The notes under the pieces: generated by a model
Databases searched by the model: none
Seen by the model: only the letters and a program-made list of their open reading frames with translations
What the model was told of the DNA's origin: nothing
Position numbers and translations under genes: made by a program
In this document: one piece after another, positions 1 to 64,000 of the stretch
Position numbering within the stretch: the first letter of the stretch is position 1
Layout of the letters: every line of letters begins with the position of its first letter
From: Cryobacterium sp. PH31-AA6
GTDB taxonomy: Bacteria > Actinomycetota > Actinomycetes > Actinomycetales > Microbacteriaceae
Length of the DNA: 64,000 nucleotides
Direction of reading: 5' to 3'
Assembly (NCBI RefSeq): GCF_030063195.1
Contig: NZ_JASISS010000002.1
Coordinates: 1 to 64,000, forward strand

Positions 1-3
1 TTG

Positions 4-57
4 CATCTACGAGATGCCTCCTTGGTTGGTGAATAGTTTGTCTAAGTAACAACTATT
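4..57 (-). promoter_or_regulatory. Start region of a leftward gene leaving the window, with an inverted repeat
   Basis: On the minus strand an AAGGAGG Shine-Dalgarno (23 to 17) precedes an ATG at 6 to 4, so a leftward gene starts here and only two codons are inside the window. Upstream, AATAGTT (32-38) and AACTATT (51-57) form a perfect 7-bp inverted repeat with a 12-bp spacer. Its position suits an operator for a dimeric repressor. The neighbouring TetR-type gene is a possible binder, but this is inference. Confidence 0.55.
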
Positions 58-103
58 TTACCTGATCAGAGGGGCATTCTCGGTTTAACTCGCCGTCACG
101 GAA

Positions 104-712
104 TCAAAGCCGACCGGTGGATTGAGGTTCAGGCGCTACTTGCAGCAAGGCCCGGACAGTCTGGGGGAGCGCCTTCTCTACCTCGTGCTCCGTCAGGCGC
201 CCGGTCCTGACTTCAGATGCCGCACCGTGCAGGATTGCAAAATAGCAGGCAGTCTGCCAACCGACAGATTGATCGATCCGAAACGCACCCTCGGTCCGGC
301 CGCGTGCCAAGAGATTCTCGACCCGCACTCTCGGGCTGTTATGGCTTCCGTGCAGGTCGTCGTCCGGCATCTCCTGCTCGACGACACGGCGAAGCGCACT
401 CAGTCCCTCAACCAGCTTCCAGGAAGACAGCACAAGGGCATCCATCGCTTCCCAAGGAGTGCCGTCCAGGTCAACGGCCGAGAGCTCCGATTCGACCCGA
501 GTCATCGTTCGCTGGAGCAGCGCGGAAAGAAGCTCGCTTCGAGAAGAGAAGTGACCATACAGGGTGACGCGCCCCACACCGGCGGCCTTCGCGATGTCGG
601 CGATGCTCGACGACGGATTGGCGACGAGGCACCTGGCTGCCGCCTCGAGAATCGCGTCCCGATTCCGCATCGAGTCCGACCGCAATGCTCGCTCTCGGTT
701 CGCTTGCACCAT
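104..712 (-). CDS. TetR/AcrR family transcriptional regulator
   Basis: About 202 residues, the usual size for TetR-family repressors. The N-terminal helix-turn-helix is visible: after RDAILEAAARCL come IADIAKAAGVGRVTLYGHF and SSRSELL, the conserved TetR DNA-binding pattern at roughly residues 15-65. The remainder is the variable ligand-binding domain, so the inducer cannot be read. I chose the ATG at 712 over an upstream TTG because GGGGGA lies just ahead of it. The gene follows an ABC-2 exporter on the same strand, which suggests it controls that exporter, the next leftward gene, or both. Substrate unknown. Confidence 0.85.
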   Translation of the reverse strand: MVQANRERALRSDSMRNRDAILEAAARCLVANPSSSIADIAKAAGVGRVTLYGHFSSRSELLSALLQRTMTRVESELSAVDLDGTPWEAMDALVLSSWKLVEGLSALRRVVEQEMPDDDLHGSHNSPRVRVENLLARGRTEGAFRIDQSVGWQTACYFAILHGAASEVRTGRLTEHEVEKALPQTVRALLQVAPEPQSTGRL

Positions 713-838
713 CGCGTCCCCCAACCCTCTATCTCAGACACTACTGTACGCGATCCCATCACGATGCGGCTGGCCGTGGGAAGGACTCTCTGCGCTGCCG
801 CGTAGGGATCCTGATCGGCGTAGTGCCGCCGCGACATC

Positions 839-1696
839 TCAGGTGTTCTTTCGGATCCAGCGGAACGTCAAGCGGCTGACCCCGAGCCCGACGAGCAGCC
901 AGATGGCCAGGTTCAAGGCAACGAGCTGGAAATCCCAGGAGCCGTTCTGCTCGAGGTTCACGAAATTCTCCGGAAGGAACACGCCGCGCAGGCCCTGCGC
1001 CATCCACTTCAGCGGGAACACGCTGGCGGCGGTTTGCATCCATTCCGGAAGTTTGTAGAACTCCAGGTAGACGCCGGAGATGAACTGCAGAACCAGCACG
1101 ACCGGAATGACCACGGCCGTCGCGCTCCTGCCCGAGCGGGGCAGCGCCGAAAGTGAGATGCCCAGGAAGGCCGAGGTGATGACACCGAATAGGAACACCC
1201 AAGCGAAGGTGAGCCATTTCCCGGCCTCGTCCGGCAAGGCGATCCCGAGTATCGAATGGGCCACCAGGATGAGGAGCGCCGCTTGGACGATCCCCGTGAC
1301 CAGGACCTGGCCAATCTTGCCTATGAAATAACTCAGCGGGGAGAGCGGGGTACCGCCAAGGCGTTTGAGGGTGCCGTCACTCTTCTCCCCGGCGATGTCG
1401 ACGGCGAGGTTCTGCACCCCGGAGAGAAGCATTCCCGCCGCCAGCATCCCAGGCAGGTAGTACGCGCCCACGCTGATGCCGCCGGTGCCGTCTGGAGCGG
1501 CACCAATTTTCCCCCTGGCCTCGAACGCGGCCGTGAAGATGACGAGCATGATGAACGGGAACAGAAACGTGAAGAAGATGCTGTCAGCGCTGCGAAAGTA
1601 GATCCGGGTCTCGTAGCCGATTCGAGAGAGACCGACCCGGAGGAACTGGCCCAGGCGGGCAGGCGCGGACCCAGTGTTGGCGTCGATGCGGCTCAT
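839..1696 (-). CDS. ABC-2 type transporter permease
   Basis: A 285-residue membrane protein that would form the channel of an ABC exporter with the ATPase encoded immediately upstream. About six hydrophobic segments are visible, beginning near FFTFLFPFIMLVIFTAAF, with the central region containing SDGTLKRLGGTPL, typical of ABC-2 permeases of the drug/daunorubicin-exporter type. Its ATG lies inside the last codons of the ATPase gene (four-base overlap at 1693-1696), indicating translational coupling. The exported compound cannot be inferred; drugs, lipids or peptides are all possible. Confidence 0.85.
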   Translation of the reverse strand: MSRIDANTGSAPARLGQFLRVGLSRIGYETRIYFRSADSIFFTFLFPFIMLVIFTAAFEARGKIGAAPDGTGGISVGAYYLPGMLAAGMLLSGVQNLAVDIAGEKSDGTLKRLGGTPLSPLSYFIGKIGQVLVTGIVQAALLILVAHSILGIALPDEAGKWLTFAWVFLFGVITSAFLGISLSALPRSGRSATAVVIPVVLVLQFISGVYLEFYKLPEWMQTAASVFPLKWMAQGLRGVFLPENFVNLEQNGSWDFQLVALNLAIWLLVGLGVSRLTFRWIRKNT

Positions 1697-2610
1697 GCGA
1701 GAACCCCGGGGTCTTTGCCGAGGGCGGCAGCCGTTGCGACAGACGTCACGGGCCCTGATCGGCTGCCCTGCACCAGGCCGAGATAGATGTCCTCCAGGCT
1801 GGGTCGAATCACTTCGAGGACGGTGGGTTCAGCGCCGGATGCCGCCACGAGGGCGGCCACGAGCCGCGCCGGCTCGTCCGAGCGTTGCTCTTGGAACGTA
1901 CCGGAGGCGTCGCGCCAGCGCACGAGCGGCACCCGCGCATCCGCCCCACCGATCTCACCGATGGCGCCGATGTCGATCAGGAGCCCGTCGTTGATCACGC
2001 CGGCCCGGTCGCCCAGTTGGGCGGCCTCGTCGAGGTAGTGGGTGGTGAGCAGGATGGAGGTGCCCTCGGCCTGGAGGCGGCGCACGAGGTCCCAGAACTG
2101 GTGTCGCGCCTCGGGGTCGAAGCCCGTGGTGGGCTCGTCCAGGAACAGGAGTTCAGGCCGACCGATGATGCCCAGCGCCACGTCGACGCGGCGCCGCTGC
2201 CCGCCGGAGAGCTTGCTGATGCGGGTCTTCGCCTTCGATTCCAGGCCGACGGCCTCGATCACCTCGGCGACGCGGCGCGGCCGCGGGTAGAGACCGGCGA
2301 AGTGGGTGAGCTGCTCGGTGACGGTGACGTTGCCGCTCTCCCCGGTGGACTGCAGCACGATGCCGAGGCGCGACTTCCAGGCCAGGCCGCCGCGCTGCGG
2401 GTCGACGCCGAGCACGCGCACCTCGCCCGCGGTGCGGTCGCGGTATCCCTCGAGGATCTCGATCGCGGTGCTCTTCCCGGCCCCGTTCGGGCCGAGGAGC
2501 GCGAAGGTCTCGCCGGCCTCGATGTCGAAGCTGATGCCGCGGAGCGCCTCGAAGTTCCCGTAGGACTTGTGCAGGTCGCGCACGCGCACGGCGGGGGGTG
2601 ACAGTTTCAT
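1693..2610 (-). CDS. ABC transporter ATP-binding protein (DrrA-like)
   Basis: A 305-residue nucleotide-binding subunit. Walker A (LLGPNGAGKST, about residues 38-48), the signature LSGGQRRRVD, Walker B (LLFLDEPTTGFD) and the switch histidine in TTHYLDEA are all present, so it should be an active ATPase. The C-terminal 80 residues are an accessory region as in DrrA-type exporters. It pairs with the permease overlapping its 3' end. A 27-bp gap separates it from the small membrane gene upstream, so it is probably the sixth gene of the long leftward cluster. Confidence 0.9.
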   Translation of the reverse strand: MKLSPPAVRVRDLHKSYGNFEALRGISFDIEAGETFALLGPNGAGKSTAIEILEGYRDRTAGEVRVLGVDPQRGGLAWKSRLGIVLQSTGESGNVTVTEQLTHFAGLYPRPRRVAEVIEAVGLESKAKTRISKLSGGQRRRVDVALGIIGRPELLFLDEPTTGFDPEARHQFWDLVRRLQAEGTSILLTTHYLDEAAQLGDRAGVINDGLLIDIGAIGEIGGADARVPLVRWRDASGTFQEQRSDEPARLVAALVAASGAEPTVLEVIRPSLEDIYLGLVQGSRSGPVTSVATAAALGKDPGVLA

Positions 2611-2637
2611 AGGAGTACTCCGTCCGGTCTTCCAGGC

Positions 2638-3018
2638 TCAGCCGACGGCGATGAGTGTCGCGAGAATCCCCAGGGTGAGCGACACGGGAACCATCACTCT
2701 CTTCTCTTTTGCGCTCTTCGAGGCGAGGTTCGGCAGCACGCTCAGCATCAGGTATCCCGCGATCACCCACATGGTGATGACCGCGACGAGGGGATCGGTG
2801 AAGACGTTTGTGACGTCGACGCGCTCAAGTGCGATGAATGCGAAGATGGCGTAGGTCACCACCGCCAGCACGCTGCCGACCCGCAGACGCGGGGGGAGAA
2901 CAGGGTGCTGTCCGCCCCAGGCAAAACGGCCGAAGGGAAGTCCCGCCGCCAGCAGTAGCTGGAAGGTAGCGAGGGCTGTGAGCATTGAGACAAAAGCAAT
3001 AGCGATTCCTGGTGTCAT
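2638..3018 (-). CDS. Small four-helix membrane protein, unknown function
   Basis: About 126 residues with four predicted membrane helices (starting near IAIAFVSMLTALATFQLL, then LAVVTYAIFAFIALERV, a third around VAVITMWVIAGYLML, and a C-terminal segment). I place the start at the ATG encoding MTPGIAIAF; a longer in-frame start adds a basic stretch with no sign of being coding. No catalytic motif is visible and I do not recognise the family. It lies between the DUF4389-like gene and the ABC exporter on the same strand. Confidence 0.6.
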   Translation of the reverse strand: MTPGIAIAFVSMLTALATFQLLLAAGLPFGRFAWGGQHPVLPPRLRVGSVLAVVTYAIFAFIALERVDVTNVFTDPLVAVITMWVIAGYLMLSVLPNLASKSAKEKRVMVPVSLTLGILATLIAVG

Positions 3019-3100
3019 GGTGAGTCGTCCGTTCTGGTGATGATGACATCTACGGGGCTTTCGTGGCTTTCTGGTAGAGGGGCGGCGAAGCTTTCTCCTC

Positions 3101-3799
3101 TCAGCTTGGCAATATGGCTTCGGCTTCACGCTCGGCTGTGGCCGTACGCGGTTCGTTCGCACCCGTGTCGAGCCGGAACGGCGGGTATACGTCGGACATG
3201 AACGCGACGTAGGCGACGACGCGGTAGATCCAACGGTTGATGCCGATGAGCAGGTCGAACAGGGGTTGCGGGTATCGACCGGTCATGAGGAGAAATGCTC
3301 CAGCGATTACCGCGAGCACGTTGACGATTGAGAAAGCACCGCTGGTCGAACCCGTTGAGGAGGGCACAAAGGTGAGGATGTCGGCCATTACGAAGATCAC
3401 GATCGCAACGTGGGGGAGGGCAAGCATCCACTTGACCACGACGAGCCCTCGAGAGAGGCGTGTCGGGTAGGCGACGTCGAAGCGGGCAGGGTATTCCGTG
3501 TCGCGCAGGGTGAACGGCGGGTAGCTGTCGGTTCCGAGGGCGGCGTAGACGTAAAACCCGACCCGCCAGTTCCACCGCAGCACCCCGACCGTGAAGTCGA
3601 AGAGTGACCGCGGGTAGCGTCCGGTGAACGCGATGGCGAGGCCCGAGGCCAGGGTTACGAGTAGGAACGCACCGTTCAACACGGCCAGAATCACGAAGTG
3701 GGGGATGGCAAGCACCATCTTCACCAGCCACAACCATCGTGATGGGCTCGGATCGAACCGGCCGTGCAGCTGCACTGGTGATGTGACTTGTGTCGTCAT
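3101..3799 (-). CDS. DUF4389-type membrane protein
   Basis: A 232-residue protein built from two similar halves. Each half has the pattern LVKMVLAIPHFVIL or VVKWMLALPHVAIVI followed by a second helix and then TGRYPRSLFDF or TGRYPQPLFDL. The repeated GRYP..LFD signature with RW and Y..PPF motifs is what I know as DUF4389. About four membrane helices, function unknown. The ATG at 3799 overlaps the stop of the DUF2306-like gene by four bases, so the two are coupled. The longer upstream frame is arginine/proline-rich shadow sequence and was excluded. Confidence 0.75.
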   Translation of the reverse strand: MTTQVTSPVQLHGRFDPSPSRWLWLVKMVLAIPHFVILAVLNGAFLLVTLASGLAIAFTGRYPRSLFDFTVGVLRWNWRVGFYVYAALGTDSYPPFTLRDTEYPARFDVAYPTRLSRGLVVVKWMLALPHVAIVIFVMADILTFVPSSTGSTSGAFSIVNVLAVIAGAFLLMTGRYPQPLFDLLIGINRWIYRVVAYVAFMSDVYPPFRLDTGANEPRTATAEREAEAILPS

Positions 3800-4500
3800 G
3801 CTGTAATTCCTGTCAGGGTAGTTGAGTGAGTATTCGTTCCTGCGGAGCGACCTGGCAGTCGCCGCACCCTGCGCCGGATGACCGTCTCGGCCACAGCGAG
3901 GTTGATGACCCAGGCCGCGCCCATGAGGACGGTCCTCGAGAGCTCGTGGGTTGATCCGAAGATGATCGAGCCGGGGATGAGAACGATCGCCTGAGTTCCG
4001 GCACCCATGCCGATCGCGTATGCCCGTGTCATCCAGTCGCCGTGCGCAACAAATTTGCGGCGGACGATCCCTCGAATGCCGAGCAGGATACTTGCGATCA
4101 TCGCGGAGCCGAAGAGCAGGCGGAGAGCTTCCAACACGCCGCCATCTCCGAGGGGGTGCGGGTAAAAAGCCGCCATCCACATGCCGGATAGTGCTGTCAG
4201 CAGTCCGGTCGGGATGAGGACGCGGCCCGCCGCCCGGTGCCATCGGTTGGTGCGTCGTCGTCGTGCCGGAACGAACTGAAAAGCCCCGAGCAAGCTGAAG
4301 ACGGTGACGCTGATGATGTGGATCAGGACGGGAACGGGGGAGTCAAGGAATCGTGCGTTGTGCACGGTCGGCGCGGCTCCGCCGGTCAGCTCGCCAAGCC
4401 GGACGGCACCGGCGAGCATGGGGATGAGGCTGAGAAGGATGAGTCCGCTGAGTGTGAGCCATGATTTTGAGGCCCGGGTTGTGGCGATGTCAGCGGTCAT
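3796..4500 (-). CDS. DUF2306-type integral membrane protein
   Basis: A 234-residue membrane protein with six or seven hydrophobic segments and conserved features of DUF2306 proteins: a histidine in HIISVTVFSLLGAFQF, then RRRTNRWHRAAGRVL and the late GDWMTRAYAIGMGAG. A GGGAGGAG Shine-Dalgarno sits just upstream of the ATG at 4500. Family members are uncharacterised; the paired histidines resemble cytochrome-type membrane proteins, but haem binding is speculation. Four-base overlap with the DUF4389-like gene, and ten-base overlap with the small gene upstream. Confidence 0.75.
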   Translation of the reverse strand: MTADIATTRASKSWLTLSGLILLSLIPMLAGAVRLGELTGGAAPTVHNARFLDSPVPVLIHIISVTVFSLLGAFQFVPARRRRTNRWHRAAGRVLIPTGLLTALSGMWMAAFYPHPLGDGGVLEALRLLFGSAMIASILLGIRGIVRRKFVAHGDWMTRAYAIGMGAGTQAIVLIPGSIIFGSTHELSRTVLMGAAWVINLAVAETVIRRRVRRLPGRSAGTNTHSTTLTGITA

Positions 4501-4750
4501 GTTCTGATCTCCTCCCTGGTAGATGGGTGGCGTCGCTGGCGGCCGCGTGGTCGTGCAGGATGTTAACCGAGATGAGGGGCACACCCAGGTCGCTCACGCG
4601 CCGAATCAATCCGTGTAGGGCAGCTTGATCGATGACGGTCCCGGTGAGGGTGGTGAATCCATCTGCATCGGTTGTGAGCGTGGCGTCCTCGAACCATTCG
4701 CTCCACCTCGAGTCAAGCTGCCCGGCAAGGCGGATTTCGTACCGGCTCAT
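4490..4750 (-). CDS. Conserved hypothetical small cytosolic protein (86 aa)
   Basis: The body reads MSRYEIRLAGQLDSRWSEWF followed by a segment with GFTTLTGTVIDQAALHGLI and VSDLGVPLISV. I recognise this layout (Y.I...G.LD.RWS.WF, then TTL.G...DQAALHGLL.R..DLG.PL) as a small conserved actinobacterial protein with no assigned function. It is soluble, lacks cysteines and lies between two membrane-protein genes, overlapping both (four bases upstream, ten downstream), so it is translated as part of the same unit. Confidence 0.75.
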   Translation of the reverse strand: MSRYEIRLAGQLDSRWSEWFEDATLTTDADGFTTLTGTVIDQAALHGLIRRVSDLGVPLISVNILHDHAAASDATHLPGRRSEHDR

Positions 4751-5436
4751 TTCGCCGCGCTGTTGAGGTGGGCCTCGTTTGCGCTCACCCGGAGCGCCGC
4801 AGCGTTCCGGCGCTGGTCGGAGAAAAGGGAGAAGCCGAGCCAAACCAGGGCGAGGCCCATGGGAACGGCGGCCATGCGTTCGAGCGCGTGGGGGAGCAGC
4901 GCACCGGCGATGGGGGTCGCGGCAGCGGCGGCGATCAACAGGATGCCCGCTCCGCGGGAGAGCAACCGGGCCCGGATGACGGCGATTCCGAAGAGCAGCG
5001 CGCCACCGATGTACAGGAGTGCGCCGACCTGGGGAAGGGCAGCGAGCGGCCCGAGGTCGGTCACGGCCGCGTACCGTCCGAACAGGCCGACGAAGTCCAC
5101 GGAAACCTGGGGAGCATCGGATACGAAGAGGGGGGCGATGAACGCTTCAGCGAAGGTGAAGGCGGACTGCAGAATGAAGAAGAAGCCAAACATCAGATAC
5201 CCAATGAGCCCCAGGATTCCGAATTGCCGGACTTGCCTGAGGTAGATTCCGGTCACTCCCACGAGAGCCAGCACCGCTTCGGAGAAGCTCAGGATGTGCA
5301 CGACTGCCCACCGCTGCGTCGATAGTGAGGCCACGACGTCGGCAGGGTGGATGAACTGGATGACGATATAGGCCAGTCCCGCGAGGGCGGCAGCGACCGC
5401 GGCCCCGCGGGTGAGGGTGGATGTCGTGATGTTCAC
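4747..5436 (-). CDS. DUF4386-type membrane protein
   Basis: About 229 residues with six membrane helices, matching DUF4386 proteins of unknown function. The start is taken as GTG at 5436 because an AAGGAG sequence lies six bases ahead; the first residues are VNITTSTLTRGAAVAA. Helices run from AALAGLAYIVIQFI through GAGILLIAAAAATPIAGAL. It is the first gene after the large MalT-like regulator and overlaps the 86-residue gene by four bases, so the four small genes form one coupled group that the regulator may control. Confidence 0.75.
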   Translation of the reverse strand: MNITTSTLTRGAAVAAALAGLAYIVIQFIHPADVVASLSTQRWAVVHILSFSEAVLALVGVTGIYLRQVRQFGILGLIGYLMFGFFFILQSAFTFAEAFIAPLFVSDAPQVSVDFVGLFGRYAAVTDLGPLAALPQVGALLYIGGALLFGIAVIRARLLSRGAGILLIAAAAATPIAGALLPHALERMAAVPMGLALVWLGFSLFSDQRRNAAALRVSANEAHLNSAAK

Positions 5437-5562
5437 GGTGTGCTCCTTGAGTTTGGGTTGGCCGGACGGTTTTCCGGGCACATCCGAAAACTACGGAGCG
5501 ATGTGGTGACGCGACATCACCACATCCGTGGATCGCATGGTGATTGTTGCGGGAAGGGGTAC

Positions 5563-8259
5563 CTAGATCAGGCCCCAGGATTCGGCGCGGCGGACGGCGG
5601 CGGGGCGACTGCTCACGCCGAGTTTGAGGAAGATGTGTTTGGTGTGGGTCCGCATGGTGTTGAGCGAGACGTAGAGTTCGCGGGCGATCTCCGGGCCGGA
5701 CAGTTCCGTGGCCAGGAGTCTCAGCACGTGCAGCTCGCGCTCGCTCAGCGTCGCGGTAGGCGTACCCGGAGCATGGGCGTCCTCGGTGTCGCGTAGCGCC
5801 TGGCTGAGTTGACGCACGAAGTCCGGGCGGATGCCCGCACCGGCGGCCGTGCGCAGGAGCGCTAGCATCGGTGCACCCTCGTCGACGAATAGACGGACAT
5901 GGCCCTCTGCCTCGGCCCACGCGAGGGCGCGTTCCAGCGGGACGAGCGCGCGGGATGTCTCACCCTGCACCCGGAATGCGAGGGCTTGCAGTACTAATAT
6001 TTCGCTGGCGCTTCCCATCCGTCCGCCCGCCTCGGCTGCATGGAGCAGCCGATCGAGTAGGGCACGCGCGTCGCCCAGGGATTCGCCCAGGGGGTCATCG
6101 CGGTGCTCCGCGATCAGCAGCCGGGCGAGGGTGATGTGACGGAATTCGTGTCGATAGTCGGCCGAATCGGCGGGTGTGAGCTTCAGCTCCTCCACCCACT
6201 CCCGAGCCTCGGGCAGGCGTCCCTGCGCGATCCAGATACGAGCCTTCATGCCGGCGATGGGGCGGACCTCGGGGAAGAATCCACTGCGGTAGTGCTGTTC
6301 TGCTTGATCAAGTGATGCGAGCGCGAGGTCCGGGTCACCCTCGGCTTCGTGAACTCTCGCCATCGCCACGAACCATCGGTATCGATGCTCGTGCGAGAGG
6401 GCACTGTCGCCGAGGTCGTGGCTTGCCGCTAGATGATTCTTGGCGAGCGTGAGTTCATTGCGTTCCCGCAACAGGTCGCTGATGCCCGCGTGGAGGTCGG
6501 CCGTTGGCTGGCCGTCGTTTCCGTGTGCGATGGACTGCTGGAGCGCCTCCTCATAGTTCTTTTCGGCTTCCCGAAGTCTCCCGAGCGGCCTCAGCATGTC
6601 GGCGACCACCATGGTGGTGCTCAGCGCGTCGGTCAGGTTGCCGGCCATGCGGAGGTTCTTCGCGGAACCCTGGAACGTGGTCACGCCGGATTCGAGGTCC
6701 CCGTTGGCCCAGTATGCGAGGCCCAGCAGGCCTGCCGCGGCGCCTCGCCCCAGGTAATCGTCAGGCCTCGCGGCGTCGAACGCGTGCTGGGCATGGAGCC
6801 TGATCCCTGGTAGGTCTTCCGTGGCCAGAGCGAGGGACGCACGGTACAGCGCGATCGTGACGGGCAGGGTCCGGAGCTCCTCGCCTGGCTCGGAATCGTG
6901 CGCAGGCGACCCGTCTTCGCTGCCGGCAGAGAGGAGGTGTTCGGCCTCGGTCAGCTGACGATCCGCGGAGGAAATGTCACCGGAAACGAGAGAGGACCAG
7001 GCGGAGAACACCCGAAGCACTGGCCTGCGTTTCTTCGCATCATCCGGCAGCGTCGCGAGCCAGCCGAGCAGGGTCGCATCCTGTCTGCTCCTGCGGACGG
7101 CGGGAATGGTGGCTTCGATCACTCGCGCGGCCCGTGGGAAGTCTGCAGCCGCGAAGGCATGCTTGACCGCGTCGTCGGGAAAATCATTCTTCTCGAACCA
7201 CTCGCTGGCGAGGCGATGGAGTGCCGCCACGTGCTCGGTGCCGTGTATGAGCAGCCGGGATCGGAGGACGTCCGCAAAGAGGTGGTGGTATCGGTACCAC
7301 CGCCGCGTGTCATCCATGGGGACGATGAAAAGGTTTGCCCGTTCCAGTGACTGCAGCATGAGGGCGCTGTCCGTGCGTCCGGTGACGGCGTCGCAGAGGG
7401 GGCCGCTGAGTCGGTCGAGAATTGCGGTCTGGCAGAGGAACTCACGGATCTGGAGTGGTGCCTGGTGGAGTACCTCTTCGATGAGGTAGTCGATGACGAA
7501 CCGGTTGCTGCCGGTGAAGGCGTCGATGAAGGCGGGGATGTCTGTGGTCTCGCGCATGGAGAGCGCGGCAAGTTGAAGGCCCGCGATCCAGCCTTCGGTG
7601 CGGGTCTCGAGGGCTGCGACGTCCTCTCGGGTGAGCGACAGGCCTGTCGCGTGCTTGAGGAACGCGGCCGCTTCGTCGGGCGTGAAGCGCAGGTCGGCTG
7701 CGCGCAGTTCCGTTAGGTCACCGCTCGCTCGCAGTCGCGCCAGGGGAAGTAGCGGGTCGGAGCGGCTCGCTATGGCAAGGTGCATCGTGGGCGGCAGGTG
7801 GTCGAGTAGGAACGTTACGGCGTCTCGGACGGATGGGTCCTCGATGAGTTGAAAGTCGTCGAGAAACAGGATCGTCGGTTGCGTGTCACGCGACATCTTG
7901 TTGATGAGTGACGTGAGGGTCACTTCAGTGGACAGCCGGGTGTCATGATCCGCCGGGCCGCCATCGGACTGTGCCCGGTCGAGTGCGGCAGCCAGGTAGG
8001 TGAGGAATCGGGCGGGATCGTTGTCGCTTTGCTCCAGGGAAACCCAGGCAACTCGGACCGTCGGATCAAGCTGACGGGTCTGCGCAACCCACTCGACAAA
8101 CAGTGTGGTCTTGCCAAACCCGGCTGGTGCGGAGACGAGACTCAATCGTCGTCCCGCTTGGATTCCAGCGGTCAGCTGGTCGACGAGACGTGGACGGACG
8201 ATGGATTGGGAGCGCGGCGGCGGGACGAAGAGCTTTGTCGCCAGAACCACCATCGTCAT
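5563..8259 (-). CDS. MalT/LuxR-type STAND ATPase transcriptional activator
   Basis: An 898-residue regulator. Near the N-terminus is Walker A (APAGFGKTT, residues 44-52) and a Walker B (TILFLDDFQ, about 129-137), giving a STAND-class ATP switch. The long middle region is helical with TPR-like stretches, as in MalT sensor domains. The C-terminal 65 residues are a LuxR helix-turn-helix (LSERELHVLRLLATELSGPE then LYVSLNTMRTHTKHIFLKLG). Such proteins oligomerise on an inducer and activate nearby promoters. The cluster starting 126 bp downstream is the obvious target; the inducer is unknown. Confidence 0.9.
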   Translation of the reverse strand: MTMVVLATKLFVPPPRSQSIVRPRLVDQLTAGIQAGRRLSLVSAPAGFGKTTLFVEWVAQTRQLDPTVRVAWVSLEQSDNDPARFLTYLAAALDRAQSDGGPADHDTRLSTEVTLTSLINKMSRDTQPTILFLDDFQLIEDPSVRDAVTFLLDHLPPTMHLAIASRSDPLLPLARLRASGDLTELRAADLRFTPDEAAAFLKHATGLSLTREDVAALETRTEGWIAGLQLAALSMRETTDIPAFIDAFTGSNRFVIDYLIEEVLHQAPLQIREFLCQTAILDRLSGPLCDAVTGRTDSALMLQSLERANLFIVPMDDTRRWYRYHHLFADVLRSRLLIHGTEHVAALHRLASEWFEKNDFPDDAVKHAFAAADFPRAARVIEATIPAVRRSRQDATLLGWLATLPDDAKKRRPVLRVFSAWSSLVSGDISSADRQLTEAEHLLSAGSEDGSPAHDSEPGEELRTLPVTIALYRASLALATEDLPGIRLHAQHAFDAARPDDYLGRGAAAGLLGLAYWANGDLESGVTTFQGSAKNLRMAGNLTDALSTTMVVADMLRPLGRLREAEKNYEEALQQSIAHGNDGQPTADLHAGISDLLRERNELTLAKNHLAASHDLGDSALSHEHRYRWFVAMARVHEAEGDPDLALASLDQAEQHYRSGFFPEVRPIAGMKARIWIAQGRLPEAREWVEELKLTPADSADYRHEFRHITLARLLIAEHRDDPLGESLGDARALLDRLLHAAEAGGRMGSASEILVLQALAFRVQGETSRALVPLERALAWAEAEGHVRLFVDEGAPMLALLRTAAGAGIRPDFVRQLSQALRDTEDAHAPGTPTATLSERELHVLRLLATELSGPEIARELYVSLNTMRTHTKHIFLKLGVSSRPAAVRRAESWGLI

Positions 8260-8432
8260 TGTTTCATCCTAAGGAGGCACGGAGCGGGCGACCAGCATCC
8301 ATCGCCTGATTGCGGCCGCGGAGATTCAACGCTCCTCCGCGACCGGAACGCAGATACTGGCTAGGTTGCCGGATTGGCAACAACATTGGTTCCTGCGGTG
8401 CATGTCGGTCCAGCTTGGACGAGGAGGTCAAC

Positions 8433-8951
8433 ATGGAGACGAAGACAGACAACAAGTATTACGACATCGTGATCATTGGGGGTGGCGTTTCCGGGAAGGC
8501 CGCCGCCCTCGCGGCACGACGCACTCATCGCCGAGTGGCGATCATCGATGCAGAACTGTGCAACCAGCCATCAGCGGGTGGGCGCGACTATCCCAGTGGC
8601 GAGGGACTCAGGTCCCTCAAGCCGATTGCGATTGTCCGGACCGAAATCGATGGGGTGGATTTCATACCGGCGCGAGCCATTGACCTGGCCAAGGAGGGGA
8701 ACAGCAGTGTCATAAGGCTCCACGACGGTCGCAGCGTTCGTGGTCGGCGGGTACTTGTGGCGACCGGTCTGGTCGCTGAGCTTCCCGACGTCGGCGGTCT
8801 TCGGGAGCGGTGGGGTCAGGACGTTTTCGATTGCCGGGGAATTCGTGGTGGGGAATTCAGAGGAAAGGCATTTGTCTCGTCATCGGCGCAATTTCTGGCT
8901 GTGCTTTGTCGAGGAGAATTCCTGCGCGCTTGGTGTCATCGTCTGCGATAG
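8433..8951 (+). pseudogene. Truncated thioredoxin-reductase-like FAD/NAD(P) oxidoreductase
   Basis: Starts well: GAGGAGG ahead of an ATG, then a Rossmann FAD motif (DIVIIGGGVSGKAAALAARR) and the later VRGRRVLVATGLVAELPDVG typical of small thioredoxin-reductase-like flavoproteins. Family members run to about 300 residues with a second nucleotide-binding domain. Here recognisable similarity stops around base 8835, after GQDVFDC, and the remaining frame is the antisense of the next gene. The protein lacks the NADPH domain and is almost certainly non-functional. Two copies of GGGGAATTC (8836-8844, 8850-8858) sit at the break, consistent with a deletion between short repeats. Confidence 0.75.
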
Positions 8952-9222
8952 CGGCCACGACCAGCATCAGCTGCGCGATCGCCTGGTCACGCCGGGCGCC
9001 AACCGGGGTGAACAATTCCATGTTGCGCCGTTCGACCGCCCTCTGAAGCGCCTGGTTCAAAGCATCGATATCGGTGAGGTCATTGACGTCGACGCCGTCT
9101 TCTGCCAGCAGTGGAGCAAGCTCCCGCATCAGCTCGTCTGCCATTCCAGGCTTCATTTGGATCTGGGACGGCCTGGGCGATGGCTCAGGACTCTTTCGAC
9201 GCATGTCTGGCATGCCGACCAT
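8857..9222 (-). CDS. Hypothetical protein (about 121 aa)
   Basis: Frame MVGMPDMRRKSPEPSPRPSQ, then a helical region with LAPLLAEDGVDVNDLTDIDA and RDQAIAQLMLVVAAIAD. A charged, proline-rich N-terminus precedes an all-helical body. I do not recognise the family. Several ATG codons are possible starts (9222, 9213, others further in), none with a convincing ribosome binding site. Codon-position GC is consistent with coding. Its 3' end abuts the deletion point of the flavoprotein pseudogene. Confidence 0.55.
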   Translation of the reverse strand: MVGMPDMRRKSPEPSPRPSQIQMKPGMADELMRELAPLLAEDGVDVNDLTDIDALNQALQRAVERRNMELFTPVGARRDQAIAQLMLVVAAIADDDTKRAGILLDKAQPEIAPMTRQMPFL

Positions 9223-9410
9223 CTTCCCAGACCAAGCCCTCTGCTGGCAGTGACTCCAGTCCGGCCGCCCGCAGCACTGAAACAAATACCGTAAGGGGGC
9301 CGATGAGCGGGCGGTATTTTCAGCCCTCGCGAGAGCACGCTTGAGAGCACTTTTCACCCGGATCAGCCGCGCGTAAGCGGAACTCTGACCGGGACAGCAG
9401 GCTCGGGCGA

Positions 9411-10076
9411 TCAGCCGAGGGCGTCGGATTGGCCCTTCGCAAGTAATGGCCAGGGGGACCACTGTCCTGCAGGCGGTAGGGCGGTTCGCGCGGACTTGAC
9501 CCGGTCCTCGGGCAGGTCCTCGGTGCGGCTGCGACCGGATCGCATCCCGACCCCTGGCTCCTCGAGCCGGTATTCAATCCAGTCGCCCCGCCCGGGATCG
9601 AATCGCTCAGAATAACCACCTGACACGACGGTGCGGGTGGTCCATTCGAGCTCTTCCGCCAGATTCAGGACATCTTCGTCACAGGCATCACAGCCGCACA
9701 CCGGGAGGTGGAAGTCGTTGAGCAGGCCCGCGTGAAGGTAGACGCCCGTGAACGGCGTAAGGACAAATGTCAGCGGTGCAGCTGTCGGGTTGCGAGGCAC
9801 GACGCGTACTGCACGGACGACCTCATTTGGCAGGTGGAGAAGATCTGCAGTGGCGTTTGGGGCTTCGTCGACGGCAACGTCGAACGTGGTCTGCAGCCAC
9901 TCGATCAGTGCGTCAGCGACGTCGTGCAACCGCGCGAACCGCTGCAGATTACTAACACGGGAATACGCGTCTTCGGGCGGCGATGCTCCTCCCCATCGAT
10001 TGCCGTAGTCAATCGGACGGCCCTGCTCATCCCGGTAGATCTCCACTGGGAACGTGGGGCGTCGATACTCTGTCAT
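9411..10076 (-). CDS. DUF6226-like hypothetical protein
   Basis: About 221 residues, beginning MTEYRRPTFPVEIYRDEQG. The run of features (GNRWGG..PPEDAYSRVSN, HDVADALIEWL, then GVYLHAGLL and VCGCDACDED) resembles what I remember as DUF6226, a widespread actinobacterial family without known function. The cysteine cluster CGCDAC could bind a metal, but this is inference. A GTG two codons upstream is an alternative start. It is transcribed in the same direction as the 121-residue hypothetical, 188 bp away, and operon membership is uncertain. Confidence 0.65.
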   Translation of the reverse strand: MTEYRRPTFPVEIYRDEQGRPIDYGNRWGGASPPEDAYSRVSNLQRFARLHDVADALIEWLQTTFDVAVDEAPNATADLLHLPNEVVRAVRVVPRNPTAAPLTFVLTPFTGVYLHAGLLNDFHLPVCGCDACDEDVLNLAEELEWTTRTVVSGGYSERFDPGRGDWIEYRLEEPGVGMRSGRSRTEDLPEDRVKSARTALPPAGQWSPWPLLAKGQSDALG

Positions 10077-10209
10077 GCTCACAAACTATCCGTCCATCGT
10101 TCGGTTCACCGAGAAGTTCGTCGGCCCGCAATCGGGCATCTATCGATGCTCGGTTGTTGTGAGCTGGGGAGTGCCTTGGTGCTCGCACTCAGGGATCGCA
10201 GAAGAAGGC

Positions 10210-11463
10210 TTAGCGGGAAGTTGACGACGGCGACGCGAGCGTCTCAAGGGGCTCTTTCGGTGATGCCAGCGTGTTCCACGACCGCACGGCGACGATCCCG
10301 GCGAGCACGGCGATGCCCGCCAGTATGATGGCGGTTGGGGCGAGTCCGAGCGTCGCGCCGAGGATGCCTGCGAGCGGGTAGGTGATGATGAAGCAGGCGT
10401 GGGACAGCGAAAACTGCGCCGCGAAGACCGCAGGCCGGTTGGTGTCGTCGGAGTAGCGTCGCAGGAGCCGGGCCGAGGGTGTGAGGATCAGCGCCGTCGC
10501 GGCGCCGAGGACGAACCAGACCGTGAGCACGGCGGTCCAGGCCAACGGCGCGGCTGGGGCCAGGACCAGCAGTGCGACGGTGACGAGCCCGACCGGGAGG
10601 ATGGCGCATCCGGTCAGCATCACGCGTCGATCGGGATACCGGTCCAGCACCTTCGGCAGGGCAAGGGCGAGGAGCATGGAGCCCAGTCCGTAGCAGGCGA
10701 GGGTGATCGCGAAGTCGACCTGGCTGCGGCCGAGGGTGTCTTGCACGAGGATGATGGTGTTGACGATGATCATTGCGGTGGACGCGGCGACGACGAAGTT
10801 CATCGCCAGAAGTGCCCGAAGCGGCGGGGTGCGCCAGAACACGCGCACGCCTCTGGTCAGCCGGTCGAGGAACGGTGTGACCGCGGTGGCCCGCATCGCC
10901 GGGAGAGTGGTGGACAGCACGAGCGCGGCCGAGCCGACGAAGCCGAGCGCCGTTCCTACGAACAGGGAGTGGTAAGTGATCACGGTCAGCAGGGCGGCGG
11001 CGAGGATGGGGCTGAGCAGCGACTCCAGGTCGTACGCCAGTCGGGACAGCGACAGCGCCCTTGTGTATTCGCTCTCCTTAGGCAGAACATCCGGGATCAG
11101 CGCCTGGAACGCGGGCGTGAAGGTGGCGGAAGCAGCCTGCAACACGAAGATAAGAACGTAGATCTGCCACGCCTCGGTGACGAACGGGAGCGAGATCGCC
11201 ACCCCGGCCCGGAGGACATCCGCAGAAACCAGCAGGACTTTGCGGGGGAAGTGGCTGGTGAGCGCGGACACAACCGGGGCGATGCCCACGTTGGCGAGCA
11301 TCTTGATCGTCAGCGCGATGCCCAACACGATGCCGGCGTCCCCACCTGCCAAGTCGAAGGCCAGTAACCCGAGTGCGACGGTGAGCAGGCCGGTGCCGAC
11401 CAGCGCCACGACCTGGGCGCTGAACAATTTGAGGTACGCGGTATTCCGCAGGACCTCAAGCAT
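10210..11463 (-). CDS. MFS transporter, partner of a KmtR-like metal sensor
   Basis: A 417-residue major facilitator protein with about twelve membrane segments, starting MLEVLRNTAYLKLFSAQVVA. The ATG at 11463 lies inside the 3' end of the metalloregulator gene (eight-base overlap), so it is co-translated with it. The longer upstream frame is the regulator read out of phase and was discarded. Given the regulator's Ni/Co-type ligand set, export of nickel or cobalt is the simplest idea, though the transporter itself shows no clear metal motif. Confidence 0.85.
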   Translation of the reverse strand: MLEVLRNTAYLKLFSAQVVALVGTGLLTVALGLLAFDLAGGDAGIVLGIALTIKMLANVGIAPVVSALTSHFPRKVLLVSADVLRAGVAISLPFVTEAWQIYVLIFVLQAASATFTPAFQALIPDVLPKESEYTRALSLSRLAYDLESLLSPILAAALLTVITYHSLFVGTALGFVGSAALVLSTTLPAMRATAVTPFLDRLTRGVRVFWRTPPLRALLAMNFVVAASTAMIIVNTIILVQDTLGRSQVDFAITLACYGLGSMLLALALPKVLDRYPDRRVMLTGCAILPVGLVTVALLVLAPAAPLAWTAVLTVWFVLGAATALILTPSARLLRRYSDDTNRPAVFAAQFSLSHACFIITYPLAGILGATLGLAPTAIILAGIAVLAGIVAVRSWNTLASPKEPLETLASPSSTSR

Positions 11464-11848
11464 GTGCGTCCACCTCCCGCTCGGTGCCGACGGTGTCGTG
11501 CGGGTGCCGGTGGTGGGCCGGGATCCCCTCGAGGGCGTGTTCCGCTTGGAAGATGGCGTCGGTGACGAGCTGGCGGGCGTGCTCGTTCGCGAGGCGATAG
11601 AACACCCGGGTGCCTTCGCGCCGGGTGGCCACGATGCGCGCCAGGCGCAGCTTTGCCAGGTGCTGCGAGACGGCGGCCTGGGACTTGTTGACGGTCTCCG
11701 CCAGCTGGTTGACCGACAGTTCCGTGTCGCGCAGCGCGAGAATGATGCGGATGCGCGTGGCGTCGGCGAGCATCGCGAACACCTCAACGGCCAACTCGAC
11801 ATATTCACTGTCGGTATCCAGCGTGCAACCATCCGTATCTGCATTCAT
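11456..11848 (-). CDS. kmtR: KmtR-like ArsR/SmtB metalloregulator (Ni/Co sensor)
   Basis: A 130-residue winged-helix repressor starting MNADTDGCTLDTDSEY. The recognition region reads VNQLAETVNKSQAAVSQHLA. In the last helix and tail I count H90, E103, H104, H112 and H113. Their spacing (13, 1, 8, 1) equals the nickel/cobalt ligand set described for mycobacterial KmtR (H88, E101, H102, H110, H111). It probably derepresses the overlapping MFS gene when nickel or cobalt rises. An inverted repeat ATCTGC-N8-GCAGAT (11837-11856) covers its start codon and could be the operator. Confidence 0.85.
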   Translation of the reverse strand: MNADTDGCTLDTDSEYVELAVEVFAMLADATRIRIILALRDTELSVNQLAETVNKSQAAVSQHLAKLRLARIVATRREGTRVFYRLANEHARQLVTDAIFQAEHALEGIPAHHRHPHDTVGTEREVDAHA

Positions 11849-11856
11849 ACGCAGAT
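11837..11856. promoter_or_regulatory. Inverted repeat over the kmtR-like start codon
   Basis: ATCTGC (11837-11842) and GCAGAT (11851-11856) form a perfect 6-bp inverted repeat with an 8-bp spacer that contains the initiation codon of the metalloregulator. Position and symmetry suit an autoregulatory ArsR/SmtB operator, although it is short. Confidence 0.4.
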
Positions 11857-12011
11857 TATTGCACACGAGGATCACGCCTCGTATGGCCAACTGGTCACCT
11901 TGCCCTTGATGCCTCAGGGGGTATCACGATGTGTGACAGGCGCACCAGATCTGCGAGCAGTGAGCACGGTTTCCCTTGTCGGCGTGGCGCGGTGAGCGGA
12001 TCAGTTGCCTG

Positions 12012-12698
12012 CTAGCAGCAGGTGTCCGCGTCGAGGGTTCGTTCGCCCGTGAGGGCGCTGATTGGCACCGCGCAGGTGTCGCCCTTCCAGGCTTCCAGGC
12101 CTTCCTTGAGGGCAAACCCGGCAATCACGAGGGCGGCGATCGAATCCGCCCACGCCCACCCCAGGAGGGAGTTGAGCAGGAGCCCGCCGAGGAGCGCCGC
12201 GGACAGGTAGCTGCAGACGAGGGTCTGTTTCGAGTCCGCCACGGCCGACGCTGATCCCAGCTCACGGCCGGTGCGACGTTCCAGCCAGCTCAGCACGGGC
12301 ATGATGGCGAGGCTGACGGCGGCCAGCGCGATCCCGACCGGGCTGTGTTCCGGCTCGCGAAGACCGAAGAGCGACAGGCCGGCATCGACGATCACGTAGG
12401 CGGCCAGGCCGAAGAAGGAGTACGCGACGACGCGCAGCGCGACTTTCTCGCGCTTCTCCGGGTCGGGAGCGGCGAATTGCCACGCGATCGCGGCCGCGGA
12501 GAGCACCTCGACGATGGAGTCGAGACCGAAGCCGATCAGCGCGGAGGACGATGCCACCGTGCCGGCGGCGAGGGCGATGATCGCCTCGATCACGTTGTAG
12601 GTGATGGTGATGGCGACGATGATCCGGATCCGGCGTTGCAGGATCAGTTTCCGGACGGGGTCGGCGACGCGCGCGACTCCATTCTTTGTTTCGGTCAT
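12012..12698 (-). CDS. CDF-type cation efflux transporter controlled by CmtR
   Basis: A 228-residue transporter with six membrane helices. Helix two carries SSSALIGFGLDSIVEVLSAA, where the aspartate and following residues match the cation site of diffusion-facilitator proteins; helix five has VCSYLSAALLGGLLL and WAWADSIAALVIAGFALKEG with the second acidic site. The extended cytoplasmic domain of large CDF proteins is missing, and the protein ends in DTCC, a possible soft-metal ligand. It overlaps the Cd/Pb-type CmtR gene by four bases, so export of cadmium, lead or zinc is likely. Confidence 0.85.
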   Translation of the reverse strand: MTETKNGVARVADPVRKLILQRRIRIIVAITITYNVIEAIIALAAGTVASSSALIGFGLDSIVEVLSAAAIAWQFAAPDPEKREKVALRVVAYSFFGLAAYVIVDAGLSLFGLREPEHSPVGIALAAVSLAIMPVLSWLERRTGRELGSASAVADSKQTLVCSYLSAALLGGLLLNSLLGWAWADSIAALVIAGFALKEGLEAWKGDTCAVPISALTGERTLDADTCC

Positions 12699-13048
12699 GC
12701 TCCGGTCCCGCAGCAGAGGGGCAGGTCGCAGTTCTCGTCGGAGCAGTGGACGCCGTCGTCGACGGCGAGCACGACGTCGATCAGCAGCGCCAGCGCTCGG
12801 GTCAGGTGCGGGTCGGCGATTTCGTACCGTGTCTGCCGACCCTCGGGTATGGCGGCTGCAATGCCGCAGCCGCGGAGGCAGCTCAAATGGTTCGACACGT
12901 TCGAGCGCGTGAGGTCGAGGTCACGCGCCAGCTGGGCCGGATAACCGGGCCGCTCCAACAGCGTGAGCAGGATCCTCGAGCGGGTCGGATCGGCCATCGC
13001 CCGGCCAAGCCGGTTCATGGCATCGAGACGCGAAGCAATGGTCAGCAT
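12695..13048 (-). CDS. cmtR: CmtR-like Cd(II)/Pb(II)-sensing ArsR repressor
   Basis: A 117-residue ArsR-family regulator. Cysteines fall at positions 57 and 61 (SCLRGCG, inside the recognition helix) and 102 (HCSDENC), the same numbering as the three cadmium/lead ligands of Mycobacterium tuberculosis CmtR. Extra cysteines occur at the C-terminus (NC, LCC). Binding metal at the DNA-recognition helix would release the operator. It is co-translated with the CDF exporter. A near-perfect palindrome (13053-13066) lies just upstream of the start. Confidence 0.9.
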   Translation of the reverse strand: MLTIASRLDAMNRLGRAMADPTRSRILLTLLERPGYPAQLARDLDLTRSNVSNHLSCLRGCGIAAAIPEGRQTRYEIADPHLTRALALLIDVVLAVDDGVHCSDENCDLPLCCGTGA

Positions 13049-13052
13049 CCAC

Positions 13053-13066
13053 TGACTATACAGTCA
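13053..13066. promoter_or_regulatory. Putative CmtR operator
   Basis: TGACTATACAGTCA is an almost perfect palindrome (one central mismatch) located 4 bp upstream of the cmtR start codon on the minus strand. It is ideally placed for autorepression of the cmtR-CDF unit. Confidence 0.55.
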
Positions 13067-13089
13067 ATAGTGACGGGTGGCTACCTGTG

Positions 13090-13440
13090 TTAGAAGACCA
13101 GCACCTTGTCGGCAGCAATGGTCCAGTCAGCGAGGGCGTCCATAGTGGATCGAGTGGCACCCTCGGTCAGCATGGTGTCCGTGATGCCGCGGGCGTCCAC
13201 GCACGTGCTGCAGCAGCGGATCTGGCCACCCTGCCTGATGATCGTCGAGAGCATCCGGTCGAGCTTGTAATAGCCGTCGGGCGTATTCTGCCCGGCTATC
13301 GCCACGTTGACGCCGTCGCCCATCAGGAAGACCTGTGTGGTGACCTCGTCTCGTTTGGACAAGGACCTCGCCAGACGAACCGCGTTGTAGGTCGTGTCCT
13401 GACCGTAGGCGGCGCCATTGATGATGATCAGGATATTCAT
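13090..13440 (-). CDS. DsrE/DsrF-like sulfur-relay protein
   Basis: A 116-residue protein beginning MNILIIINGAAYGQDTTYNA, the glycine-rich opening strand and loop of DsrE-type proteins. A central GDGVNVAIAGQ and the cysteine cluster RCCSTCVDARGI (with the usual YKLDRML before it) provide candidate persulfide-carrying cysteines. It would accept or pass sulfane sulfur in the cytoplasm. The ATG at 13440 overlaps the stop of the ArsR-rhodanese regulator by four bases, so both are made together, suggesting a sulfur-sensing and buffering pair. Confidence 0.85.
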   Translation of the reverse strand: MNILIIINGAAYGQDTTYNAVRLARSLSKRDEVTTQVFLMGDGVNVAIAGQNTPDGYYKLDRMLSTIIRQGGQIRCCSTCVDARGITDTMLTEGATRSTMDALADWTIAADKVLVF

Positions 13441-14126
13441 GCCACCTCGGAAGACATTGGCAGGTTGGCCAGTCGCCATTCCAGCATCCCCTCGTTCAGT
13501 CGGACTGCTCGGCGGCCGCTCTGGCGCAGCAGGCTGATGGCCTCGTAGGCGAGCACGCAGTACGCGCCGCGGCAGTAGGCAACAATGTCACCGCTGGGCG
13601 GCAGCTCACCCAGCCGGTCGCTGAGCTCCTCGAGGGGGATGGAGAGGGCGCCGGGGATGTGCGCGGCCTGGTACTCCAGCCGTGGCCGGACATCCAGCAC
13701 GACGACCGTCCCTGCCGCGGCCCGGGCGAGCAGTTCCTCTCGGGTGATCTCCTCGCGCGCCTCTTCGCCGGCCGAGTCGGATGCATCGAGCCCGAGGTAT
13801 GCGATGCGTTTCGGTTCCACGTCGGACACGTGCGTCTGGGCGACGGTGCGGACCAGGCTGTAGAGCCGGGCGACGTCGTCCCCGGCGAGTTGGTAATGAA
13901 TCCGGGTGCCCTCACGCCGGGTGGTGACCAGACCCGCATGCTTGAGGGTTTGCAGGTGAGCCGATGCCGTGGTCAGGCCCAGGCCGGCCGAGTTGGCCAG
14001 CGATTCCACCGGACGTTCACCCTGTGCGAGCAGGTCGATCAGCTCGAGGCGCTTGCCGCTGCCGAGTGCCTTGCCGACGCGTGCAAACTGCTCGAACAGC
14101 GCCGACTTCTTCTCACGATCACCCAT
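13437..14126 (-). CDS. ArsR-family regulator fused to a rhodanese domain
   Basis: A 229-residue two-domain protein. Residues 1-100 form a winged helix (VESLANSAGLGLTTASAHLQ, then TRREGTRIHYQL). After a linker, residues 125-225 are a rhodanese with VVVLDVRPRLEYQAAHIPGA and the active-site loop CRGAYC (C185, C190). The rhodanese cysteine could take up sulfane sulfur and alter DNA binding. GGGAGGA precedes the start at 14126. It is divergent from the persulfide-dioxygenase-like gene, so the shared intergenic region is its probable target. Known architecture, signal inferred. Confidence 0.85.
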   Translation of the reverse strand: MGDREKKSALFEQFARVGKALGSGKRLELIDLLAQGERPVESLANSAGLGLTTASAHLQTLKHAGLVTTRREGTRIHYQLAGDDVARLYSLVRTVAQTHVSDVEPKRIAYLGLDASDSAGEEAREEITREELLARAAAGTVVVLDVRPRLEYQAAHIPGALSIPLEELSDRLGELPPSGDIVAYCRGAYCVLAYEAISLLRQSGRRAVRLNEGMLEWRLANLPMSSEVA

Positions 14127-14148
14127 GTGCGTCCTCCCGGTTTCCCTC

Positions 14149-14167
14149 ATACTAGTATCTTCTAGTA
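14149..14167. promoter_or_regulatory. Palindromic operator candidate between divergent sulfur genes
   Basis: ATACTAGTAT (14149-14158) is a perfect 10-bp palindrome and the half element CTAGTA recurs at 14162-14167. It lies 22 bp upstream of the ArsR-rhodanese start and about 80 bp before the persulfide-dioxygenase-like start, the expected place for a regulator controlling both directions. Confidence 0.5.
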
Positions 14168-14238
14168 ATCCATGGTTCTATGGAATATCGAGGGTTCCCG
14201 TTTCTGGCGGGGTCCTGCAATCTGAGGAGTGCGTACAC

Positions 14239-15612
14239 ATGGCGACGCTTCATCTTGTTCCCGTCATCGATGAGGGGCTGGGTAACTCCACCTACCTCCT
14301 GGACATCGGCCAGGGAAGGGCACTGGTGGTGGACCCGGAACGGGACCTGCGCGAAGTGCGCGCCGAGGCGAGGCGACTGGGACTGACCGTCGCGTACGCC
14401 GCGGAAACACACCTGCACGCGGACTTCATCTCCGGCGTGCGCGAACTTCAGCACGCCGAAGGAGCCACTGTGCTCGCGCCCGAGGCCGGCCCGCGCGAAT
14501 TCACCCACACAGTGCTGCACGACGGCGACACCCTGGACCTCGGTGACTTCACCCTGCAGGCGCTGGCGACACCCGGCCACTCACCCGAACACCTCGCCTA
14601 CCTGCTCCTCGACCAGGGGCGCATCGCCGGCGTTTTCACCGGTGGGTCGCTCATGGTCGGAACCGCCGGCCGCACCGACCTCGTGAGCCCGGACATGACC
14701 GTTCCGCTGGCCCGAGCCCAGTATCACTCACTGCACCGGCTGATGGACCTGCCCGACGACACCCCGGTCTGGCCCACCCACGGCGCCGGATCGTTCTGCT
14801 CCGCCGCAGCCGGTGGCGAACGGACAACCACAATCGGCCGCGAACGGGCGACCAACCCACTGCTCCAGGTCTCCGGCGAGGACGCCTTCGTCGATGCACT
14901 GCTCGGTTCACTCGGCACCTTCCCGGGCTACTTCCTGCGCCTCGGCGAGATCAACCGGCGGGGCCCCGTCGTGCTCGGGGCCACCCCGGCCTTGCCGACC
15001 CTGTCCGCCGACCGGGTGAAGGAGCTTCACGAGCAGGGTGCCCAAATCGTGGATTCCCGGCAGCCCGCGGACTTCGCCGCCGGGCACATCCCCGGATCCC
15101 TGTCCATAGCGCTGCGTCCGGTGTTCGCGACCTGGCTCGGCTGGCTGGCCGACCCAGAGCGGCCGGTCATCATCGTTCGCGGAGCTGACCAGGACCCCGA
15201 AGACATTGTCTGGGCGGCCGCGAAGGTGGGCTTCGACACCCTTGCTGGCGAACTCGACGGAGGCTTCCCGACGTGGAGGATCTCCAGAGCAACGGCGGCC
15301 GGGTCGCTGATCGAGGCCGGGGGAATGGTTTCGGGGGCCGAGGCATCCGCCGCCGTGATTGACATCCGCCAGGCCTCTGAGTTTGCGGCCGGCCACGTGG
15401 CCGCCGCGCGGAACGTCGAGCTCGGCGGTCTCGCCGAACTCCTCTCCGACCTGCCTGCCGGTCCTCTCGTCGTGATGTGCGGACACAGTGAGCGCGCCAT
15501 GAGCGCGGCCAGCATCCTCGAGCGAGCTGGCCGCACCAACGTCACCGTGCTCAACGGCGGTGCCGCCGACTGGGCACGCGAAGCCGGTCGCTCGCTGGAG
15601 ACCGGGCTGTGA
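14239..15612 (+). CDS. Persulfide-dioxygenase-like metallo-beta-lactamase protein with two rhodanese domains
   Basis: A 457-residue fusion. The N-terminal metallo-beta-lactamase domain has the iron-site motif ETHLHADFISG (H58, H60, D62), TPGHSPEHLAYL and WPTHGAGSFC, as in ETHE1-type persulfide dioxygenases. Two rhodanese domains follow (about 255-350 and 365-455). The second has an active cysteine loop (MCGHSERA). The first has VRGADQD, with arginine where cysteine is expected, so it is probably non-catalytic. The layout resembles CstB. Start chosen at 14239 after TGAGGAG. Oxidises or transfers persulfide sulfur in the cytoplasm; overlaps the next gene by four bases. Confidence 0.88.
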   Translation: MATLHLVPVIDEGLGNSTYLLDIGQGRALVVDPERDLREVRAEARRLGLTVAYAAETHLHADFISGVRELQHAEGATVLAPEAGPREFTHTVLHDGDTLDLGDFTLQALATPGHSPEHLAYLLLDQGRIAGVFTGGSLMVGTAGRTDLVSPDMTVPLARAQYHSLHRLMDLPDDTPVWPTHGAGSFCSAAAGGERTTTIGRERATNPLLQVSGEDAFVDALLGSLGTFPGYFLRLGEINRRGPVVLGATPALPTLSADRVKELHEQGAQIVDSRQPADFAAGHIPGSLSIALRPVFATWLGWLADPERPVIIVRGADQDPEDIVWAAAKVGFDTLAGELDGGFPTWRISRATAAGSLIEAGGMVSGAEASAAVIDIRQASEFAAGHVAAARNVELGGLAELLSDLPAGPLVVMCGHSERAMSAASILERAGRTNVTVLNGGAADWAREAGRSLETGL

Positions 15613-16883
15613 GCCGGACACCGAAAACTGGAGCTGATCGGAAGGGCGCGGACCGCGGCATCATCCTGGGCCTGAGGCAGAACCTTGCCCAGTTCATGCT
15701 GCTCGTGGCGATCAATGCACTGGTCGGCGGCACCCTCGGCCAGGAGCGCACGGTCTTGCCGCTGTTGGCGAACGAGGTCTTCCACCTCGACCGGTACACC
15801 GGCGCGCTGACCTTCATCCTCGCGTTCGGCCTCGCCAAGGCCGGCACCAACTACTTCGCCGGCACCCTCTCCGACCGCTACGGCCGCAAACCCGTGCTGA
15901 TCGCGGGCTGGCTGATCGCCATACCCGTACCGCTGCTGCTGATCGTGGGCCCGAGCTGGGGCTGGATCGTCGCCGCCAACGTGATTCTCGGGATCAGCCA
16001 GGGGCTGACCTGGTCCACCACCGTGGTCATGAAAATGGACCTCGTCGGCCCGAAGCAGCGGGGCCTCGCCATGGGCTTCAACGAGTCGGCCGGCTACCTG
16101 GGCGTCGCGGCCACGGCCCTGGCCACGGGCTACATCGCCGCCGAATACGGGCTGCGCCCCGGCCCGTTCCTGCTCGGCGCCGCCTTCATCGCCCTCGGCC
16201 TCGGACTGTCCGTGCTCTTCGTGCGCGAAACTCGCCACCACGCGAAGGTCGAAGCGGCCAACCATGTGTCCGTGCACGCGCACGCCGGCTCCCTCAGTGA
16301 CCGGCAAGTGTTCACCCTCACCAGTTTCCGGGACAAGTCGCTGTCCTCGATCAGCCAGGCCGGGATGGTCAACAACCTCAACGACGGCCTGGCCTGGGGC
16401 CTGTTCCCCATCCTGTTCGCTGCCGCCGGGCTCAGCATCGAACGCATCGGCATCCTGGCCGCAGTCTACCCGGCCGTCTGGGGAGCCGGCCAGCTGATCA
16501 CCGGCGGCCTCTCCGACCGGATCGGCCGTAAATGGCTGATCGTCGGTGGCATGCTCGTGCAGGCCGTCGCCCTGGGCATGGTCGCTGCCGGGAACAGCTT
16601 CGGGATCTGGCTGGCCGCCGCCATGCTGCTCGGCGCCGGCACCGCCATGGTCTACCCGACGTTGCTCGCCGCGATCAGCGACGTCGCGCACCCCGAATGG
16701 CGAGCCCGCTCGGTGGGCGCCTACCGGCTGTGGCGCGACGGCGGCTTCGCCGTCGGCGCCCTGCTCTCCGGGCTGCTCGCCGACGCCTTCGGCATCCCGA
16801 CCGCGGTGGCCGCGGTTGCGGCGTTGACCGCGGCATCCGGGCTCGTCGTTGCCGTGCGCATGCGCGGAGACGACCACCCCTGA
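15609..16883 (+). CDS. MFS transporter in the sulfur-stress operon
   Basis: A 424-residue major facilitator. The loop motif between helices two and three is clear (GTLSDRYGRKPVLIAGW), and its counterpart in the second half is GGLSDRIGRKWLIVGG. The GTG start overlaps the stop of the persulfide-dioxygenase-like gene (GTGA), so the two are co-translated. Substrate is not readable; export of a sulfur species or of the stressor that triggers the operon would fit. A strong hairpin follows directly after its stop codon. Confidence 0.85.
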   Translation: MSRTPKTGADRKGADRGIILGLRQNLAQFMLLVAINALVGGTLGQERTVLPLLANEVFHLDRYTGALTFILAFGLAKAGTNYFAGTLSDRYGRKPVLIAGWLIAIPVPLLLIVGPSWGWIVAANVILGISQGLTWSTTVVMKMDLVGPKQRGLAMGFNESAGYLGVAATALATGYIAAEYGLRPGPFLLGAAFIALGLGLSVLFVRETRHHAKVEAANHVSVHAHAGSLSDRQVFTLTSFRDKSLSSISQAGMVNNLNDGLAWGLFPILFAAAGLSIERIGILAAVYPAVWGAGQLITGGLSDRIGRKWLIVGGMLVQAVALGMVAAGNSFGIWLAAAMLLGAGTAMVYPTLLAAISDVAHPEWRARSVGAYRLWRDGGFAVGALLSGLLADAFGIPTAVAAVAALTAASGLVVAVRMRGDDHP

Positions 16884-16889
16884 GTAGGT

Positions 16890-16928
16890 ATCACCTGAGC
16901 ACGAGCGTGACGATCGTGCTCAGGTGAT
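16890..16928 (+). terminator. Strong hairpin terminator after the sulfur operon
   Basis: A perfect 15-bp stem (16890-16904 with 16914-16928) and a 9-nt loop begin 6 bases after the MFS stop codon. No long U-tract follows, as is common in high-GC actinobacteria. It may also act on leftward transcripts. Confidence 0.75.
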
Positions 16929-17079
16929 TATCACGTGGCCGAAATCGATTCCGCTCCCCATGAACTGGGCCGGCCTTAGGTGGTGCAGTGAGCGGACGCT
17001 CATGGGGCGCAGAATCCGCCGTTATGGTTTCGAGCCGGCGTTGGGCAGCTGGGTACCATTTGGGAACCGCGGAGCTTCC

Positions 17080-17700
17080 CTATTCTGCGGGGCCGGACTG
17101 TTGTTGAGGTGCTCGGTGTGAGGCGCGCGTACCCAGGAAGGGAGGGGGCGGCGATGCTGGGACTGCGGGGATTCCCTGTTTGAAGATGGGTTCGAGGAGG
17201 CGCAGTGCTTTGTCGGGGAGCCCGTCTCCCGGGAAGAAGTCATTCAGCAATTCCTCGGCCGCATTGAGTTCACGAACATCGCAGATTGCGAGCAGGTTGG
17301 CGATGTCCTGCACGTCGCGTCCCGGGCGCGATGCGTTGAGCTTCATGGCTAGCAGCGCCCGGGGCGAGGCAACTTCCACTGTGATGTCCTCGTTCGCGTA
17401 GAGGACCTCCCAGCCAGGGTCAGCCCCATAGGACGGTAGAAACATCGTGGCGTTGCTGTTGAGCCAGTCCTGTGGCCAGCCGTTCTCGTCGGCGACTTCA
17501 ACTGCGGCCTTCAGGATTGGTTGCTCTGGCTGCAGGTGAGCATCGACATCTGCGGTTGTTCGGCGGTCGAAGTACCGGAGAGCGAGTGCAGCGCCTCCAA
17601 CTATTCGGATGCCTGCAGGCTGGCCGGCGGCGCGGAGCTTGGTGATGACCGCGTTGATGCCGCGGATGAGGTCATCGCGGTTGAGTTGATCTCCTGGCAT
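17080..17700 (-). CDS. DUF6036/AbiEii-like nucleotidyltransferase (toxin of a TA-like pair)
   Basis: A 206-residue protein starting MPGDQLNRDDLIRGINAVIT. The motif RIVGGAALALRYFDRRTTAD has the GGxAL...R.T.D pattern of nucleotidyltransferase-fold proteins such as AbiEii and DUF6036, where the aspartates hold the metal. The later SPRALLAMKLNASRPGRDVQD is the conserved second half. It directly follows an XRE regulator with a one-base stop/start overlap (TAATG). This fits a type IV-like toxin-antitoxin or phage-defence pair. The proline-rich tail (from about residue 182) looks disordered and may be strain-specific. Confidence 0.75.
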   Translation of the reverse strand: MPGDQLNRDDLIRGINAVITKLRAAGQPAGIRIVGGAALALRYFDRRTTADVDAHLQPEQPILKAAVEVADENGWPQDWLNSNATMFLPSYGADPGWEVLYANEDITVEVASPRALLAMKLNASRPGRDVQDIANLLAICDVRELNAAEELLNDFFPGDGLPDKALRLLEPIFKQGIPAVPASPPPPFLGTRASHRAPQQQSGPAE

Positions 17701-18275
17701 TAAATGCTTTCCAGGGTTTCGGCTTCAATCAGGATGCCGCGCCGGAGGAACTCGACGGGGACTCGCGCCGGGTCTGCCGGGATCTCGTAGTCGCTTGTGC
17801 GCGGTGCCCACGGGCTGTCGTGGTGTCCTACTTGCCTCGTGACCCAATCCGGAACGGGCAGGGCTTCTGCCTTGAGCCGGTATTCGCAAAGAGCGGCGAT
17901 CGCGGCGTCCCATCGTTCGGACCCGGTGGGGGACGGCTCGCTCAACGCGAGGCCGACTCGTGTGGCTCCGCGTTCTGAAGCGAGGTTGTCGGCGAGTTGG
18001 AGGAATCGCCGGAATGCCGAGACTTCATCTGATCTGGTGATTGCTTCGCCGATCTCGGATGCGATGCGGGCTGCATCGCTGCGTACCGTCGGGACTGTCA
18101 CAATCGTGTGGCGGGTCGCTCGCAACAGTGCCTCGAGTGTGGCGACTGTCGGTTCGCGCTTGCCGTGTTCAATCAGGGAGAGCGACGAGCCGGCGATCCC
18201 TGAGCGAAGTGCGAGCTGGCTTTGCGTGAGTCCGCTCGCAGCCCTGGCGGAACGAGCAAGAACACCTGCTGTCAT
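17700..18275 (-). CDS. XRE helix-turn-helix antitoxin-like regulator
   Basis: About 191 residues. The N-terminal Cro/CI helix-turn-helix is clear (SGLTQSQLALRSGIAGSSLS followed by LIEHGKREPTVATLEALLRA). The C-terminal 110 residues form an unidentified domain with WDAAIAALCEYRL and PDWVTRQVGH. I prefer the ATG at 18275, with AGGTGGTGA upstream, over a GTG at 18287. A perfect palindrome lies directly upstream. It is coupled to the nucleotidyltransferase, so it is likely both antitoxin and autorepressor. Confidence 0.75.
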   Translation of the reverse strand: MTAGVLARSARAASGLTQSQLALRSGIAGSSLSLIEHGKREPTVATLEALLRATRHTIVTVPTVRSDAARIASEIGEAITRSDEVSAFRRFLQLADNLASERGATRVGLALSEPSPTGSERWDAAIAALCEYRLKAEALPVPDWVTRQVGHHDSPWAPRTSDYEIPADPARVPVEFLRRGILIEAETLESI

Positions 18276-18287
18276 TTCAATCACCAC

Positions 18288-18307
18288 CTTTTACTAAGTA
18301 GTAAAAG
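18288..18307. promoter_or_regulatory. Perfect palindromic operator upstream of the XRE/DUF6036 pair
   Basis: CTTTTACTAAGTAGTAAAAG has 8-bp perfectly complementary arms around a 4-bp centre and is AT-rich in a GC-rich region. It sits 12 bp ahead of the regulator's start codon, where binding would block the promoter or translation start. The divergent resolvase begins about 40 bp to the right and may share it. Confidence 0.65.
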
Positions 18308-18346
18308 CATACCAGTCCCGATCCAATGAAGGGCTGGAGGATGTTG

Positions 18347-18916
18347 ATGGCCCTGCAGGTCGAGGTGAATTGTGCCGTCATGATTGAACTACTGATCGGG
18401 TACGCGCGCGTATCCACAAATGAGCAAGACCTCACCGCCCAACAAAACGCCTTGGAACGACTGGGCGTTAGATCGAACCTGATCTACACCGATCATGGAT
18501 TGACAGGAACCAACCGTGCGAGGCCGGGACTACGAGAAGCGCTTGCTGCCTGCAGGAGCGGGGACACACTCGTGGTGGCCAAACTCGATCGTCTGGCCAG
18601 GTCGCTCCGCGATGCGAAAGACATCGTCGATGAGCTGACCGCCAAGGGAGTGAAGCTCAGCATCGGCGGCTCCGTGCACGACCCGAATGACCCAGTCGGC
18701 CGGCTCCTTTTCAACGTCCTCGCCATGGTCGCGGAATTCGAGTCAGATCTCATCCGCTCTCGAACGAAAGAGGGCATGCAGGTGGCGAAAGCGAAGGGCC
18801 GGTTGCGCGGCAAGCCACCGAAGCTCTCCGTGGCGCAGCAGAAGCACTTGATGGAGGTCTACAACGCTGGTACTCACACAACTGCCGAGCTTGCTGAGCT
18901 GTTCAATGTCGCCTGA
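18347..18916 (+). pseudogene. Serine resolvase/invertase, C-terminus replaced by an IS end
   Basis: The catalytic domain is intact: IGYARVSTNEQDLTAQQNAL with the nucleophilic serine, KLDRLARSLRDAKDIVDEL and GRLLFNVLAMVAEFESDLIR, then RTKEGMQVAKAKGR. The C-terminal helix-turn-helix starts (TTAELAELFNVA) but ends before the second helix, about 15-20 residues short. The stop TGA is the first three bases of TGACGTGCCCC, which looks like an IS3-family terminal repeat. DNA binding is therefore probably lost. The start is uncertain: 18347 has GGAGG six bases ahead, and 18380 is the ATG closest to family starts. Confidence 0.75.
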
Positions 18917-19065
18917 CGTGCCCCATGGTCTGGTTACCCGCAACACTCTGAGGATTGGGCCTTTCCTGAGAGGCTTCTTTCATGCCACGACCATTCCGTG
19001 TCGAGTTCCGGAGGCGAGCGGTCGCACTCGTCATAGCCGAGGTGCTCGGTCAGCTCGGCCTGTAA
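18914..19065 (+). mobile_element. IS3-family left-end fragment with the first codons of orfA
   Basis: TGACGTGCCCC at 18914 resembles the left terminal repeat of IS3-group elements. About 68 bases later a short frame (18982-19065) begins MPRPFRVEFRRRAVALV, the usual opening of IS3 orfA, and stops after 27 codons. The rest of the element is absent. The 3' part of this frame overlaps the IS256-like fragment on the other strand, so the IS3 sequence probably ends near 19031. Confidence 0.6.
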
Positions 19066-19217
19066 CCCCGCTCGAGGGCCGCTTTGATCAGGCCCGGCAC
19101 GAAGCCGCCCTCCCCGGTGAGCTGGATATCGCCGGCGTCGATCTTGGCGAACAGGCCCTCCAGGGCACCGCTATCGCGGAGCTCCGTGATCGCTTCCGCG
19201 GCCTGGACGGTGTCTCC
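19012..19217 (-). mobile_element. IS256-family transposase N-terminal fragment, frameshifted
   Basis: Minus-strand translation gives VQAAEAITELRDSGALEGLF, then AKIDAGDIQLTGEGG and LIKAALERG, followed in another frame by QAELTEHLGYDECDR. This is the conserved early region of IS256 transposases (ALER.L.AEL.EHLGY). A one-base deletion breaks the frame between ALERG and QAEL. No downstream catalytic domain is present, so it is a relic. It abuts the 3' end of the DUF2064 gene. Confidence 0.65.
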
Positions 19218-19218
19218 C

Positions 19219-19875
19219 TCACGGCCCGGTCACCGTGGGCCCGGCGGGCCGCATCGCCAGGAGGGTGGCCGCGAACCGGCTGTGAGGGGCGACGAGGGCG
19301 ACAAGATCCGCGTCGGCGATCGTATCCACATCGGTGAGCATCGGGAGTTGACGCACGCGCAGTCCGTCGTTTCGTAGCCTGGCGAGCTGGCTTGCGCCGG
19401 TGTGGGCGACGGACATGGGGACACCGCGGATCAGGTCGCCCCGGGAGCGTCCCGGGCGGGGCAGGCCGAGGGCGAGTGCCCAGAATCCGCCGTCGTGCGC
19501 TGGGCCGAACCAGGCATCCGTCGTGTTGTCCCAGTCGGTGAAGACCGGACCAAGCAGGGTCGCGCTCAGCTGTGGGGTGTCCATGCCGACGAGGAGTGCC
19601 GGCTCCGTGAGGGAGTCGAAGATGGCGGCCAGGCGTTCGTCGAGTCCACCGGACACCTGAGGCGCGATCTCGAATGCCGCCGCCGTGACGGGGGGCTCGA
19701 CGCCGTCGAAGGCGAGGATACGGCGGGTCGCCGGGAGGGCCAGCGCGGCGGCGAGGGTGTCGTCAAGACTCGCGGCGGCGAGCTCTGCCGCCTGTTCGTA
19801 GGAGAGCGCCGGGTACAGCCGGGTCTTGACCTTCCCGGGCAGGCACGCCTTCGCCATGACAACAATCGCGGTCAT
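19219..19875 (-). CDS. DUF2064/TIGR04282-type glycosyltransferase A-fold protein
   Basis: A 218-residue nucleotidyl/glycosyl-transferase-fold protein: MTAIVVMAKACLPGKVKTRL is the CofC-like opening, and LLVGMDTPQLSATLL holds the metal-binding aspartate, with WFGPAHDGGFWALAL after it. The family is annotated as rSAM/selenodomain-associated transferase 1 and is often found with radical SAM enzymes, including arsenosugar clusters. Here too a radical SAM gene lies 105 bp upstream. The 3' end borders transposase debris, so the last residues may have been altered. Substrate unknown. Confidence 0.8.
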   Translation of the reverse strand: MTAIVVMAKACLPGKVKTRLYPALSYEQAAELAAASLDDTLAAALALPATRRILAFDGVEPPVTAAAFEIAPQVSGGLDERLAAIFDSLTEPALLVGMDTPQLSATLLGPVFTDWDNTTDAWFGPAHDGGFWALALGLPRPGRSRGDLIRGVPMSVAHTGASQLARLRNDGLRVRQLPMLTDVDTIADADLVALVAPHSRFAATLLAMRPAGPTVTGP

Positions 19876-19940
19876 TTCCGCGCCTCGCGAATGCGCAGGC
19901 CCTCGTCGTCGGCCGCGCTAAGGAACACCTCGGGCGTCAC
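19872..19940 (-). other. Short open stretch, possible remnant between the radical SAM and DUF2064 genes
   Basis: A GTG-initiated frame of 22 codons (VTPEVFLSAADDEGLRIREA, then RK) ends in a TGA overlapping the DUF2064 ATG by four bases, the same coupling style as the rest of the operon. An in-frame stop lies just upstream. It may be a leftover C-terminus of a deleted gene or only a coupling leader. I cannot assign it to a family. Confidence 0.3.
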
Positions 19941-19979
19941 TGGCGTTCACGCCCGCGCCCGGCCGTCGAACGAGTGAGG

Positions 19980-21026
19980 CTAGGCACAGGGGAACCACTC
20001 TGCGGCGCGCTCAGCGGCGCGGCGGTGTGCGACGAACCGGCGGGTGATCTCTGCGATCGCGTCGGCGAGGGGGAAGATATCGCGCGTCACGAACTGGTCG
20101 TCGTGATCGGCCGCGACCGGATGCCAGTACACACCGTCGGCGGTGATCGTCACCTCGGGGATGAGCGAGTCGACCGTGAGCTCGATGCCGGAGTCGGCGA
20201 CACCGCGGTGCGCAAGCGCGCGAATGACCTGATCCTCACGCGAGATTCCGAGGGTGTCGAGGAACGCGTGGAACGGGTCGAGCTCGTGAATCTGGTCGGC
20301 GGGGAGGGTGGCCGCGACCTTCACGCGGAACCCCTCGTCGTGTGCGATCCGGATGCCGTCGACGGCCTTGGCCCATGACCCGGTTCCGCGGTGACTGTCG
20401 TGGATTTCCGGAGTGGCGGAGTCGACGCTTATCTGGAGAGTGAGCCGGGAGCGATCCATTCGGCGCAGGCGCTCGAGTCGTGCGGCGCGGAACAACATTC
20501 CGTTTGTGAGTAGCGTGGTCGGGAGTTCGTGGGTGCAGGAGTTCACGAGAGCATCGAGGTCGTTCAAGAGGAACGGTTCGCCTCCAGTGAGGATGAGTTC
20601 ACCGACGCCCGCGGCGGCAGCCTCGCTCGCGATCTGCTGGAGCCGCTCGGCTCCGATCGCTCGCCGTTCCGCCTTCGGCGATGAGCGAACGCAGCAGTAG
20701 TCGCACGCGAGGTTGCAATCGAAGTTCGTGTAGACCCACACCCGCGAACCGGGTAGTTGGGCGGGGTCGAGCCCCGCGAGCGGGTCGGGGGAACGCCCGT
20801 GCAGAACGGTCACCGTCAATCCCTCGACCGACACGATCTCGTTGCCGCTCGAGGCGCACCACGCCGCGACAAGGTCAAGTGATGCTAGTCGGTGCGCCGG
20901 GACGAGTCCAACGGTTGCTGTTCCGCCGGTCGGCACTCGCCCGATACATTCGATGAGGTCGAGTACGACGCCCATCGCCGAGGGTTCGGCTACCGACGGG
21001 CTCACGGGTGTTCTCGAGGTCACCAT
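19980..21026 (-). CDS. Radical SAM enzyme with an N-terminal TusA-like region
   Basis: A 348-residue protein. The radical SAM cluster motif is CNLACDYCC (CxxxCxxC), followed by ELILTGGEPFLLNDLDALV (the GGEP motif) and TLQISVDSATPEIHD, so an active 4Fe-4S/SAM core is expected. The first about 80 residues (VLDLIECIGRVP, then LVAAWCASSGNEIVSVE) resemble a TusA fold but lack the CPxP cysteine. There is no SPASM cysteine array; a lone C-terminal cysteine remains. The start at 21026 overlaps the upstream gene by seven bases. Product unknown; a sulfur-linked modification is my guess. Confidence 0.8.
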   Translation of the reverse strand: MVTSRTPVSPSVAEPSAMGVVLDLIECIGRVPTGGTATVGLVPAHRLASLDLVAAWCASSGNEIVSVEGLTVTVLHGRSPDPLAGLDPAQLPGSRVWVYTNFDCNLACDYCCVRSSPKAERRAIGAERLQQIASEAAAAGVGELILTGGEPFLLNDLDALVNSCTHELPTTLLTNGMLFRAARLERLRRMDRSRLTLQISVDSATPEIHDSHRGTGSWAKAVDGIRIAHDEGFRVKVAATLPADQIHELDPFHAFLDTLGISREDQVIRALAHRGVADSGIELTVDSLIPEVTITADGVYWHPVAADHDDQFVTRDIFPLADAIAEITRRFVAHRRAAERAAEWFPCA

Positions 21027-21832
21027 CGCGCGGCAATTCCTTGCTCGCTGACGGCTGCGACGAGGGACGAGTAGCCCTCTAGCCTCGGTGGCACCCAGGC
21101 TTGTAGGCCCTCCATCTCCATGATCGGCCGATGCTGCGGATTCTCCCAGTCCATCGCGCGCAGATTCGCGACCCATGGATCCGCGCGGTCGTTCGCGAGC
21201 GACGGCATCGCGGTGAAGTTGCAGTGGCTGTACTCGGGCGAGGTCCAGAACGATTCGAACGCGCCAGGCAGCAACTCGCCACGTCCGATCGCCTGCCACG
21301 TGTTGATGCCGATCGCGGCGGCATCCGCTCGATCGTCGAGCACTGCGCGCAGAGCGTCCAGCTCACTCCGCCCGGTGTCGCCGTGTTTTCCCACGTCACT
21401 GTCGATGCGGGTGAGATTCACGTCCTCCTCACTCAGGCCGGCCTCGTGCAGGAAGTGAACCGGGAGGATCGCAGCCTGAGCCGAATCGCGCGATCCAAGA
21501 ACGAGGCGGCGCCCCCGAAGGCTCTCGAGCGATGTGAATCCGCTCCCCGCTCGGGCGACGAACACGGTCGTGAAAATGAGATCCGTGTCGCGCGACGCGA
21601 GTGCACGGCAGGCACCCTCGGTTTGGGCGACGGTGCGCACCCAGGCAAGATTGGTGTTCCAGGCGAGGTCGAGCGAGCCGGAGATGAGAGCATCAACCTG
21701 TCTGCCGTAGTTGGAGAACAGCAGGAAATCGATCGGTGTCGAGGTCTCGGCGAAGTAGTCCCGCATTCCTTCCCAGATCGGCACGACGTTGGGCGAGTAA
21801 GCGACAGCGCCGATGACCATTGGCTCGGTCAT
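21020..21832 (-). CDS. PhnD/SsuA-like substrate-binding-fold protein without signal peptide
   Basis: A 270-residue protein starting MTEPMVIGAVAYSPNVVPIW. The fold signs of phosphonate/taurine-type binding proteins are present: DYFAETSTPIDFLLFSNYGR, ISGSLDLAWNTNLAWV, SLRGRRLVLGSRDSAQAAIL and DDRADAAAIGINTWQ. Typical ABC binding proteins carry a lipoprotein signal; here the domain begins at residue 5, so it should be cytoplasmic. No permease or ATPase is nearby. It may act as an enzyme, as Thi5 or MqnA relatives do, or as a ligand carrier. It overlaps the flavoprotein gene by four bases. Confidence 0.8.
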   Translation of the reverse strand: MTEPMVIGAVAYSPNVVPIWEGMRDYFAETSTPIDFLLFSNYGRQVDALISGSLDLAWNTNLAWVRTVAQTEGACRALASRDTDLIFTTVFVARAGSGFTSLESLRGRRLVLGSRDSAQAAILPVHFLHEAGLSEEDVNLTRIDSDVGKHGDTGRSELDALRAVLDDRADAAAIGINTWQAIGRGELLPGAFESFWTSPEYSHCNFTAMPSLANDRADPWVANLRAMDWENPQHRPIMEMEGLQAWVPPRLEGYSSLVAAVSEQGIAARW

Positions 21833-23004
21833 GCCACGGCCCCGGCCGTCTCGGTCTGCCTGGCCACGGTGGCGGGCTTCGGCGCATCGAAGAGGGGTCT
21901 GCCGGTGATCGCCCGACCGTAGAACTCGTAGAGCACGTCGGATGTCGGGGCCATCACGTGTCCCGCTCGTGCGTCGCGGAAGTAGCGGTCGATCTGCAGG
22001 TGCTCGGAGAACGCAGCTCCACCGCACACGCGCATGGCGATGTCCGTGACGCGCAGTGCGGCTTCGTTTGACGATGCTTTGCTGCCGAGTACAAAGAGAG
22101 GGGTGTCGTCTTCGGGATCGGCGACTTTTCCCGCGGCCGCGTCGAGATATGCGCTCGCGTTGGCCAGATCGATCGACATTTTCGCGAGTTGCGCCCGGAT
22201 GGTCGGCAATGACGACAGGCTCTGATCGAGGTGCTCGAGCCTCGCACCCATCGTGTGGCGCACCGCGGCATCGGCTGCCGCACGGCTGAGGCCGATCGAC
22301 ACGGCTGAGTTGCCCAAGTTAAACCACGGCAGCACGTGGCCCATCATCAGGTCGAACCCGCCACCCGCGGCGCCCAGACGAAATTCCTCGGTCGTGTCTA
22401 CCTCGACGGTCATCGGGCTCGAGGAGTTTCCACGGAATCCCATCCCGCTCCAGGGGCGATCGATCGTGAGGCCGGTCGATCCGGCGGGGATAGCGAAGAG
22501 GTCGACGGTCTCTGCATCCGGCGTGCCCGTGGAGATGACGTAGACGTCAGCATGACCAGCCGACGTGACCCAGCTCTTCTTCGCGGAGACCCGGATTCCC
22601 GCTGCTATCGTGGTCGCTCGCGAAACCGGCGCCCAGAAGTGTGAACGCGAACCCGCTTCGGAGAACGCCAGTGAGGCGAGCGAGCGGCCACTCGCGAGAT
22701 CGCCGAGCAGCCCAGGCATCCCTTCGGGCGGCGCGGCGGCCACCGGCATCGCGGCACTCACGTGCATCAGGTAAATCATCGCGGTCGATCCGCAGGCGCC
22801 GGCGAGCGCACTGGCCACTCGCACAAGCTCCCGTGGTCCCTGGCCCAGCCCGCCGACCTCCGTCGGAAGAGTCAGCCCGAGCAGTCCCGATGAACGCAGC
22901 GCGGCGACCGCTTCCTCGGGAAATCGTCCAGCCTTATCCACGTCGTGGGCATGCTCACGGGCGATCTCCAATACGGGATCCAGTAGTTCGACAGCGTCGG
23001 TCAC
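21829..23004 (-). CDS. Acyl-CoA-dehydrogenase-fold flavoprotein
   Basis: A 391-residue protein of the acyl-CoA dehydrogenase superfamily: FPEEAVAALRSSGLLGLTLP, SLASLAFSEAGSRSHFWAPV, KKSWVTSAGHADVYVIS, and a late RVCGGAAFSEHLQIDRYFRD. The usual catalytic glutamate region (YEGT-type) is replaced by MAPTSDVLYEF. This favours the flavin monooxygenase subgroup (DszC/SfnC-like) over a true dehydrogenase. Coupled by four-base overlaps to the membrane gene upstream and the binding-fold gene downstream. Possible role: oxygenating a sulfur- or nitrogen-containing small molecule. Confident on fold, not on reaction. Confidence 0.82.
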   Translation of the reverse strand: MTDAVELLDPVLEIAREHAHDVDKAGRFPEEAVAALRSSGLLGLTLPTEVGGLGQGPRELVRVASALAGACGSTAMIYLMHVSAAMPVAAAPPEGMPGLLGDLASGRSLASLAFSEAGSRSHFWAPVSRATTIAAGIRVSAKKSWVTSAGHADVYVISTGTPDAETVDLFAIPAGSTGLTIDRPWSGMGFRGNSSSPMTVEVDTTEEFRLGAAGGGFDLMMGHVLPWFNLGNSAVSIGLSRAAADAAVRHTMGARLEHLDQSLSSLPTIRAQLAKMSIDLANASAYLDAAAGKVADPEDDTPLFVLGSKASSNEAALRVTDIAMRVCGGAAFSEHLQIDRYFRDARAGHVMAPTSDVLYEFYGRAITGRPLFDAPKPATVARQTETAGAVA

Positions 23005-23402
23005 GGTCTGCCTTTCGTCGGTTCGTGCGGCTGGGCTGGGGGAGTCGGGGAGAGCGCGAGGGTGAGGAGCCCGATGCCGAGGCCGCCGACGACCGCCATG
23101 GCCGAGGCATCACCGCCGAGGGGCCGGATCGAGAGAGCGAGACCCACGAGCTGGGTGAAAGCGGCACCGATGAGAAGGGCTCCGGCGAGTGTCCGTAGCA
23201 GCCGTCGCCGGACGATGCCGCTGAAGATCGAGAGAACGCCGGCGGCCACGAGGAGGGCTGCACCGACCGGCCCGATGTTCACGAACCGAAACTCCGTGGG
23301 GAGCAGGGCGCCGAACACGAAACCGGCAAACGCGATCGCGGCGGCCCCGATCAGTATCGCCGAGCGGTCGCGCTCACTCGATCTGCCGGCTGCGCCTGTC
23401 AC
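23001..23402 (-). CDS. Four-helix membrane protein, unknown
   Basis: About 133 residues. I choose GTG at 23402 because GAGG lies five bases ahead and it overlaps the DoxD-like stop by four bases (GTGA), matching the operon's style; an ATG at 23435 is the alternative. Four hydrophobic segments (starting ILIGAAAIAFAGFVFGALLP, ending MAVVGGLGIGLLTLAL). No catalytic residues are apparent and I do not recognise a family. It might be the membrane partner of the DoxD-like protein. Confidence 0.65.
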   Translation of the reverse strand: MTGAAGRSSERDRSAILIGAAAIAFAGFVFGALLPTEFRFVNIGPVGAALLVAAGVLSIFSGIVRRRLLRTLAGALLIGAAFTQLVGLALSIRPLGGDASAMAVVGGLGIGLLTLALSPTPPAQPHEPTKGRP

Positions 23403-23935
23403 GAGAGCCTCACCATGAGCTGTGACAGCTGACATGATGACGCCGACCAGGTCTCGCGCAGTACCCCATCGACTCCGTAACTACGCCCCGCGGCCGTCGC
23501 GAAGATCGCGAGGTGCGCGAGCGCCATCAGGTAGTACGACCACTGCCACTCGTGTGGCGCGAATAGTACCGAGAGGGTGATCGCCACTGTCTGGCCCAGG
23601 CCGACGACGGCCCAGAACCGAGTGGCGAGACCGATGAGTAGAAAGGCGCCCAGTCCGCCCTCGACAAGAAGCGTGAACCATCCGAAGATCTCGATATTCG
23701 GCAGAACGACCCCATCGACGAACGCCGAATAGGGGGCGAAAACCGGGAATTCGACCGCCTTGTTCGCCCAAAAATACAGGCCGTCGTTGTTCACCCGGCC
23801 GAAGTCCGGGGGGACCTTCCACGCGACATTCTGTATCCACATGAGCGCGACGCCGCACCGGAGCACAGCGATCATGACCGCGGACGCGCGGGTCACACCC
23901 TGTGCATCAACCAGTGGACTAACCGATCCGGCCAT
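23399..23935 (-). CDS. DoxD/DoxX-like membrane protein
   Basis: A 178-residue protein with four membrane helices. Hallmarks of the DoxD (thiosulfate:quinone oxidoreductase small subunit)/DoxX group are RCGVALMWIQNVAWKVPPDF near the start, the periplasmic FVDGVVLPNIEIFGWF, and VEGGLGAFLLIGLATRFWAV. GAGAGG lies ahead of the ATG. First gene of the six-gene leftward operon. Such proteins can link oxidation of sulfur compounds to quinones, but DoxX relatives also have other roles, so the assignment is tentative. Confidence 0.75.
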   Translation of the reverse strand: MAGSVSPLVDAQGVTRASAVMIAVLRCGVALMWIQNVAWKVPPDFGRVNNDGLYFWANKAVEFPVFAPYSAFVDGVVLPNIEIFGWFTLLVEGGLGAFLLIGLATRFWAVVGLGQTVAITLSVLFAPHEWQWSYYLMALAHLAIFATAAGRSYGVDGVLRETWSASSCQLSQLMVRLS

Positions 23936-24391
23936 GTGGTCCTCTCGACCAGACCATTCAAGCCACGTTCAGCCTCGAGCACAATGGTCAATGCATTACG
24001 AGATCCTGACACTTCGCCGGGCCGCACAGTCTCCGGTCGAGGGGATACTCCTGTGGCCGGATCGGTCCCGGTGTAGCCGGACGGCTCGGGGAGATAACGC
24101 CCTGTGTAGCTGAAGGGGACGCTCAGGGCGGTGGTCCTCACCTCCTGGTGAGGACCACTGAGGTTCCGTAACCGGGGACACACCAGGACGCAGAATCGTG
24201 GGAATCGGCTCGGGTTGGCCGTGAGTTGGCCGCGATCGGCGGTGTGCTCCGAGACGGGCGCTGTAGGATTCTCGACCAAGCATATTCAACGGAGGCACTG
24301 TCACCCACGTGGACCACACGACCAGTTCTGCCGGGTCATTTTCCGACCCCGACCATTGTTGTGATCGCGAAACGCAGTCAGCGGGCAGCCG
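23936..24391. other. Intergenic divergent promoter region (456 bp)
   Basis: No convincing long gene. It holds a 7-bp inverted repeat GACCATT (23952-23958) and AATGGTC (23983-23989) upstream of the DoxD-like start, a strong 12-bp hairpin at 24131-24158, and a short leader-like frame ending at the CNNM gene. A leftward 128-codon frame here is compositionally unconvincing. Confidence 0.5.
24131..24158. terminator. Perfect 12-bp hairpin in the divergent region
   Basis: Arms 24131-24142 (GTGGTCCTCACC) and 24147-24158 with a TCCT loop. It has no U-tract and lies between divergent genes, so it is either a terminator insulating them or a regulatory/RNA structure. Confidence 0.45.
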
Positions 24392-24395
24392 ATGA
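24309..24395 (+). CDS. Possible 28-residue leader peptide
   Basis: A GTG-started frame beginning VDHTTSSAGSFSDPDHCCDR and ending in a TGA that overlaps the ATG of the CNNM/CBS gene by four bases. A GGAGG lies 13 bases ahead, rather far. The double cysteine and coupling make it a candidate regulatory leader, but it may be chance. Confidence 0.25.
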   Translation: MDHTTSSAGSFSDPDHCCDRETQSAGSR

Positions 24396-25777
24396 TCGGC
24401 GAAGTGTTCACAGTGTTCCTGGGCATTCTGGTGATTCTTGTGATCATCGCCGCGAACGGATACTTCGTCGCCCAGGAATTCGCCTACATGTCGGTAGACC
24501 GCCGAAAGCTCTCCGCACAGGCCGATTCGGGCGACAAATCGGCGGCGCGCGCACTGACCGTTACGCGCCGCACCTCGTTCATGCTCTCGGGCGCGCAGCT
24601 CGGCATCACCGTGACGGGTCTGCTCGTCGGTTTCGTCGCGGAACCGCTCGTCGGTCAGTCTCTCGGAGTTCTGCTCGGGGGAGTCGGGATTCCTTCCGCG
24701 GTGAGCATCACGGTCGGAACACTGCTCGCGCTCGTGGCTTCAACGATCGTGCAGATGATCTTCGGCGAGCTGTTCCCGAAGAACTACGCCATCGCCAACC
24801 CGGAACCTCTGGCCAAGGGCCTCGCTCGGTCGACGACGATCTATTTGACCGCCTTCGGCTGGCTCATCACCGTGTTCGACCACGCCGCCAATCTGCTGCT
24901 GCGCGCGCTGCGCATCGAGCCGGTGCACGACGTCGACACGAGCGCCACCGCCGAAGACCTCGAGCGCATCGTCTCTGACTCCCGGGAGAGCGGTGACCTG
25001 CCCGACGAACTGTCGTACTTGCTCGACCGCATCCTCGACTTTCCGCACCGCGACGTCGAACACGCGATGATTCCGCGTGCACACGTCGATACGGTGCGGC
25101 CTGAGACGACGGTGGGCGAGTTACGCATTCTCATGGCGAAGGCCCACACCAGGTATCCGGTCATCGATGCCCGTGGTGAGCCCGTGGGCGTCGCGCAACT
25201 CGCTGATCTGCTCGGCGGCGCGGTCGAGGATAACGCGCCGGTGACGCAGATCATGAGGCCGCCGACGGTCGTGCCGACGCTGATGAGGCTGCCGGATGCT
25301 CTGGCTCAACTCACTCGCACCCGCAACGAACTCGCGTGTGTGATCGACGAGTACGGTGGTTTCGCGGGCGTACTGACCATCGAAGACCTCGCCGAGGAAC
25401 TCGTCGGTGAGATCACCGACGAGCACGACGACGGCGCAACCTCTGTTCTGGAGCCTGATGGCGACGACATCTGGCTGATGAGCGGCGATGTTCACGTCGA
25501 TGAGGCCGAGCGTGCCATCGGTCACGATCTGCCGCGCGGTGACTTCGAGACCGTAGCGGGCCTCCTCATAGCCGAGAGCGGTGCGTTGCCGAGTGTGGGC
25601 GAGAGAGTGAGCATCGCTCTCCCCGTCGACCCCGCCGATCTGGTGTTCGATGAACCGATTCGACGCAGGCTCGATGTCGATATCCTCGAGGTCGATCGCC
25701 ACGTGCCGAGTGAGGTTCGCGTGAGCCTGGTCGAGATCGCCGCCGCGCCCGAGACCGACAGGGAGCTCGAGCGATGA
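24392..25777 (+). CDS. CNNM/CBS/CorC-domain membrane protein (hemolysin-family)
   Basis: A 461-residue protein. The N-terminal CNNM transmembrane domain has the conserved ANGYFVAQEFAYMSVDRRKL and SGAQLGITVTGLLVGFVAEP. Two CBS motifs follow (around MIPRAHVDTVRPETTVGELR and IMRPPTVVPTLMRLPDALAQ) and then a CorC/HlyC domain (DGDDIWLMSGDVHVDEAERA). Relatives act in magnesium or cobalt efflux or sodium-dependent Mg transport rather than as haemolysins. It overlaps a second CNNM gene by four bases, and the two probably form a heteromer. Confidence 0.9.
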   Translation: MIGEVFTVFLGILVILVIIAANGYFVAQEFAYMSVDRRKLSAQADSGDKSAARALTVTRRTSFMLSGAQLGITVTGLLVGFVAEPLVGQSLGVLLGGVGIPSAVSITVGTLLALVASTIVQMIFGELFPKNYAIANPEPLAKGLARSTTIYLTAFGWLITVFDHAANLLLRALRIEPVHDVDTSATAEDLERIVSDSRESGDLPDELSYLLDRILDFPHRDVEHAMIPRAHVDTVRPETTVGELRILMAKAHTRYPVIDARGEPVGVAQLADLLGGAVEDNAPVTQIMRPPTVVPTLMRLPDALAQLTRTRNELACVIDEYGGFAGVLTIEDLAEELVGEITDEHDDGATSVLEPDGDDIWLMSGDVHVDEAERAIGHDLPRGDFETVAGLLIAESGALPSVGERVSIALPVDPADLVFDEPIRRRLDVDILEVDRHVPSEVRVSLVEIAAAPETDRELER

Positions 25778-26823
25778 GTGATCCCTGGGCCATCATTGTC
25801 GTGACCGCACTCCTCATCGCCGCCAGTGCGTTCTTTGTGGTCATCGAGTTCGCCTTGCTGGGAGCGAGGCGGCACCGTCTCGAAGAGTCGGCAGCGACGA
25901 GCCGGTCGGCGCGGGCAGCCCTGCGCGGCGTGAACGAACTCACTCTGATGCTCGCGGGCGCGCAGCTCGGCATCACCGCAGCCACGTTCGCGCTCGGAGC
26001 CGTGACCAAGCCCGCTGTCGACCGATGGCTCGGTCCGATATTCGAGTCGTGGGGCATGCTCGCCTGGGTTGCCGACGGCGCGGCCTTTGGACTGTCACTC
26101 CTGCTGGTCACGTTCTTGCACCTCGTGGTCGGCGAGATGGCACCGAAGTCGTGGGCCATCTCGCACCCTGAGCGCTCGGCTATTCTCATCGGGATTCCCT
26201 CGCGGGCGTTCGTCTGGCTGTTCCGGCCCCTGCTGAGGTGGGTGAACAGCATCGCGAATCGCCTCGTCGCGTCGACCGGGGTAGAGCCGGTCGAGAGTGC
26301 CGCCATCGGCGGGCTCAACGCCGAGACGATTCGACACCTCGTGGAGCACTCCGCCAACGTGGGATCGCTGGGGTCGTCGTTCCGTTCCCAGATCTCAAGC
26401 GTGATCGAACTTGAGACCATGCACGTGGAGCAGCTCATCGCCTCGAACAGGGAACCGACCGCGGTCTCGGCCGGGGCGAGCGTTGCTGAGGTGCAGACCG
26501 CGGCGGCGCGATCAGGCCACATGCGAATTCTCGTGGCGGCCGGGCCGGAGCTGACGGGCTCGCTGCCCGGCGTCGTGCATGTGCGCGACACGCTCCTCGA
26601 ATCGGCGGAGCGGCCGGCTCGCGAGGTGGCTCGCACCGCCTTCGTAATCGCTGCCGGAACCCCGGTACACGAGGCCCTCGCTCTTTTGCGTGAGGCGAGC
26701 GTGCAGTTCGCGGTGGTCATGGAGGGCGAACGATTCGTCGGTGTCGTGACGCTGTCCGACGTTTTGCGACGGGTGCTCCCCGACCCGGAGCAGCGAACAA
26801 CCAGCGTCACCGCCCAGACCTGA
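25774..26823 (+). CDS. Second CNNM/CBS membrane protein, paired with the preceding gene
   Basis: A 349-residue paralogue of the upstream gene: SAFFVVIEFALLGARRHRLE, MLAGAQLGITAATFALGAVT and GEMAPKSWAISHPERSAIL define the CNNM domain. One CBS pair follows but the C-terminal CorC/HlyC domain is absent, which accounts for the shorter length. ATGA overlap at 25774-25777. Such tandem long and short pairs are common in actinobacteria and suggest an obligate complex for divalent cation transport. Confidence 0.88.
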   Translation: MSDPWAIIVVTALLIAASAFFVVIEFALLGARRHRLEESAATSRSARAALRGVNELTLMLAGAQLGITAATFALGAVTKPAVDRWLGPIFESWGMLAWVADGAAFGLSLLLVTFLHLVVGEMAPKSWAISHPERSAILIGIPSRAFVWLFRPLLRWVNSIANRLVASTGVEPVESAAIGGLNAETIRHLVEHSANVGSLGSSFRSQISSVIELETMHVEQLIASNREPTAVSAGASVAEVQTAAARSGHMRILVAAGPELTGSLPGVVHVRDTLLESAERPAREVARTAFVIAAGTPVHEALALLREASVQFAVVMEGERFVGVVTLSDVLRRVLPDPEQRTTSVTAQT

Positions 26824-26828
26824 AGCGG

Positions 26829-27029
26829 TCAGAGGCCCCGGCGCTTCAGGTCGGCGAGGCCGTCCCTCATCGCCTTCAGCTGGTCAGGCGATTGACCGAC
26901 CCAATCGACGAGTTCCCCGACGACCCTCACCGGCTCTCGTGTGCGGTACGACCTGGTCGGATTTCCCGCTTTCGTCCTGTGGAGAAGCACTCCCGACTCG
27001 TGGACTTCGCAAGGATTCTCATCGGACGC
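26829..27029 (-). other. Open in-frame extension downstream of an amber stop
   Basis: Reading past the TAG that ends the 27030-27932 gene, the same frame stays open for 66 codons to a TGA at 26829-26831, with strongly GC-rich third positions in its second half. It includes EPVRVVGELVDWVGQSPDQL and DGLADLKRRGL. It ends 5 bp from the convergent CNNM gene. It could be a separate small gene (internal GTG starts exist), a tail cut off by a recent nonsense mutation, or a readthrough product. Confidence 0.5.
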
Positions 27030-27932
27030 CTACGGGATCCACACCGTCTCGGTCGAGACGCTGATGCTTGACACGCTTCCCAGCATCGACGCCCAGAGTC
27101 TGATGTCGTCGCCGGGTTGCTTCTGATACGGCCGACCGTTCCGGTCGTGACACTCGTAGCCGACCTCCACTTCGAACGAAACCCCAATACCGTAGGCGTG
27201 CCCTCGCTGGAGTTGAAGCCTGACCGACAGGTCATCGAATGCGTGATGATGGCTCTGAATCGCGGTCCCGCCCTGGCCACTTTCCCGATGCTGGAAGAGC
27301 ACCCGAGACGCGAACGGCCGCTGCAGCTCCCAGAGTCCGGTCACGGGGCTGATCTCCCAGACCGACAGATAGACCGTTCCGCGATAGGAGAAGTTTGCGT
27401 AGCCGGCGGACGGGCCGACGAGGTACCACCACCGGCTCTCAGCGACCAGGTCGACATCGGCGCTGATTTTCACGGTCGACAACGACGGTGTCGGAGCGAA
27501 TCGCACGCCGACTCCCGCGACGCCGGTATAGCTCGGATTCAGCCCCGAAACGTTCGTCCAGCTGAAGAGGCGTCCGGACTTCTCGGATGCCGTGCTGACT
27601 GACGGTGCGGGGTCGGTCCAGCGATACCGGAAGAGGTGGTCGGCCGGGGGAGTGGAGAACCAGTACGTGGCCGGGTTCGCCTCGGAGGGAATGTACAGGC
27701 TCGGCGGCCAGGCGAGCGTGAAGATCGGCCGGTCGTGAAAATACTGGCCGAATGCAGCATTCCGGTACTCCAGCACTGCTTCACGGGCTTCGGAATTGTC
27801 GAACAGATGTCGCTCGAGGTCCGCGTGCGCCTCGTTCAGCGCGGGGTGGTTCGTCAGGCCCAATGCCCCCGATGGACCGCCGGAATCCATCTCGGCTCCG
27901 GATCCGGTGTATTCCGCGCTATCTGCCGGCAT
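27030..27932 (-). CDS. Hypothetical protein, beta-rich (300 aa)
   Basis: Starts MPADSAEYTGSGAEMDSGGP with GAAGAAGG seven bases ahead of the ATG. The body has many aromatic and beta-forming stretches (VDLVAESRWWYLVGPSAGYA, RGTVYLSVWEISPVTGLWEL) and a histidine-rich IQSHHHAFDDL. No signal peptide or membrane helix is visible. I do not recognise the family. It terminates at an amber codon followed by a long open extension in frame. Confidence 0.7.
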   Translation of the reverse strand: MPADSAEYTGSGAEMDSGGPSGALGLTNHPALNEAHADLERHLFDNSEAREAVLEYRNAAFGQYFHDRPIFTLAWPPSLYIPSEANPATYWFSTPPADHLFRYRWTDPAPSVSTASEKSGRLFSWTNVSGLNPSYTGVAGVGVRFAPTPSLSTVKISADVDLVAESRWWYLVGPSAGYANFSYRGTVYLSVWEISPVTGLWELQRPFASRVLFQHRESGQGGTAIQSHHHAFDDLSVRLQLQRGHAYGIGVSFEVEVGYECHDRNGRPYQKQPGDDIRLWASMLGSVSSISVSTETVWIP

Positions 27933-27990
27933 GATGGTGCCTTCTTCCCGTGCACAGTGACGGCTGAGACTGAATGCTGCGCGCAGAATA

Positions 27991-28788
27991 TCATGAACGG
28001 GCTGTGCCCGACCAGGTTAGGCGCGCGGTGTCCCGTCGGCTTATCGACAGGTAGGCGACCAAGCCCGCAATCATCACGGTGAGGGTCAGGGCGACCAAAC
28101 CGCTGCCGACCCCGATTCCGCCACCGGAGACCGGCTTGCCGAGCCAGTCCGCGAGGGAGGCACCGAGTGGGCGGGTGGCAACGTAGGCGAACCAGAACGC
28201 GAACACCGGGTTCCACCGGAACCGGGCGAACCCGATGGCCGGGATCGCAATAACGAGTGCGAAGAGCAGAGCGGACACGAAATAGCCCAGGCTCACGGTC
28301 ATGGCGGTCAAGTCACCGACCGCGGTGCCGAGCGCAAAGGTGGCCACGACGGCCAGCCAGTAATACACCTCGCGACGCGAACTGTCGATCGAGTGGATCG
28401 ACAGGGTCCCCTCGACGCGCTTCCAGAGCAAAAAGATTGTTGCCAGTGTTCCTGCGAAGAGGGCAGCGGAGAGCCAGTACGGCACATCGAACCCGGCGTG
28501 GAGCACATCGGCCACCATCGTGCCGAAGACCCCGACCATCACCACGGCCAGCCAGTAGGCCCAGGGCACGTACCGGCGCATCCTGAACTGGAACACCATC
28601 GCGGTCGCGAAGCCGGCGAGTCCCACGAGCACGGCAATGATCGGGGGCATGGCGTTCACCATGAAGTCACTTGTCGACTCTCCCATCGCGGTTGACAGAC
28701 CCTTGATGAGCCAGAAGAAGACCGTGATTTCTGGGACGCGCTGCGTGCCTCGGCCGGTCAGCGCTTTCAACGCCGCGCTCGTGACCAT
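27991..28788 (-). CDS. DUF347-repeat membrane protein (COG4705-type), paralogue A
   Basis: A 265-residue membrane protein made of four repeats of two helices. Each repeat opens with an aromatic-tryptophan pair and carries a later aspartate: FFWLIKGLSTAMGESTSDF, YWLAVVMVGVFGTMVADVL, YYWLAVVATFALGTAVGDL and FWFAYVATRPLGASLADWL. This is the DUF347 pattern of COG4705 proteins. Function unknown; the buried aspartates on repeated helices suggest ion binding or transport. It follows its paralogue by four bases. Confidence 0.85.
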   Translation of the reverse strand: MVTSAALKALTGRGTQRVPEITVFFWLIKGLSTAMGESTSDFMVNAMPPIIAVLVGLAGFATAMVFQFRMRRYVPWAYWLAVVMVGVFGTMVADVLHAGFDVPYWLSAALFAGTLATIFLLWKRVEGTLSIHSIDSSRREVYYWLAVVATFALGTAVGDLTAMTVSLGYFVSALLFALVIAIPAIGFARFRWNPVFAFWFAYVATRPLGASLADWLGKPVSGGGIGVGSGLVALTLTVMIAGLVAYLSISRRDTARLTWSGTARS

Positions 28789-28792
28789 CCCG

Positions 28793-29593
28793 CTACCTGG
28801 TCGGGCCTGCCGAGGAAAGCTCGACCCGGCGCTTCTGGATCGTCAGGTAGACGACCAGCGCGAGGATCGCGGTGAGGAAGACGACGCTCGTGCCAACGGT
28901 TCCGATCTCCAGGCCGCCATCGTGACGCGGCTGGGAGAGATAGTCCCCCAGGGACGCTCCCAGTGGGCGGGTCAGGACGTAGGCGGCCCAGAACGCCAAC
29001 ACGGCGCCCCGCCGCGCGACGAAGTGCGCGGTGGCGACGAGCGCGATGGCGGCGGCGAAGAGAACGGTCGACAGAAGGTAGCCGAGGTTGAGGCCTTCCG
29101 CGATGAGGTCACCGGCGGCGGTGCCGAGGGCGAAGGTGAAGAGGATCGTCAACCAGTAGAACGCCTCCCGGCGCGTGGTGGTGATGGTGTGGATGGAGAG
29201 CGTCTTCTCTCTGACGTACCAGCCGATGAACGTTGCCAGCAGCGCGGCGGCGAAGACGACCGTGGTGGTCACGAGGGGCACACCGAAGTTGTCGGTGAGG
29301 TTGTCGGTGATCAGGGTTCCGAAAATGCTGATCAGCACGACGGCGAGCCAGTAGATGCTCGGCGCGTGCCGCATGGACCGGAACTGGACGACCAGAATGA
29401 CGGCGAGGAGGGCACCCATCACGTATGTCGTGTTCGTCAACCCGAGGTTCAGGCTGGTGGCGAGGAAATCGGCGAACGTCTCCCCGACCGTGGTGGCGAG
29501 AATCTTGATGATCCAGAAGACGAGCGTCGGCTCGGGTACCTTGCTGGTGGGAATGCTGCGGGTCTGAACGATTTCCGCCGTGCTCGTGGTCAT
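28793..29593 (-). CDS. DUF347-repeat membrane protein (COG4705-type), paralogue B
   Basis: A 266-residue close paralogue of the next gene with the same four repeats: FWIIKILATTVGETFADF, YWLAVVLISIFGTLITDNL, FYWLTILFTFALGTAAGDL and FWAAYVLTRPLGASLGDYL. Start chosen at 29593 (MTTSTAEIV) with GAGG six bases ahead; an ATG two codons earlier overlaps that ribosome binding site. Adjacent similar genes indicate tandem duplication and perhaps a hetero-oligomer. Both end in short basic tails. Confidence 0.85.
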   Translation of the reverse strand: MTTSTAEIVQTRSIPTSKVPEPTLVFWIIKILATTVGETFADFLATSLNLGLTNTTYVMGALLAVILVVQFRSMRHAPSIYWLAVVLISIFGTLITDNLTDNFGVPLVTTTVVFAAALLATFIGWYVREKTLSIHTITTTRREAFYWLTILFTFALGTAAGDLIAEGLNLGYLLSTVLFAAAIALVATAHFVARRGAVLAFWAAYVLTRPLGASLGDYLSQPRHDGGLEIGTVGTSVVFLTAILALVVYLTIQKRRVELSSAGPTR

Positions 29594-29751
29594 AGACATC
29601 CTCAGGTCGTATCGGTCGGTGCCACCGAAAGGGGCGAGGGAAGCAACGCTAGGGCGACAAGGCTGGCAAACAGGCCCTGCGATCACCGCGGAAAACGAGA
29701 GCTTTCACAGGCTTTGGGACCGGCCGGATCGACAGGCCCCCGGGGCTCGGT

Positions 29752-30534
29752 TCAGGCTCTGTCCAGCTCGGCTGACTTCCACCATTGTCCGGTAGCCACG
29801 ACTCCGAAAGCGGAGACGGGGAATGCCAGGACGAGCTGTAGCGCGCTGACCTCTTGACTCGCCGCTCGTCCGCCCAGACCCATCCAGAGTCCCGGCGCGG
29901 CGTAGGGGAACCATGCGCCGCCACCGAATGCTGTCACCAGCTGGGTGACAACGATGAGCAGGATCAGGCCGCCTATCCCGGGAAGGTACCCGCGCCCCAT
30001 GCTGGCCACGAGGGCGAGGGGGCTGGCCAGGAGTGCGCAGAGGATCCCGACGCTGAATGCCCGGGTGGCCATGGCCAGGGCCGCACCGTCAGGGATGCCG
30101 AGTCCGATCGCCACACCGGCGACGAGCGACACGAACATGATGACCACGCAGAGTGCCCCGGCCCAGGCCAGGGTCACTGCAAACTTCGCGTAGGCGATCC
30201 TTGCCCGGCCGAGGGGCAGAGCGTAGAGCGAGGCGAGGGTCTTGTCGGTGAACTCACGGCCGAAACACCAGCAGACCACAAAGCCGACTCCGAGCAACAC
30301 CGAGACGGAGAGCATCATGCCGACTACGCCGAGGTAGCCCTCCCACCCGGTTCCGATGACCATGGCTCGGGCCTTGACCGCAAGCTGGCCGGGGCCGCCG
30401 GAGGTCGCGGCGCTCATCAGTGCCGCCGCGAGCACGGGCAGCCCGACCGCCAGGAGGGCCGACACGACCCGAACCGTCGGAGCCCGCCTGAACTTGAGGG
30501 CTTCGAGCTCCATGGCCGCCCATCGTGCCGTCAT
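29752..30534 (-). CDS. ABC-2-like transporter permease
   Basis: A 260-residue membrane protein with six helices. The early region WAAMELEALKFRRAPTVRVV followed by a helix, and FGREFTDKTLASLYALPLGR in the first cytoplasmic loop, are typical of lantibiotic/bacitracin-type ABC permeases (NatB/BcrB style). It overlaps the stop of its ATPase gene by four bases. The exported substrate is not inferable. Confidence 0.82.
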   Translation of the reverse strand: MTARWAAMELEALKFRRAPTVRVVSALLAVGLPVLAAALMSAATSGGPGQLAVKARAMVIGTGWEGYLGVVGMMLSVSVLLGVGFVVCWCFGREFTDKTLASLYALPLGRARIAYAKFAVTLAWAGALCVVIMFVSLVAGVAIGLGIPDGAALAMATRAFSVGILCALLASPLALVASMGRGYLPGIGGLILLIVVTQLVTAFGGGAWFPYAAPGLWMGLGGRAASQEVSALQLVLAFPVSAFGVVATGQWWKSAELDRA

Positions 30535-31277
30535 TCCGGGTCCTCCCCAGGCAGGAGGGAATCGGCCTCAAGCACGAGATCGAAGAAGCGTCGTTCCAGG
30601 TCCGTCGTGCCGGGCCGCAGGGTGCCGATGATGGTTCCACGGTGCAGCACGGTGATCGTGTCTGCCACTCGCGCGACCTCGTCGAGGTGGTGACTCGAGA
30701 CGAGGACGGCCGCGCCGCGCTCGTGAGCGGCCTCCTGCAGAAGGCGCCGGAGCACGATGATTCCTTGCGGATCCAGCGCATTCGACGGCTCGTCGAGCAC
30801 GATGACGCTCGGTGCGTGCACCAGGGCGGCCGCTAGTCCGACCCGCTGCCGGTTGCCGGTCGACAGGACGCGAGCCCGACGGTCCGCGTAGGCGACGATC
30901 CCGAGTGCGGCCAGGGCCTGCGCGGCCTCGTCCCTGGCCGGTCCCGGGGCGAGACCGTGTAGTCGGGCCGAGGCATAGATGTTCTCGCGGGCCGTCAACT
31001 CCGGGTACGCGAACGGCGTCTCCAGCATCTGCCCGACCCGAGACCAGTCGCTCGCTGCCATTGTCTCCACGTCGGATCCGCAGAGCCTGGCGTGGCCGCT
31101 GTCAGGGGTGAGCATCCCGAGCAGGGTACGCAGCAGGGTGGTCTTTCCGGCGCCGTTGAGCCCGACCAGAGCATGAATTTCGGACGGACCCACCTTGAGT
31201 GACACGTCGCGCAGAACGACGGTGGCGCCGAGCTTTTTCGAGATGCGTTCTGCGGTGATGCCCGCTGGACGGTTCAT
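30531..31277 (-). CDS. ABC transporter ATP-binding protein
   Basis: About 248 residues with Walker A (LVGLNGAGKTT), signature region LSTGNRQRVGLAAALVHAP (the usual SGG replaced by STGN), Walker B (VIVLDEPSNALDP) and switch histidine (VSSHHLDEV). BcrA-type exporters often show this modified signature. The start is set at MNRPAGITAERI; a GTG six codons upstream is also possible. Forms an exporter with the overlapping permease gene. Confidence 0.88.
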   Translation of the reverse strand: MNRPAGITAERISKKLGATVVLRDVSLKVGPSEIHALVGLNGAGKTTLLRTLLGMLTPDSGHARLCGSDVETMAASDWSRVGQMLETPFAYPELTARENIYASARLHGLAPGPARDEAAQALAALGIVAYADRRARVLSTGNRQRVGLAAALVHAPSVIVLDEPSNALDPQGIIVLRRLLQEAAHERGAAVLVSSHHLDEVARVADTITVLHRGTIIGTLRPGTTDLERRFFDLVLEADSLLPGEDPE

Positions 31278-31295
31278 TTCCCGAGTGTGGCACAA

Positions 31296-32240
31296 TCACC
31301 GGTGGAGGGCGTGCCCCAGGGGCGGCCGGGAATGGTCGGATTCGACGGATTCCGCGGCATCCGTACTGTCGGGGTCACCTCGCGCCTCAGTCCGGCGGGT
31401 GACGGCGGCAACAATCGAAGCCAGCACGATCACGATTCCGACGATCTGCAGTGCGGCGAGCCCTTCGCCGGCGATCAGCCAGCCCAGCACTATGGCCACG
31501 ATGGGGCTGAGCAGACCGAGGAAAGGCGGGGTGCTCGCGGGGAGCCTGGCGATCCCTCGAAACCAGACAACGTAGGCGAACGCGGTGCCGACGAGGGAGA
31601 GATACGCGAGCCCGAGCAGGTTCGGAGGCGTCAACGGTGTCGCCGGAAGCCCCTCGACCAGGAGCATGACGGCCAGGAGGGAGAGCCCTCCGGTCGTGAG
31701 CTGCCAGGCCGTTGTGGTGAGCGGCGGGGCCGACTGCCCCCATTTCTTGGACAGAACGATTCCGGATGCCATGGACACAGTGCCGCCGACCGCGGCCAGG
31801 ATGCCGATGGGGTCGAGGCGGGCCTGGGACTGGAGTACGATCAGCGACACGCCGAACACGCCCGCGGTGCCGGCGATCACGACTCGTGTGGTCAGTCGCT
31901 CATGGAGAACTCGGCTGGCGAGCAAAGCGACGACGAGCGGCAGAATGCCCCCGGCGATGGCGGCGACTCCGCCGGGAAGTCGGTAGGCGGCGACGAAGAG
32001 CAACGCGAAGAACGCGCCGATGTTGAGGATGCCGAGGACCCAGGACTTCCACCACCAGTGACCGTGAGGCAGCCGACGGCAGAACAGCAGGAGCAGGATC
32101 CCTGCCGGAAGCGCGCGCAGGGTTGCCGCCAGCAGCGGCCGATCCTCCGGCAGGAACAGTGTCGTCGTCAGGTAGGTGGTTCCCCACAGCATCGGGGCCA
32201 ACGTCGTGGTCACCACAAGGGAGGTACGCTTGCTAAGCAC
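31296..32240 (-). CDS. EamA/DMT-family exporter
   Basis: A 314-residue protein with ten membrane segments in two EamA halves (first half ATLRALPAGILLLLF, AAYRLPGGVAAIAGGILPLV; second half SMASGIVLSKKWGQ, LVGTAFAYVVWFRGIARLPA). The likely start is a GTG within the palindromic operator, so repressor binding would cover the initiation region. The cytosolic tail (TRRTEARGDPDSTDAAES) is acidic and disordered. Divergent from a MarR regulator that probably controls it. Metabolite or drug export is likely. Confidence 0.85.
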   Translation of the reverse strand: MLSKRTSLVVTTTLAPMLWGTTYLTTTLFLPEDRPLLAATLRALPAGILLLLFCRRLPHGHWWWKSWVLGILNIGAFFALLFVAAYRLPGGVAAIAGGILPLVVALLASRVLHERLTTRVVIAGTAGVFGVSLIVLQSQARLDPIGILAAVGGTVSMASGIVLSKKWGQSAPPLTTTAWQLTTGGLSLLAVMLLVEGLPATPLTPPNLLGLAYLSLVGTAFAYVVWFRGIARLPASTPPFLGLLSPIVAIVLGWLIAGEGLAALQIVGIVIVLASIVAAVTRRTEARGDPDSTDAAESVESDHSRPPLGHALHR

Positions 32241-32265
32241 TTAGCAAGTATACCTAAGTGCTTAG
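32229..32265. promoter_or_regulatory. Twin palindromic MarR operators
   Basis: Site 1, CTTGCTAAGCACTTAGCAAG (32229-32248), is a perfect palindrome with 9-bp arms. Site 2, CTAAGTGCTTAG (32254-32265), repeats its core in the opposite orientation. Their centres are 21 bp apart, about two helical turns, so two dimers could bind the same DNA face between the EamA and MarR genes. Confidence 0.75.
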
Positions 32266-32284
32266 CAATTGATAGTCTGGACGC

Positions 32285-32773
32285 ATGCAGGACCGTGTGG
32301 ACCGTATCCTTTCGCAGTGGCACGCCGAAAAGCCAGAGCTCGATGTCTCACCCATGGCGGTCATTGGGCGGTTGAGTCGCACGGCGCTCCTGGTCGAGTC
32401 GCGTCTGGCCGGCACGTTTACCACCCACGGCCTGGACGCGTCATCCTTCGACGTGTTGGCGACGCTTCTGCGCAGCGGGGCGCCCTACCGCCTCGCACCG
32501 GTGGACCTGGCCCGGGAGGCCATGATTTCGACGAGCGCGGTGGCGCAGCGGTTGAACAAGCTCGAAGTCCGCGACCTGGTCAGGCGAGAGGCGAATCCCC
32601 ACGATGGGCGCGGCACGCTTGTCGTGCTGACCGATGCCGGCCGGGACATTGTCGAGCGGGCACTGCCCGACCACCTCGAAACGGAGCGTGCCCTGATTGC
32701 GCCGCTCAGCGCCGCGGAGCAGGCTCAACTCGTGTCGCTTCTGCAGCGGATCACCGGCGCCGACGAGTCATGA
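32285..32773 (+). CDS. MarR-family transcriptional regulator
   Basis: A 162-residue winged-helix protein. After an N-terminal dimerisation helix, the DNA-binding region reads PVDLAREAMISTSAVAQRLN and KLEVRDLVRREANPHDGRGT, the latter being the wing with the DxR motif of MarR proteins, then LVVLTDAGRDIVERAL. Starts 19 bp after the second palindrome and is divergent from the EamA exporter, which it probably represses until a phenolic or other ligand binds. Confidence 0.88.
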   Translation: MQDRVDRILSQWHAEKPELDVSPMAVIGRLSRTALLVESRLAGTFTTHGLDASSFDVLATLLRSGAPYRLAPVDLAREAMISTSAVAQRLNKLEVRDLVRREANPHDGRGTLVVLTDAGRDIVERALPDHLETERALIAPLSAAEQAQLVSLLQRITGADES

Positions 32774-32797
32774 CCCGGGCGCGGTGTGAGGCACGCC

Positions 32798-33088
32798 TCA
32801 GTCCTGCGGTTTGGCCATGCCGAATTCGTTGACGGGGCCATCCTTCGGCTCTGGTTTGTGCCCGCCCGGGCAATGGAGGACGGCGTTCGGGGTGGAATGG
32901 TCGATGGTGTGCTCGCTCATCGGTCGGTCGCAGACGGGACAGACCGCCTCGCCGACTCGCTTGACGACCTGGTTGTACGGCCCGACGGGCGCCGGCCCCA
33001 TCGCGCGCACCAGCTTGGTGTCCAGCCATTCGATGAAGTGCACGTATCGTTCACCGACGCCGTGCCCAGAGGAACCCGTCTCGTTCAT
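32798..33088 (-). CDS. Small zinc-ribbon-like hypothetical protein (96 aa)
   Basis: A 96-residue protein starting MNETGSSGHGVGERYVHFIE. It contains CPVCDRPMSEHTIDH and a later VLHCPGGHKP, a Cys2-plus-Cys/His arrangement that could hold one zinc. Convergent with the MarR gene, 24 bp apart. Family not recognised; codon composition and clean ends support a real gene. Confidence 0.65.
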   Translation of the reverse strand: MNETGSSGHGVGERYVHFIEWLDTKLVRAMGPAPVGPYNQVVKRVGEAVCPVCDRPMSEHTIDHSTPNAVLHCPGGHKPEPKDGPVNEFGMAKPQD

Positions 33089-33177
33089 GCCGCCAGAGTA
33101 ACCCGCATCAGTCCGCGCGGATAGGAGATGAGAGCGGCGCTCTCGTCCACGGGGTCACGACCGGGCGCCCGGCCGCA

Positions 33178-33474
33178 TCATTTCACGGCGATGATCTCGA
33201 CGAGCTTGATGTCAGGGTCCTTCGCCAGCAGGGTTGGTCCGTGCTCGGCCAGCGCGGCCGGGATGGCTCCATTCAGGTGCGCCTGCCTGCCCTCTTCGGT
33301 CTCGAACGTGTCGAAGATCCCGAAGGTGACGTCGTCCACCCGGAATGCGTACCAGGTGCGGGTCTCCGGCTCGGCGAGCACGATGTCCCTGCCGCCGTTG
33401 AGGAAGTCCCACACATCCTGATCCTTGCCCGGCTTCGCTTCGACGATAGCCAATACTCCGAACTTGAGTGCCAT
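33178..33474 (-). CDS. Antibiotic biosynthesis monooxygenase (ABM)-like protein
   Basis: A 98-residue single ABM domain: KFGVLAIVEAKPGKDQDVWD, then TWYAFRVDDVTFGIFDTFET and EEGRQAHLNGAIPAAL. These ferredoxin-like dimers include quinone-forming or haem-degrading enzymes and many of unknown role; catalytic residues cannot be fixed by eye. It lies downstream of the CO dehydrogenase gene group on the same strand, 88 bp after the last gene, so it may be read with it. Confidence 0.75.
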   Translation of the reverse strand: MALKFGVLAIVEAKPGKDQDVWDFLNGGRDIVLAEPETRTWYAFRVDDVTFGIFDTFETEEGRQAHLNGAIPAALAEHGPTLLAKDPDIKLVEIIAVK

Positions 33475-33562
33475 CGCGGTCTCCTCGCTTCTCGCCTTCG
33501 AATCGGCCGACGGCCGGTTATGCCCCGAGTCTAGGAAGGTGTCGGTACCTCGGCAAGGGGGC

Positions 33563-34711
33563 CTAGCGTGCGCGCTCGGCGGATTCGTCGAGTTCGTCGT
33601 GGTGGATGCGGTCGCCGAGGTTGCCGAGCGGTTCACCGGTTCCGCCCCACCGCACGGCGATGATCTCGGCCGCGATCGACACGGCTGTCTCCTCGGGGGT
33701 GCGCGAACCGAGGTCGAGCCCGATCGGGCTGTGCAGCCGCTCCAGTTCGGCATCGACGAGCCCGGCCTCCCGCAGCCTGGCGAGGCGGTCGGTGTGCGTG
33801 CGCCGAGACCCCATGGCCCCGATGTATGCCACCGCAGGGGCGCGCAGGGCGAGTTCGAGCAGGGGCACATCGAACTTGGGATCATGGGTGAGAACGCAGA
33901 TGACCGAGCGCGAGTCCACCAGGCCCGCCGCGAACTGCTCGGCGAGGTAACGGTGCGGCCAGGCGACGATCACCTCGTCGGCATCCGGAAACCGGGCGGG
34001 CGTCGCGAACACCTCCCGCGCGTCACAGACGGTGACCCGGTAACCGAGGAACGCGGCCAGGCGCGTCAGGGCGGCGGCGAAGTCGATGGCGCCGAACACG
34101 AACATCCGTGGTCGGGGCGCCTGGCTGTTGACGAACACCCGCATCCCCTCACCTCGGCGTTCGCCGTCGGGGCCATAGGTCAGGGTCGTGTTGCGGCCGG
34201 CGGCCAGCAGCCCCTGGGCATCATCGCTGACGGCCCGGTTCGCCCGTTCCGACCCGAGGTCGCCCTCGAACCCGTGCGGCCTGATCACGAGGTGACGTCC
34301 GATCATGGCGGCATCCGGATGCTCGATCACCGTCGCGACCGCGACCGGTCGGGAGGCGTCGATGTCGGCCCTGACGTCGTCCAATTGGGCGAAGGTCTGT
34401 TGCGAGACCGGCTCGACAAACACGTCGAGGATGCCTCCGCAGGTCAACCCGACCGAGAATGCGTCGTCGTCGCTGATGCCGTAACGGACCAGGACGGGCC
34501 GTCCGTCTGCGGCGACCTGGGTGGCAACGTCGTAGACCGCGCCTTCCACACATCCACCGGAGACCGAACCGGTGACGGCCCCGTCCGGGGCGACGAGCAT
34601 CGACGCCCCGGCCGGGCGCGGGGCGGACTTGAAGGTGCGCACAACCGTCGCGAGGCCGGCGGTCTCCCCGTTCCGCCAGCCCGGCATCAGGGCGCCGATG
34701 ATGTCACGCAT
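33563..34711 (-). CDS. XdhC/CoxI-type molybdenum-hydroxylase maturation factor
   Basis: A 382-residue protein with an N-terminal XdhC/CoxI domain (AGLATVVRTFKSAPRPAGAS, GSVSGGCVEGAVYDVA, GLTCGGILDVFVEP) and a C-terminal Rossmann domain (RMFVFGAIDFAAALTRLAAF and AYIGAMGSRRTHTDRLARL, GLDLGSRTPEETAVSI). XdhC proteins bind and sulfurate the molybdenum cofactor before insertion. Last maturation gene of the cox group. A second, shorter XdhC protein with a YHS tail is encoded in the same operon. Confidence 0.85.
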   Translation of the reverse strand: MRDIIGALMPGWRNGETAGLATVVRTFKSAPRPAGASMLVAPDGAVTGSVSGGCVEGAVYDVATQVAADGRPVLVRYGISDDDAFSVGLTCGGILDVFVEPVSQQTFAQLDDVRADIDASRPVAVATVIEHPDAAMIGRHLVIRPHGFEGDLGSERANRAVSDDAQGLLAAGRNTTLTYGPDGERRGEGMRVFVNSQAPRPRMFVFGAIDFAAALTRLAAFLGYRVTVCDAREVFATPARFPDADEVIVAWPHRYLAEQFAAGLVDSRSVICVLTHDPKFDVPLLELALRAPAVAYIGAMGSRRTHTDRLARLREAGLVDAELERLHSPIGLDLGSRTPEETAVSIAAEIIAVRWGGTGEPLGNLGDRIHHDELDESAERAR

Positions 34712-34729
34712 GGTCGCCGGGGATTCGTG

Positions 34730-35437
34730 TCATTGGGGGGACCGGCGCCCGGCCGCCCGACCGACCCGGTAGGCGAGGAAAGCCACACCGGCGAGGAGGC
34801 CGATCAGTTTCCCCGGGTGGCTGAGCTGGTCGGCCAGCATCCCCTTGGCGAGGGTGAGGGCGTTCAGGCTCGTGGCGGCCGGGCGCGGGGCCTGGTGGGG
34901 CACTGGACGGGCCGTCGGAGGTGTCGCCGGCGATCCAGTCTGGGCCGGTGCGGCAGACTCGTGCTGGACAGGAGCCACTGCAGTTGGCTCGGCGGCCGTG
35001 ACCATGGCCTGCAGGTTGTCCGCGAAGAGCGCCATCATCTGGTCCGTCACGCTGCCGATGATGCTCTTCCCCATGGCAGCGACTTTACCGGACAGGTCCA
35101 CCTCGGCGCTGACGGTGCCGGTGGTGGCGCCGTCGGCCTCGACGAGGGACAGCGTCGCCGTGCCCTGGGCGGTGCCCTGGCCCCGTGCCTCCTGCGCGCG
35201 GCCCTGGAAGACGGCTCGGTGCGCGGCGGCGTCCCGCTCGATCACGTTCATCATTCCTTTGTACTGCATCGACACCGGCCCCAGTTTCACTTTCATGCCC
35301 ACCTGATAGGCGTCCTCGGAGAGCTTGTTGAGTACCTCGGCGCCGGGGACGCAGCCGGCGACGCGTTCGAAGTCCATCAGGGTGTCCCACACGGTGTCGA
35401 TGGGTGCCACGACGGTGAATGTGCTGTCGAGTTGCAT
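34730..35437 (-). CDS. coxG: CoxG-like SRPBCC protein with a C-terminal membrane anchor
   Basis: A 235-residue protein. Residues 1-150 are the CoxG domain (FTVVAPIDTVWDTLMDFERV, CVPGAEVL, KVKLGPVSMQYKGMMNVIER). Then comes a proline/alanine-rich linker and a membrane helix (LIGLLAGVAFLAYRVGRAAG) ending in basic residues. In Oligotropha CoxG is reported to recruit CO dehydrogenase to the inner membrane, which fits this anchor. Located between the VWA-domain and XdhC genes. Confidence 0.85.
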   Translation of the reverse strand: MQLDSTFTVVAPIDTVWDTLMDFERVAGCVPGAEVLNKLSEDAYQVGMKVKLGPVSMQYKGMMNVIERDAAAHRAVFQGRAQEARGQGTAQGTATLSLVEADGATTGTVSAEVDLSGKVAAMGKSIIGSVTDQMMALFADNLQAMVTAAEPTAVAPVQHESAAPAQTGSPATPPTARPVPHQAPRPAATSLNALTLAKGMLADQLSHPGKLIGLLAGVAFLAYRVGRAAGRRSPQ

Positions 35438-35476
35438 GAGCTTGTCCCTCTGTTCGCAGGTGATTGAATCAGGTGA

Positions 35477-36697
35477 TTAAACACGGTCGGCGCGGATCGC
35501 CTCCGCCACTTCCGCCAGGGCCGTGTAGCTGTGGCCGCTGACGAAGGCGTCGATATAGGGCAGGACGGCGGCCATGCCGCCCGCGAGTGGCTGGTAGTCG
35601 GGGGCCACCTTGCGCGGGTTGACCCAGACGATCCGAAAGGCCAACCGGCGGAGCCTGGCCATCTGGACGTCGACCTCGGCCGGGTCGTCCTGGGCCCAGC
35701 CATCCGAGATCAGCACGATGACCGCGCCACGGGCAAGCCCGCGGCGCCCGTGATCGTCGATGAATCGTCGGATGCTGCCGGCCAGGCGTGTGCCGCCGGC
35801 CCAGTCCTCGGCACCCGCCGCCGCCTCCGCCAGGGCCCGATCCGGATCCCGCAGGGCGAGCTGCCGGGTCAACCGGGTCAACCTCGTCGAGAACACGAAC
35901 GCCTCTGCCTGGGCGCCCGAGACGGCGCCCTGGAGCAGGGACAGGAAGACCCGGGTGTACGGCTCCATCGATCCGGACACGTCGCAGAGCAGCACCAGCC
36001 GGCGCAGCCGGGGGCGCCGCCGGGCGTACACGAGCCTGACGGGGTCACCGCCCGTGTGGCCCGCGGCACGCACGGTGCGGCGGAGGTCCAGCCGGGCGGT
36101 ACTCCTCGCCGAGGCCCGGGTTCGGCGGCTGAGCCGGGTCGGCGTCGAGAGGGCGATCCGGCGAACGAGGTGACGCATCCGGGCGACCTCCTCGGCGGTC
36201 AGGTCCGCAAATGAGGTGTCGTGCAGTCGCTCATCGGTTGAGGCCATCATCAGCAACGCCTCTCGCTCCGGGCCATCCGTGCCGCTGGAGTCTCCGCCTG
36301 GCACCGCGGCGGGCGGCTGCGCGGCTCGTTCGGGAACGTCGCTGCCCAGCGGTCTCTGGTCGGCCGGCGTCGGGCGGGACCGTGGTTCCGAGCCGATCGA
36401 TGGCGGCGCCGTGCTGTCGCCCCGGCCATCGGCGGGGTCGAGGAGCCCGCCGAAAACGGCCATGAACACTCTCTCGAACACCGGAAGCTGCTCAGGGGAA
36501 TTGACCAGTACGACCCTGCTGGTCCAGTACAGCGGGCCGAGGGACAGCGGTGGAACGAGCCGGAGCGCCTCGGCCAACCGGGCGGCCCGGTCGAGCGACA
36601 CCGGCAGTCCGGCCAGACGCAGGGCGGTGCTGAAGCCGGCCGCGAGGGCCGCGGCCTCCACCTGGGGTGCGTCTTGCACGCCCTGGTTCTCAGTCAT
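35477..36697 (-). CDS. coxE: CoxE-like VWA-domain protein
   Basis: About 406 residues. A conserved N-terminal segment and a low-complexity proline/glycine linker precede a VWA domain with the metal-ion site DVSGSMEPYTR (about residues 239-249) and ISDGWAQDDP later. CoxE works with the CoxD AAA+ ATPase in building the [CuSMoO2] centre of CO dehydrogenase. The ATG at 36697 overlaps the coxD-like gene by eight bases. Length and domain order match CoxE. Confidence 0.85.
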   Translation of the reverse strand: MTENQGVQDAPQVEAAALAAGFSTALRLAGLPVSLDRAARLAEALRLVPPLSLGPLYWTSRVVLVNSPEQLPVFERVFMAVFGGLLDPADGRGDSTAPPSIGSEPRSRPTPADQRPLGSDVPERAAQPPAAVPGGDSSGTDGPEREALLMMASTDERLHDTSFADLTAEEVARMRHLVRRIALSTPTRLSRRTRASARSTARLDLRRTVRAAGHTGGDPVRLVYARRRPRLRRLVLLCDVSGSMEPYTRVFLSLLQGAVSGAQAEAFVFSTRLTRLTRQLALRDPDRALAEAAAGAEDWAGGTRLAGSIRRFIDDHGRRGLARGAVIVLISDGWAQDDPAEVDVQMARLRRLAFRIVWVNPRKVAPDYQPLAGGMAAVLPYIDAFVSGHSYTALAEVAEAIRADRV

Positions 36698-37631
36698 GGT
36701 CGGCACCGATCAGCCACGCGGTGCCCCGCGAGCGGGCCAGCTCGAGGTCGTCCCGGTTCTTCAGGATGGACCCCCAGGTATGGTCGATGCTGGCCGCGCC
36801 CAGCCGGTCCACGCCGAGCACGGCCAGTGCCGACACCCAGTCGATGGCCTCGGCGATCCCGGGCGGCTTGGCCAGGTCGAGGGAACGCAGGGCGGTGATC
36901 GCGGTGGCCGCCTGCAGGGCGAGCGGCTGCGCACTGCTTGGAACCCGGCGCCGCACGATCTCCGCGATGCGCTCCGGCGCCGGATAGTCGATCCAGTGGT
37001 ACAGGCAGCGCCGGGTGAGCGCGTCGTGCAGATCCCGGGTGCGATTGGACGTGAGAATGACGATGGGCGGGTGGGTCGCCCGCACGGTGCCCAGCTCCGG
37101 GATGGTCACGGCGGCCTCCGCGAGCAGCTCGAAGGTGAACGCCTCGAACTCCGCGTCGGCGCGGTCGATCTCGTCCAGCAATAAAACGGCCGGCCGTGGC
37201 CCCGGATGCTCGATGGCCGCCAGCAACGGCCGGCGCAGCAGATACTCCGGTCCGAACAACTCCGTCTCGGCCAGGGTCACATTGCGCGCCTCGGCCAGGC
37301 GGATCCCGAGAAGCTGCCGTGGGTAGTTCCATTCGTAGAGCGCCTCGCCCGCGTCGATGCCCTCGTAGCACTGCAGCCGGAACAGCGGAGTGTCGAGCAC
37401 GCGGGCGAGTGCCTTCGCCGCCTCGGTCTTGCCGACGCCCGGTTCACCTTCGAGCAGGATCGGTTGCGGCATCCGCACGGCCAGAAACAGGGCCGTGGCC
37501 AGCCCGGGGTCGGCCAGGTAGTCGACCCCGTCGAGGCTGTGCAGCAGGGAATCGACGTCGGGCACCAGCGCCTTCACCTCGCTCTCGGCCCCGGCGCGGG
37601 CGGCGCCCGTCCGGTCAGGGCTGGCCGACAT
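36690..37631 (-). CDS. coxD: CoxD-like MoxR-family AAA+ ATPase
   Basis: A 313-residue AAA+ protein with Walker A (EGEPGVGKTE, about 61-70), Walker B (VLLLDEIDRAD, 149-159), sensor-1 (IVILTSNRTRDLHDALTRRC) and an arginine-rich lid. MoxR ATPases partner VWA proteins; CoxD is needed to load copper/sulfur into CoxL. Its neighbour downstream is the VWA gene, overlapped by eight bases. Upstream it overlaps the XdhC-YHS gene by 17 bases. Confidence 0.88.
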   Translation of the reverse strand: MSASPDRTGAARAGAESEVKALVPDVDSLLHSLDGVDYLADPGLATALFLAVRMPQPILLEGEPGVGKTEAAKALARVLDTPLFRLQCYEGIDAGEALYEWNYPRQLLGIRLAEARNVTLAETELFGPEYLLRRPLLAAIEHPGPRPAVLLLDEIDRADAEFEAFTFELLAEAAVTIPELGTVRATHPPIVILTSNRTRDLHDALTRRCLYHWIDYPAPERIAEIVRRRVPSSAQPLALQAATAITALRSLDLAKPPGIAEAIDWVSALAVLGVDRLGAASIDHTWGSILKNRDDLELARSRGTAWLIGADHD

Positions 37632-38532
37632 AACGCTCCGGATCGGCGAGGAAGGCGGCGCGGCAGCCGGTCGAACAGAAGTAGATCGTGGCGCCGTCGT
37701 GCGCCACGTGCGCCGTCGCGTCGACGGCGGCCACGCTCATCCCGCAGACCGGGTCGATGGCGGTCGCCGCCTGAGCCGAGGCGCCGGATGCCGGGGCGCC
37801 TGGGGCTCGCAGCCTCGCTCGTTCTGCGACCAGCTGGGCCAGGATCGACAGGGCGACCTCGGCGGGCGTCTTCCCGCCGAGATCAAGTCCGGCCGGGCTG
37901 AACACCCGGGATCGTTGATCCTCGTCGACGTTGAGGGACGCGACGACCGCGGCGCCGCGCACCCGGCTCGCGACCAGGGCGACATACGGGACCCCGGCGC
38001 GGAGCGCGGCCTCGAGGGCCGGCTCCTCCCCGTGCCCGTGGGAGGCCACGATCAGGGCCGCATCATCCCGCCCCGGTGCCGCATCGGTCCCGTCCGTGAG
38101 TTCCAGCTCGAGCCCGAGCGCAGCGCCCAGCGTGGCGAGCGCCTGGGCGACGGGAGTCGTGCCGACCACCACCACGCGCGGCGCGGGCACCGACGGCTCG
38201 AGGAATATTTCCACCGCCCCGCCGCTCAGGCACGGGTTCGATACCTCGACCGCACCGTCCTCCGTGCTGTGCGACGGTTCGCCCGCGATGACACGGAGGA
38301 GGAGCGGCTCACGAGTGGACAGGGCCCTCAGTCCGTACTCGCGCACCGACGCCTCCACGCAGGCGCCGCCGACGAAGCCGTCGAGGTGCCCGTCTGCGTG
38401 GAGGAGGGCGGTGTCACCCGCGTGGGCGCTCGTGGGTCGCTGGGCGCGCACCACCGTGGCCCGCACGAACGCCTCGCGTCGCCCGGCGAGTTCCTGAGCC
38501 CGCCGTTCCAATGCCTCGCTTCTCGCCGGCAT
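37615..38532 (-). CDS. XdhC/CoxF-type maturation factor fused to a YHS metal-binding domain
   Basis: A 305-residue protein. The first about 250 residues are XdhC-type (ERRAQELAGRREAFVRATVV, LDGFVGGACVEASVREYGL, CLSGGAVEIFLEPS, and Rossmann RVVVVGTTPVAQALATLGAA). The last 48 residues form a YHS/TRASH domain: DPVCGMSVAAVD, then IYFCSTGCRAAFLADPERYV, with cysteines in VCGM, FCS and GC. Such domains bind Cu, Zn or other soft metals. This could supply or sense copper during assembly of the Mo-Cu site. Starts one base after the coxL stop. Confidence 0.82.
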   Translation of the reverse strand: MPARSEALERRAQELAGRREAFVRATVVRAQRPTSAHAGDTALLHADGHLDGFVGGACVEASVREYGLRALSTREPLLLRVIAGEPSHSTEDGAVEVSNPCLSGGAVEIFLEPSVPAPRVVVVGTTPVAQALATLGAALGLELELTDGTDAAPGRDDAALIVASHGHGEEPALEAALRAGVPYVALVASRVRGAAVVASLNVDEDQRSRVFSPAGLDLGGKTPAEVALSILAQLVAERARLRAPGAPASGASAQAATAIDPVCGMSVAAVDATAHVAHDGATIYFCSTGCRAAFLADPERYVGQP

Positions 38533-38533
38533 G

Positions 38534-40923
<2,390 letters not shown>

Positions 40924-40927
<4 letters not shown>

Positions 40928-41418
40928 GCCGGGACCTCTTCTCCAGCGATTTCTTCGACTGCGGGGTGGTCGGCGGCCCATTTCACTGAGCGGACAATTG
41001 TGGCGTAGCCGGTGCAGCGACAGATCTGCCCGGAGATTGCCTCGCGAATCTCGGTGTCGTCCGGATGCGGGTTCTGGTCGAGCAGCGCCCGCGCCGTGAG
41101 CATCATGCCCGGGGTGCAGAATCCGCACTGCAGGCCGTGCTCCTCCATGAACCCCTGCTGCACCGGGTCGAGGGTCGTCCCGGACGCCAGCCCCTCGACG
41201 GTGGTGATGGCGCGGCCGTCGGCCATCGCCGCGAGCACGGTGCAGGATTTCACCGGCACACCGTCCATCAGGACGACGCAAGTGCCGCAGTTTGAGGTGT
41301 CGCAGCCCCAGTGCGTTCCGGTCAGTCTCAGGTCATCGCGGATGAAGTGCACGAGCAGCACTCGAGGTTCGATTTCCCGGGTGATCTCGTCTCCGTTGAC
41401 GGTCATGCTGATCTGCAT
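40924..41418 (-). CDS. coxS: CO dehydrogenase small iron-sulfur subunit (CoxS)
   Basis: A 164-residue protein with two [2Fe-2S] clusters. The plant-ferredoxin-type cluster uses C39, C44, C47 (GCDTSNCGTC) and C59. The second uses C98, C101 (CGFC), C133 and C135 (CRC). It relays electrons from the Mo-Cu centre of CoxL to the FAD in CoxM. Overlaps coxL by four bases, and is 5 bp from coxM. Confidence 0.95.
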
Positions 41419-41423
41419 CGATT

Positions 41424-42317
41424 TCAGCCTTCCTGCGTTGTGGTGCTCTGGGCTGCGAGTGCGCGCTCACACGCGCGGCGCAGGACCCTGCGGGTCAGTT
41501 CGTCGGCCAGGTGCCGCTTGTAGTCGACGGGTCCGCGCTGGTCGGCGACGGGCAGCGACGCCATCGCCGCAAGCCTGCCGGCCTCCTCGAAGAGCTCCTC
41601 CGTCGGTTGCTGGCCGCGGAGCACCGTTTCCGCTTCGTCAATCGTGCCGTCGAGCCCCACTGCGGTGAGTCCGATGGCGACATCGTCGACGGTGCCGTCC
41701 TCGGCGAGGCTCACGGCCGCGCCGGCGGCCACGACGGCCCAGTCACCGACCCGGCGCTCGACCTTCTCGTAGGCGCTGCCCGAGCGCGGTCTGACCGGGA
41801 AACGGATCTCGACCAGCAGTTCGTTGTGTGCCAGTGAGGTCTCGTATGGTCCCTTGTGAAACTCGTCCATGGAAAGGATGCGGCCGCCGCCCGGACCGCG
41901 AACGATAGCCTCGGCGCGCAGCACATCACACACGGTGGCCAGGTCCTCGGCGGGGTCGGCCTGGCAGAGCGACCCGCCGATCGTGCCCCGGTTCCGCACG
42001 ATCGGATCGGCGATCACGCGCTCGGCGTCGATCACGATCGGAAACAGTCGGGCGACATCAGCCGAGCCGAGCAGCGCCGAGTGGCGGGTCATGGCGCCGA
42101 CCCGCAGCCGGGTTGCCTCCGGCAGGATGAAATCGAGTTCGAAGAGGTCGTTGATGTCGATCAGCCACTCCGGCCTGGCCAGACGGAGTTTCATCATCGG
42201 AAGGAGGCTGTGCCCCCCGGCGACGACCCTGGCCTCCTCGCCGTGTTTGTCGAGGAGGGCAATAGCGTTATCGATCGTGCTCGCGCGTACATAGTCAAAC
42301 TGGGCCGGTATTTGCAC
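41424..42317 (-). CDS. coxM: CO dehydrogenase medium FAD subunit (CoxM)
   Basis: A 297-residue flavoprotein with both FAD-binding motifs of the family: AGGHS at 33-37 and TIGGS at 112-116, followed by LCQADPAEDL. First structural gene of the cox operon. GTG start with AGGAGG five bases ahead. It passes electrons from CoxS to the quinone pool. Order M-S-L matches form I operons. Confidence 0.93.
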   Translation of the reverse strand: MQIPAQFDYVRASTIDNAIALLDKHGEEARVVAGGHSLLPMMKLRLARPEWLIDINDLFELDFILPEATRLRVGAMTRHSALLGSADVARLFPIVIDAERVIADPIVRNRGTIGGSLCQADPAEDLATVCDVLRAEAIVRGPGGGRILSMDEFHKGPYETSLAHNELLVEIRFPVRPRSGSAYEKVERRVGDWAVVAAGAAVSLAEDGTVDDVAIGLTAVGLDGTIDEAETVLRGQQPTEELFEEAGRLAAMASLPVADQRGPVDYKRHLADELTRRVLRRACERALAAQSTTTQEG

Positions 42318-42617
42318 AATGCCTCCTGGTGGCGGCGCGCCCGTCGGATGGACGGAGCGGTTTGCGACACATAGTGCTCCCGGGGCGGGCGGATGTCAAT
42401 GAGGAGCACCCGGCAGCACGGGTGATACGGGGGTCGGGAAATTACCCTTAGTCTGGTATTTAGCTGAGGCTTTCCGGTGCGTCTGTCGCGGAGGCGGGCC
42501 GCCCTGGTCTCGACAACCTGGTCTCGACAACTCGGTCTCGACAACGGATGCGTCCGCGGGCAGAATCGTGACTGACGGCTGCAAATCGGATGCGCCGGCA
42601 GACCGAGTGGGTGGGCG
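42318..42617. promoter_or_regulatory. Divergent region upstream of coxM with inverted and tandem repeats
   Basis: No gene. It contains a 7-bp inverted repeat GTGCTCC (42374-42380) and GGAGCAC (42403-42409), 57-92 bp before coxM, which is a possible regulator site, and three tandem 14-bp repeats further right. I see no confident -35/-10 pair and no regulator gene for cox nearby. Confidence 0.4.
42504..42545 (+). repeat. Three tandem 14-bp repeats (CTGGTCTCGACAAC)
   Basis: Two identical copies (42504-42517, 42518-42531) and a third with one changed base (42532-42545). The core GGTCTCGACAA resembles dispersed intergenic repeats I have seen in Microbacteriaceae genomes. Confidence 0.8.
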
Positions 42618-43157
42618 ATGTTCACGGACAGGAGCGACGCCGGCCGAAGGCTGGCCGAGCGTGTGGCAGCGCTGCGTCTTCTGGACCCGGTGGTCTACGC
42701 GGTGCCGAGGGGAGGGGTCCCGGTCGCGATCCGGATCGCCGAGAAGTTGCACGCCCCCCTTGACCTGCTGTTCCTTACTGCGGGCGCCCATGGATCAGGT
42801 CGGGGAGCACGGCGTCGGTCCGCCCCGCTCGAGAATCGCATCCGCTATCTCGGCGACCGGGCACCGATCAGCGCGAGTGGCAGGGACGCGGTGATCGTCG
42901 ACGATGGCATGGCCAGTGGGGCCACGATGCGGGCCGCGCTGGCCGAGGTGCGCAAGCAGGGGGCCGCGCTGGTCGTGGTCGCGGTTCCGGTCGCCCCTGC
43001 TCGCGTCTGCGCCGAGCTCGGGCCGATCGCAGACCAGGTCGTCGTACTCGAGACCCCAGCGGAATTCTGGGCGATCGGCCCGTTTTACAAGGACTTCCAT
43101 CAGCTCTCCGATGAGGAAACAGTCGACCTGCTAGGCGAGCACTGGGCGGTCGCCTGA
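42618..43157 (+). CDS. Phosphoribosyltransferase-family protein
   Basis: A 179-residue type I PRTase-like protein. VYAVPRGGVPVAIRIAEKL is the conserved opening loop, and DAVIVDDGMASGATMRAALA is the PRPP-binding motif. The family (COG1926-like) is uncharacterised and lacks an obvious base-binding hood. A central insert (GSGRGARRRSAPLENRIRYL) is basic. It precedes the exonuclease/polymerase gene on the same strand but 20-60 bp apart, so linkage is not certain. Confidence 0.8.
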   Translation: MFTDRSDAGRRLAERVAALRLLDPVVYAVPRGGVPVAIRIAEKLHAPLDLLFLTAGAHGSGRGARRRSAPLENRIRYLGDRAPISASGRDAVIVDDGMASGATMRAALAEVRKQGAALVVVAVPVAPARVCAELGPIADQVVVLETPAEFWAIGPFYKDFHQLSDEETVDLLGEHWAVA

Positions 43158-43219
43158 GTGACCGTGCACCCACCACCGTGCGGGGACCGGAGCGTGGGCG
43201 GTACCGGGCAGAATGGAAC

Positions 43220-44953
43220 GTGTACCTACTGGCCGAGCGAACCGGCAACGGGGAGTTCCTCGTCGTTTCGCTCGACTCAACGGGCCGGGAGGCCGCGCCC
43301 GCACGCAGACTCTCCCTCGCCGAGTTTCGCGACGCTGTCGCCGTGGCCGAACAGGATTCGCCCCGATGGGTCTGGGCCGACACCGCGCGGCTCTATCCAC
43401 TACTCCTCGCCGCGGGGGTGCGGGTGCAGCGCGGCCACGACCTGCGCCTGTGCCACGCCATCCTCCGCCAGTCGACGCTGACGGCGACGAGCGAGCTTGC
43501 CACGCAGGCTCCCGGCCGCTGGGACAACGCCCCCGAGGTTGTGCCTGAGGAACCGTCGCCCGGTACGACCCTGTTCGAGCTCGGCTTCGCCGACGACGGG
43601 ACCGACGATGCCGGCAGCGATGACGACGCACCGGCGGAGTTCCGCCGGCAGCTCGCCGCCGTGGCGACCTCCGCCGAACCCGGCCGCCTCCGCCTGCTCC
43701 TCGCCGCAGAATCGGCCGGTGCCCTGATCGCGGCCGAGATGCAATTCGCGGGTCTGCCCTGGCGCACCGAGGTGCACGACCGCCTGCTCACCCGTGAACT
43801 CGGCCCTCGGGTCGCCCCTGGGCTGCGTCCGGAGCGGCTCGAGGGCCTGGCCATGCGGATCAGGGCGGAGCTCCGGGAACCTCAGCTCAACCCGGACTCC
43901 CCGCAGGACGTGCTGCGGGCCCTCCAGCGAATCGGCCTGTCGCCGACGTCGATGCGCGCCGGGGAACTGCAAAAACTCGAGCACTCCGTTATTGCGCCCC
44001 TGCTCGAGTACAAGAAACTGGCCAGACTCCTCGCCGCGAACGGGTGGTACTGGATGGACACCTGGATCGTCGATGGTCGGTTCCACCCCGAGTACGTCCC
44101 CGGCGGGGTCGTGACGGGACGGTGGGCGACCCGCGGCGGCGGAGCCCTGCAGCTGCCCAAACAGGTGCGCGGAGCGGTGATCGCCGACGACGGGTGGAAA
44201 CTCGTCGTGGCCGATGCCGCCCAACTCGAACCGCGCATCCTGGCCGCGCTCTCGGCCGACACCGCCATGGCCACGGCCGGCCGGGGTACCGACCTCTACG
44301 CCGGGATCGTGGCCAGCGGAGTCGTCGAAACCCGGGACCACGCCAAGGTCGCCATGCTGGGAGCGATGTACGGCGCGACGACGGGTGAGAGCGGGCGCCT
44401 GCTGCCTCGCCTGGCAAAGGCCTACCCGCGTGCGCTCGGCCTCACCGAGACAGCGGCGAGGGCCGGCGAGCGTGGTGAGAGCGTCACGACCAGGCTGGGC
44501 CGATCGTCGCCCCGGCCGGGGGAGAGCTGGCTCGCCGCGCAGGCGCAGGCGTACGACCCCGGGGCGACGGATGCCGACGAGCGCCGGGCGCGGAGCCAGG
44601 CGCGGGACTGGGGCCGGTTCACCCGCAACTTCATCGTGCAGGGCAGCGCTGCCGAATGGGCGCTCTGCTGGATGGCCGAGATACGCCGGGAGCTACGCCT
44701 GCTCGGGAACGTGGAGAGGACCGTCCCCCAGGAGACGGTCCGCGGGGGCTCCTCGGCTTTCTCCCATGCCCCGCACCTCGTCTTCTTCCTGCACGACGAG
44801 GTCATCGTGCACACCCCGGCCGGGCTCGCCGCCGACGTCGAGCAGATCGTGACCCGGGCGGCGGAAACGGCCGGCCGGCATCTCTTCGGCGACTTCCCCG
44901 TGGATTTCCTGCTCACCGTCGCCACCGTCGACAGCTACGACCAGGCGAAGTGA
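43220..44953 (+). CDS. Bifunctional 3'-5' exonuclease/DNA polymerase I-like protein
   Basis: About 577 residues. The C-terminal part is a family A polymerase: ASVVTGRWATRGGGALQL-like region (VVTGRWATRGGG), motif A VVADAAQLEPRILAALS, the O-helix-like segment around DHAKVAMLGAMYGATTGESG, and motif C FLHDEVIVHTP. The N-terminal 180 residues correspond to a degenerate exonuclease-type domain. This stand-alone actinobacterial family is distinct from full PolA and has no 5' nuclease. The usual start in the family (VYLLAERTG) corresponds to GTG at 43220; an in-frame GTG at 43178 is also possible. Role probably DNA repair. Confidence 0.85.
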   Translation: MYLLAERTGNGEFLVVSLDSTGREAAPARRLSLAEFRDAVAVAEQDSPRWVWADTARLYPLLLAAGVRVQRGHDLRLCHAILRQSTLTATSELATQAPGRWDNAPEVVPEEPSPGTTLFELGFADDGTDDAGSDDDAPAEFRRQLAAVATSAEPGRLRLLLAAESAGALIAAEMQFAGLPWRTEVHDRLLTRELGPRVAPGLRPERLEGLAMRIRAELREPQLNPDSPQDVLRALQRIGLSPTSMRAGELQKLEHSVIAPLLEYKKLARLLAANGWYWMDTWIVDGRFHPEYVPGGVVTGRWATRGGGALQLPKQVRGAVIADDGWKLVVADAAQLEPRILAALSADTAMATAGRGTDLYAGIVASGVVETRDHAKVAMLGAMYGATTGESGRLLPRLAKAYPRALGLTETAARAGERGESVTTRLGRSSPRPGESWLAAQAQAYDPGATDADERRARSQARDWGRFTRNFIVQGSAAEWALCWMAEIRRELRLLGNVERTVPQETVRGGSSAFSHAPHLVFFLHDEVIVHTPAGLAADVEQIVTRAAETAGRHLFGDFPVDFLLTVATVDSYDQAK

Positions 44954-45011
44954 GCCGTCGGGGGAGACGGCCGCGACGGGGTTGACCGCCGCGCCAGTCA
45001 GGCCGCGCCGG

Positions 45012-45590
45012 TCAGGCGGCGGCGACCGGCCGGCGGCCACGCCGGGGTCGTACCTCGCTCAGCCCGCGCTGGAATGATTCCGGGCCGACTGCGAGAAGGG
45101 ATTCCTCCGCGACGGCGAGCCACGCGACCGCCGCGCCCGCCAGTGCGGCACGGGCCTCCGCCTCGAGCCGGTCCTGCCCCAGCGGCGCTGCCCCGGACGC
45201 GGATTCGTTCGCGGATTCGGCCGCGGCGAGCCAGTGGTCCCGGTAACGGGCGATGAGGGCGAGCGTGTCGACGTCGGGAATCGAGGACGCGATCAACACC
45301 CGGTCAACCAGGTCGTTCCATTCTTCCCCGCGGGCGCTCTCGATCGAGGTGAGCCAATCCACGGCCTCGACCCGGCCCGCGGCGCTGATTCGGTAGAGCG
45401 GGAGGCCGTCGCTGGTGGACCCACCCGGCTCAATGGCGCCCTGCTTCACCAGACGTTCGAGGGTGCCGTAGATCTGACCGACGTTGACCGGCCGTCGCCC
45501 GGCGGTGCGGGACTCCAATTCACCGTGCAACTGGAAACCGTAGGCCGGCCCGATCGAGAGGATCGCGAGCAGGGTGGTGCGAACGGACAC
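45012..45590 (-). CDS. PadR-family transcriptional regulator
   Basis: A 192-residue PadR protein: VSVRTTLLAILSIGPAYGFQ, LHGELESRT, then VGQIYGTLERLVKQGAIEPG is the winged helix. The C-terminal helical domain (from about residue 90) would dimerise. Start GTG at 45590 with GGAGG four bases ahead. A palindrome CATACCGAGTATG (45618-45630) upstream is a plausible autoregulatory site. Target genes unknown. Confidence 0.85.
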   Translation of the reverse strand: MSVRTTLLAILSIGPAYGFQLHGELESRTAGRRPVNVGQIYGTLERLVKQGAIEPGGSTSDGLPLYRISAAGRVEAVDWLTSIESARGEEWNDLVDRVLIASSIPDVDTLALIARYRDHWLAAAESANESASGAAPLGQDRLEAEARAALAGAAVAWLAVAEESLLAVGPESFQRGLSEVRPRRGRRPVAAA

Positions 45591-45617
45591 AGTGCCTCCG
45601 GTTGATTCCTGAATAAC

Positions 45618-45630
45618 CATACCGAGTATG
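45618..45630. promoter_or_regulatory. Palindrome upstream of the PadR gene
   Basis: CATAC-CGA-GTATG, 5-bp perfect arms, 28 bp ahead of the PadR start codon. A likely operator for PadR autoregulation. Confidence 0.45.
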
Positions 45631-45661
45631 CCCAAGCCGATCAGGGACCGACACCGGATCC

Positions 45662-45691
45662 TTGTGAATTCAGGGTTGGCTGGGGCATAAT
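45662..45691 (+). promoter_or_regulatory. Promoter candidate for the DUF3145 gene
   Basis: TTGTGA (45662-45667), an 18-bp spacer and CATAAT (45686-45691) resemble a sigma-70-type promoter about 100 bp before the DUF3145 start. Confidence 0.45.
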
Positions 45692-45791
45692 TGCGCTATC
45701 GGCCTGAGGGCCGCACAAGTTCACAGTTTCGCTGCATTGTTTTGTTCTGAGGTCGTTGGGGAAGACGCATCTCACAGAACGGAGAAAAACG

Positions 45792-46313
45792 ATGGCGGCA
45801 ACACAAGCTCGTCAGGCACCGTCTGCGCGAGGGGTGCTTTTCGTGCACTCGTCACCGCGCGCGCTGAGCCCGCATGTCGAGTGGGCGGTCGGTCGTGCCC
45901 TCGGCGAGGCGGTCAACTTTGACTGGTCCGATCAGCCCGTGCTCAAGGGTGCCCAGCGCGCCGAGTACCACTGGGAGGGCGAGGCGGGTACCGGTGCGGC
46001 GTTGGCATCGGCGTTACGCGGCTGGGAACACCTGCGCTACGAGGTGACGGAGGATGCCGGGTTCGGCACCGACGGCGGCCGTTGGCTGCACACCCCCGAC
46101 CTTGGCATCTTTTTCACGCAGACAGACACCGTCGGCAACGTGGTCATCCCGGAGGATCGCGTGCGCAGCGCCATGGAGCGTGCCGGGGCGAACGCCCTCG
46201 AGTTGCACCGGGAACTCCGGTTGGCCCTCGGTCAGGCGTGGGACGACGAACTCGAACCGTTCCGCCACGCCAGCGATTTCAACTCCGTCGTCTGGCTGCA
46301 CAAGGTGGGCTGA
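45792..46313 (+). CDS. DUF3145 family protein
   Basis: A 173-residue protein beginning MAATQARQAPSARGVLFVHS. The features GVLFVHSSPRALSPHVEWAV, FDWSDQPVLKGAQRAEYHWE and GWEHLRYEVTEDAG are those of DUF3145, an actinobacterial family commonly found beside the fatty acid synthase cluster, as here. Function unknown. ACGGAGA precedes the ATG. A good intrinsic terminator separates it from the convergent fabF. Confidence 0.85.
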   Translation: MAATQARQAPSARGVLFVHSSPRALSPHVEWAVGRALGEAVNFDWSDQPVLKGAQRAEYHWEGEAGTGAALASALRGWEHLRYEVTEDAGFGTDGGRWLHTPDLGIFFTQTDTVGNVVIPEDRVRSAMERAGANALELHRELRLALGQAWDDELEPFRHASDFNSVVWLHKVG

Positions 46314-46404
46314 ACGCAATCGACTACCCGAGGGTGGCGCACGGCGCGTTGATCGGTGACTTGACCCGGTGGCCTGTGAGCGAAACTTGAGGGGATGCAA
46401 GAGA

Positions 46405-46443
46405 AATGACCCCGGCCGGGATACGGTCGGGGTCATTCTTTTT
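46405..46443 (+). terminator. Intrinsic terminator between DUF3145 and fabF
   Basis: A 13-bp stem (46405-46417 with 46425-46437, one G-U pair) and a 7-nt loop are followed by CTTTTT. Convergent genes suggest it serves both strands, though the U-tract favours the plus strand. Confidence 0.85.
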
Positions 46444-46459
46444 CGGCAGAGCCGGTCGC

Positions 46460-47695
46460 TTAGACCGAACGGAACCCGACGACGGCGTTATGGCCGCCGA
46501 AGCCGAACGAGTTGCTGATGGCCAGGAGATCCCCGGCAGGCAACGCCCGTGGCGTCGTCACGACGTCGAGCGGGATGTTCGGGTCCTGGTTGACCAGGTT
46601 GATGGTCGGTGGGGCGATCCGGTCGGAAAGAGCGAGCACCGTGAAGAGCGCCTCGATCGCGCCGGCGCCACCGAGGAGGTGACCGGTGGAAGCCTTGGTG
46701 GCCGAAACGGGGATGCCCTCGAGCAGGTCGCCGAAGACGCGGCGCAGGGCGTTGTATTCGGCGATGTCGCCGACCGGGGTGCTGGTTGCGTGCGCGTTGA
46801 TGTGCGCGACATCCGAGAGGGATGCCCCAGCATTGTGGATGGCCGCGATCATGGCGCGGGCGGCCGCCGAACCTTCGGGGTCGGGAGCGGTGATGTGATA
46901 GGCGTCACTGGTGACGGCGCCGCCAACCAGTTCGGCATAGATGCGCGCTCCTCGCGCCTTGGCGTGCTCCTCGGTCTCGACGACGAGCGCCGCGGCGCCC
47001 TCGCCCAGGACGAAACCGTCCCGGGTGATGTCGTAGGGGCGGGATGCCGTCGCCGGGTCATCGTTGCGCTTGGACAGCGCCTGCATGGCGGCGAAGGACG
47101 CGATCGGGAGCGGGTGGATCGCGGCCTCGGACCCACCGGCAATGACCACGTCGGCGAGACCGGACTGGAGACGGTTGTACGCGTTGACGAGGGACTCGGT
47201 GCTCGAGGCGCACGCGGAGACGACCGTGGTGATTCCGGCACGTGCGTGCAGGTCCATCCCGATTGCCGCTCCGGGGCCGTTCGGCATGAGCATGGGGACG
47301 GTCATCGGGAGGACACGTCGGGGACCCCGTTCGCGCAGGGTGTCCCACGCGTCGAGCAGGGTCCAGACCCCGCCGATTCCGGTCGCCCAGTCCACGGCGA
47401 GCCGTTCGGGGTCTGCTTCGGGGGAGCCGGCATCCGCCCACGCCTCGCGCCCGGCGATCAGGGCGAATTGGCTGGAGGGGTCGAGACGCTTGGTCTCGTG
47501 GCGCGCGAGCACTTCGCTGGAGGGGACCTTCGCCTGTGCCGCAAAGGTCACGGGGAGCTGGGTGCGGGCAACCCACTCATGGTCAAGCGGGCTGGCTCCG
47601 GATTCACCGTTCAGTAGGGCCGCCCAGCTTTCGGCGGCGGTGCCGCCGAGCGGGGAGGTCGCTCCGATGCCGGTGATAACGATCTTTTTGGTCAT
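46460..47695 (-). CDS. fabF: Beta-ketoacyl-ACP synthase II (FabF)
   Basis: A 411-residue condensing enzyme elongating acyl-ACP with malonyl-ACP. The catalytic triad is C162 (VVSACASSTES), H302 (NAHATSTPVGD) and H339 (TKASTGHLLGGAGA). Last gene of fabD-fabH-acpP-fabF. Length is standard. Cytosolic. Confidence 0.95.
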   Translation of the reverse strand: MTKKIVITGIGATSPLGGTAAESWAALLNGESGASPLDHEWVARTQLPVTFAAQAKVPSSEVLARHETKRLDPSSQFALIAGREAWADAGSPEADPERLAVDWATGIGGVWTLLDAWDTLRERGPRRVLPMTVPMLMPNGPGAAIGMDLHARAGITTVVSACASSTESLVNAYNRLQSGLADVVIAGGSEAAIHPLPIASFAAMQALSKRNDDPATASRPYDITRDGFVLGEGAAALVVETEEHAKARGARIYAELVGGAVTSDAYHITAPDPEGSAAARAMIAAIHNAGASLSDVAHINAHATSTPVGDIAEYNALRRVFGDLLEGIPVSATKASTGHLLGGAGAIEALFTVLALSDRIAPPTINLVNQDPNIPLDVVTTPRALPAGDLLAISNSFGFGGHNAVVGFRSV

Positions 47696-47782
47696 GACGA
47701 GACTCTCTATGAGCGTGGATGGTGGGCTTGACCCACAGATCAGGCCGGACGGCAGCTGCCGACCGGCCTGTTCTCTGGTGGG

Positions 47783-48031
47783 TTAGTCCTGTGCCTTGAC
47801 GATGAAGTCAACGGCATCGCCGACGGTCTTGAGGTTCTTGACCTCTTCGTCGGGAATCTTGACGTCGAACTTTTCCTCAGCGTTGACGACGATGGTCATC
47901 ATCGAGATGGAGTCGATGTCGAGGTCGTCGGTGAACGACTTCCCGAGCTCAACCGTGTCGGCGGAAATGCCAGTCTCGTCATTAATGAGCTCGGCCAGGC
48001 CGGCAAGAACTTCTTCGGTGGACAATGCCAT
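47783..48031 (-). CDS. acpP: Acyl carrier protein
   Basis: An 82-residue acidic helical protein. The phosphopantetheine serine is S41 in DLDIDSISMMTIV, with isoleucine instead of the usual leucine after it. AAGGAGAAAAAAA precedes the ATG. It carries growing acyl chains for FabD, FabH and FabF. Confidence 0.95.
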   Translation of the reverse strand: MALSTEEVLAGLAELINDETGISADTVELGKSFTDDLDIDSISMMTIVVNAEEKFDVKIPDEEVKNLKTVGDAVDFIVKAQD

Positions 48032-48092
48032 TTTTTTCTCCTTGGGGGTGTCTCGTTTGACCGAGACTCAGTTTAGAGGGCTTACGGGGAAT

Positions 48093-49097
48093 CTAGGGGA
48101 GGACGACAACCTGCGCGCCGAAGACCAGGCCGGCGCCGAAGCCGATCTGGAGGGCGAGGCCGCCGCTGAGCTCAGGGTGCTCCTGGAGCAACCGGTGGGT
48201 GGCCAGCGGGATGGACGCCGACGACGTGTTGCCGGTGGTGGCCACGTCACGGGCGATCACGACGGAGGCCGGAAGCTTGAGCTGCTTCGCGAATTCGTCG
48301 ATGATGCGCATATTGGCCTGGTGGGGGATGAACGCGGCGAGCTGGTCGCTCCCGATCCCGGCGGCCTCGAGTGCCTTCTTGGCGACCTTGGCCATGTCCC
48401 AGACGGCCCAGCGGAACACGGTCTGGCCTTCCTGACGCAGGGTCGGCCATTCGGACTCGCCGCGACGGTATTCCTGCAGGTTGTGGTTCATCGTGATCGC
48501 GTCCGCCTTCGACCCGTCCGACCCCCAGACGGTGCTGGAGATTCCCGGGTAGTCGCTCGGGCCGATGACGACCGCGCCGGCGCCGTCGCCGAGCAGGAAG
48601 GAGATCGATCGATCCGTGGGGTCGACCAGGTCGGACAGCTTCTCCGCGCCGACGACGAGGACGTAGTGGGCCAGACCGGTGCGGATCATCGAGTCGGCCT
48701 GGGCGATGGCGTAGGTGTAACCGGCGCAGGCCGCGTTGACGTCGTAGGCGGCGGCCGGATTCGCGCCGACGCGGTCGGCGAGTACGGCCGCGATCGACGG
48801 CGTCTGCCGGCCATTGCTGATGGTGGCGACGATGACGGCGTCGATCAGGGCCGGGTCGATGCCGGACTTCTCGATGGCCTCGCGGGCGGCATCCGTTGCC
48901 AGGTCGACCGCTTCGATCTCCTGGCTCGCCCTGGTGCGGCTGATGATGCCGGTGCGCTGTTGGATCCATTCGTCCGAGGAATCGATCGGTCCGACGAGCT
49001 CAGCATTGGGCACCGACAGGTCGCCGCGGGCAGCGCCGACGGAGAGGATGCGGGTGTACTGGGGACCGTGCGACTGCTGGAGTGTTGGCTTGGTCAT
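48093..49097 (-). CDS. fabH: Beta-ketoacyl-ACP synthase III (FabH)
   Basis: A 334-residue initiating synthase that condenses an acyl-CoA primer with malonyl-ACP. Triad: C124 (NAACAGYTYAI), H259 (FIPHQANMRI) and N290 (TTGNTSSAS). In actinobacteria this enzyme usually prefers branched-chain primers. It sits 12 bp after fabD. Confidence 0.95.
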   Translation of the reverse strand: MTKPTLQQSHGPQYTRILSVGAARGDLSVPNAELVGPIDSSDEWIQQRTGIISRTRASQEIEAVDLATDAAREAIEKSGIDPALIDAVIVATISNGRQTPSIAAVLADRVGANPAAAYDVNAACAGYTYAIAQADSMIRTGLAHYVLVVGAEKLSDLVDPTDRSISFLLGDGAGAVVIGPSDYPGISSTVWGSDGSKADAITMNHNLQEYRRGESEWPTLRQEGQTVFRWAVWDMAKVAKKALEAAGIGSDQLAAFIPHQANMRIIDEFAKQLKLPASVVIARDVATTGNTSSASIPLATHRLLQEHPELSGGLALQIGFGAGLVFGAQVVVLP

Positions 49098-49109
49098 AAT
49101 CTCTCTCGG

Positions 49110-50036
49110 TCAGGCTTGGATCTGCTGGTCGATCAGGTCGAACGCTGCGGGCAGGTCGTCCGGAGTCTTGATCGCGACGCTGGGCACGCCTTTGAGTGCA
49201 CGTTTGGCGAGTCCGACGAGGGCGCCTGCCGGCGCAACCTCGATGATTCCGGTCACCCCCGCAGCGGCGAAGGAGGCCATGCACTGGTCCCACCGTACCG
49301 GCGAGGACACCTGGGCCACCAGCAGCTCGACGAAACGGCCGCCGCTGGAGACCCGGTTTCCGTCCCGGTTCGACCAGATCGGCAGAGTGGGATCGTGCGG
49401 GTTCAGCCCCGCGGCAACCTGGGCAAGATGCTCAACGGCGGGCTGCATGTAACGGGTGTGGAAGGCACCGGCGACCTGAAGCGGAATGACCCTGGCCCGG
49501 GCGGGCGGGGCGGCGGCGAGAGCGGCGAGGGCGTCCGGTGAGCCGGCGACGACGATCTGACCGCCGCCGTTGAAGTTTGCGGGCTCGAGGCCGAGCTCGT
49601 CCAGCCGGGCCAGCAGTTCGGTTTCGTCCGCACCGATCACGGCGCTCATCCCGGACGGTTCGAGTGCGGCGGCCCGCGCCATGGCACTCCCGCGGTCCCG
49701 GACGAACCCAACGGCCTCCGCTGGACTGAGGATGCCCGCTCCAGCGGCCGCGGTGATCTCACCGACGGAATGCCCCGCGATGCCGGCGATCTTGTCGCGA
49801 CGCCCGCCGGCGAGGAGGAGGTCGAGGGTGAGCAGTCCCGCCGCGACGATCAGCGGCTGGGCGATCTCCGTGTCGCGGATCGTGTCGGCGTCACTGACCG
49901 TGCCGTGACGGAGGAGGTCGATGCCACAGGCATCCGAGATCTCCGCCAGGCCCGCATCGAAGCCGTCTTCACGGAGCCACGGCTCGAGGAATCCGGGGGT
50001 TTGCGAGCCCTGGCCGGGGCAGACGACAACAATCAT
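49110..50036 (-). CDS. fabD: Malonyl-CoA:ACP transacylase (FabD)
   Basis: A 308-residue acyltransferase moving malonyl from CoA to ACP. Active serine S90 in GIAGHSVGE, H193 in GAFHTRYMQPA, and the oxyanion glutamine in CPGQGSQ near the N-terminus. First enzyme gene of the type II fatty acid synthase operon, 95 bp after the regulator. Confidence 0.95.
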   Translation of the reverse strand: MIVVVCPGQGSQTPGFLEPWLREDGFDAGLAEISDACGIDLLRHGTVSDADTIRDTEIAQPLIVAAGLLTLDLLLAGGRRDKIAGIAGHSVGEITAAAGAGILSPAEAVGFVRDRGSAMARAAALEPSGMSAVIGADETELLARLDELGLEPANFNGGGQIVVAGSPDALAALAAAPPARARVIPLQVAGAFHTRYMQPAVEHLAQVAAGLNPHDPTLPIWSNRDGNRVSSGGRFVELLVAQVSSPVRWDQCMASFAAAGVTGIIEVAPAGALVGLAKRALKGVPSVAIKTPDDLPAAFDLIDQQIQA

Positions 50037-50131
50037 GTGAACAGTCTCCCAAGCTCATATTCCGGACGGGTGTCGACTGCCCACCAAGTATTCGCCAAAC
50101 GTTTGTCGATAGTCACCAGAACGGTGTTCGG

Positions 50132-51337
50132 TCATCGGCGCCGACTGGAGCCGTCGTGGTCGCTGATCGAGCCGATGATCAGCGCGGACTGCAGGATCAG
50201 CGCCTCCCTGGCTCCGGTGGCGTCGTAGCCGATCACCTCGGACACCCGTTTGAGTCGGTACCGCACCGTATTGGGATGCACGAAGAGTTCGCGGGCGGTG
50301 GCCTCGAGCGACCGGCCGTTGTCGAGGTAGCACCACAGGGTGGTCAGCAGCTCGGTGGAGTGTGCCTGAAGCGGGCGGTAGACGCGATGGATCAGCGTGG
50401 CGCGGGCGAGCGGGTCGCCGGCCAGGGCACGTTCGGGCAGGAGGTCGTCCGCCTGGACCGGGCGTGGCGCGTTTCGCCAGGAGCGGGCAACGGCGAAGCC
50501 GGCCAGGGCCGCCTTCGCGCTCTTTGACGCGTCGACGAGGTTGGGGACCTCGTGCCCGAGGACCAGGTGACCGGCCCCGAAGCTCGGCTCCAACTGCATG
50601 GCGATCTCCATGAAGCTGAGGGCGGATGCCGTTCCGATCGCCTCCTCCGCCTCGGTCGGTTTCGGGTGCGCGCGTCCGATCACGAGGACGAGGCGGTTGC
50701 CCTGCACACCGATCAGCACGTCGGCGGCCATGTGCCTGGCCGAGCGGCGCAGCTGGTCGACGTCGAGCATCTTCGGCGTGGTGCCGACGAGAACGCACAC
50801 CTCGCCGTGCCCGTGCCAGCCGAGTGCGGCGATCCGGCTGGGCAATTCGTCATCGTACTCGCCGCTCAGGATGGAGTCGACGACGAGGGCCTCGAGACGC
50901 ACGTCCCAGAGGCCGCGTGCTTCGGCTGCGCGCGCGTAGACATCCGCCGCGCCGAAGGCGATCTCGCGGGAGTAGAGCAGGATCGCCTCGCGCAGGAGCT
51001 CGCTGCCGTCCTTCACCCGCTCCTCGACGACCTCGACGGTGACCCGGATCAGTTGGAGCGTCTGTTGCAGGCTGATCGACCGCAGCAGCTCGCGGGGAGC
51101 GGCTCCGAAAACGTCCGCGGCGATCCACGGCGTTGACCGGGGGTCGTCGAACCAGGAGATGAAGGATGTGATGCCGGCCTGGGCGACGAGGCCGACGGCG
51201 GACCGCCGCCCCGGCGGCATGTCGCCATACCAGGGCAGCGTGTCCTCGAGTCGTTTCAGGGTCGCCGTGGAGAGCTCGCCGGAAATCGTGCGCAACCAGG
51301 CGAGCGTCTGTTCCTTCGTTTTCGGAGCGGGTGCCAC
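50132..51337 (-). CDS. fasR: PucR/CdaR-family regulator, FasR-like
   Basis: A 401-residue protein whose C-terminus is a PucR-type helix-turn-helix: TTLWCYLDNGRSLEATAREL then FVHPNTVRYRLKRVSEVIG. The middle is a GGDEF-like region (EVCVLVGTTPKML, NRLVLVIGRAHP) as in CdaR proteins. Its place directly before fabD equals FasR of Streptomyces coelicolor, an activator of the fab operon (known function there). Regulation of this cluster is inferred from synteny. Confidence 0.85.
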   Translation of the reverse strand: MAPAPKTKEQTLAWLRTISGELSTATLKRLEDTLPWYGDMPPGRRSAVGLVAQAGITSFISWFDDPRSTPWIAADVFGAAPRELLRSISLQQTLQLIRVTVEVVEERVKDGSELLREAILLYSREIAFGAADVYARAAEARGLWDVRLEALVVDSILSGEYDDELPSRIAALGWHGHGEVCVLVGTTPKMLDVDQLRRSARHMAADVLIGVQGNRLVLVIGRAHPKPTEAEEAIGTASALSFMEIAMQLEPSFGAGHLVLGHEVPNLVDASKSAKAALAGFAVARSWRNAPRPVQADDLLPERALAGDPLARATLIHRVYRPLQAHSTELLTTLWCYLDNGRSLEATARELFVHPNTVRYRLKRVSEVIGYDATGAREALILQSALIIGSISDHDGSSRRR

Positions 51338-51344
51338 CGGGGCT

Positions 51345-54071
51345 TTAGCTCTCGCCCCCGGCGGAGCCCGTGGTGCCTGCGGTCACGTCGTAGAGGCGGT
51401 ACTTCTCAATCGCCTGTCCGACCAGGCTCCGGTCGACCTCTCCGCGGCGGGAGAGCAGCTCGAGGGTGCGGACGACCATGGAGGGTCCGTCGATCTTGAA
51501 GAAGCGCCGGGCGGCGGGACGGGTGTCGGAGAACCCGAAACCGTCAGCGCCGAGAGTCGCGAAGTCGCCGGGGACGAACTGGCGAATCTGGTCCGGCACG
51601 GCGTGCATGAAGTCCGTCACGGCCACGAACGGGCCGGAAGCGCCGGCCAGCTTCTCCGTGACGTATGGGATGTGCGGCGTCTCGTCCGGGTAGAGGAAGT
51701 TGTGCTCCTCCGCGGCGATACCGTCACGACGCAGCTCGGCCCAGGACGTCACCGACCACACATCGGCCGACACGCCCCAGTCCTCGGCGAGCAGCGCCTG
51801 GGCCTCGAGAGCCCACGGCACGGCGACGCCGGAGGCGAGGAGCTGGGCCTTCGGTCCGCTGATGGGCGAGTGGTTGATCCGGTGGATTCCGCGGACGATG
51901 CCGTCGACGTCCACTTCCTCCGGCTCGGCGGGCTGGACGGCCGGCTCGTTGTAGACCGTGACGTAGTACATGACGTTCGGGTCGGAGTGCTGCCCGCCGT
52001 ACATTCGCTCGAGGCCGGACCGCACGATGTGGCCGATCTCGTAACCGTATGCCGGGTCGTACGAGACCACGGCGGGGTTCGTCGACGCCAGGAGCGGCGA
52101 GTGGCCGTCGGCGTGCTGCAGGCCTTCACCGGTCAGCGTGGTGCGACCGGCGGTGGCGCCGATCATGAACCCGCGGGCCATCTGGTCGCCCGCCGCCCAC
52201 ATGGCGTCGCCGGTGCGCTGGAAACCGAACATCGAGTAGAAGACATAGATCGGGATCAGGGGCTCGCCCTGGGTGGCGTACGACGTGCCCACATTGGTGA
52301 AGGCGGCCATGGCGCCGGCCTCGTTGATACCCACGTGCAGGATCTGCCCCTGAGGGCTCTCCTTGTAGGCGAGCAACTGGGCGTGGTCGACCGAGGTGTA
52401 CTGCTGGCCGTTCGGGTTGTAGATCTTCGCGTTGGGGAAGAACGCGTCGATCCCGAAGGTCCGGGCCTCGTCGGGGATGATCGGAACGATCCGGTTGCCG
52501 AAGTCCTTCGCGCGGAGCAGTTCCTTGAGGAGGCGCACGAAGGCCATCGTGGTGGCGATCTCCTGGGTGCCGGAGCCCTTCTTGGTCGGTGCATAGGTGG
52601 CGTCGCCGGGGAGGTTGACCTGGGTGTACTTGCTGCGGCGTTCCGGGAGGTAACCGCCGAGCGCACGTCGGCGTTCGTGCATGTACTGGATGGCCTCGTC
52701 GTTGTCGTCCGGACGGTAGTACGGCGGAAGGTACGGGTTTTCCTCGAGCTGGGCATCCGTGATCGGGATGCGGGTGCTGTCGCGGAAGGTCTTGAGGTTG
52801 TCCAGGGTGAACTTCTTCATCTGGTGGGTCGCGTTGCGCCCCTCGAAGCTCGGGCCGAGGGCGTAGCCCTTGACGGTCTTCGCCAGGATGACGGTCGGCT
52901 GGCCCTTGTGTTCCGAGGCGGCCTTGAACGCGGCGTAGACCTTGCGGTAATCGTGCCCGCCCCGCTTGAGGTTCCACAGTTCGTCGTCGGTGTAGCCCTC
53001 GACGAGCTTGAGTGCGCGCGGGTCGCGTCCGAAGAAGTGCTCACGGACGTAGGCGCCGCTCTCGGCCTTGTACGTCTGATAGTCGCCGTCGGGGGTGACG
53101 TTCATCAGGTTCAGCAGGGCGCCGTCGACGTCGCGCGAGAGCAGGTCGTCCCACTCACGCCCCCAGACCACCTTGATGACGTTCCAGCCGGCGCCGCGGA
53201 AGAAGCTCTCCAGCTCCTGGATGATCTTGCCGTTTCCGCGCACGGGGCCGTCGAGGCGCTGCAGGTTGCAGTTGATGATGAAGTTGAGGTTGTCGAGGCC
53301 CTCGTTTGCGGCAACCTGGAGCTGGCCGCGGCTTTCGACCTCGTCCATTTCTCCGTCGCCGAGGAAGGCCCAGACCTGCTGGTCGCTGGCGTCCTTGATG
53401 CCACGGTTGGTGAGGTAGCGGTTCGTCTGCGCCTGGTAGATCGCGTTAATCGGTCCGAGGCCCATCGACACGGTCGGGAACTGCCAGAAATCCGGCATCA
53501 GGCGCGGGTGCGGATATGAGGAGATGCCGTTCGGAGCGTGTGACTTCTCCTGGCGGAAACCGTCGAGCTGATCGTGCGAGAGGCGTCCCTCGAGGAAGGC
53601 GCGGGCGTAGGTGCCGGGGGAGGCGTGCCCCTGGATGAAGATCTGGTCGCCGCCGCCCGGGTGGTCCTGGCCGCGGAAGAAGTGGTTGAAGCCGACCTCG
53701 TAGAGGGCGGCGGAGGAGGCATAGGTGGAGATGTGCCCGCCGACCGAGATACCGGGTCGCTGGGCCCGGTGCACGAGGACCGCGGCGTTCCAGCGGATCC
53801 AGGCGCGATAGCGGCGTTCGAGGTCTTCGTCGCCGGGGAAGTCCGGTTCGTTTCCGGCCGCGATGGTGTTGATGTAGTCGGTGGTCGGCACCATGGGCAC
53901 GCCCAGGTGCAGCTCCTTGGACCGCTTGAGCAGGCTCAGCATGATCTCCCGGCCGCGCTGGTGTCCCTGTGCGGCGACGAGTGAATCCAGTGATTCAGAC
54001 CACTCTGCTGTCTCCTGCGGGTCCGCATCCGTGCTGTTCACTGAATACGGGTCCTGGTCGTTGACGGTCAC
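51345..54071 (-). CDS. aceE: Pyruvate dehydrogenase E1, homodimeric type (AceE)
   Basis: A 908-residue E1 subunit. Thiamine diphosphate motif [20 protein letters not shown] through [13 protein letters not shown], the N-terminal [15 protein letters not shown] and the central [20 protein letters not shown] are characteristic. GTG start at 54071 with AGAGAGG ahead; the upstream frame is non-coding. Gram-positive actinobacteria use this AceE form. It supplies acetyl-CoA, a logical neighbour of fatty acid synthesis. Transcribed away from ahpE. Confidence 0.95.
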
Positions 54072-54313
54072 AAGCGACCTCTCTGTCCTGGGCAGACCGT
54101 TGTTCTGTTCTGCCGAATTAGGCGTGCCGGATTGCGGTCGGGTGGGACCAATGGCACTCCGCAAGCCTACAGATTCCGGCTGAGGTCCGCGCACGTCCCC
54201 CGCGCGGTTTCGCAGGCGGCGAACAGGAGGCATTCTTGGTTCCCACGACGAGCGGGACTAGGCTGTGTCGCTGCGCTCCACCGCATCGGTGGGCGAGGGA
54301 AAGGATGCGCTCC

Positions 54314-54781
54314 ATGGCATTGGAAAACGATACGCAGGCACCGGACTTCCAACTGGTCAACCAGTTCGGCGAGCGTGTTCAGCTCAGCCAGTTCCGGGGA
54401 GAGAAGTCGGTGGCGCTGGTCTTTTTCCCGCTGGCATTCTCCGGGATCTGCAGCGGAGAATTGTGCGAGCTTCGCGACAACATCGCCCTGTTCGCCGACA
54501 GCGCGGTGGAAGTGCTCGCCCTTTCGGTCGACTCAAAGCACACCCTCCGGGCCTGGGGCGAGCAGGAGAAGCACACCTTCAGTCTCCTCGCCGATTTCTG
54601 GCCGCATGGTGCCGTCGCCAAGGAATACGGGGTCTTCCTCGAGGACAAGGGCTACGCCAACCGGGCGACGTTCCTCATCGACACCCAGGGCATCATCCGG
54701 GCGAGCTTCATCACGGCACCGGGCGAGGCGCGTTCCCTCGACGCATACTGGGCGGCGATCTCCGAACTCCAGCCCGCGTAA
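54314..54781 (+). CDS. ahpE: AhpE-like one-cysteine peroxiredoxin
   Basis: A 155-residue thioredoxin-fold peroxidase. Peroxidatic C46 lies in FPLAFSGICSGEL, nearly identical in layout to mycobacterial AhpE (C45, PLAF.GIC.GEL). A second cysteine at 51 (ELCEL) is unusual and might serve as a resolving residue. Start at 54314 (MALENDTQAP) with AAAGG nine bases ahead; 54305 is an alternative. Confidence 0.88.
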   Translation: MALENDTQAPDFQLVNQFGERVQLSQFRGEKSVALVFFPLAFSGICSGELCELRDNIALFADSAVEVLALSVDSKHTLRAWGEQEKHTFSLLADFWPHGAVAKEYGVFLEDKGYANRATFLIDTQGIIRASFITAPGEARSLDAYWAAISELQPA

Positions 54782-54832
54782 CCCGGATGCCGCTCCGCTG
54801 ACTCGGCACGCGGCATCGGCACGCGAAATCTG

Positions 54833-54838
54833 TATAGT
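54833..54838 (+). promoter_or_regulatory. -10 element upstream of tRNA-Val
   Basis: TATAGT, 30 bp before the tRNA. No good -35 is seen at the usual spacing. Confidence 0.35.
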
Positions 54839-54868
54839 GGTCATCGACCCGCACGAGACAGAATGCAG

Positions 54869-54941
54869 GGGCCTTTAGCTCAGTTGGTAGAGCGCCACGT
54901 TTACACCGTGGATGTCATCGGTTCGAGCCCGGTAGGGCCCA
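54869..54941 (+). tRNA. tRNA-Val (anticodon UAC)
   Basis: A complete cloverleaf of 73 nt: acceptor GGGCCTT pairs with AGGGCCC (one G-U), D-arm GCTCAGTTGGTAGAGC, anticodon stem CCACG/CGTGG with loop TTTACAC (anticodon at 54902-54904), and T-loop GTTCGAGCC. Discriminator A; CCA is not encoded. Confidence 0.96.
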
Positions 54942-55083
54942 CATAATAGATACCCTGGATGGTTCTGAGGTTGTTGCGCTAAAGGGCAGCCACCGCCTGG
55001 GTGCAGAGCCGCTCGCACTGAATCGCTGGGCCCCGCCGCAATTGGCGCTGTCCCTAAGCCACGGCGACGAGTATGGTCGGTCC

Positions 55084-55878
55084 ATGAAGCCGAGAATCAG
55101 ATTCCTGTCCAGCGTCATCGCGCTCGTCCTCACCGCTTCGGGCATTGGTGCCGCCGGTGCTCTTCCGGCTACTGCCGCACCCAGCTCCCCGGTCAACAAA
55201 TACGTCGCAATGGGGGACTCCTACGCGGCCGGGCAAGGAGGCGGTGACTACGCGAACGACTGCCTGCAGAGCCCGAGCGGCTACCCGGCACTCCTGGACG
55301 CGGTCAAGGGCACCAACCTTATACGCAACGTCAGCTGTCGTCTGGCGACGACCCTCGACGTCAACGCCACGCAGACCATGGCTCTGAACCGGGGAACCAC
55401 GTTGGTCACCCTCACCGTGGGCGGCAATGACCTGAATGTCGCCGGCATCGCGGCGGCCTGTGTCTCCCCGGATGCCCTGGCCTGCGGAAACGCCATCTCC
55501 GCGGCAGGAGCCTTGATCTACTCCGGTGTGCTGGCGGGCCGCCTGGCCACAACGTACGCTCAGGTCGCGGTCGCGGCCCCGAACGCCCGCATTGTCGTCA
55601 CCGGCTACCCGCTCCTGTTCGCCTCCTCGGCCGACCCGCGGATCGCGCAACTCAACGGTGCCACGACGGTGCTGAACCAGACCATCCAGGGCGTCGTCGC
55701 CCAGGCCCAGGCAACCCGCCCGAACGTGAGCATCGCCTACGCCGATGTGTCCGCTGCCTTCGCAGGTCACGCGATCGGCGATGTCGATTCCTGGGTCAAC
55801 TTCGCCGGGCCGGATGCCTTCCACCCGACTCCAGCCGGCTATCGGGCCTACGCGGCGGCCATTGCAGCAGTCCTGTAG
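55084..55878 (+). CDS. Secreted SGNH/GDSL-type lipase/esterase
   Basis: A 264-residue exported hydrolase. Signal peptide: MKPRIR, hydrophobic FLSSVIALVLTASGIGAAGA, and probable cleavage after ATAA near residue 32. Catalytic blocks: S46 in MGDSYAAG, GGND in LTVGGNDLNVAG, and D244/H247 in DAFHPTPAGY. Four cysteines suggest two disulfides, as in Streptomyces SGNH lipases. Monocistronic, after the tRNA. Confidence 0.9.
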   Translation: MKPRIRFLSSVIALVLTASGIGAAGALPATAAPSSPVNKYVAMGDSYAAGQGGGDYANDCLQSPSGYPALLDAVKGTNLIRNVSCRLATTLDVNATQTMALNRGTTLVTLTVGGNDLNVAGIAAACVSPDALACGNAISAAGALIYSGVLAGRLATTYAQVAVAAPNARIVVTGYPLLFASSADPRIAQLNGATTVLNQTIQGVVAQAQATRPNVSIAYADVSAAFAGHAIGDVDSWVNFAGPDAFHPTPAGYRAYAAAIAAVL

Positions 55879-56038
55879 CGCCTGGGGCCGAGTCCAGGGC
55901 GGCAGCCCCGAGGAACCGCGCCAGGCCGGCTCCTCAACACGGTGGCGGCCAGGCGCGATACGCTGAATCCAGCGCAGTCATTCGTGTCGCTCCCAGCCAC
56001 TGAGGAAGCCATTCGTTCCCTCGAGGAGCTGAGAGGTC

Positions 56039-56815
56039 GTGTCGGCCAATGATTCCCTGGCTCCCAGCGTGGAATTTCGCGTACGTCGATGCGCGGGCGG
56101 GGGTTCGGTGACGTCATTGGACCGCAGTGCGTTTGCCGCGGCCGCACTGGAGCTCTCCGAAACTGAGGAAAACAAGTCCAGTCTCTGCTGGCCATTCCTT
56201 CGTGCCCTCCCGATCACGGGCGCCGCGATTTCGACCCTCGGCTCCCCGTTCGGAACGGAAACCATCTGCGCGAGCGACGAGCAGGCGGCTCGGATCGACG
56301 AACTCCAGTTCGACCTTGGCGAAGGCCCGTGCTGGCAGGCACTCTCCACGCATCGGCCCGTGCTCAGCTCTGACATCCGGACCCCATCGGCGGCCTGGCC
56401 GATGTTCGCCCAGGCGATCGGAACCTCAGAGGTCGGCGGGCTGTTCGCCTTTCCGATGTTCATCGGATCGCTCAACATCGGAGCGGTCGACCTCTACGCC
56501 ACCCGACCGGGCAGCCTGTCCGCGTCGCAGATCGATGACGCGACGGTGCTGGTGGCTCTCGCCGCTCGCCAGGTTCTCCGACGAGCCCTGCTGTCCCGTC
56601 CGGTCGTCACTGACGAGTCGGACGACGAGGGGTACTCACGTCGGGTCGTGCACCAGGCCACGGGAATGATTCTGGCCCAGCTCGACCTCCCGGCGGCGGA
56701 TGCATTACTCGTGCTTCGCGGCTATGCTTTTTCTCACGGACGGACGGTGCGCGACGTCGCCACCGATGTGGTGGCGCGGAGAATCACCATTCCTACACAA
56801 TTCGACGGCCTATAG
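56039..56815 (+). CDS. GAF-ANTAR domain regulator 1
   Basis: A 258-residue protein with a GAF sensor domain (residues about 40-180: FDLGEGPCWQALSTHRPVLS, FPMFIGSLNIGAVDLYATRP) and a C-terminal ANTAR RNA-binding helix bundle (VVHQATGMILAQLDLPAADA, LRGYAFSHGRTVRDVATDVV). ANTAR proteins are antiterminators binding dual hairpins in mRNA leaders. Start GTG at 56039; GTG at 56108 is an alternative. A second GAF-ANTAR gene follows 28 bp later. Confidence 0.85.
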   Translation: MSANDSLAPSVEFRVRRCAGGGSVTSLDRSAFAAAALELSETEENKSSLCWPFLRALPITGAAISTLGSPFGTETICASDEQAARIDELQFDLGEGPCWQALSTHRPVLSSDIRTPSAAWPMFAQAIGTSEVGGLFAFPMFIGSLNIGAVDLYATRPGSLSASQIDDATVLVALAARQVLRRALLSRPVVTDESDDEGYSRRVVHQATGMILAQLDLPAADALLVLRGYAFSHGRTVRDVATDVVARRITIPTQFDGL

Positions 56816-56843
56816 TGCGGCGTCTATTCAGAACGGGTACATC

Positions 56844-57557
56844 GTGACCAAGACACGTGAGGGTCAATTAGTCGAGACGTTCGTCACGTTGGCGGACACC
56901 CTTGTCGTCGGCTATGACATCGTCGACCTGTTACACACGCTCGTCGACAAGTGCGCCCTCCTGTTCGAGGCCTCCGCCGTCGGCATCATTCTCTCCGCCG
57001 GCGAAAACGACGAACTCGAAGTCGTCGCGTCGACCAACGAGCGCAGCCGTCTCGTCGAGATTCTCCAGCTTCGTGCCGGAAAGGGCCCCTGTGTGGAGTG
57101 CTATACGACCGGAAAGCCCGTGGCGATCCCCGACCTCGACATCGTCGCCCCCAAGTGGCCACGATTCCGGGCCGGGGCGCTCGAACTGGGATTCATGTCG
57201 ATGCATTCCGTTCCGCTGCGCCTGCGTCAAACGAGCATCGGTTCCCTTAACCTCTTCTGGGACCGGGTGGGGGGCCTGGGAACGGACGATCTCCTCACCG
57301 TCCAGGCCCTGGCCGACACCGCCACCATCGGAATCCTGCAGGAGCGGGCCCTGCGCGAAAGCGGCGTGGCCCGGGCGCAGCTGCAACACGCGCTCAACAG
57401 CCGGGTGCTGATCGAGCAGGCCAAGGGCGTTGTCGCATACACCCACAACTCCAACATGGAGGAGGCGTTCGCCGTGCTGCGGACGTACGCCCGCGAGAAC
57501 GGCCTGCCCCTCGTCGAAGTGGCCGAAAGCATCGTCAGTCGTACGCTGAGTCTCTGA
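56844..57557 (+). CDS. GAF-ANTAR domain regulator 2
   Basis: A 237-residue GAF-ANTAR protein: GAF with GKGPCVECYTTGKPVAIPDL and MSMHSVPLRLRQTSIGSLNL, then the ANTAR domain (SRVLIEQAKGVVAYTHNSNM, LRTYARENGLPLVEVAESIV). GTG start at 56844. The final codons CTG AGT CTC TGA fall inside an 8-bp tandem repeat array, so the C-terminus is written by the repeat. Probably co-transcribed with the first GAF-ANTAR gene. Confidence 0.85.
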   Translation: MTKTREGQLVETFVTLADTLVVGYDIVDLLHTLVDKCALLFEASAVGIILSAGENDELEVVASTNERSRLVEILQLRAGKGPCVECYTTGKPVAIPDLDIVAPKWPRFRAGALELGFMSMHSVPLRLRQTSIGSLNLFWDRVGGLGTDDLLTVQALADTATIGILQERALRESGVARAQLQHALNSRVLIEQAKGVVAYTHNSNMEEAFAVLRTYARENGLPLVEVAESIVSRTLSL

Positions 57558-57630
57558 GTCTCTGAGTCTCTGAGTCTCTGAGTCTCTGAGTCTCTGAGTC
57601 TCTGAGTCTCTGCGTCTCTGCGTCTCTGAG
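57546..57630 (+). repeat. 8-bp tandem repeat array (CTGAGTCT)
   Basis: Eight identical copies (57546-57609), two variant copies CTGCGTCT (57610-57625), and a partial CTGAG. The array starts four codons before the stop of the GAF-ANTAR gene. As the unit is not a multiple of three, slippage upstream of the stop could change the end of the protein, but with two or more copies the stop is preserved. Confidence 0.95.
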
Positions 57631-57787
57631 CCGCGTCCAGGTCCGACCTGGGCCGTTCAATCCGACTTGTCCGGCACCTCAGAATTCCCGGTCAGGCCCT
57701 CGCCTTCAGGCTGGGATCGTCATATAATGATGCCGCGCCCCGGACCCCGGCTGCACCTTCTATTTGGTGAACTCGGGAGGCACGACC

Positions 57788-58126
57788 ATGAAACGCATAT
57801 TCCACCTGGGAGGGTCAGTCGTCACCGGCAGCGAAATCGCCGACGCCGTGATGCATTACGCCCAGTCGCTCAGTGGCCGCAGCCAGATTGGCACGGTGGA
57901 TATCCCGATCATCACCGATACGGGCGAGCAGGGCAGGGCCCAGTTTCTGATCGGGGCCTCCAGCCAGCTGGTGAGCGTGACGAGCGGGTCGATCCTCTGC
58001 GAACTGGTCGAGGCGGCGACGACCGACGATCTGCGCCGACGGGCGCTGGTCGGCACGAATGCGTCGATGGTTGGCTGGACCGGTGACGGTTTCGAGTCCC
58101 CTCAGTTCGACGAATTCGACTACTGA
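57788..58126 (+). CDS. Hypothetical protein (112 aa)
   Basis: Starts MKRIFHLGGSVVTGSEIADA with GGGAGG nine bases ahead. Contains VMHYAQSLSGRSQIGTVDIP, QFLIGASSQLVSVTSGS and an acidic tail (ESPQFDEFDY). Soluble alpha/beta composition, no signal. I do not recognise the family. Between the GAF-ANTAR and stress genes. Confidence 0.75.
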   Translation: MKRIFHLGGSVVTGSEIADAVMHYAQSLSGRSQIGTVDIPIITDTGEQGRAQFLIGASSQLVSVTSGSILCELVEAATTDDLRRRALVGTNASMVGWTGDGFESPQFDEFDY

Positions 58127-58180
58127 TCGGCTTCGTCTGCCCGTCGCGCGCCGGTCGTGCACCGAGCGCGCGCTCCGGCC

Positions 58181-58202
58181 GGGACCTAGGACTCTGGCCC
58201 AG
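58181..58202 (+). promoter_or_regulatory. DevR-box-like sites upstream of a universal stress gene
   Basis: GGGACCTAGGACTCT (58181-58195) matches 10 of 13 defined positions of the DevR/DosR consensus GGGACTTTNGNCCCT. An overlapping AGGACTCTGGCCCAG (58188-58202) matches 9. They lie 65-86 bp ahead of the start codon. Confidence 0.5.
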
Positions 58203-58266
58203 GTGGCGCGTCCGGGAGAGCATGATTCCGTTGTAGGGCAACGGAGCCAGGCAGCGGAGGAGCGCG

Positions 58267-59133
58267 ATGAACAAGCGGATTATGGTCGGACTGAGCGGAC
58301 GTCCGACCGACGAGATCGCCATGCGTTGGGCTCTGGACTTCGCCAGGCCGCGTCGGTTGGACGTCGAGCTGGTCCATGTTGTCGATGAGACCTGGGGCGA
58401 CATTCCGGCTGGATTTCGGGGAGCTGCCCGGGCCCAGGCGAAGACCGAACTGGCCAGGGAACTGGCCGAGGCGGTCCGCCTCGAACCCGGTCTGGCGGTC
58501 CAGTCCGCCGTGCTCGTCGGGTCGCCCACCGCGGCGCTGGCCGAACGGGCAACGGGTGCCGAACTCCTGGTCATCGGCTCCCACGCCCTCGGCCGGTTCC
58601 GCGACTATGTGTTCAGCACCCGGGCCGCCCAGATCGCGGCCCGTGCGCCCTGCTCTGTCGTGGTCGTCCCTGAACGCCTCGGGTCCATCGGGCGAGGCGT
58701 CGTCGTGGGGGTGGATGGGTCGGACGTGTCGCTGGCCGCTGTGCGGTTCGCCGCGGAGGAGGCCGACCGGCACGGTGAAACCCTGACCGTGGTGTTCTGT
58801 TGGACCGCCCCGACCCCGTGGACCGCGGAGACCGCATTGATCGACTGGCCGATGGCACCGGATGATTCCGACCGCCTCGTCCTGGCCGAGGCCGTCGCCG
58901 GGTTGGCCGGACAATATCCCGATCTCGACCTTGACCTGCGCCTGGAGCTCGGAACGCCCCCGGAGACGCTGGCCAGGGTCGCCACCGGGGCCAGGCTGTT
59001 GGTCGTCGGCAGTCACGGCAGGCACGGACTGCAACGATTTTGGCTCGGTTCGGTCAGTCAGGTGATCGTGCTCACGATGCCCTGCCCCGTGGCCGTGATC
59101 AGGCTCGTCGCGAGCGGGCCGGCAGCGGGGTGA
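58267..59133 (+). CDS. Universal stress protein, two Usp domains (1)
   Basis: A 288-residue tandem Usp. Domain 1 begins RIMVGLSGRPTDEIAMRWAL. Domain 2 has VVVGVDGSDVSLAAVRFAAE and ends LLVVGSHGRHGLQRFWLGSV, then VIVLTMPCPVAVIR, the G2xG9GS ATP-binding pattern. Similar to mycobacterial DosR-regulon Usp proteins. Candidate DevR boxes upstream support this link. Confidence 0.9.
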   Translation: MNKRIMVGLSGRPTDEIAMRWALDFARPRRLDVELVHVVDETWGDIPAGFRGAARAQAKTELARELAEAVRLEPGLAVQSAVLVGSPTAALAERATGAELLVIGSHALGRFRDYVFSTRAAQIAARAPCSVVVVPERLGSIGRGVVVGVDGSDVSLAAVRFAAEEADRHGETLTVVFCWTAPTPWTAETALIDWPMAPDDSDRLVLAEAVAGLAGQYPDLDLDLRLELGTPPETLARVATGARLLVVGSHGRHGLQRFWLGSVSQVIVLTMPCPVAVIRLVASGPAAG

Positions 59134-59145
59134 GTCGCTCCGGAA

Positions 59146-59976
59146 TCACTGGGCTGAGCGTGCGACGAGCACCGGCACCGTGATGTTCATCAGCACGTCG
59201 TGGGTGACCGAACCGATCACGGACCGCGTGATGGCGTGGGGGTGTGAGATCCCCAGTACAAGAAGGGACGCGCCGTTGCCGGCGTCCAGGAGCGCCTCGG
59301 CGGGTTCACGACGCACCACCCTGCGGCGCACGGCGACGTCCGGTGCGGTCTGTGCCGCGAGGTCGGCCGCATCGGCGAGCAGATGCTGGGCGGTGCCTGT
59401 CGTGCCCGGCAGGTCTGCCGAGGGAAGCGGGTGACTCACCGGCGGGGCGTGGACCAGCAGCAACTCCTGCCCCAGGCGGGCCGCCTCCCGAGCGCCTCGG
59501 ACAACGGCAGCGGCCGATCCCTCGAATCGGTCAACGCCCACGACGACTCCCCGCCGGGTATCAAAGGTCGTGTCGGGAATGACGGCCACCGAGCAGGCGG
59601 CGGCGGATGCCATCTGCACGCTTCTCGAGCCGAGCACTCGCCCGTGCAGGAAGCCGGTCTTGTGGGTGCCGATGACCAGGAGGTCGTGCGCGGTCGGCAG
59701 CCCGGCCAGGGTCCAGGCCGGGCTGCCGCGCACGACGCGGGCACCCACGTCCACCCCGGCATGCCGGCGACCGGCCTCGGCCAGTTCGACGTCGAGAACG
59801 TCCCTGCCTCGACGCTCTGCCTCGGCCGCATAGCCGCCGCCGAGCAGACCCCATTCATCGTCGACGACGTGCACCAGGACGACCGTGCTGCCGTCTCCGG
59901 CCGCACGGGCCAGGGCCCAGCGGATGGCCGCGCGACTCGGTCCGGATCCGTCGGCCCCGACGTAACAGGTGGTCAT
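59146..59976 (-). CDS. Universal stress protein, two Usp domains (2)
   Basis: A 276-residue tandem Usp: opening CYVGADGSGPSRAAIRWALA, domain 1 end LLVIGTHKTGFLHGRVLGSR, domain 2 VVVGVDRFEGSAAAVVRGAR and end LLVLGISHPHAITRSVIGSV. The second glycine motif is altered (GISHPHA), so ATP binding by domain 2 is less certain. Four-base overlap with the Usp gene upstream. Convergent with the previous Usp. Confidence 0.88.
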   Translation of the reverse strand: MTTCYVGADGSGPSRAAIRWALARAAGDGSTVVLVHVVDDEWGLLGGGYAAEAERRGRDVLDVELAEAGRRHAGVDVGARVVRGSPAWTLAGLPTAHDLLVIGTHKTGFLHGRVLGSRSVQMASAAACSVAVIPDTTFDTRRGVVVGVDRFEGSAAAVVRGAREAARLGQELLLVHAPPVSHPLPSADLPGTTGTAQHLLADAADLAAQTAPDVAVRRRVVRREPAEALLDAGNGASLLVLGISHPHAITRSVIGSVTHDVLMNITVPVLVARSAQ

Positions 59977-60842
59977 GGTTCGACCGGGTTCGGCAGGCGA
60001 TCCGGCCGGGGGATCACCGCCACGGGACAGCGCAGATTGAGGAGGACGTCGTGGCTGACCGATCCGAGGAAGAGGCCGCCGACCGCACCGCGGCCGTGCG
60101 TCCCGACGACGACCAGCTCGGACTCCTCCGACGCGTCGACAAGAACCCGTGCCGCGGGACCCTGTTCAAGCACCTCCCTGACCGTCAGCCCCGGGTTTGC
60201 GTTGCGCACGCGCCCGGCGGCATCGGCGAGGATCGCGGAGTGCGCCTGCCGAAGGTCGTCAAAGGGGAAGATCGCCCCGTATTCGACCGCGACGGTGGAC
60301 GGAATCGACCAGGCGTGAACCATGTCGAGGACACGGCCGAGGCCGACCGCCTCGCGCGCCGCAAAGGCGAGTGCACCCTCCGCTGTTGCGTCGTCCTCCA
60401 ACCCGACCAGGACGTTACCGGGGTGGGGCGACCACTCGGCGGGCACGACTACCACCGGGCAGTGAGAGTGTGCGGCGAGGCGCAGGGGGAGCGTGCCGTA
60501 TACCGCCCCGGCCAGGGCCCCGGTCTTGTTCGTGCCGATGACCAGGAGGTCCGCGGACGCCGAGGCCCTGATCAGCTCCTCGGCCGGAACACCCCGGCGC
60601 ACGAAGCTCGTCTTCTTGCAGTGGGGGAGCGCGCGCTCGACCTGCCGGGTTGCTTCGGCCAGCGCCCGTTCATAGATCGGCTGAAAGTCGTCCGTGGGCC
60701 CACCGGCGTGAGCCCACCCCAATTCGACGACGGTCGTCAGTTCGAGGGTGATGGGCTTCACCTTCGCCCGTTCGAGGGCCCATGCGAGGGCGGCGGAGCT
60801 GGCCGGCCCCCCGTCGATGGCAACGACGACTCTTTCGGTCAT
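59973..60842 (-). CDS. Universal stress protein, two Usp domains (3)
   Basis: A 289-residue tandem Usp starting MTERVVVAIDGGPASSAALA with GGAG seven bases ahead. Domain 1 ends LLVIGTNKTGALAGAVYGTL. Domain 2 has VLVGLEDDATAEGALAFAAR and ends LVVVGTHGRGAVGGLFLGSV, a full ATP-binding motif. Divergent from the DevS-like kinase and sharing the strong DevR box with it; co-translated with the next Usp. Confidence 0.9.
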   Translation of the reverse strand: MTERVVVAIDGGPASSAALAWALERAKVKPITLELTTVVELGWAHAGGPTDDFQPIYERALAEATRQVERALPHCKKTSFVRRGVPAEELIRASASADLLVIGTNKTGALAGAVYGTLPLRLAAHSHCPVVVVPAEWSPHPGNVLVGLEDDATAEGALAFAAREAVGLGRVLDMVHAWSIPSTVAVEYGAIFPFDDLRQAHSAILADAAGRVRNANPGLTVREVLEQGPAARVLVDASEESELVVVGTHGRGAVGGLFLGSVSHDVLLNLRCPVAVIPRPDRLPNPVEP

Positions 60843-60921
60843 GACCGGACTCCGTCTCATTCAGGACTCCCGCAGCACACTCTGGAGTCACCACGGTACG
60901 CGGGCTGACTTGTGCCGGAAA

Positions 60922-60936
60922 AGGGCCGAACGTCCC
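60922..60936. promoter_or_regulatory. DevR/DosR box between Usp and devS
   Basis: AGGGCCGAACGTCCC is the reverse complement of a site matching 12 of 13 defined positions of the DevR/DosR consensus. It lies 44 bp ahead of the kinase start and 79 bp ahead of the divergent Usp start. A weaker half-like site is at 60905-60919. Confidence 0.75.
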
Positions 60937-60980
60937 ACCCGAGTAGAATCCACGCTACAGACCGAGAGGCGACCGCGGCC

Positions 60981-62654
60981 ATGCCCCCTGAACGCATCCA
61001 GAGCACCTTGACCGATCGGATTTTCCCCACTGACGGGGCCCCCGATGCCGAGGTGCGCCTGCGCAGTCTGATCCAGGCCAGCCAGTCCGTCGTGGAACAG
61101 CTCGAACTCTCCGTTGTCCTACGCCGCATCGTGGAGGTGGCGGTCGAACTGGTCGGCGCGCGCTACGGCGCCCTCGGCGTGATCGCGCCGGGCGGTGGGC
61201 TGGAACAGTTCATCCACGTGGGAATGGCGGACGACCTCGTGGAACAGATCGGCCATCTGCCGGTCGGGCGAGGCCTGCTCGGTGCCCTGATCGATGATCC
61301 GCAGCCGATCCGACTGGCCAAGCTGGGCGACGACGGCCGGTCGGCCGGGTTTCCCCAGGGACACCCCCCGATGGACAGCTTTCTGGGCGTTCCCGTTCGG
61401 ATTCGCGGGGTCGTCTTCGGCAACCTCTACCTGACCGAACGAACCTCGGGGGCGTTCAGCGCCGAGGACCAGGACTTGCTCGGCGCGTTGGCCGCCACCG
61501 CCGGAATCGCCATCGAAAACGCTCGCCTCTTCGACGAGACCCAACGGCACCAACGGTGGTCTGCGGGCACCGCGGAGATCAGCGCGGCACTCCTGGCCGA
61601 ACGGGCGGACGACCCGCTGGCGCTGCTGGCCGATCGGATGGCGTCGACGGCGGGTGCCGACCTTGTCTGCATCGTCGTGCCGGCAGAGGCCGGCACCCTC
61701 CAGGTGAGTACCGCGCGCGGAGTGCCGGCGGATGGGGTTCGGGGCTGGATCTTCCCGGCAGCAGACTCGGTGTCCGGTCGGGTCCTGGAGAGTGGCCAGC
61801 CGCTCCTGGCCACGGAAGCCGGCGACTGCTCTGACGCGGCGATCCTGATCGGACCGACGATGGTGATTCCGTTGCGCTCGGCCGGTCGTCCGACCGGTGT
61901 CCTCACGGCGTCGCGCGAGGCGGGACGGCCCGCCTTCTCATCCCGGGACCTCGAGATGGCGGCGGACTTCGTCGGGCAGGCCGGGGTCGCCCTCGAATTG
62001 GCCCGCGGCCGTTCGCTCCGCCAGCGACTGGCCGTTCTCGAGGATCGGAGCCGGATCGCCCGTGACCTGCATGACCGGGTCATCCAGAGGCTCTTCGCCG
62101 CCGGGATGGGGCTGCAATCCATTGCCGGGTCCATCGAGGATCCGGAGCAACGGGCTCGGATTTTTGAGCAGGTGGACGCACTCGACAGTGCGATCTCCGA
62201 GATCCGAACGGCCATTTTCGCCCTGTCCGCCCAGGGCCACGCGGACCATCAGACGGTGCGGCACCGCATCCTTGACCTGCTCGCCGAGCTCGGACCGCTC
62301 TTCGAACATCCGCCGGGGTTGACCTTCTCCGGACCGATCGACCTGCTCACCCCGGACGAGCTCGCGGACGACCTCGTTGCCGTGCTGCGAGAGGGACTGA
62401 CGAACGTGCTCCGGCACGCCCGAGCCCGGACCACCTCGGTTGCCCTGGCCGTTCTCGGCGACACCATCACGGTGGACATCACCGACGACGGGATCGGGCC
62501 GGCCGGGGCCACCAGATCCAGTGGGCTGGCCAACCTCGCCGTTCGGGCCGGTCGCTGGCACGGCGCCCAGAGCCTGACCGCGAACGACGACGGGGGAAGC
62601 CGCCTCCGGTGGAGCGCCATGTTCGACACCGAACCAGAAGGGGTGGCACGATGA
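60981..62654 (+). CDS. devS: DevS/DosT-like GAF-GAF histidine kinase
   Basis: A 557-residue sensor. GAF-A (about 41-186) contains PVGRGLLGALIDDPQPIRLA and FPQGHPPMDSFLGVPVRIRG; H128 in GHPPM sits where I recall the haem ligand of mycobacterial DevS. GAF-B spans 196-344. The HisKA_3 motif is RDLHDRVIQRLFAAGMGLQS with H364, and the ATPase domain has N475 in EGLTNVLRHARA and DDGIGPAG. If haem is bound, it would sense O2, CO or NO. Start chosen at 60981; a longer frame exists upstream. Overlaps devR by four bases. Confidence 0.88.
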   Translation: MPPERIQSTLTDRIFPTDGAPDAEVRLRSLIQASQSVVEQLELSVVLRRIVEVAVELVGARYGALGVIAPGGGLEQFIHVGMADDLVEQIGHLPVGRGLLGALIDDPQPIRLAKLGDDGRSAGFPQGHPPMDSFLGVPVRIRGVVFGNLYLTERTSGAFSAEDQDLLGALAATAGIAIENARLFDETQRHQRWSAGTAEISAALLAERADDPLALLADRMASTAGADLVCIVVPAEAGTLQVSTARGVPADGVRGWIFPAADSVSGRVLESGQPLLATEAGDCSDAAILIGPTMVIPLRSAGRPTGVLTASREAGRPAFSSRDLEMAADFVGQAGVALELARGRSLRQRLAVLEDRSRIARDLHDRVIQRLFAAGMGLQSIAGSIEDPEQRARIFEQVDALDSAISEIRTAIFALSAQGHADHQTVRHRILDLLAELGPLFEHPPGLTFSGPIDLLTPDELADDLVAVLREGLTNVLRHARARTTSVALAVLGDTITVDITDDGIGPAGATRSSGLANLAVRAGRWHGAQSLTANDDGGSRLRWSAMFDTEPEGVAR

Positions 62655-63331
62655 CCCGGATCTTCTTGCTCGACGACCACGAGGTCGTTCGCCGCGGCAT
62701 CGCCGACCTGATCAACGCGGAACCCGACCTGGAGGTCGTCGGCGAGGCCGCGACGGCCAGACAGGCGGTGGCGAGGATCGCCGCTACCGTTCCGGACGTG
62801 GCCGTGCTCGATGTGCGCCTGCCGGACGGCAGCGGGATCGACGTGTGCCGAGCCGTCCGGTCGAAGAATCCGACCGTGCGGTGCCTGATCTTCACGGCCT
62901 TCGACGACGATGAGGCAAGCTATGCCGCCGTGCTGGCCGGGGCTTCCGGCTATGTGCTGAAGGAGATCCGCGGGCAGCGACTGATCGAGAGCATCCGACG
63001 GGTGGCGCTCGGCGAGACGCTGCTCAACCGGGTGGTGGCGGACCGCGTGGTCACCGCGCTCGGGGCCGCGCGGAACGAACCGGCGGAAACCCTCACCACC
63101 AGGGAACGCCAGGTGCTCGAGCTGATAGCGGAAGGCATGACCAACCGTCAGATCGGCGACCGGCTCGACCTGGCGGAGAAGACGGTGAAGAACTACGTGT
63201 CGGGTCTGCTCGGCAAACTCGGGATGCAACGGCGCACCCAGGCTGCCGTATTCGGTGCGGAGCTGCACAACCACCTTCCGGACACGCCGACCCTGAACCG
63301 TCCGGTCGGTCCCGCTAGGCTGGCCGAATGA
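62651..63331 (+). CDS. devR: DevR/DosR-like NarL-family response regulator
   Basis: A 226-residue regulator. Receiver: D8 and D9, phosphorylation site D54 (VAVLDVRLPDGSG), T82 and K104, the same numbers as mycobacterial DosR. Helix-turn-helix: LTTRERQVLELIAEGMTNRQ, then LAEKTVKNYVSGLLGKLGMQ and RRTQAAVF, nearly identical to DosR's DNA-contacting helices. This supports the DevR-box calls. ATGA overlap with the kinase. Confidence 0.92.
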   Translation: MTRIFLLDDHEVVRRGIADLINAEPDLEVVGEAATARQAVARIAATVPDVAVLDVRLPDGSGIDVCRAVRSKNPTVRCLIFTAFDDDEASYAAVLAGASGYVLKEIRGQRLIESIRRVALGETLLNRVVADRVVTALGAARNEPAETLTTRERQVLELIAEGMTNRQIGDRLDLAEKTVKNYVSGLLGKLGMQRRTQAAVFGAELHNHLPDTPTLNRPVGPARLAE

Positions 63332-63831
63332 AGCCGGAACGACGCGAGCGAACGGTTCCCGGCCCCGGCCAGGAATCGGTGTGGGACTATCCGCGCCCAC
63401 CGCGCATCGAGCGGAGTGCGGAGCGAATCGTCGTCAGGCTGGGTGGAATCGTCATCGCGGATACGACCGACGCCGTGCGGGTTCTCGAAACCAGCCACCC
63501 GCCGGTCTACTACCTCCCGCGGAGCGCGTTCCGCCCGGGGAGCCTGGAGCCCGCCGCCGGGCGGACGACCTGCGAGTACAAGGGAACGGCGTCCTACCTC
63601 TCAGTCGTGACGGCGGAGCGGCGTGAGGAGGCCGCGGCCTGGACCTATCCGGTCCCGTGGACCGGCTACCAGGAACTCGTCGACAGGGTGGCCGTCTACC
63701 CGGGCCGGATGGACTCCTGCACCGTGGACGGGGAAACCGTTCGCGCACAGCCGGGTGACTTCTACGGCGGCTGGATCACCTCGAGGGTTGTCGGTCCGTT
63801 CAAGGGCGCCCCCGGCACGCGCGGCTGGTGA
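63328..63831 (+). CDS. DUF427 family protein
   Basis: A 167-residue protein: ESVWDYPRPPRIERSAERIV, GGIVIADTTDAVRVLETSHP, VYYLPRSAFR and TTCEYKGTASYLSV, and the late YPGRMDSCTVDGETV with PGDFYGGW. These are the conserved blocks of DUF427, a small beta fold of unknown function. ATGA overlap with devR suggests co-expression with the dormancy system. Confidence 0.88.
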   Translation: MKPERRERTVPGPGQESVWDYPRPPRIERSAERIVVRLGGIVIADTTDAVRVLETSHPPVYYLPRSAFRPGSLEPAAGRTTCEYKGTASYLSVVTAERREEAAAWTYPVPWTGYQELVDRVAVYPGRMDSCTVDGETVRAQPGDFYGGWITSRVVGPFKGAPGTRGW

Positions 63832-63910
63832 TCGGGTCCACGGTGGGTTCGCCGGCCCCGTTCGTCCGCCGGCCCGGAAGAATGTGAGCATTCGTCGCTA
63901 GGATGAGGTC

Positions 63911-64000
63911 ATGCCCGAGTTCGGCTCGACGGGGCAGGACGCCCCCGAACCTTCCGGCATTACCGAATCCGACGGTCGTGCCCAGGACGGTCCAGCCGGA
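63911..64000 (+). CDS. N-terminus of a gene running off the window
   Basis: ATG at 63911 with GAGG six to nine bases ahead. The visible 30 codons begin MPEFGSTGQDAPEPSGITES and remain open. Acidic and proline-rich, disordered-looking. Identity cannot be determined. Confidence 0.55.
   Translation, partial: MPEFGSTGQDAPEPSGITESDGRAQDGPAG

What the first reader, a model, noticed from the sequence alone, without database searches (positions are those of the whole stretch)
19219..23935. Coupled DoxD / ACAD-like / cytosolic PhnD-like / radical SAM / DUF2064 operon: candidate undescribed pathway
Six leftward genes, the first five joined by 4-7 base overlaps, combine proteins rarely seen together: a DoxD-like quinone-linked membrane protein, a small four-helix membrane protein, an acyl-CoA-dehydrogenase-fold protein that lacks the usual catalytic glutamate region, a phosphonate/sulfonate-binding fold with no export signal and no ABC partner, a radical SAM enzyme with a TusA-like N-terminus lacking CPxP, and a TIGR04282-type transferase. 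Known: TIGR04282 proteins associate with radical SAM enzymes, and DoxD and TusA folds with sulfur. Inference: a cytosolic pathway that oxidises or rebuilds a small sulfur-, selenium- or arsenic-containing molecule and feeds electrons to quinones.
Basis: partly seen in the sequence, partly recalled or inferred. Interest (0 to 1): 0.78.

Follow-up and report, generated by a model that had tools for sequence, protein, structure and literature searches.

The report
TB-like operon tied to methylthio sugar
A six-gene bacterial operon matches an uncharacterised tuberculosis gene set, and nearly every genome examined that carries this version also carries genes like those for the sulfur-bearing sugar on the tuberculosis surface glycan, which suggests they work together.

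Summary
The operon is real: five genes joined by 4, 4, 4 and 7 base overlaps, then DUF2064 after 104 bases. Genes 2-5 pass NCBI family cut-offs for M. tuberculosis Rv1678 (C-part), Rv1679/FadE16, Rv1680 and Rv1681/MoeX: named families without a demonstrated function in my searches. The set recurs widely (70 loci; ACAD-PBP-rSAM in order in 57). Two observations I found nowhere in print: (1) The third partner is swappable: a TusA-like domain is fused to radical SAM, to a diiron R2-like domain, or (one case) to a MetE-like methyltransferase; MetE-like genes without it also occur. (2) Of 42 radical-SAM-type genomes examined, 41 hold TIGR04282 and 41 a GT2 of the kind found in an MTX-type cluster, against TIGR04282 in 79 of 296 in the phylum. 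In L074 both sets form one run of genes; the own genome has the cluster on contig C29. Best reading: a sulfur/methyl-processing module that in Actinobacteria serves an MTX-type methylthiopentose pathway; the chemical step is unproven. Selenium and arsenic are not supported for this type; electron flow to quinones is untested. Structure prediction never ran.

The parts
23399..23935 (-). DoxD-like membrane protein, 178 aa; first gene
   Evidence: Pfam DoxD 33.6 bits (cut-off 22.7); NCBIfam TQO DoxD 25.5 bits (cut-off 300)
23001..23402 (-). small membrane protein, Rv1678 C-part family; starts at GTG 23402 (4-base overlap) or ATG 23435
   Evidence: NF049986 89.1 bits (cut-off 50); one frame with DoxD in L073
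21829..23004 (-). ACAD-fold flavoprotein, Rv1679/FadE16 family, catalytic Glu replaced (MAPT)
   Evidence: NF049984 650.5 bits (cut-off 600)
21020..21832 (-). cytosolic phosphonate-binding-fold protein, Rv1680 family; invariant WNTN, GKHGD and HCxF motifs in 27 aligned rows
   Evidence: NF049985 488.5 bits (cut-off 400)
19980..21026 (-). TusA-like N-domain + radical SAM, Rv1681/MoeX family
   Evidence: NF049973 528.3 bits (cut-off 380); Pfam Radical_SAM; N-domain
19219..19875 (-). DUF2064 / TIGR04282-like nucleotidyl- or glycosyltransferase; paralogue (69% identity) of the gene in the MTX-type cluster on contig C29
   Evidence: Pfam DUF2064 61.4 bits

Best explanation
A cytosolic sulfur/methyl-processing module. 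Its constant heart is an ACAD-fold flavoprotein without the dehydrogenase Glu plus a phosphonate-binding-fold protein that has no export signal and presumably holds or converts a small anionic substrate. A third enzyme docks through a TusA-like domain; here it is a radical SAM enzyme. DoxD plus the Rv1678-type protein form a membrane partner. In Actinobacteria this radical SAM type serves an MTX-type pathway (MTA phosphorylase, sugar epimerase, DUF2064, polyprenol-phosphate-sugar synthase, GT-C transferase), which in M. tuberculosis adds 5-methylthio-xylose to lipoarabinomannan. Shown: gene content, conservation, partner swap, co-occurrence and linkage. Inferred: that the module acts on the methylthio-pentose, its precursor, or the S-methyl unit; docking; the order of steps; the role of DoxD.
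For: Family membership. Recurrence. TIGR04282 in 41 of 42 radical-SAM-type genomes and 43 of 48 module genomes against 79 of 296; within the own taxonomic family 5 of 5 module genomes against 41 of 150 (Fisher p 0.0013). GT2 of the own cluster (taken as MtxS-like; not compared with Rv0539) matched in 42 of 48, on the same contig within 5 kb of TIGR04282 in 41 (read side by side). At least two of five MTX-type genes in the flanks of 16 of 52 loci of 15 kb or more. One continuous cluster in L074; about 11.6 kb apart in a Mycobacterium-like genome. Own genome: MTAP, epimerase, GT2, DUF2064, GT87 on C29. MtxS and MtxT as MTX enzymes: figure-legend passage of PMC8780516. MetE-like partners keep H-x-C, DEP and NPDCGF where the stretch is complete.
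Against: None of five non-actinobacterial genomes with diiron, MetE or no detected partner has the GT2 at E<=1e-25 (L060, L063, L067, L068, L072), so the module's older function is not MTX. The TIGR04282 tie is not confined to the radical SAM type: in the phylum sample 5 of 7 diiron-type genomes and G227, G042, G279 have it too. The module is not needed for making MTX if TIGR04282 marks that pathway: 36 of 41 TIGR04282 genomes in the own family lack the module. One radical-SAM-type genome (L034) lacks both marker genes. Whether Cryobacterium-like bacteria make a methylthio sugar is unknown. Shared ancestry inflates the counts. The window TIGR04282-like gene scores under cut-off.
Confidence: 0.43

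Rival explanations
1. Extracytoplasmic thiol/sulfoxide redox system: DoxD and the Rv1678-type protein with TlpA/CcdA/DsbF-type partners keep the surface methylthio sugar reduced; the cytosolic enzymes make a redox cofactor for it.
For: TlpA-like and/or CcdA-like genes near the module in L028, L046, L050, L053, L065, L069, directly behind rSAM in L069; in M. tuberculosis rv1676 (peroxiredoxin-like) and dsbF (rv1677) lie next to cmr (PMC5499769, passages).
Against: TlpA in 5 and CcdA in 6 of 70 loci; no DoxD match in the diiron-type stretches and in one of ten MetE-type ones (L082).
Confidence: 0.15
2. Selenium metabolism: the module handles a selenium compound.
For: SelD-SelA-SelB lie directly upstream of ACAD-PBP-TusA-diiron in L080. 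SelD in 10 of 10 diiron-type genomes and 10 of 11 (missing in G690); in 20 of 22 module genomes of the second phylum against 144 of 224 others (p 0.007).
Against: Own genome and G150, G199, G227 have no SelD; 17 of 42 radical-SAM-type genomes over cut-off against a base rate of 191 of 296; one adjacency only.
Confidence: 0.08
3. Cofactor-type pathway like futalosine menaquinone synthesis: a PBP-fold enzyme, a radical SAM enzyme that adenosylates, and a nucleoside phosphorylase removing adenine.
For: Same enzyme kinds: PBP-fold without signal, rSAM, MTAP in the linked cluster. The analogy with MqnA/MqnD, MqnE and MqnB is recalled.
Against: Diiron and MetE-like partners in the same place are not expected to adenosylate.
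Confidence: 0.12
4. Arsenosugar-like synthesis, as the TIGR04282 name suggests.
For: TIGR04282 name; an ArsM-like methyltransferase (74.7 bits, cut-off 510) in the L082 cluster.
Against: No ArsS among the 25 best of 80 hits of the window rSAM; TIGR04282 over cut-off in 5 of 48 module genomes. ArsM was not searched in the own genome.
Confidence: 0.05
5. Ordinary lipid oxidation (FadE16) with unrelated neighbours.
For: The annotation FadE16 in M. tuberculosis (family name).
Against: Catalytic Glu absent in the family; fixed gene order with PBP and rSAM and overlaps.
Confidence: 0.04

Closest known systems
M. tuberculosis Rv1678-Rv1681 (NCBIfam NF049986, NF049984, NF049985, NF049973)
   Same: Four families pass the curated cut-offs; in a Mycobacterium-like genome DoxD and the small membrane protein are one frame, as the name Rv1678_C implies
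   Different: Labels only, no demonstrated function found; window has DoxD separate and a DUF2064 paralogue behind rSAM; the M. tuberculosis genes themselves were not fetched
MTX (5-methylthio-xylose) pathway of lipoarabinomannan, MtxS/Rv0539 and MtxT/Rv0541c
   Same: Linked or co-occurring cluster of MTAP, epimerase, GT2, DUF2064 and GT-C-like gene
   Different: The module is optional and not one of the MTX genes named in what I read; the gene-by-gene match to Rv0535-Rv0541c is recalled, not tested
MesD/MesX folate-independent methionine synthase (PMC7857596, passages read)
   Same: MetE-type modules pair a MetE catalytic domain, without folate domain by length in L082, with a probable flavin partner
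   Different: Partners are ACAD-fold and PBP-fold, not DUF1852; methionine synthesis untested; window type has radical SAM instead
Futalosine pathway (recalled)
   Same: PBP-fold enzymes, radical SAM, nucleosidase
   Different: Partner swap; ACAD-fold and DoxD proteins
Phosphite/phosphonate-binding proteins (PDB 7s6g, 5lq5, PtxB)
   Same: Sequence match, 69.2 and 47.6 bits for the best two
   Different: No signal peptide by eye, no ABC gene among the six; PMC8562490 lists Rv1680 as putative phosphonate transporter component from a structural model (passage)

Membership tests
Rv1681 radical SAM family (NF049973) | curated score 380 bits | tested here: met
   528.3 bits
Rv1680 SBP-like family (NF049985) | curated score 400 bits | tested here: met
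   488.5 bits
Rv1679 ACAD family (NF049984) | curated score 600 bits | tested here: met
   650.5 bits
Rv1678 membrane family, C-part (NF049986) | curated score 50 bits | tested here: met
   89.1 bits
TIGR04282 arsenosugar-type transferase | curated score 134 bits | tested here: not met
   109.5 bits; Pfam DUF2064 met (61.4 over 25.8)
Canonical acyl-CoA dehydrogenase | catalytic Glu | tested here: not met
   Glu position is Ala in MAPT
TusA sulfurtransferase | CPxP cysteine | tested here: not met
   no such motif in the N-domain
TusA fold (domain only) | profile similarity | tested here: met
   rSAM N-domain to diiron N-domain 93.35%, E 2.6e-7, two controls under 0.2%; of three diiron proteins scanned, L068 passes Pfam TusA (37.1 over 28.6) and L060, L063 fall short (23.8, 23.3); no direct Pfam TusA hit for the window protein
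ABC solute-binding protein | export signal and transporter partner | tested here: not met
   sequence start by eye; no ABC gene among the six genes
Thiosulfate:quinone oxidoreductase DoxD (NF041179) | curated score 300 bits | tested here: not met
   25.5 bits
MTX biosynthesis | makes or transfers methylthio-xylose | not testable with these tools
   linkage only
Selenium utilisation | SelD in the genome | tested here: not met
   own genome 0 matches at E<=1e-20

The most novel reading that the evidence does not exclude
A new kind of thioether (S-methyl) processing machine: the ACAD-fold and binding-fold proteins present a methylthio substrate, and one of three unrelated catalysts, docking through the same TusA-like domain (radical SAM, diiron oxygenase, or zinc methyltransferase), removes or relocates the methyl group. 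The MetE form would be a further folate-independent methionine synthase; the radical SAM form was drafted once, in the ancestor of that branch, into making or remodelling surface methylthio sugars, including that of M. tuberculosis.
Probability: 0.17. Interest if true: 0.88.

Novelty: new variant of a known kind. Interest (0 to 1): 0.62.

Why it matters
Rv1681/MoeX is described as a urine marker of tuberculosis, unique to the M. tuberculosis complex (PMC4202705, passage; and its family is in fact spread over many genera), and MTX is described as a unique residue of lipoarabinomannan of that complex (PMC10675199, passage). A tie between the two would give an orphan operon a pathway, correct the labels MoeX, FadE16 and phosphonate transporter, and can be tested in harmless soil bacteria. 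The partner swap on a shared domain would be a clear case of catalyst replacement within one pathway.

Tried and rejected
Selenium: looked strong from the L080 SelD-SelA-SelB neighbourhood and from SelD in 20 of 21 diiron-type genomes (10 of 10, 10 of 11), but the base rates (191 of 296; 164 of 246) and its absence in the own genome made it unspecific. MTAP about 4.5 kb from the diiron module in L076 and L081, and nearby in L079, is one genus and not an operon (a LuxR-type gene and others lie between in L076), so I do not count it. No MTAP, GT2, DUF2064, epimerase or GT87 match lay in the stretches L113-L132 (3-14 kb each). The phylum search for PBP gave 57 of 296 at E<=0.001, many at low scores; I kept the 13 above 200 bits.

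Rows dropped: the PBP tree holds 94 of 107 loci with a PBP frame; 13 fell out through my motif and length filters (L062, L069, L072, L080, L113, L121-L128), so eight of ten MetE-type loci are not in it. In one search rSAM rows were chosen by a CxxxCxxC-type pattern and seven were dropped (L070, L013, L030, L031, L073, L045, L074), so conservation of that motif there proves nothing. The PBP alignment holds 60 rows that passed a motif filter, that holds 27 chosen loci. ACAD rows of 450 aa or more were left out. The genome-contig scan used exact peptide patterns of the window protein, so it favours near relatives; no record named Mycobacterium appeared. Searches were given the genomes of 48 of the 70 loci. 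L012 has only a broken rSAM stretch and is counted as non-rSAM.

Literature: ten searches gave no demonstrated function for Rv1678-Rv1681 and no link to MTX; one search listed 40 of 116 papers. The key MTX paper (Angala 2017) is not held, so MtxS/MtxT rest on a figure-legend passage of PMC8780516. Other papers were seen as passages only.

Full report
What is there. The window (contig C22 of a 3.68 Mb genome) holds six leftward genes at 23935-19219. With the second gene starting at GTG 23402 the overlaps are 4, 4, 4 and 7 bases; DUF2064 follows after 104 bases. Pfam and NCBIfam identify DoxD-like, Rv1678 C-part, Rv1679/FadE16, Rv1680, Rv1681/MoeX and DUF2064. Four of these pass curated NCBIfam cut-offs of families named after M. 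tuberculosis genes. The closest named relative by PBP identity is Cryobacterium algoritolerans (93%). So the operon is a member of a named gene set for which my searches found labels (MoeX, FadE16, putative phosphonate transporter component) but no demonstrated function.

Is it more than chance? A scan of genome contigs with the PBP-fold protein gave 70 loci. By BLAST in the fetched stretches, many cut short by contig ends, ACAD was found in 64 of 70, rSAM in 61, DoxD in 52 and the small membrane protein in 18. All of ACAD, PBP and rSAM were found in 57 of 70, in that order on one strand in 57 of 57; DoxD stands in front in 47 of the 49 that also have it. In a Mycobacterium-like genome (L073) DoxD and the small membrane protein form one frame.

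Proteins. The ACAD-fold protein has M-A-P-T where short-chain dehydrogenases have the catalytic Glu; MAP[T/V/S] stands in 93 of 94 aligned relatives. The PBP-fold protein lacks an export signal by eye and, over 27 chosen rows, shows an invariant set of residues, among them W-N-T-N, G-K-H-G-D and H-C-x-F; the nearest solved structures by sequence are phosphite/phosphonate-binding proteins. A C-terminal Cys-Ala stands in 52 of 55 aligned rSAM rows (rows chosen by their cluster motif).

A swappable third partner. In L060, L063 and L068 (Gemmataceae, Armatimonadota, Paenibacillus) no rSAM was found; instead there is a protein with a TusA-like N-domain (Pfam 37.1 bits in L068, under the 28.6 cut-off in L060 and L063) and a ferritin-like diiron domain related to R2 proteins and R2-like oxidases, all weakly. 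Seven actinobacterial genomes (L075-L081) have the same arrangement, and 11 of 20 stretches from a second phylum have the diiron homologue with a TusA-like start by eye. In L067 a TusA-like domain (26.3 bits, under the 28.6 cut-off) is fused to a MetE catalytic domain (123.7 bits); L082 and 8 of those 20 stretches have a MetE-like gene beside ACAD and PBP, without a TusA match in L082. One stretch (L113) shows no partner. Where complete, these MetE-like proteins keep H-x-C, DEP and NPDCGF, places of zinc and homocysteine binding in MetE (recalled). Profile comparison joins the N-domains: rSAM to diiron 93.35% (E 2.6e-7) with controls of 0.19 and 0.08%; MetE fusion to diiron 98.7% (E 2e-16), but to rSAM only 61.6% over 16 columns, so that last tie is indirect. 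In a tree of 94 PBP proteins the radical SAM type is one branch (69 rows, 66 rSAM and 3 without a detected partner, support 100/99) among diiron types (eight MetE-type rows were lost to my filters).

Link to a methylthio-sugar cluster. In 16 of 52 loci of at least 15 kb, two or more of MTAP, epimerase, DUF2064, GT2 and GT87 lie in the flanks, from Propionibacteriaceae, Micromonosporaceae, Glycomyces, Streptomyces, Phytoactinopolyspora, Microthrixaceae, Agromyces and a Dormibacterota MAG among others. In L074 the order is MTAP, then ACAD, PBP, rSAM, epimerase, GT2, DUF2064, GT87, DoxD, the last eight on one strand. In the Mycobacterium-like genome the cluster ends about 11.6 kb from the module. 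The own genome carries MTAP, epimerase, GT2, DUF2064 and GT87 on C29, and the window DUF2064 is 69% identical to the C29 copy, so it looks like a duplicate placed behind the module. TIGR04282 occurs in 43 of 48 module genomes examined: 41 of 42 of the radical SAM type and 2 of 6 others. The GT2 of the own cluster has a match in 42 of 48: 41 of 42 of the radical SAM type (missing in L034), L012, and none of the five non-actinobacterial genomes with diiron, MetE or no detected partner. Background for TIGR04282: 79 of 296 and 41 of 150 in the own family, where the module occurs in 5 of 150, all with TIGR04282. In the phylum sample 11 of 13 module genomes have it (by genus 9 of 10 against 52 of 199, p 2.6e-5); but these 11 include 5 of 7 diiron types and three others (G227, G042, G279), so TIGR04282 alone does not mark the radical SAM type; the GT2 search was not run on this sample. 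These p-values ignore shared ancestry.

What that cluster does. PMC8780516 (figure-legend passage) states that MtxT (Rv0541c) transfers methylthio-xylose to the mannoside caps of lipoarabinomannan and that MtxS (Rv0539) forms MTX-P-C50. That MTAP, an epimerase and a DUF2064 gene complete this cluster in M. tuberculosis (Rv0535-Rv0541c) is recalled; the GT2 here was not compared with Rv0539. Hence the name MTX-type; the product in Cryobacterium is unknown.

Most likely mechanism. The module is optional (36 of 41 TIGR04282 genomes in the own family lack it), but its radical SAM type was almost never seen without the cluster genes. So it most likely modifies, recycles or supplies the methylthio-pentose or its S-methyl unit. 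The three partner types have one chemistry in common that I can name: taking a methyl group off sulfur, by radical, by oxygenation, or by transfer to a thiol. This is inference.

Against it. The diiron type is not tied to the GT2 outside Actinobacteria, so the module arose for something else. SelD was found in 20 of 21 diiron-type genomes looked at and in 20 of 22 module genomes of the second phylum against 144 of 224 others (p 0.007), which leaves a possible selenium side for that type. No structure could be predicted.

Verdict. Observation confirmed; interpretation partly supported. The window operon is a member of named families; the partner swap and the MTX link did not appear in the searches named above.

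Noticed in passing
L080:8486-16990: SelD, SelA and SelB lie directly upstream, same strand, of ACAD, PBP and the TusA-diiron gene; NCBIfam scores over cut-off.
   Followed up: partly
L082:2923-11469: One run: MTAP, ArsM/UbiE-like methyltransferase, SPASM radical SAM, GT2, DUF2064, DoxD, ACAD, PBP, MetE-like.
   Followed up: partly
L068:5928-10804: An Rrf2-family regulator and a thioredoxin-reductase-like flavoprotein stand in front of the Paenibacillus TusA-diiron, ACAD and PBP genes.
   Followed up: no
L090 (G373, same genus as the window): A same-genus genome has a divergent copy of the module (PBP 60% identical) that groups with the Mycobacterium-like one in the tree (100/99), which suggests transfer.
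   Followed up: no
window 17080-18916: Beside the operon's 3' end: a nucleotidyltransferase-like and an HTH gene (toxin-antitoxin-like, by eye) and a resolvase-type recombinase; families not searched.
   Followed up: no
window 12012-13048, minus strand: A small ArsR-type regulator and a cation-efflux-like membrane protein, by eye, overlap by four bases (frames); families not searched.
   Followed up: no
window 13969-16883: A metallo-beta-lactamase/rhodanese-like fusion followed by an MFS transporter, read by eye, ending about 2.3 kb beyond the operon's end; families not searched.
   Followed up: no
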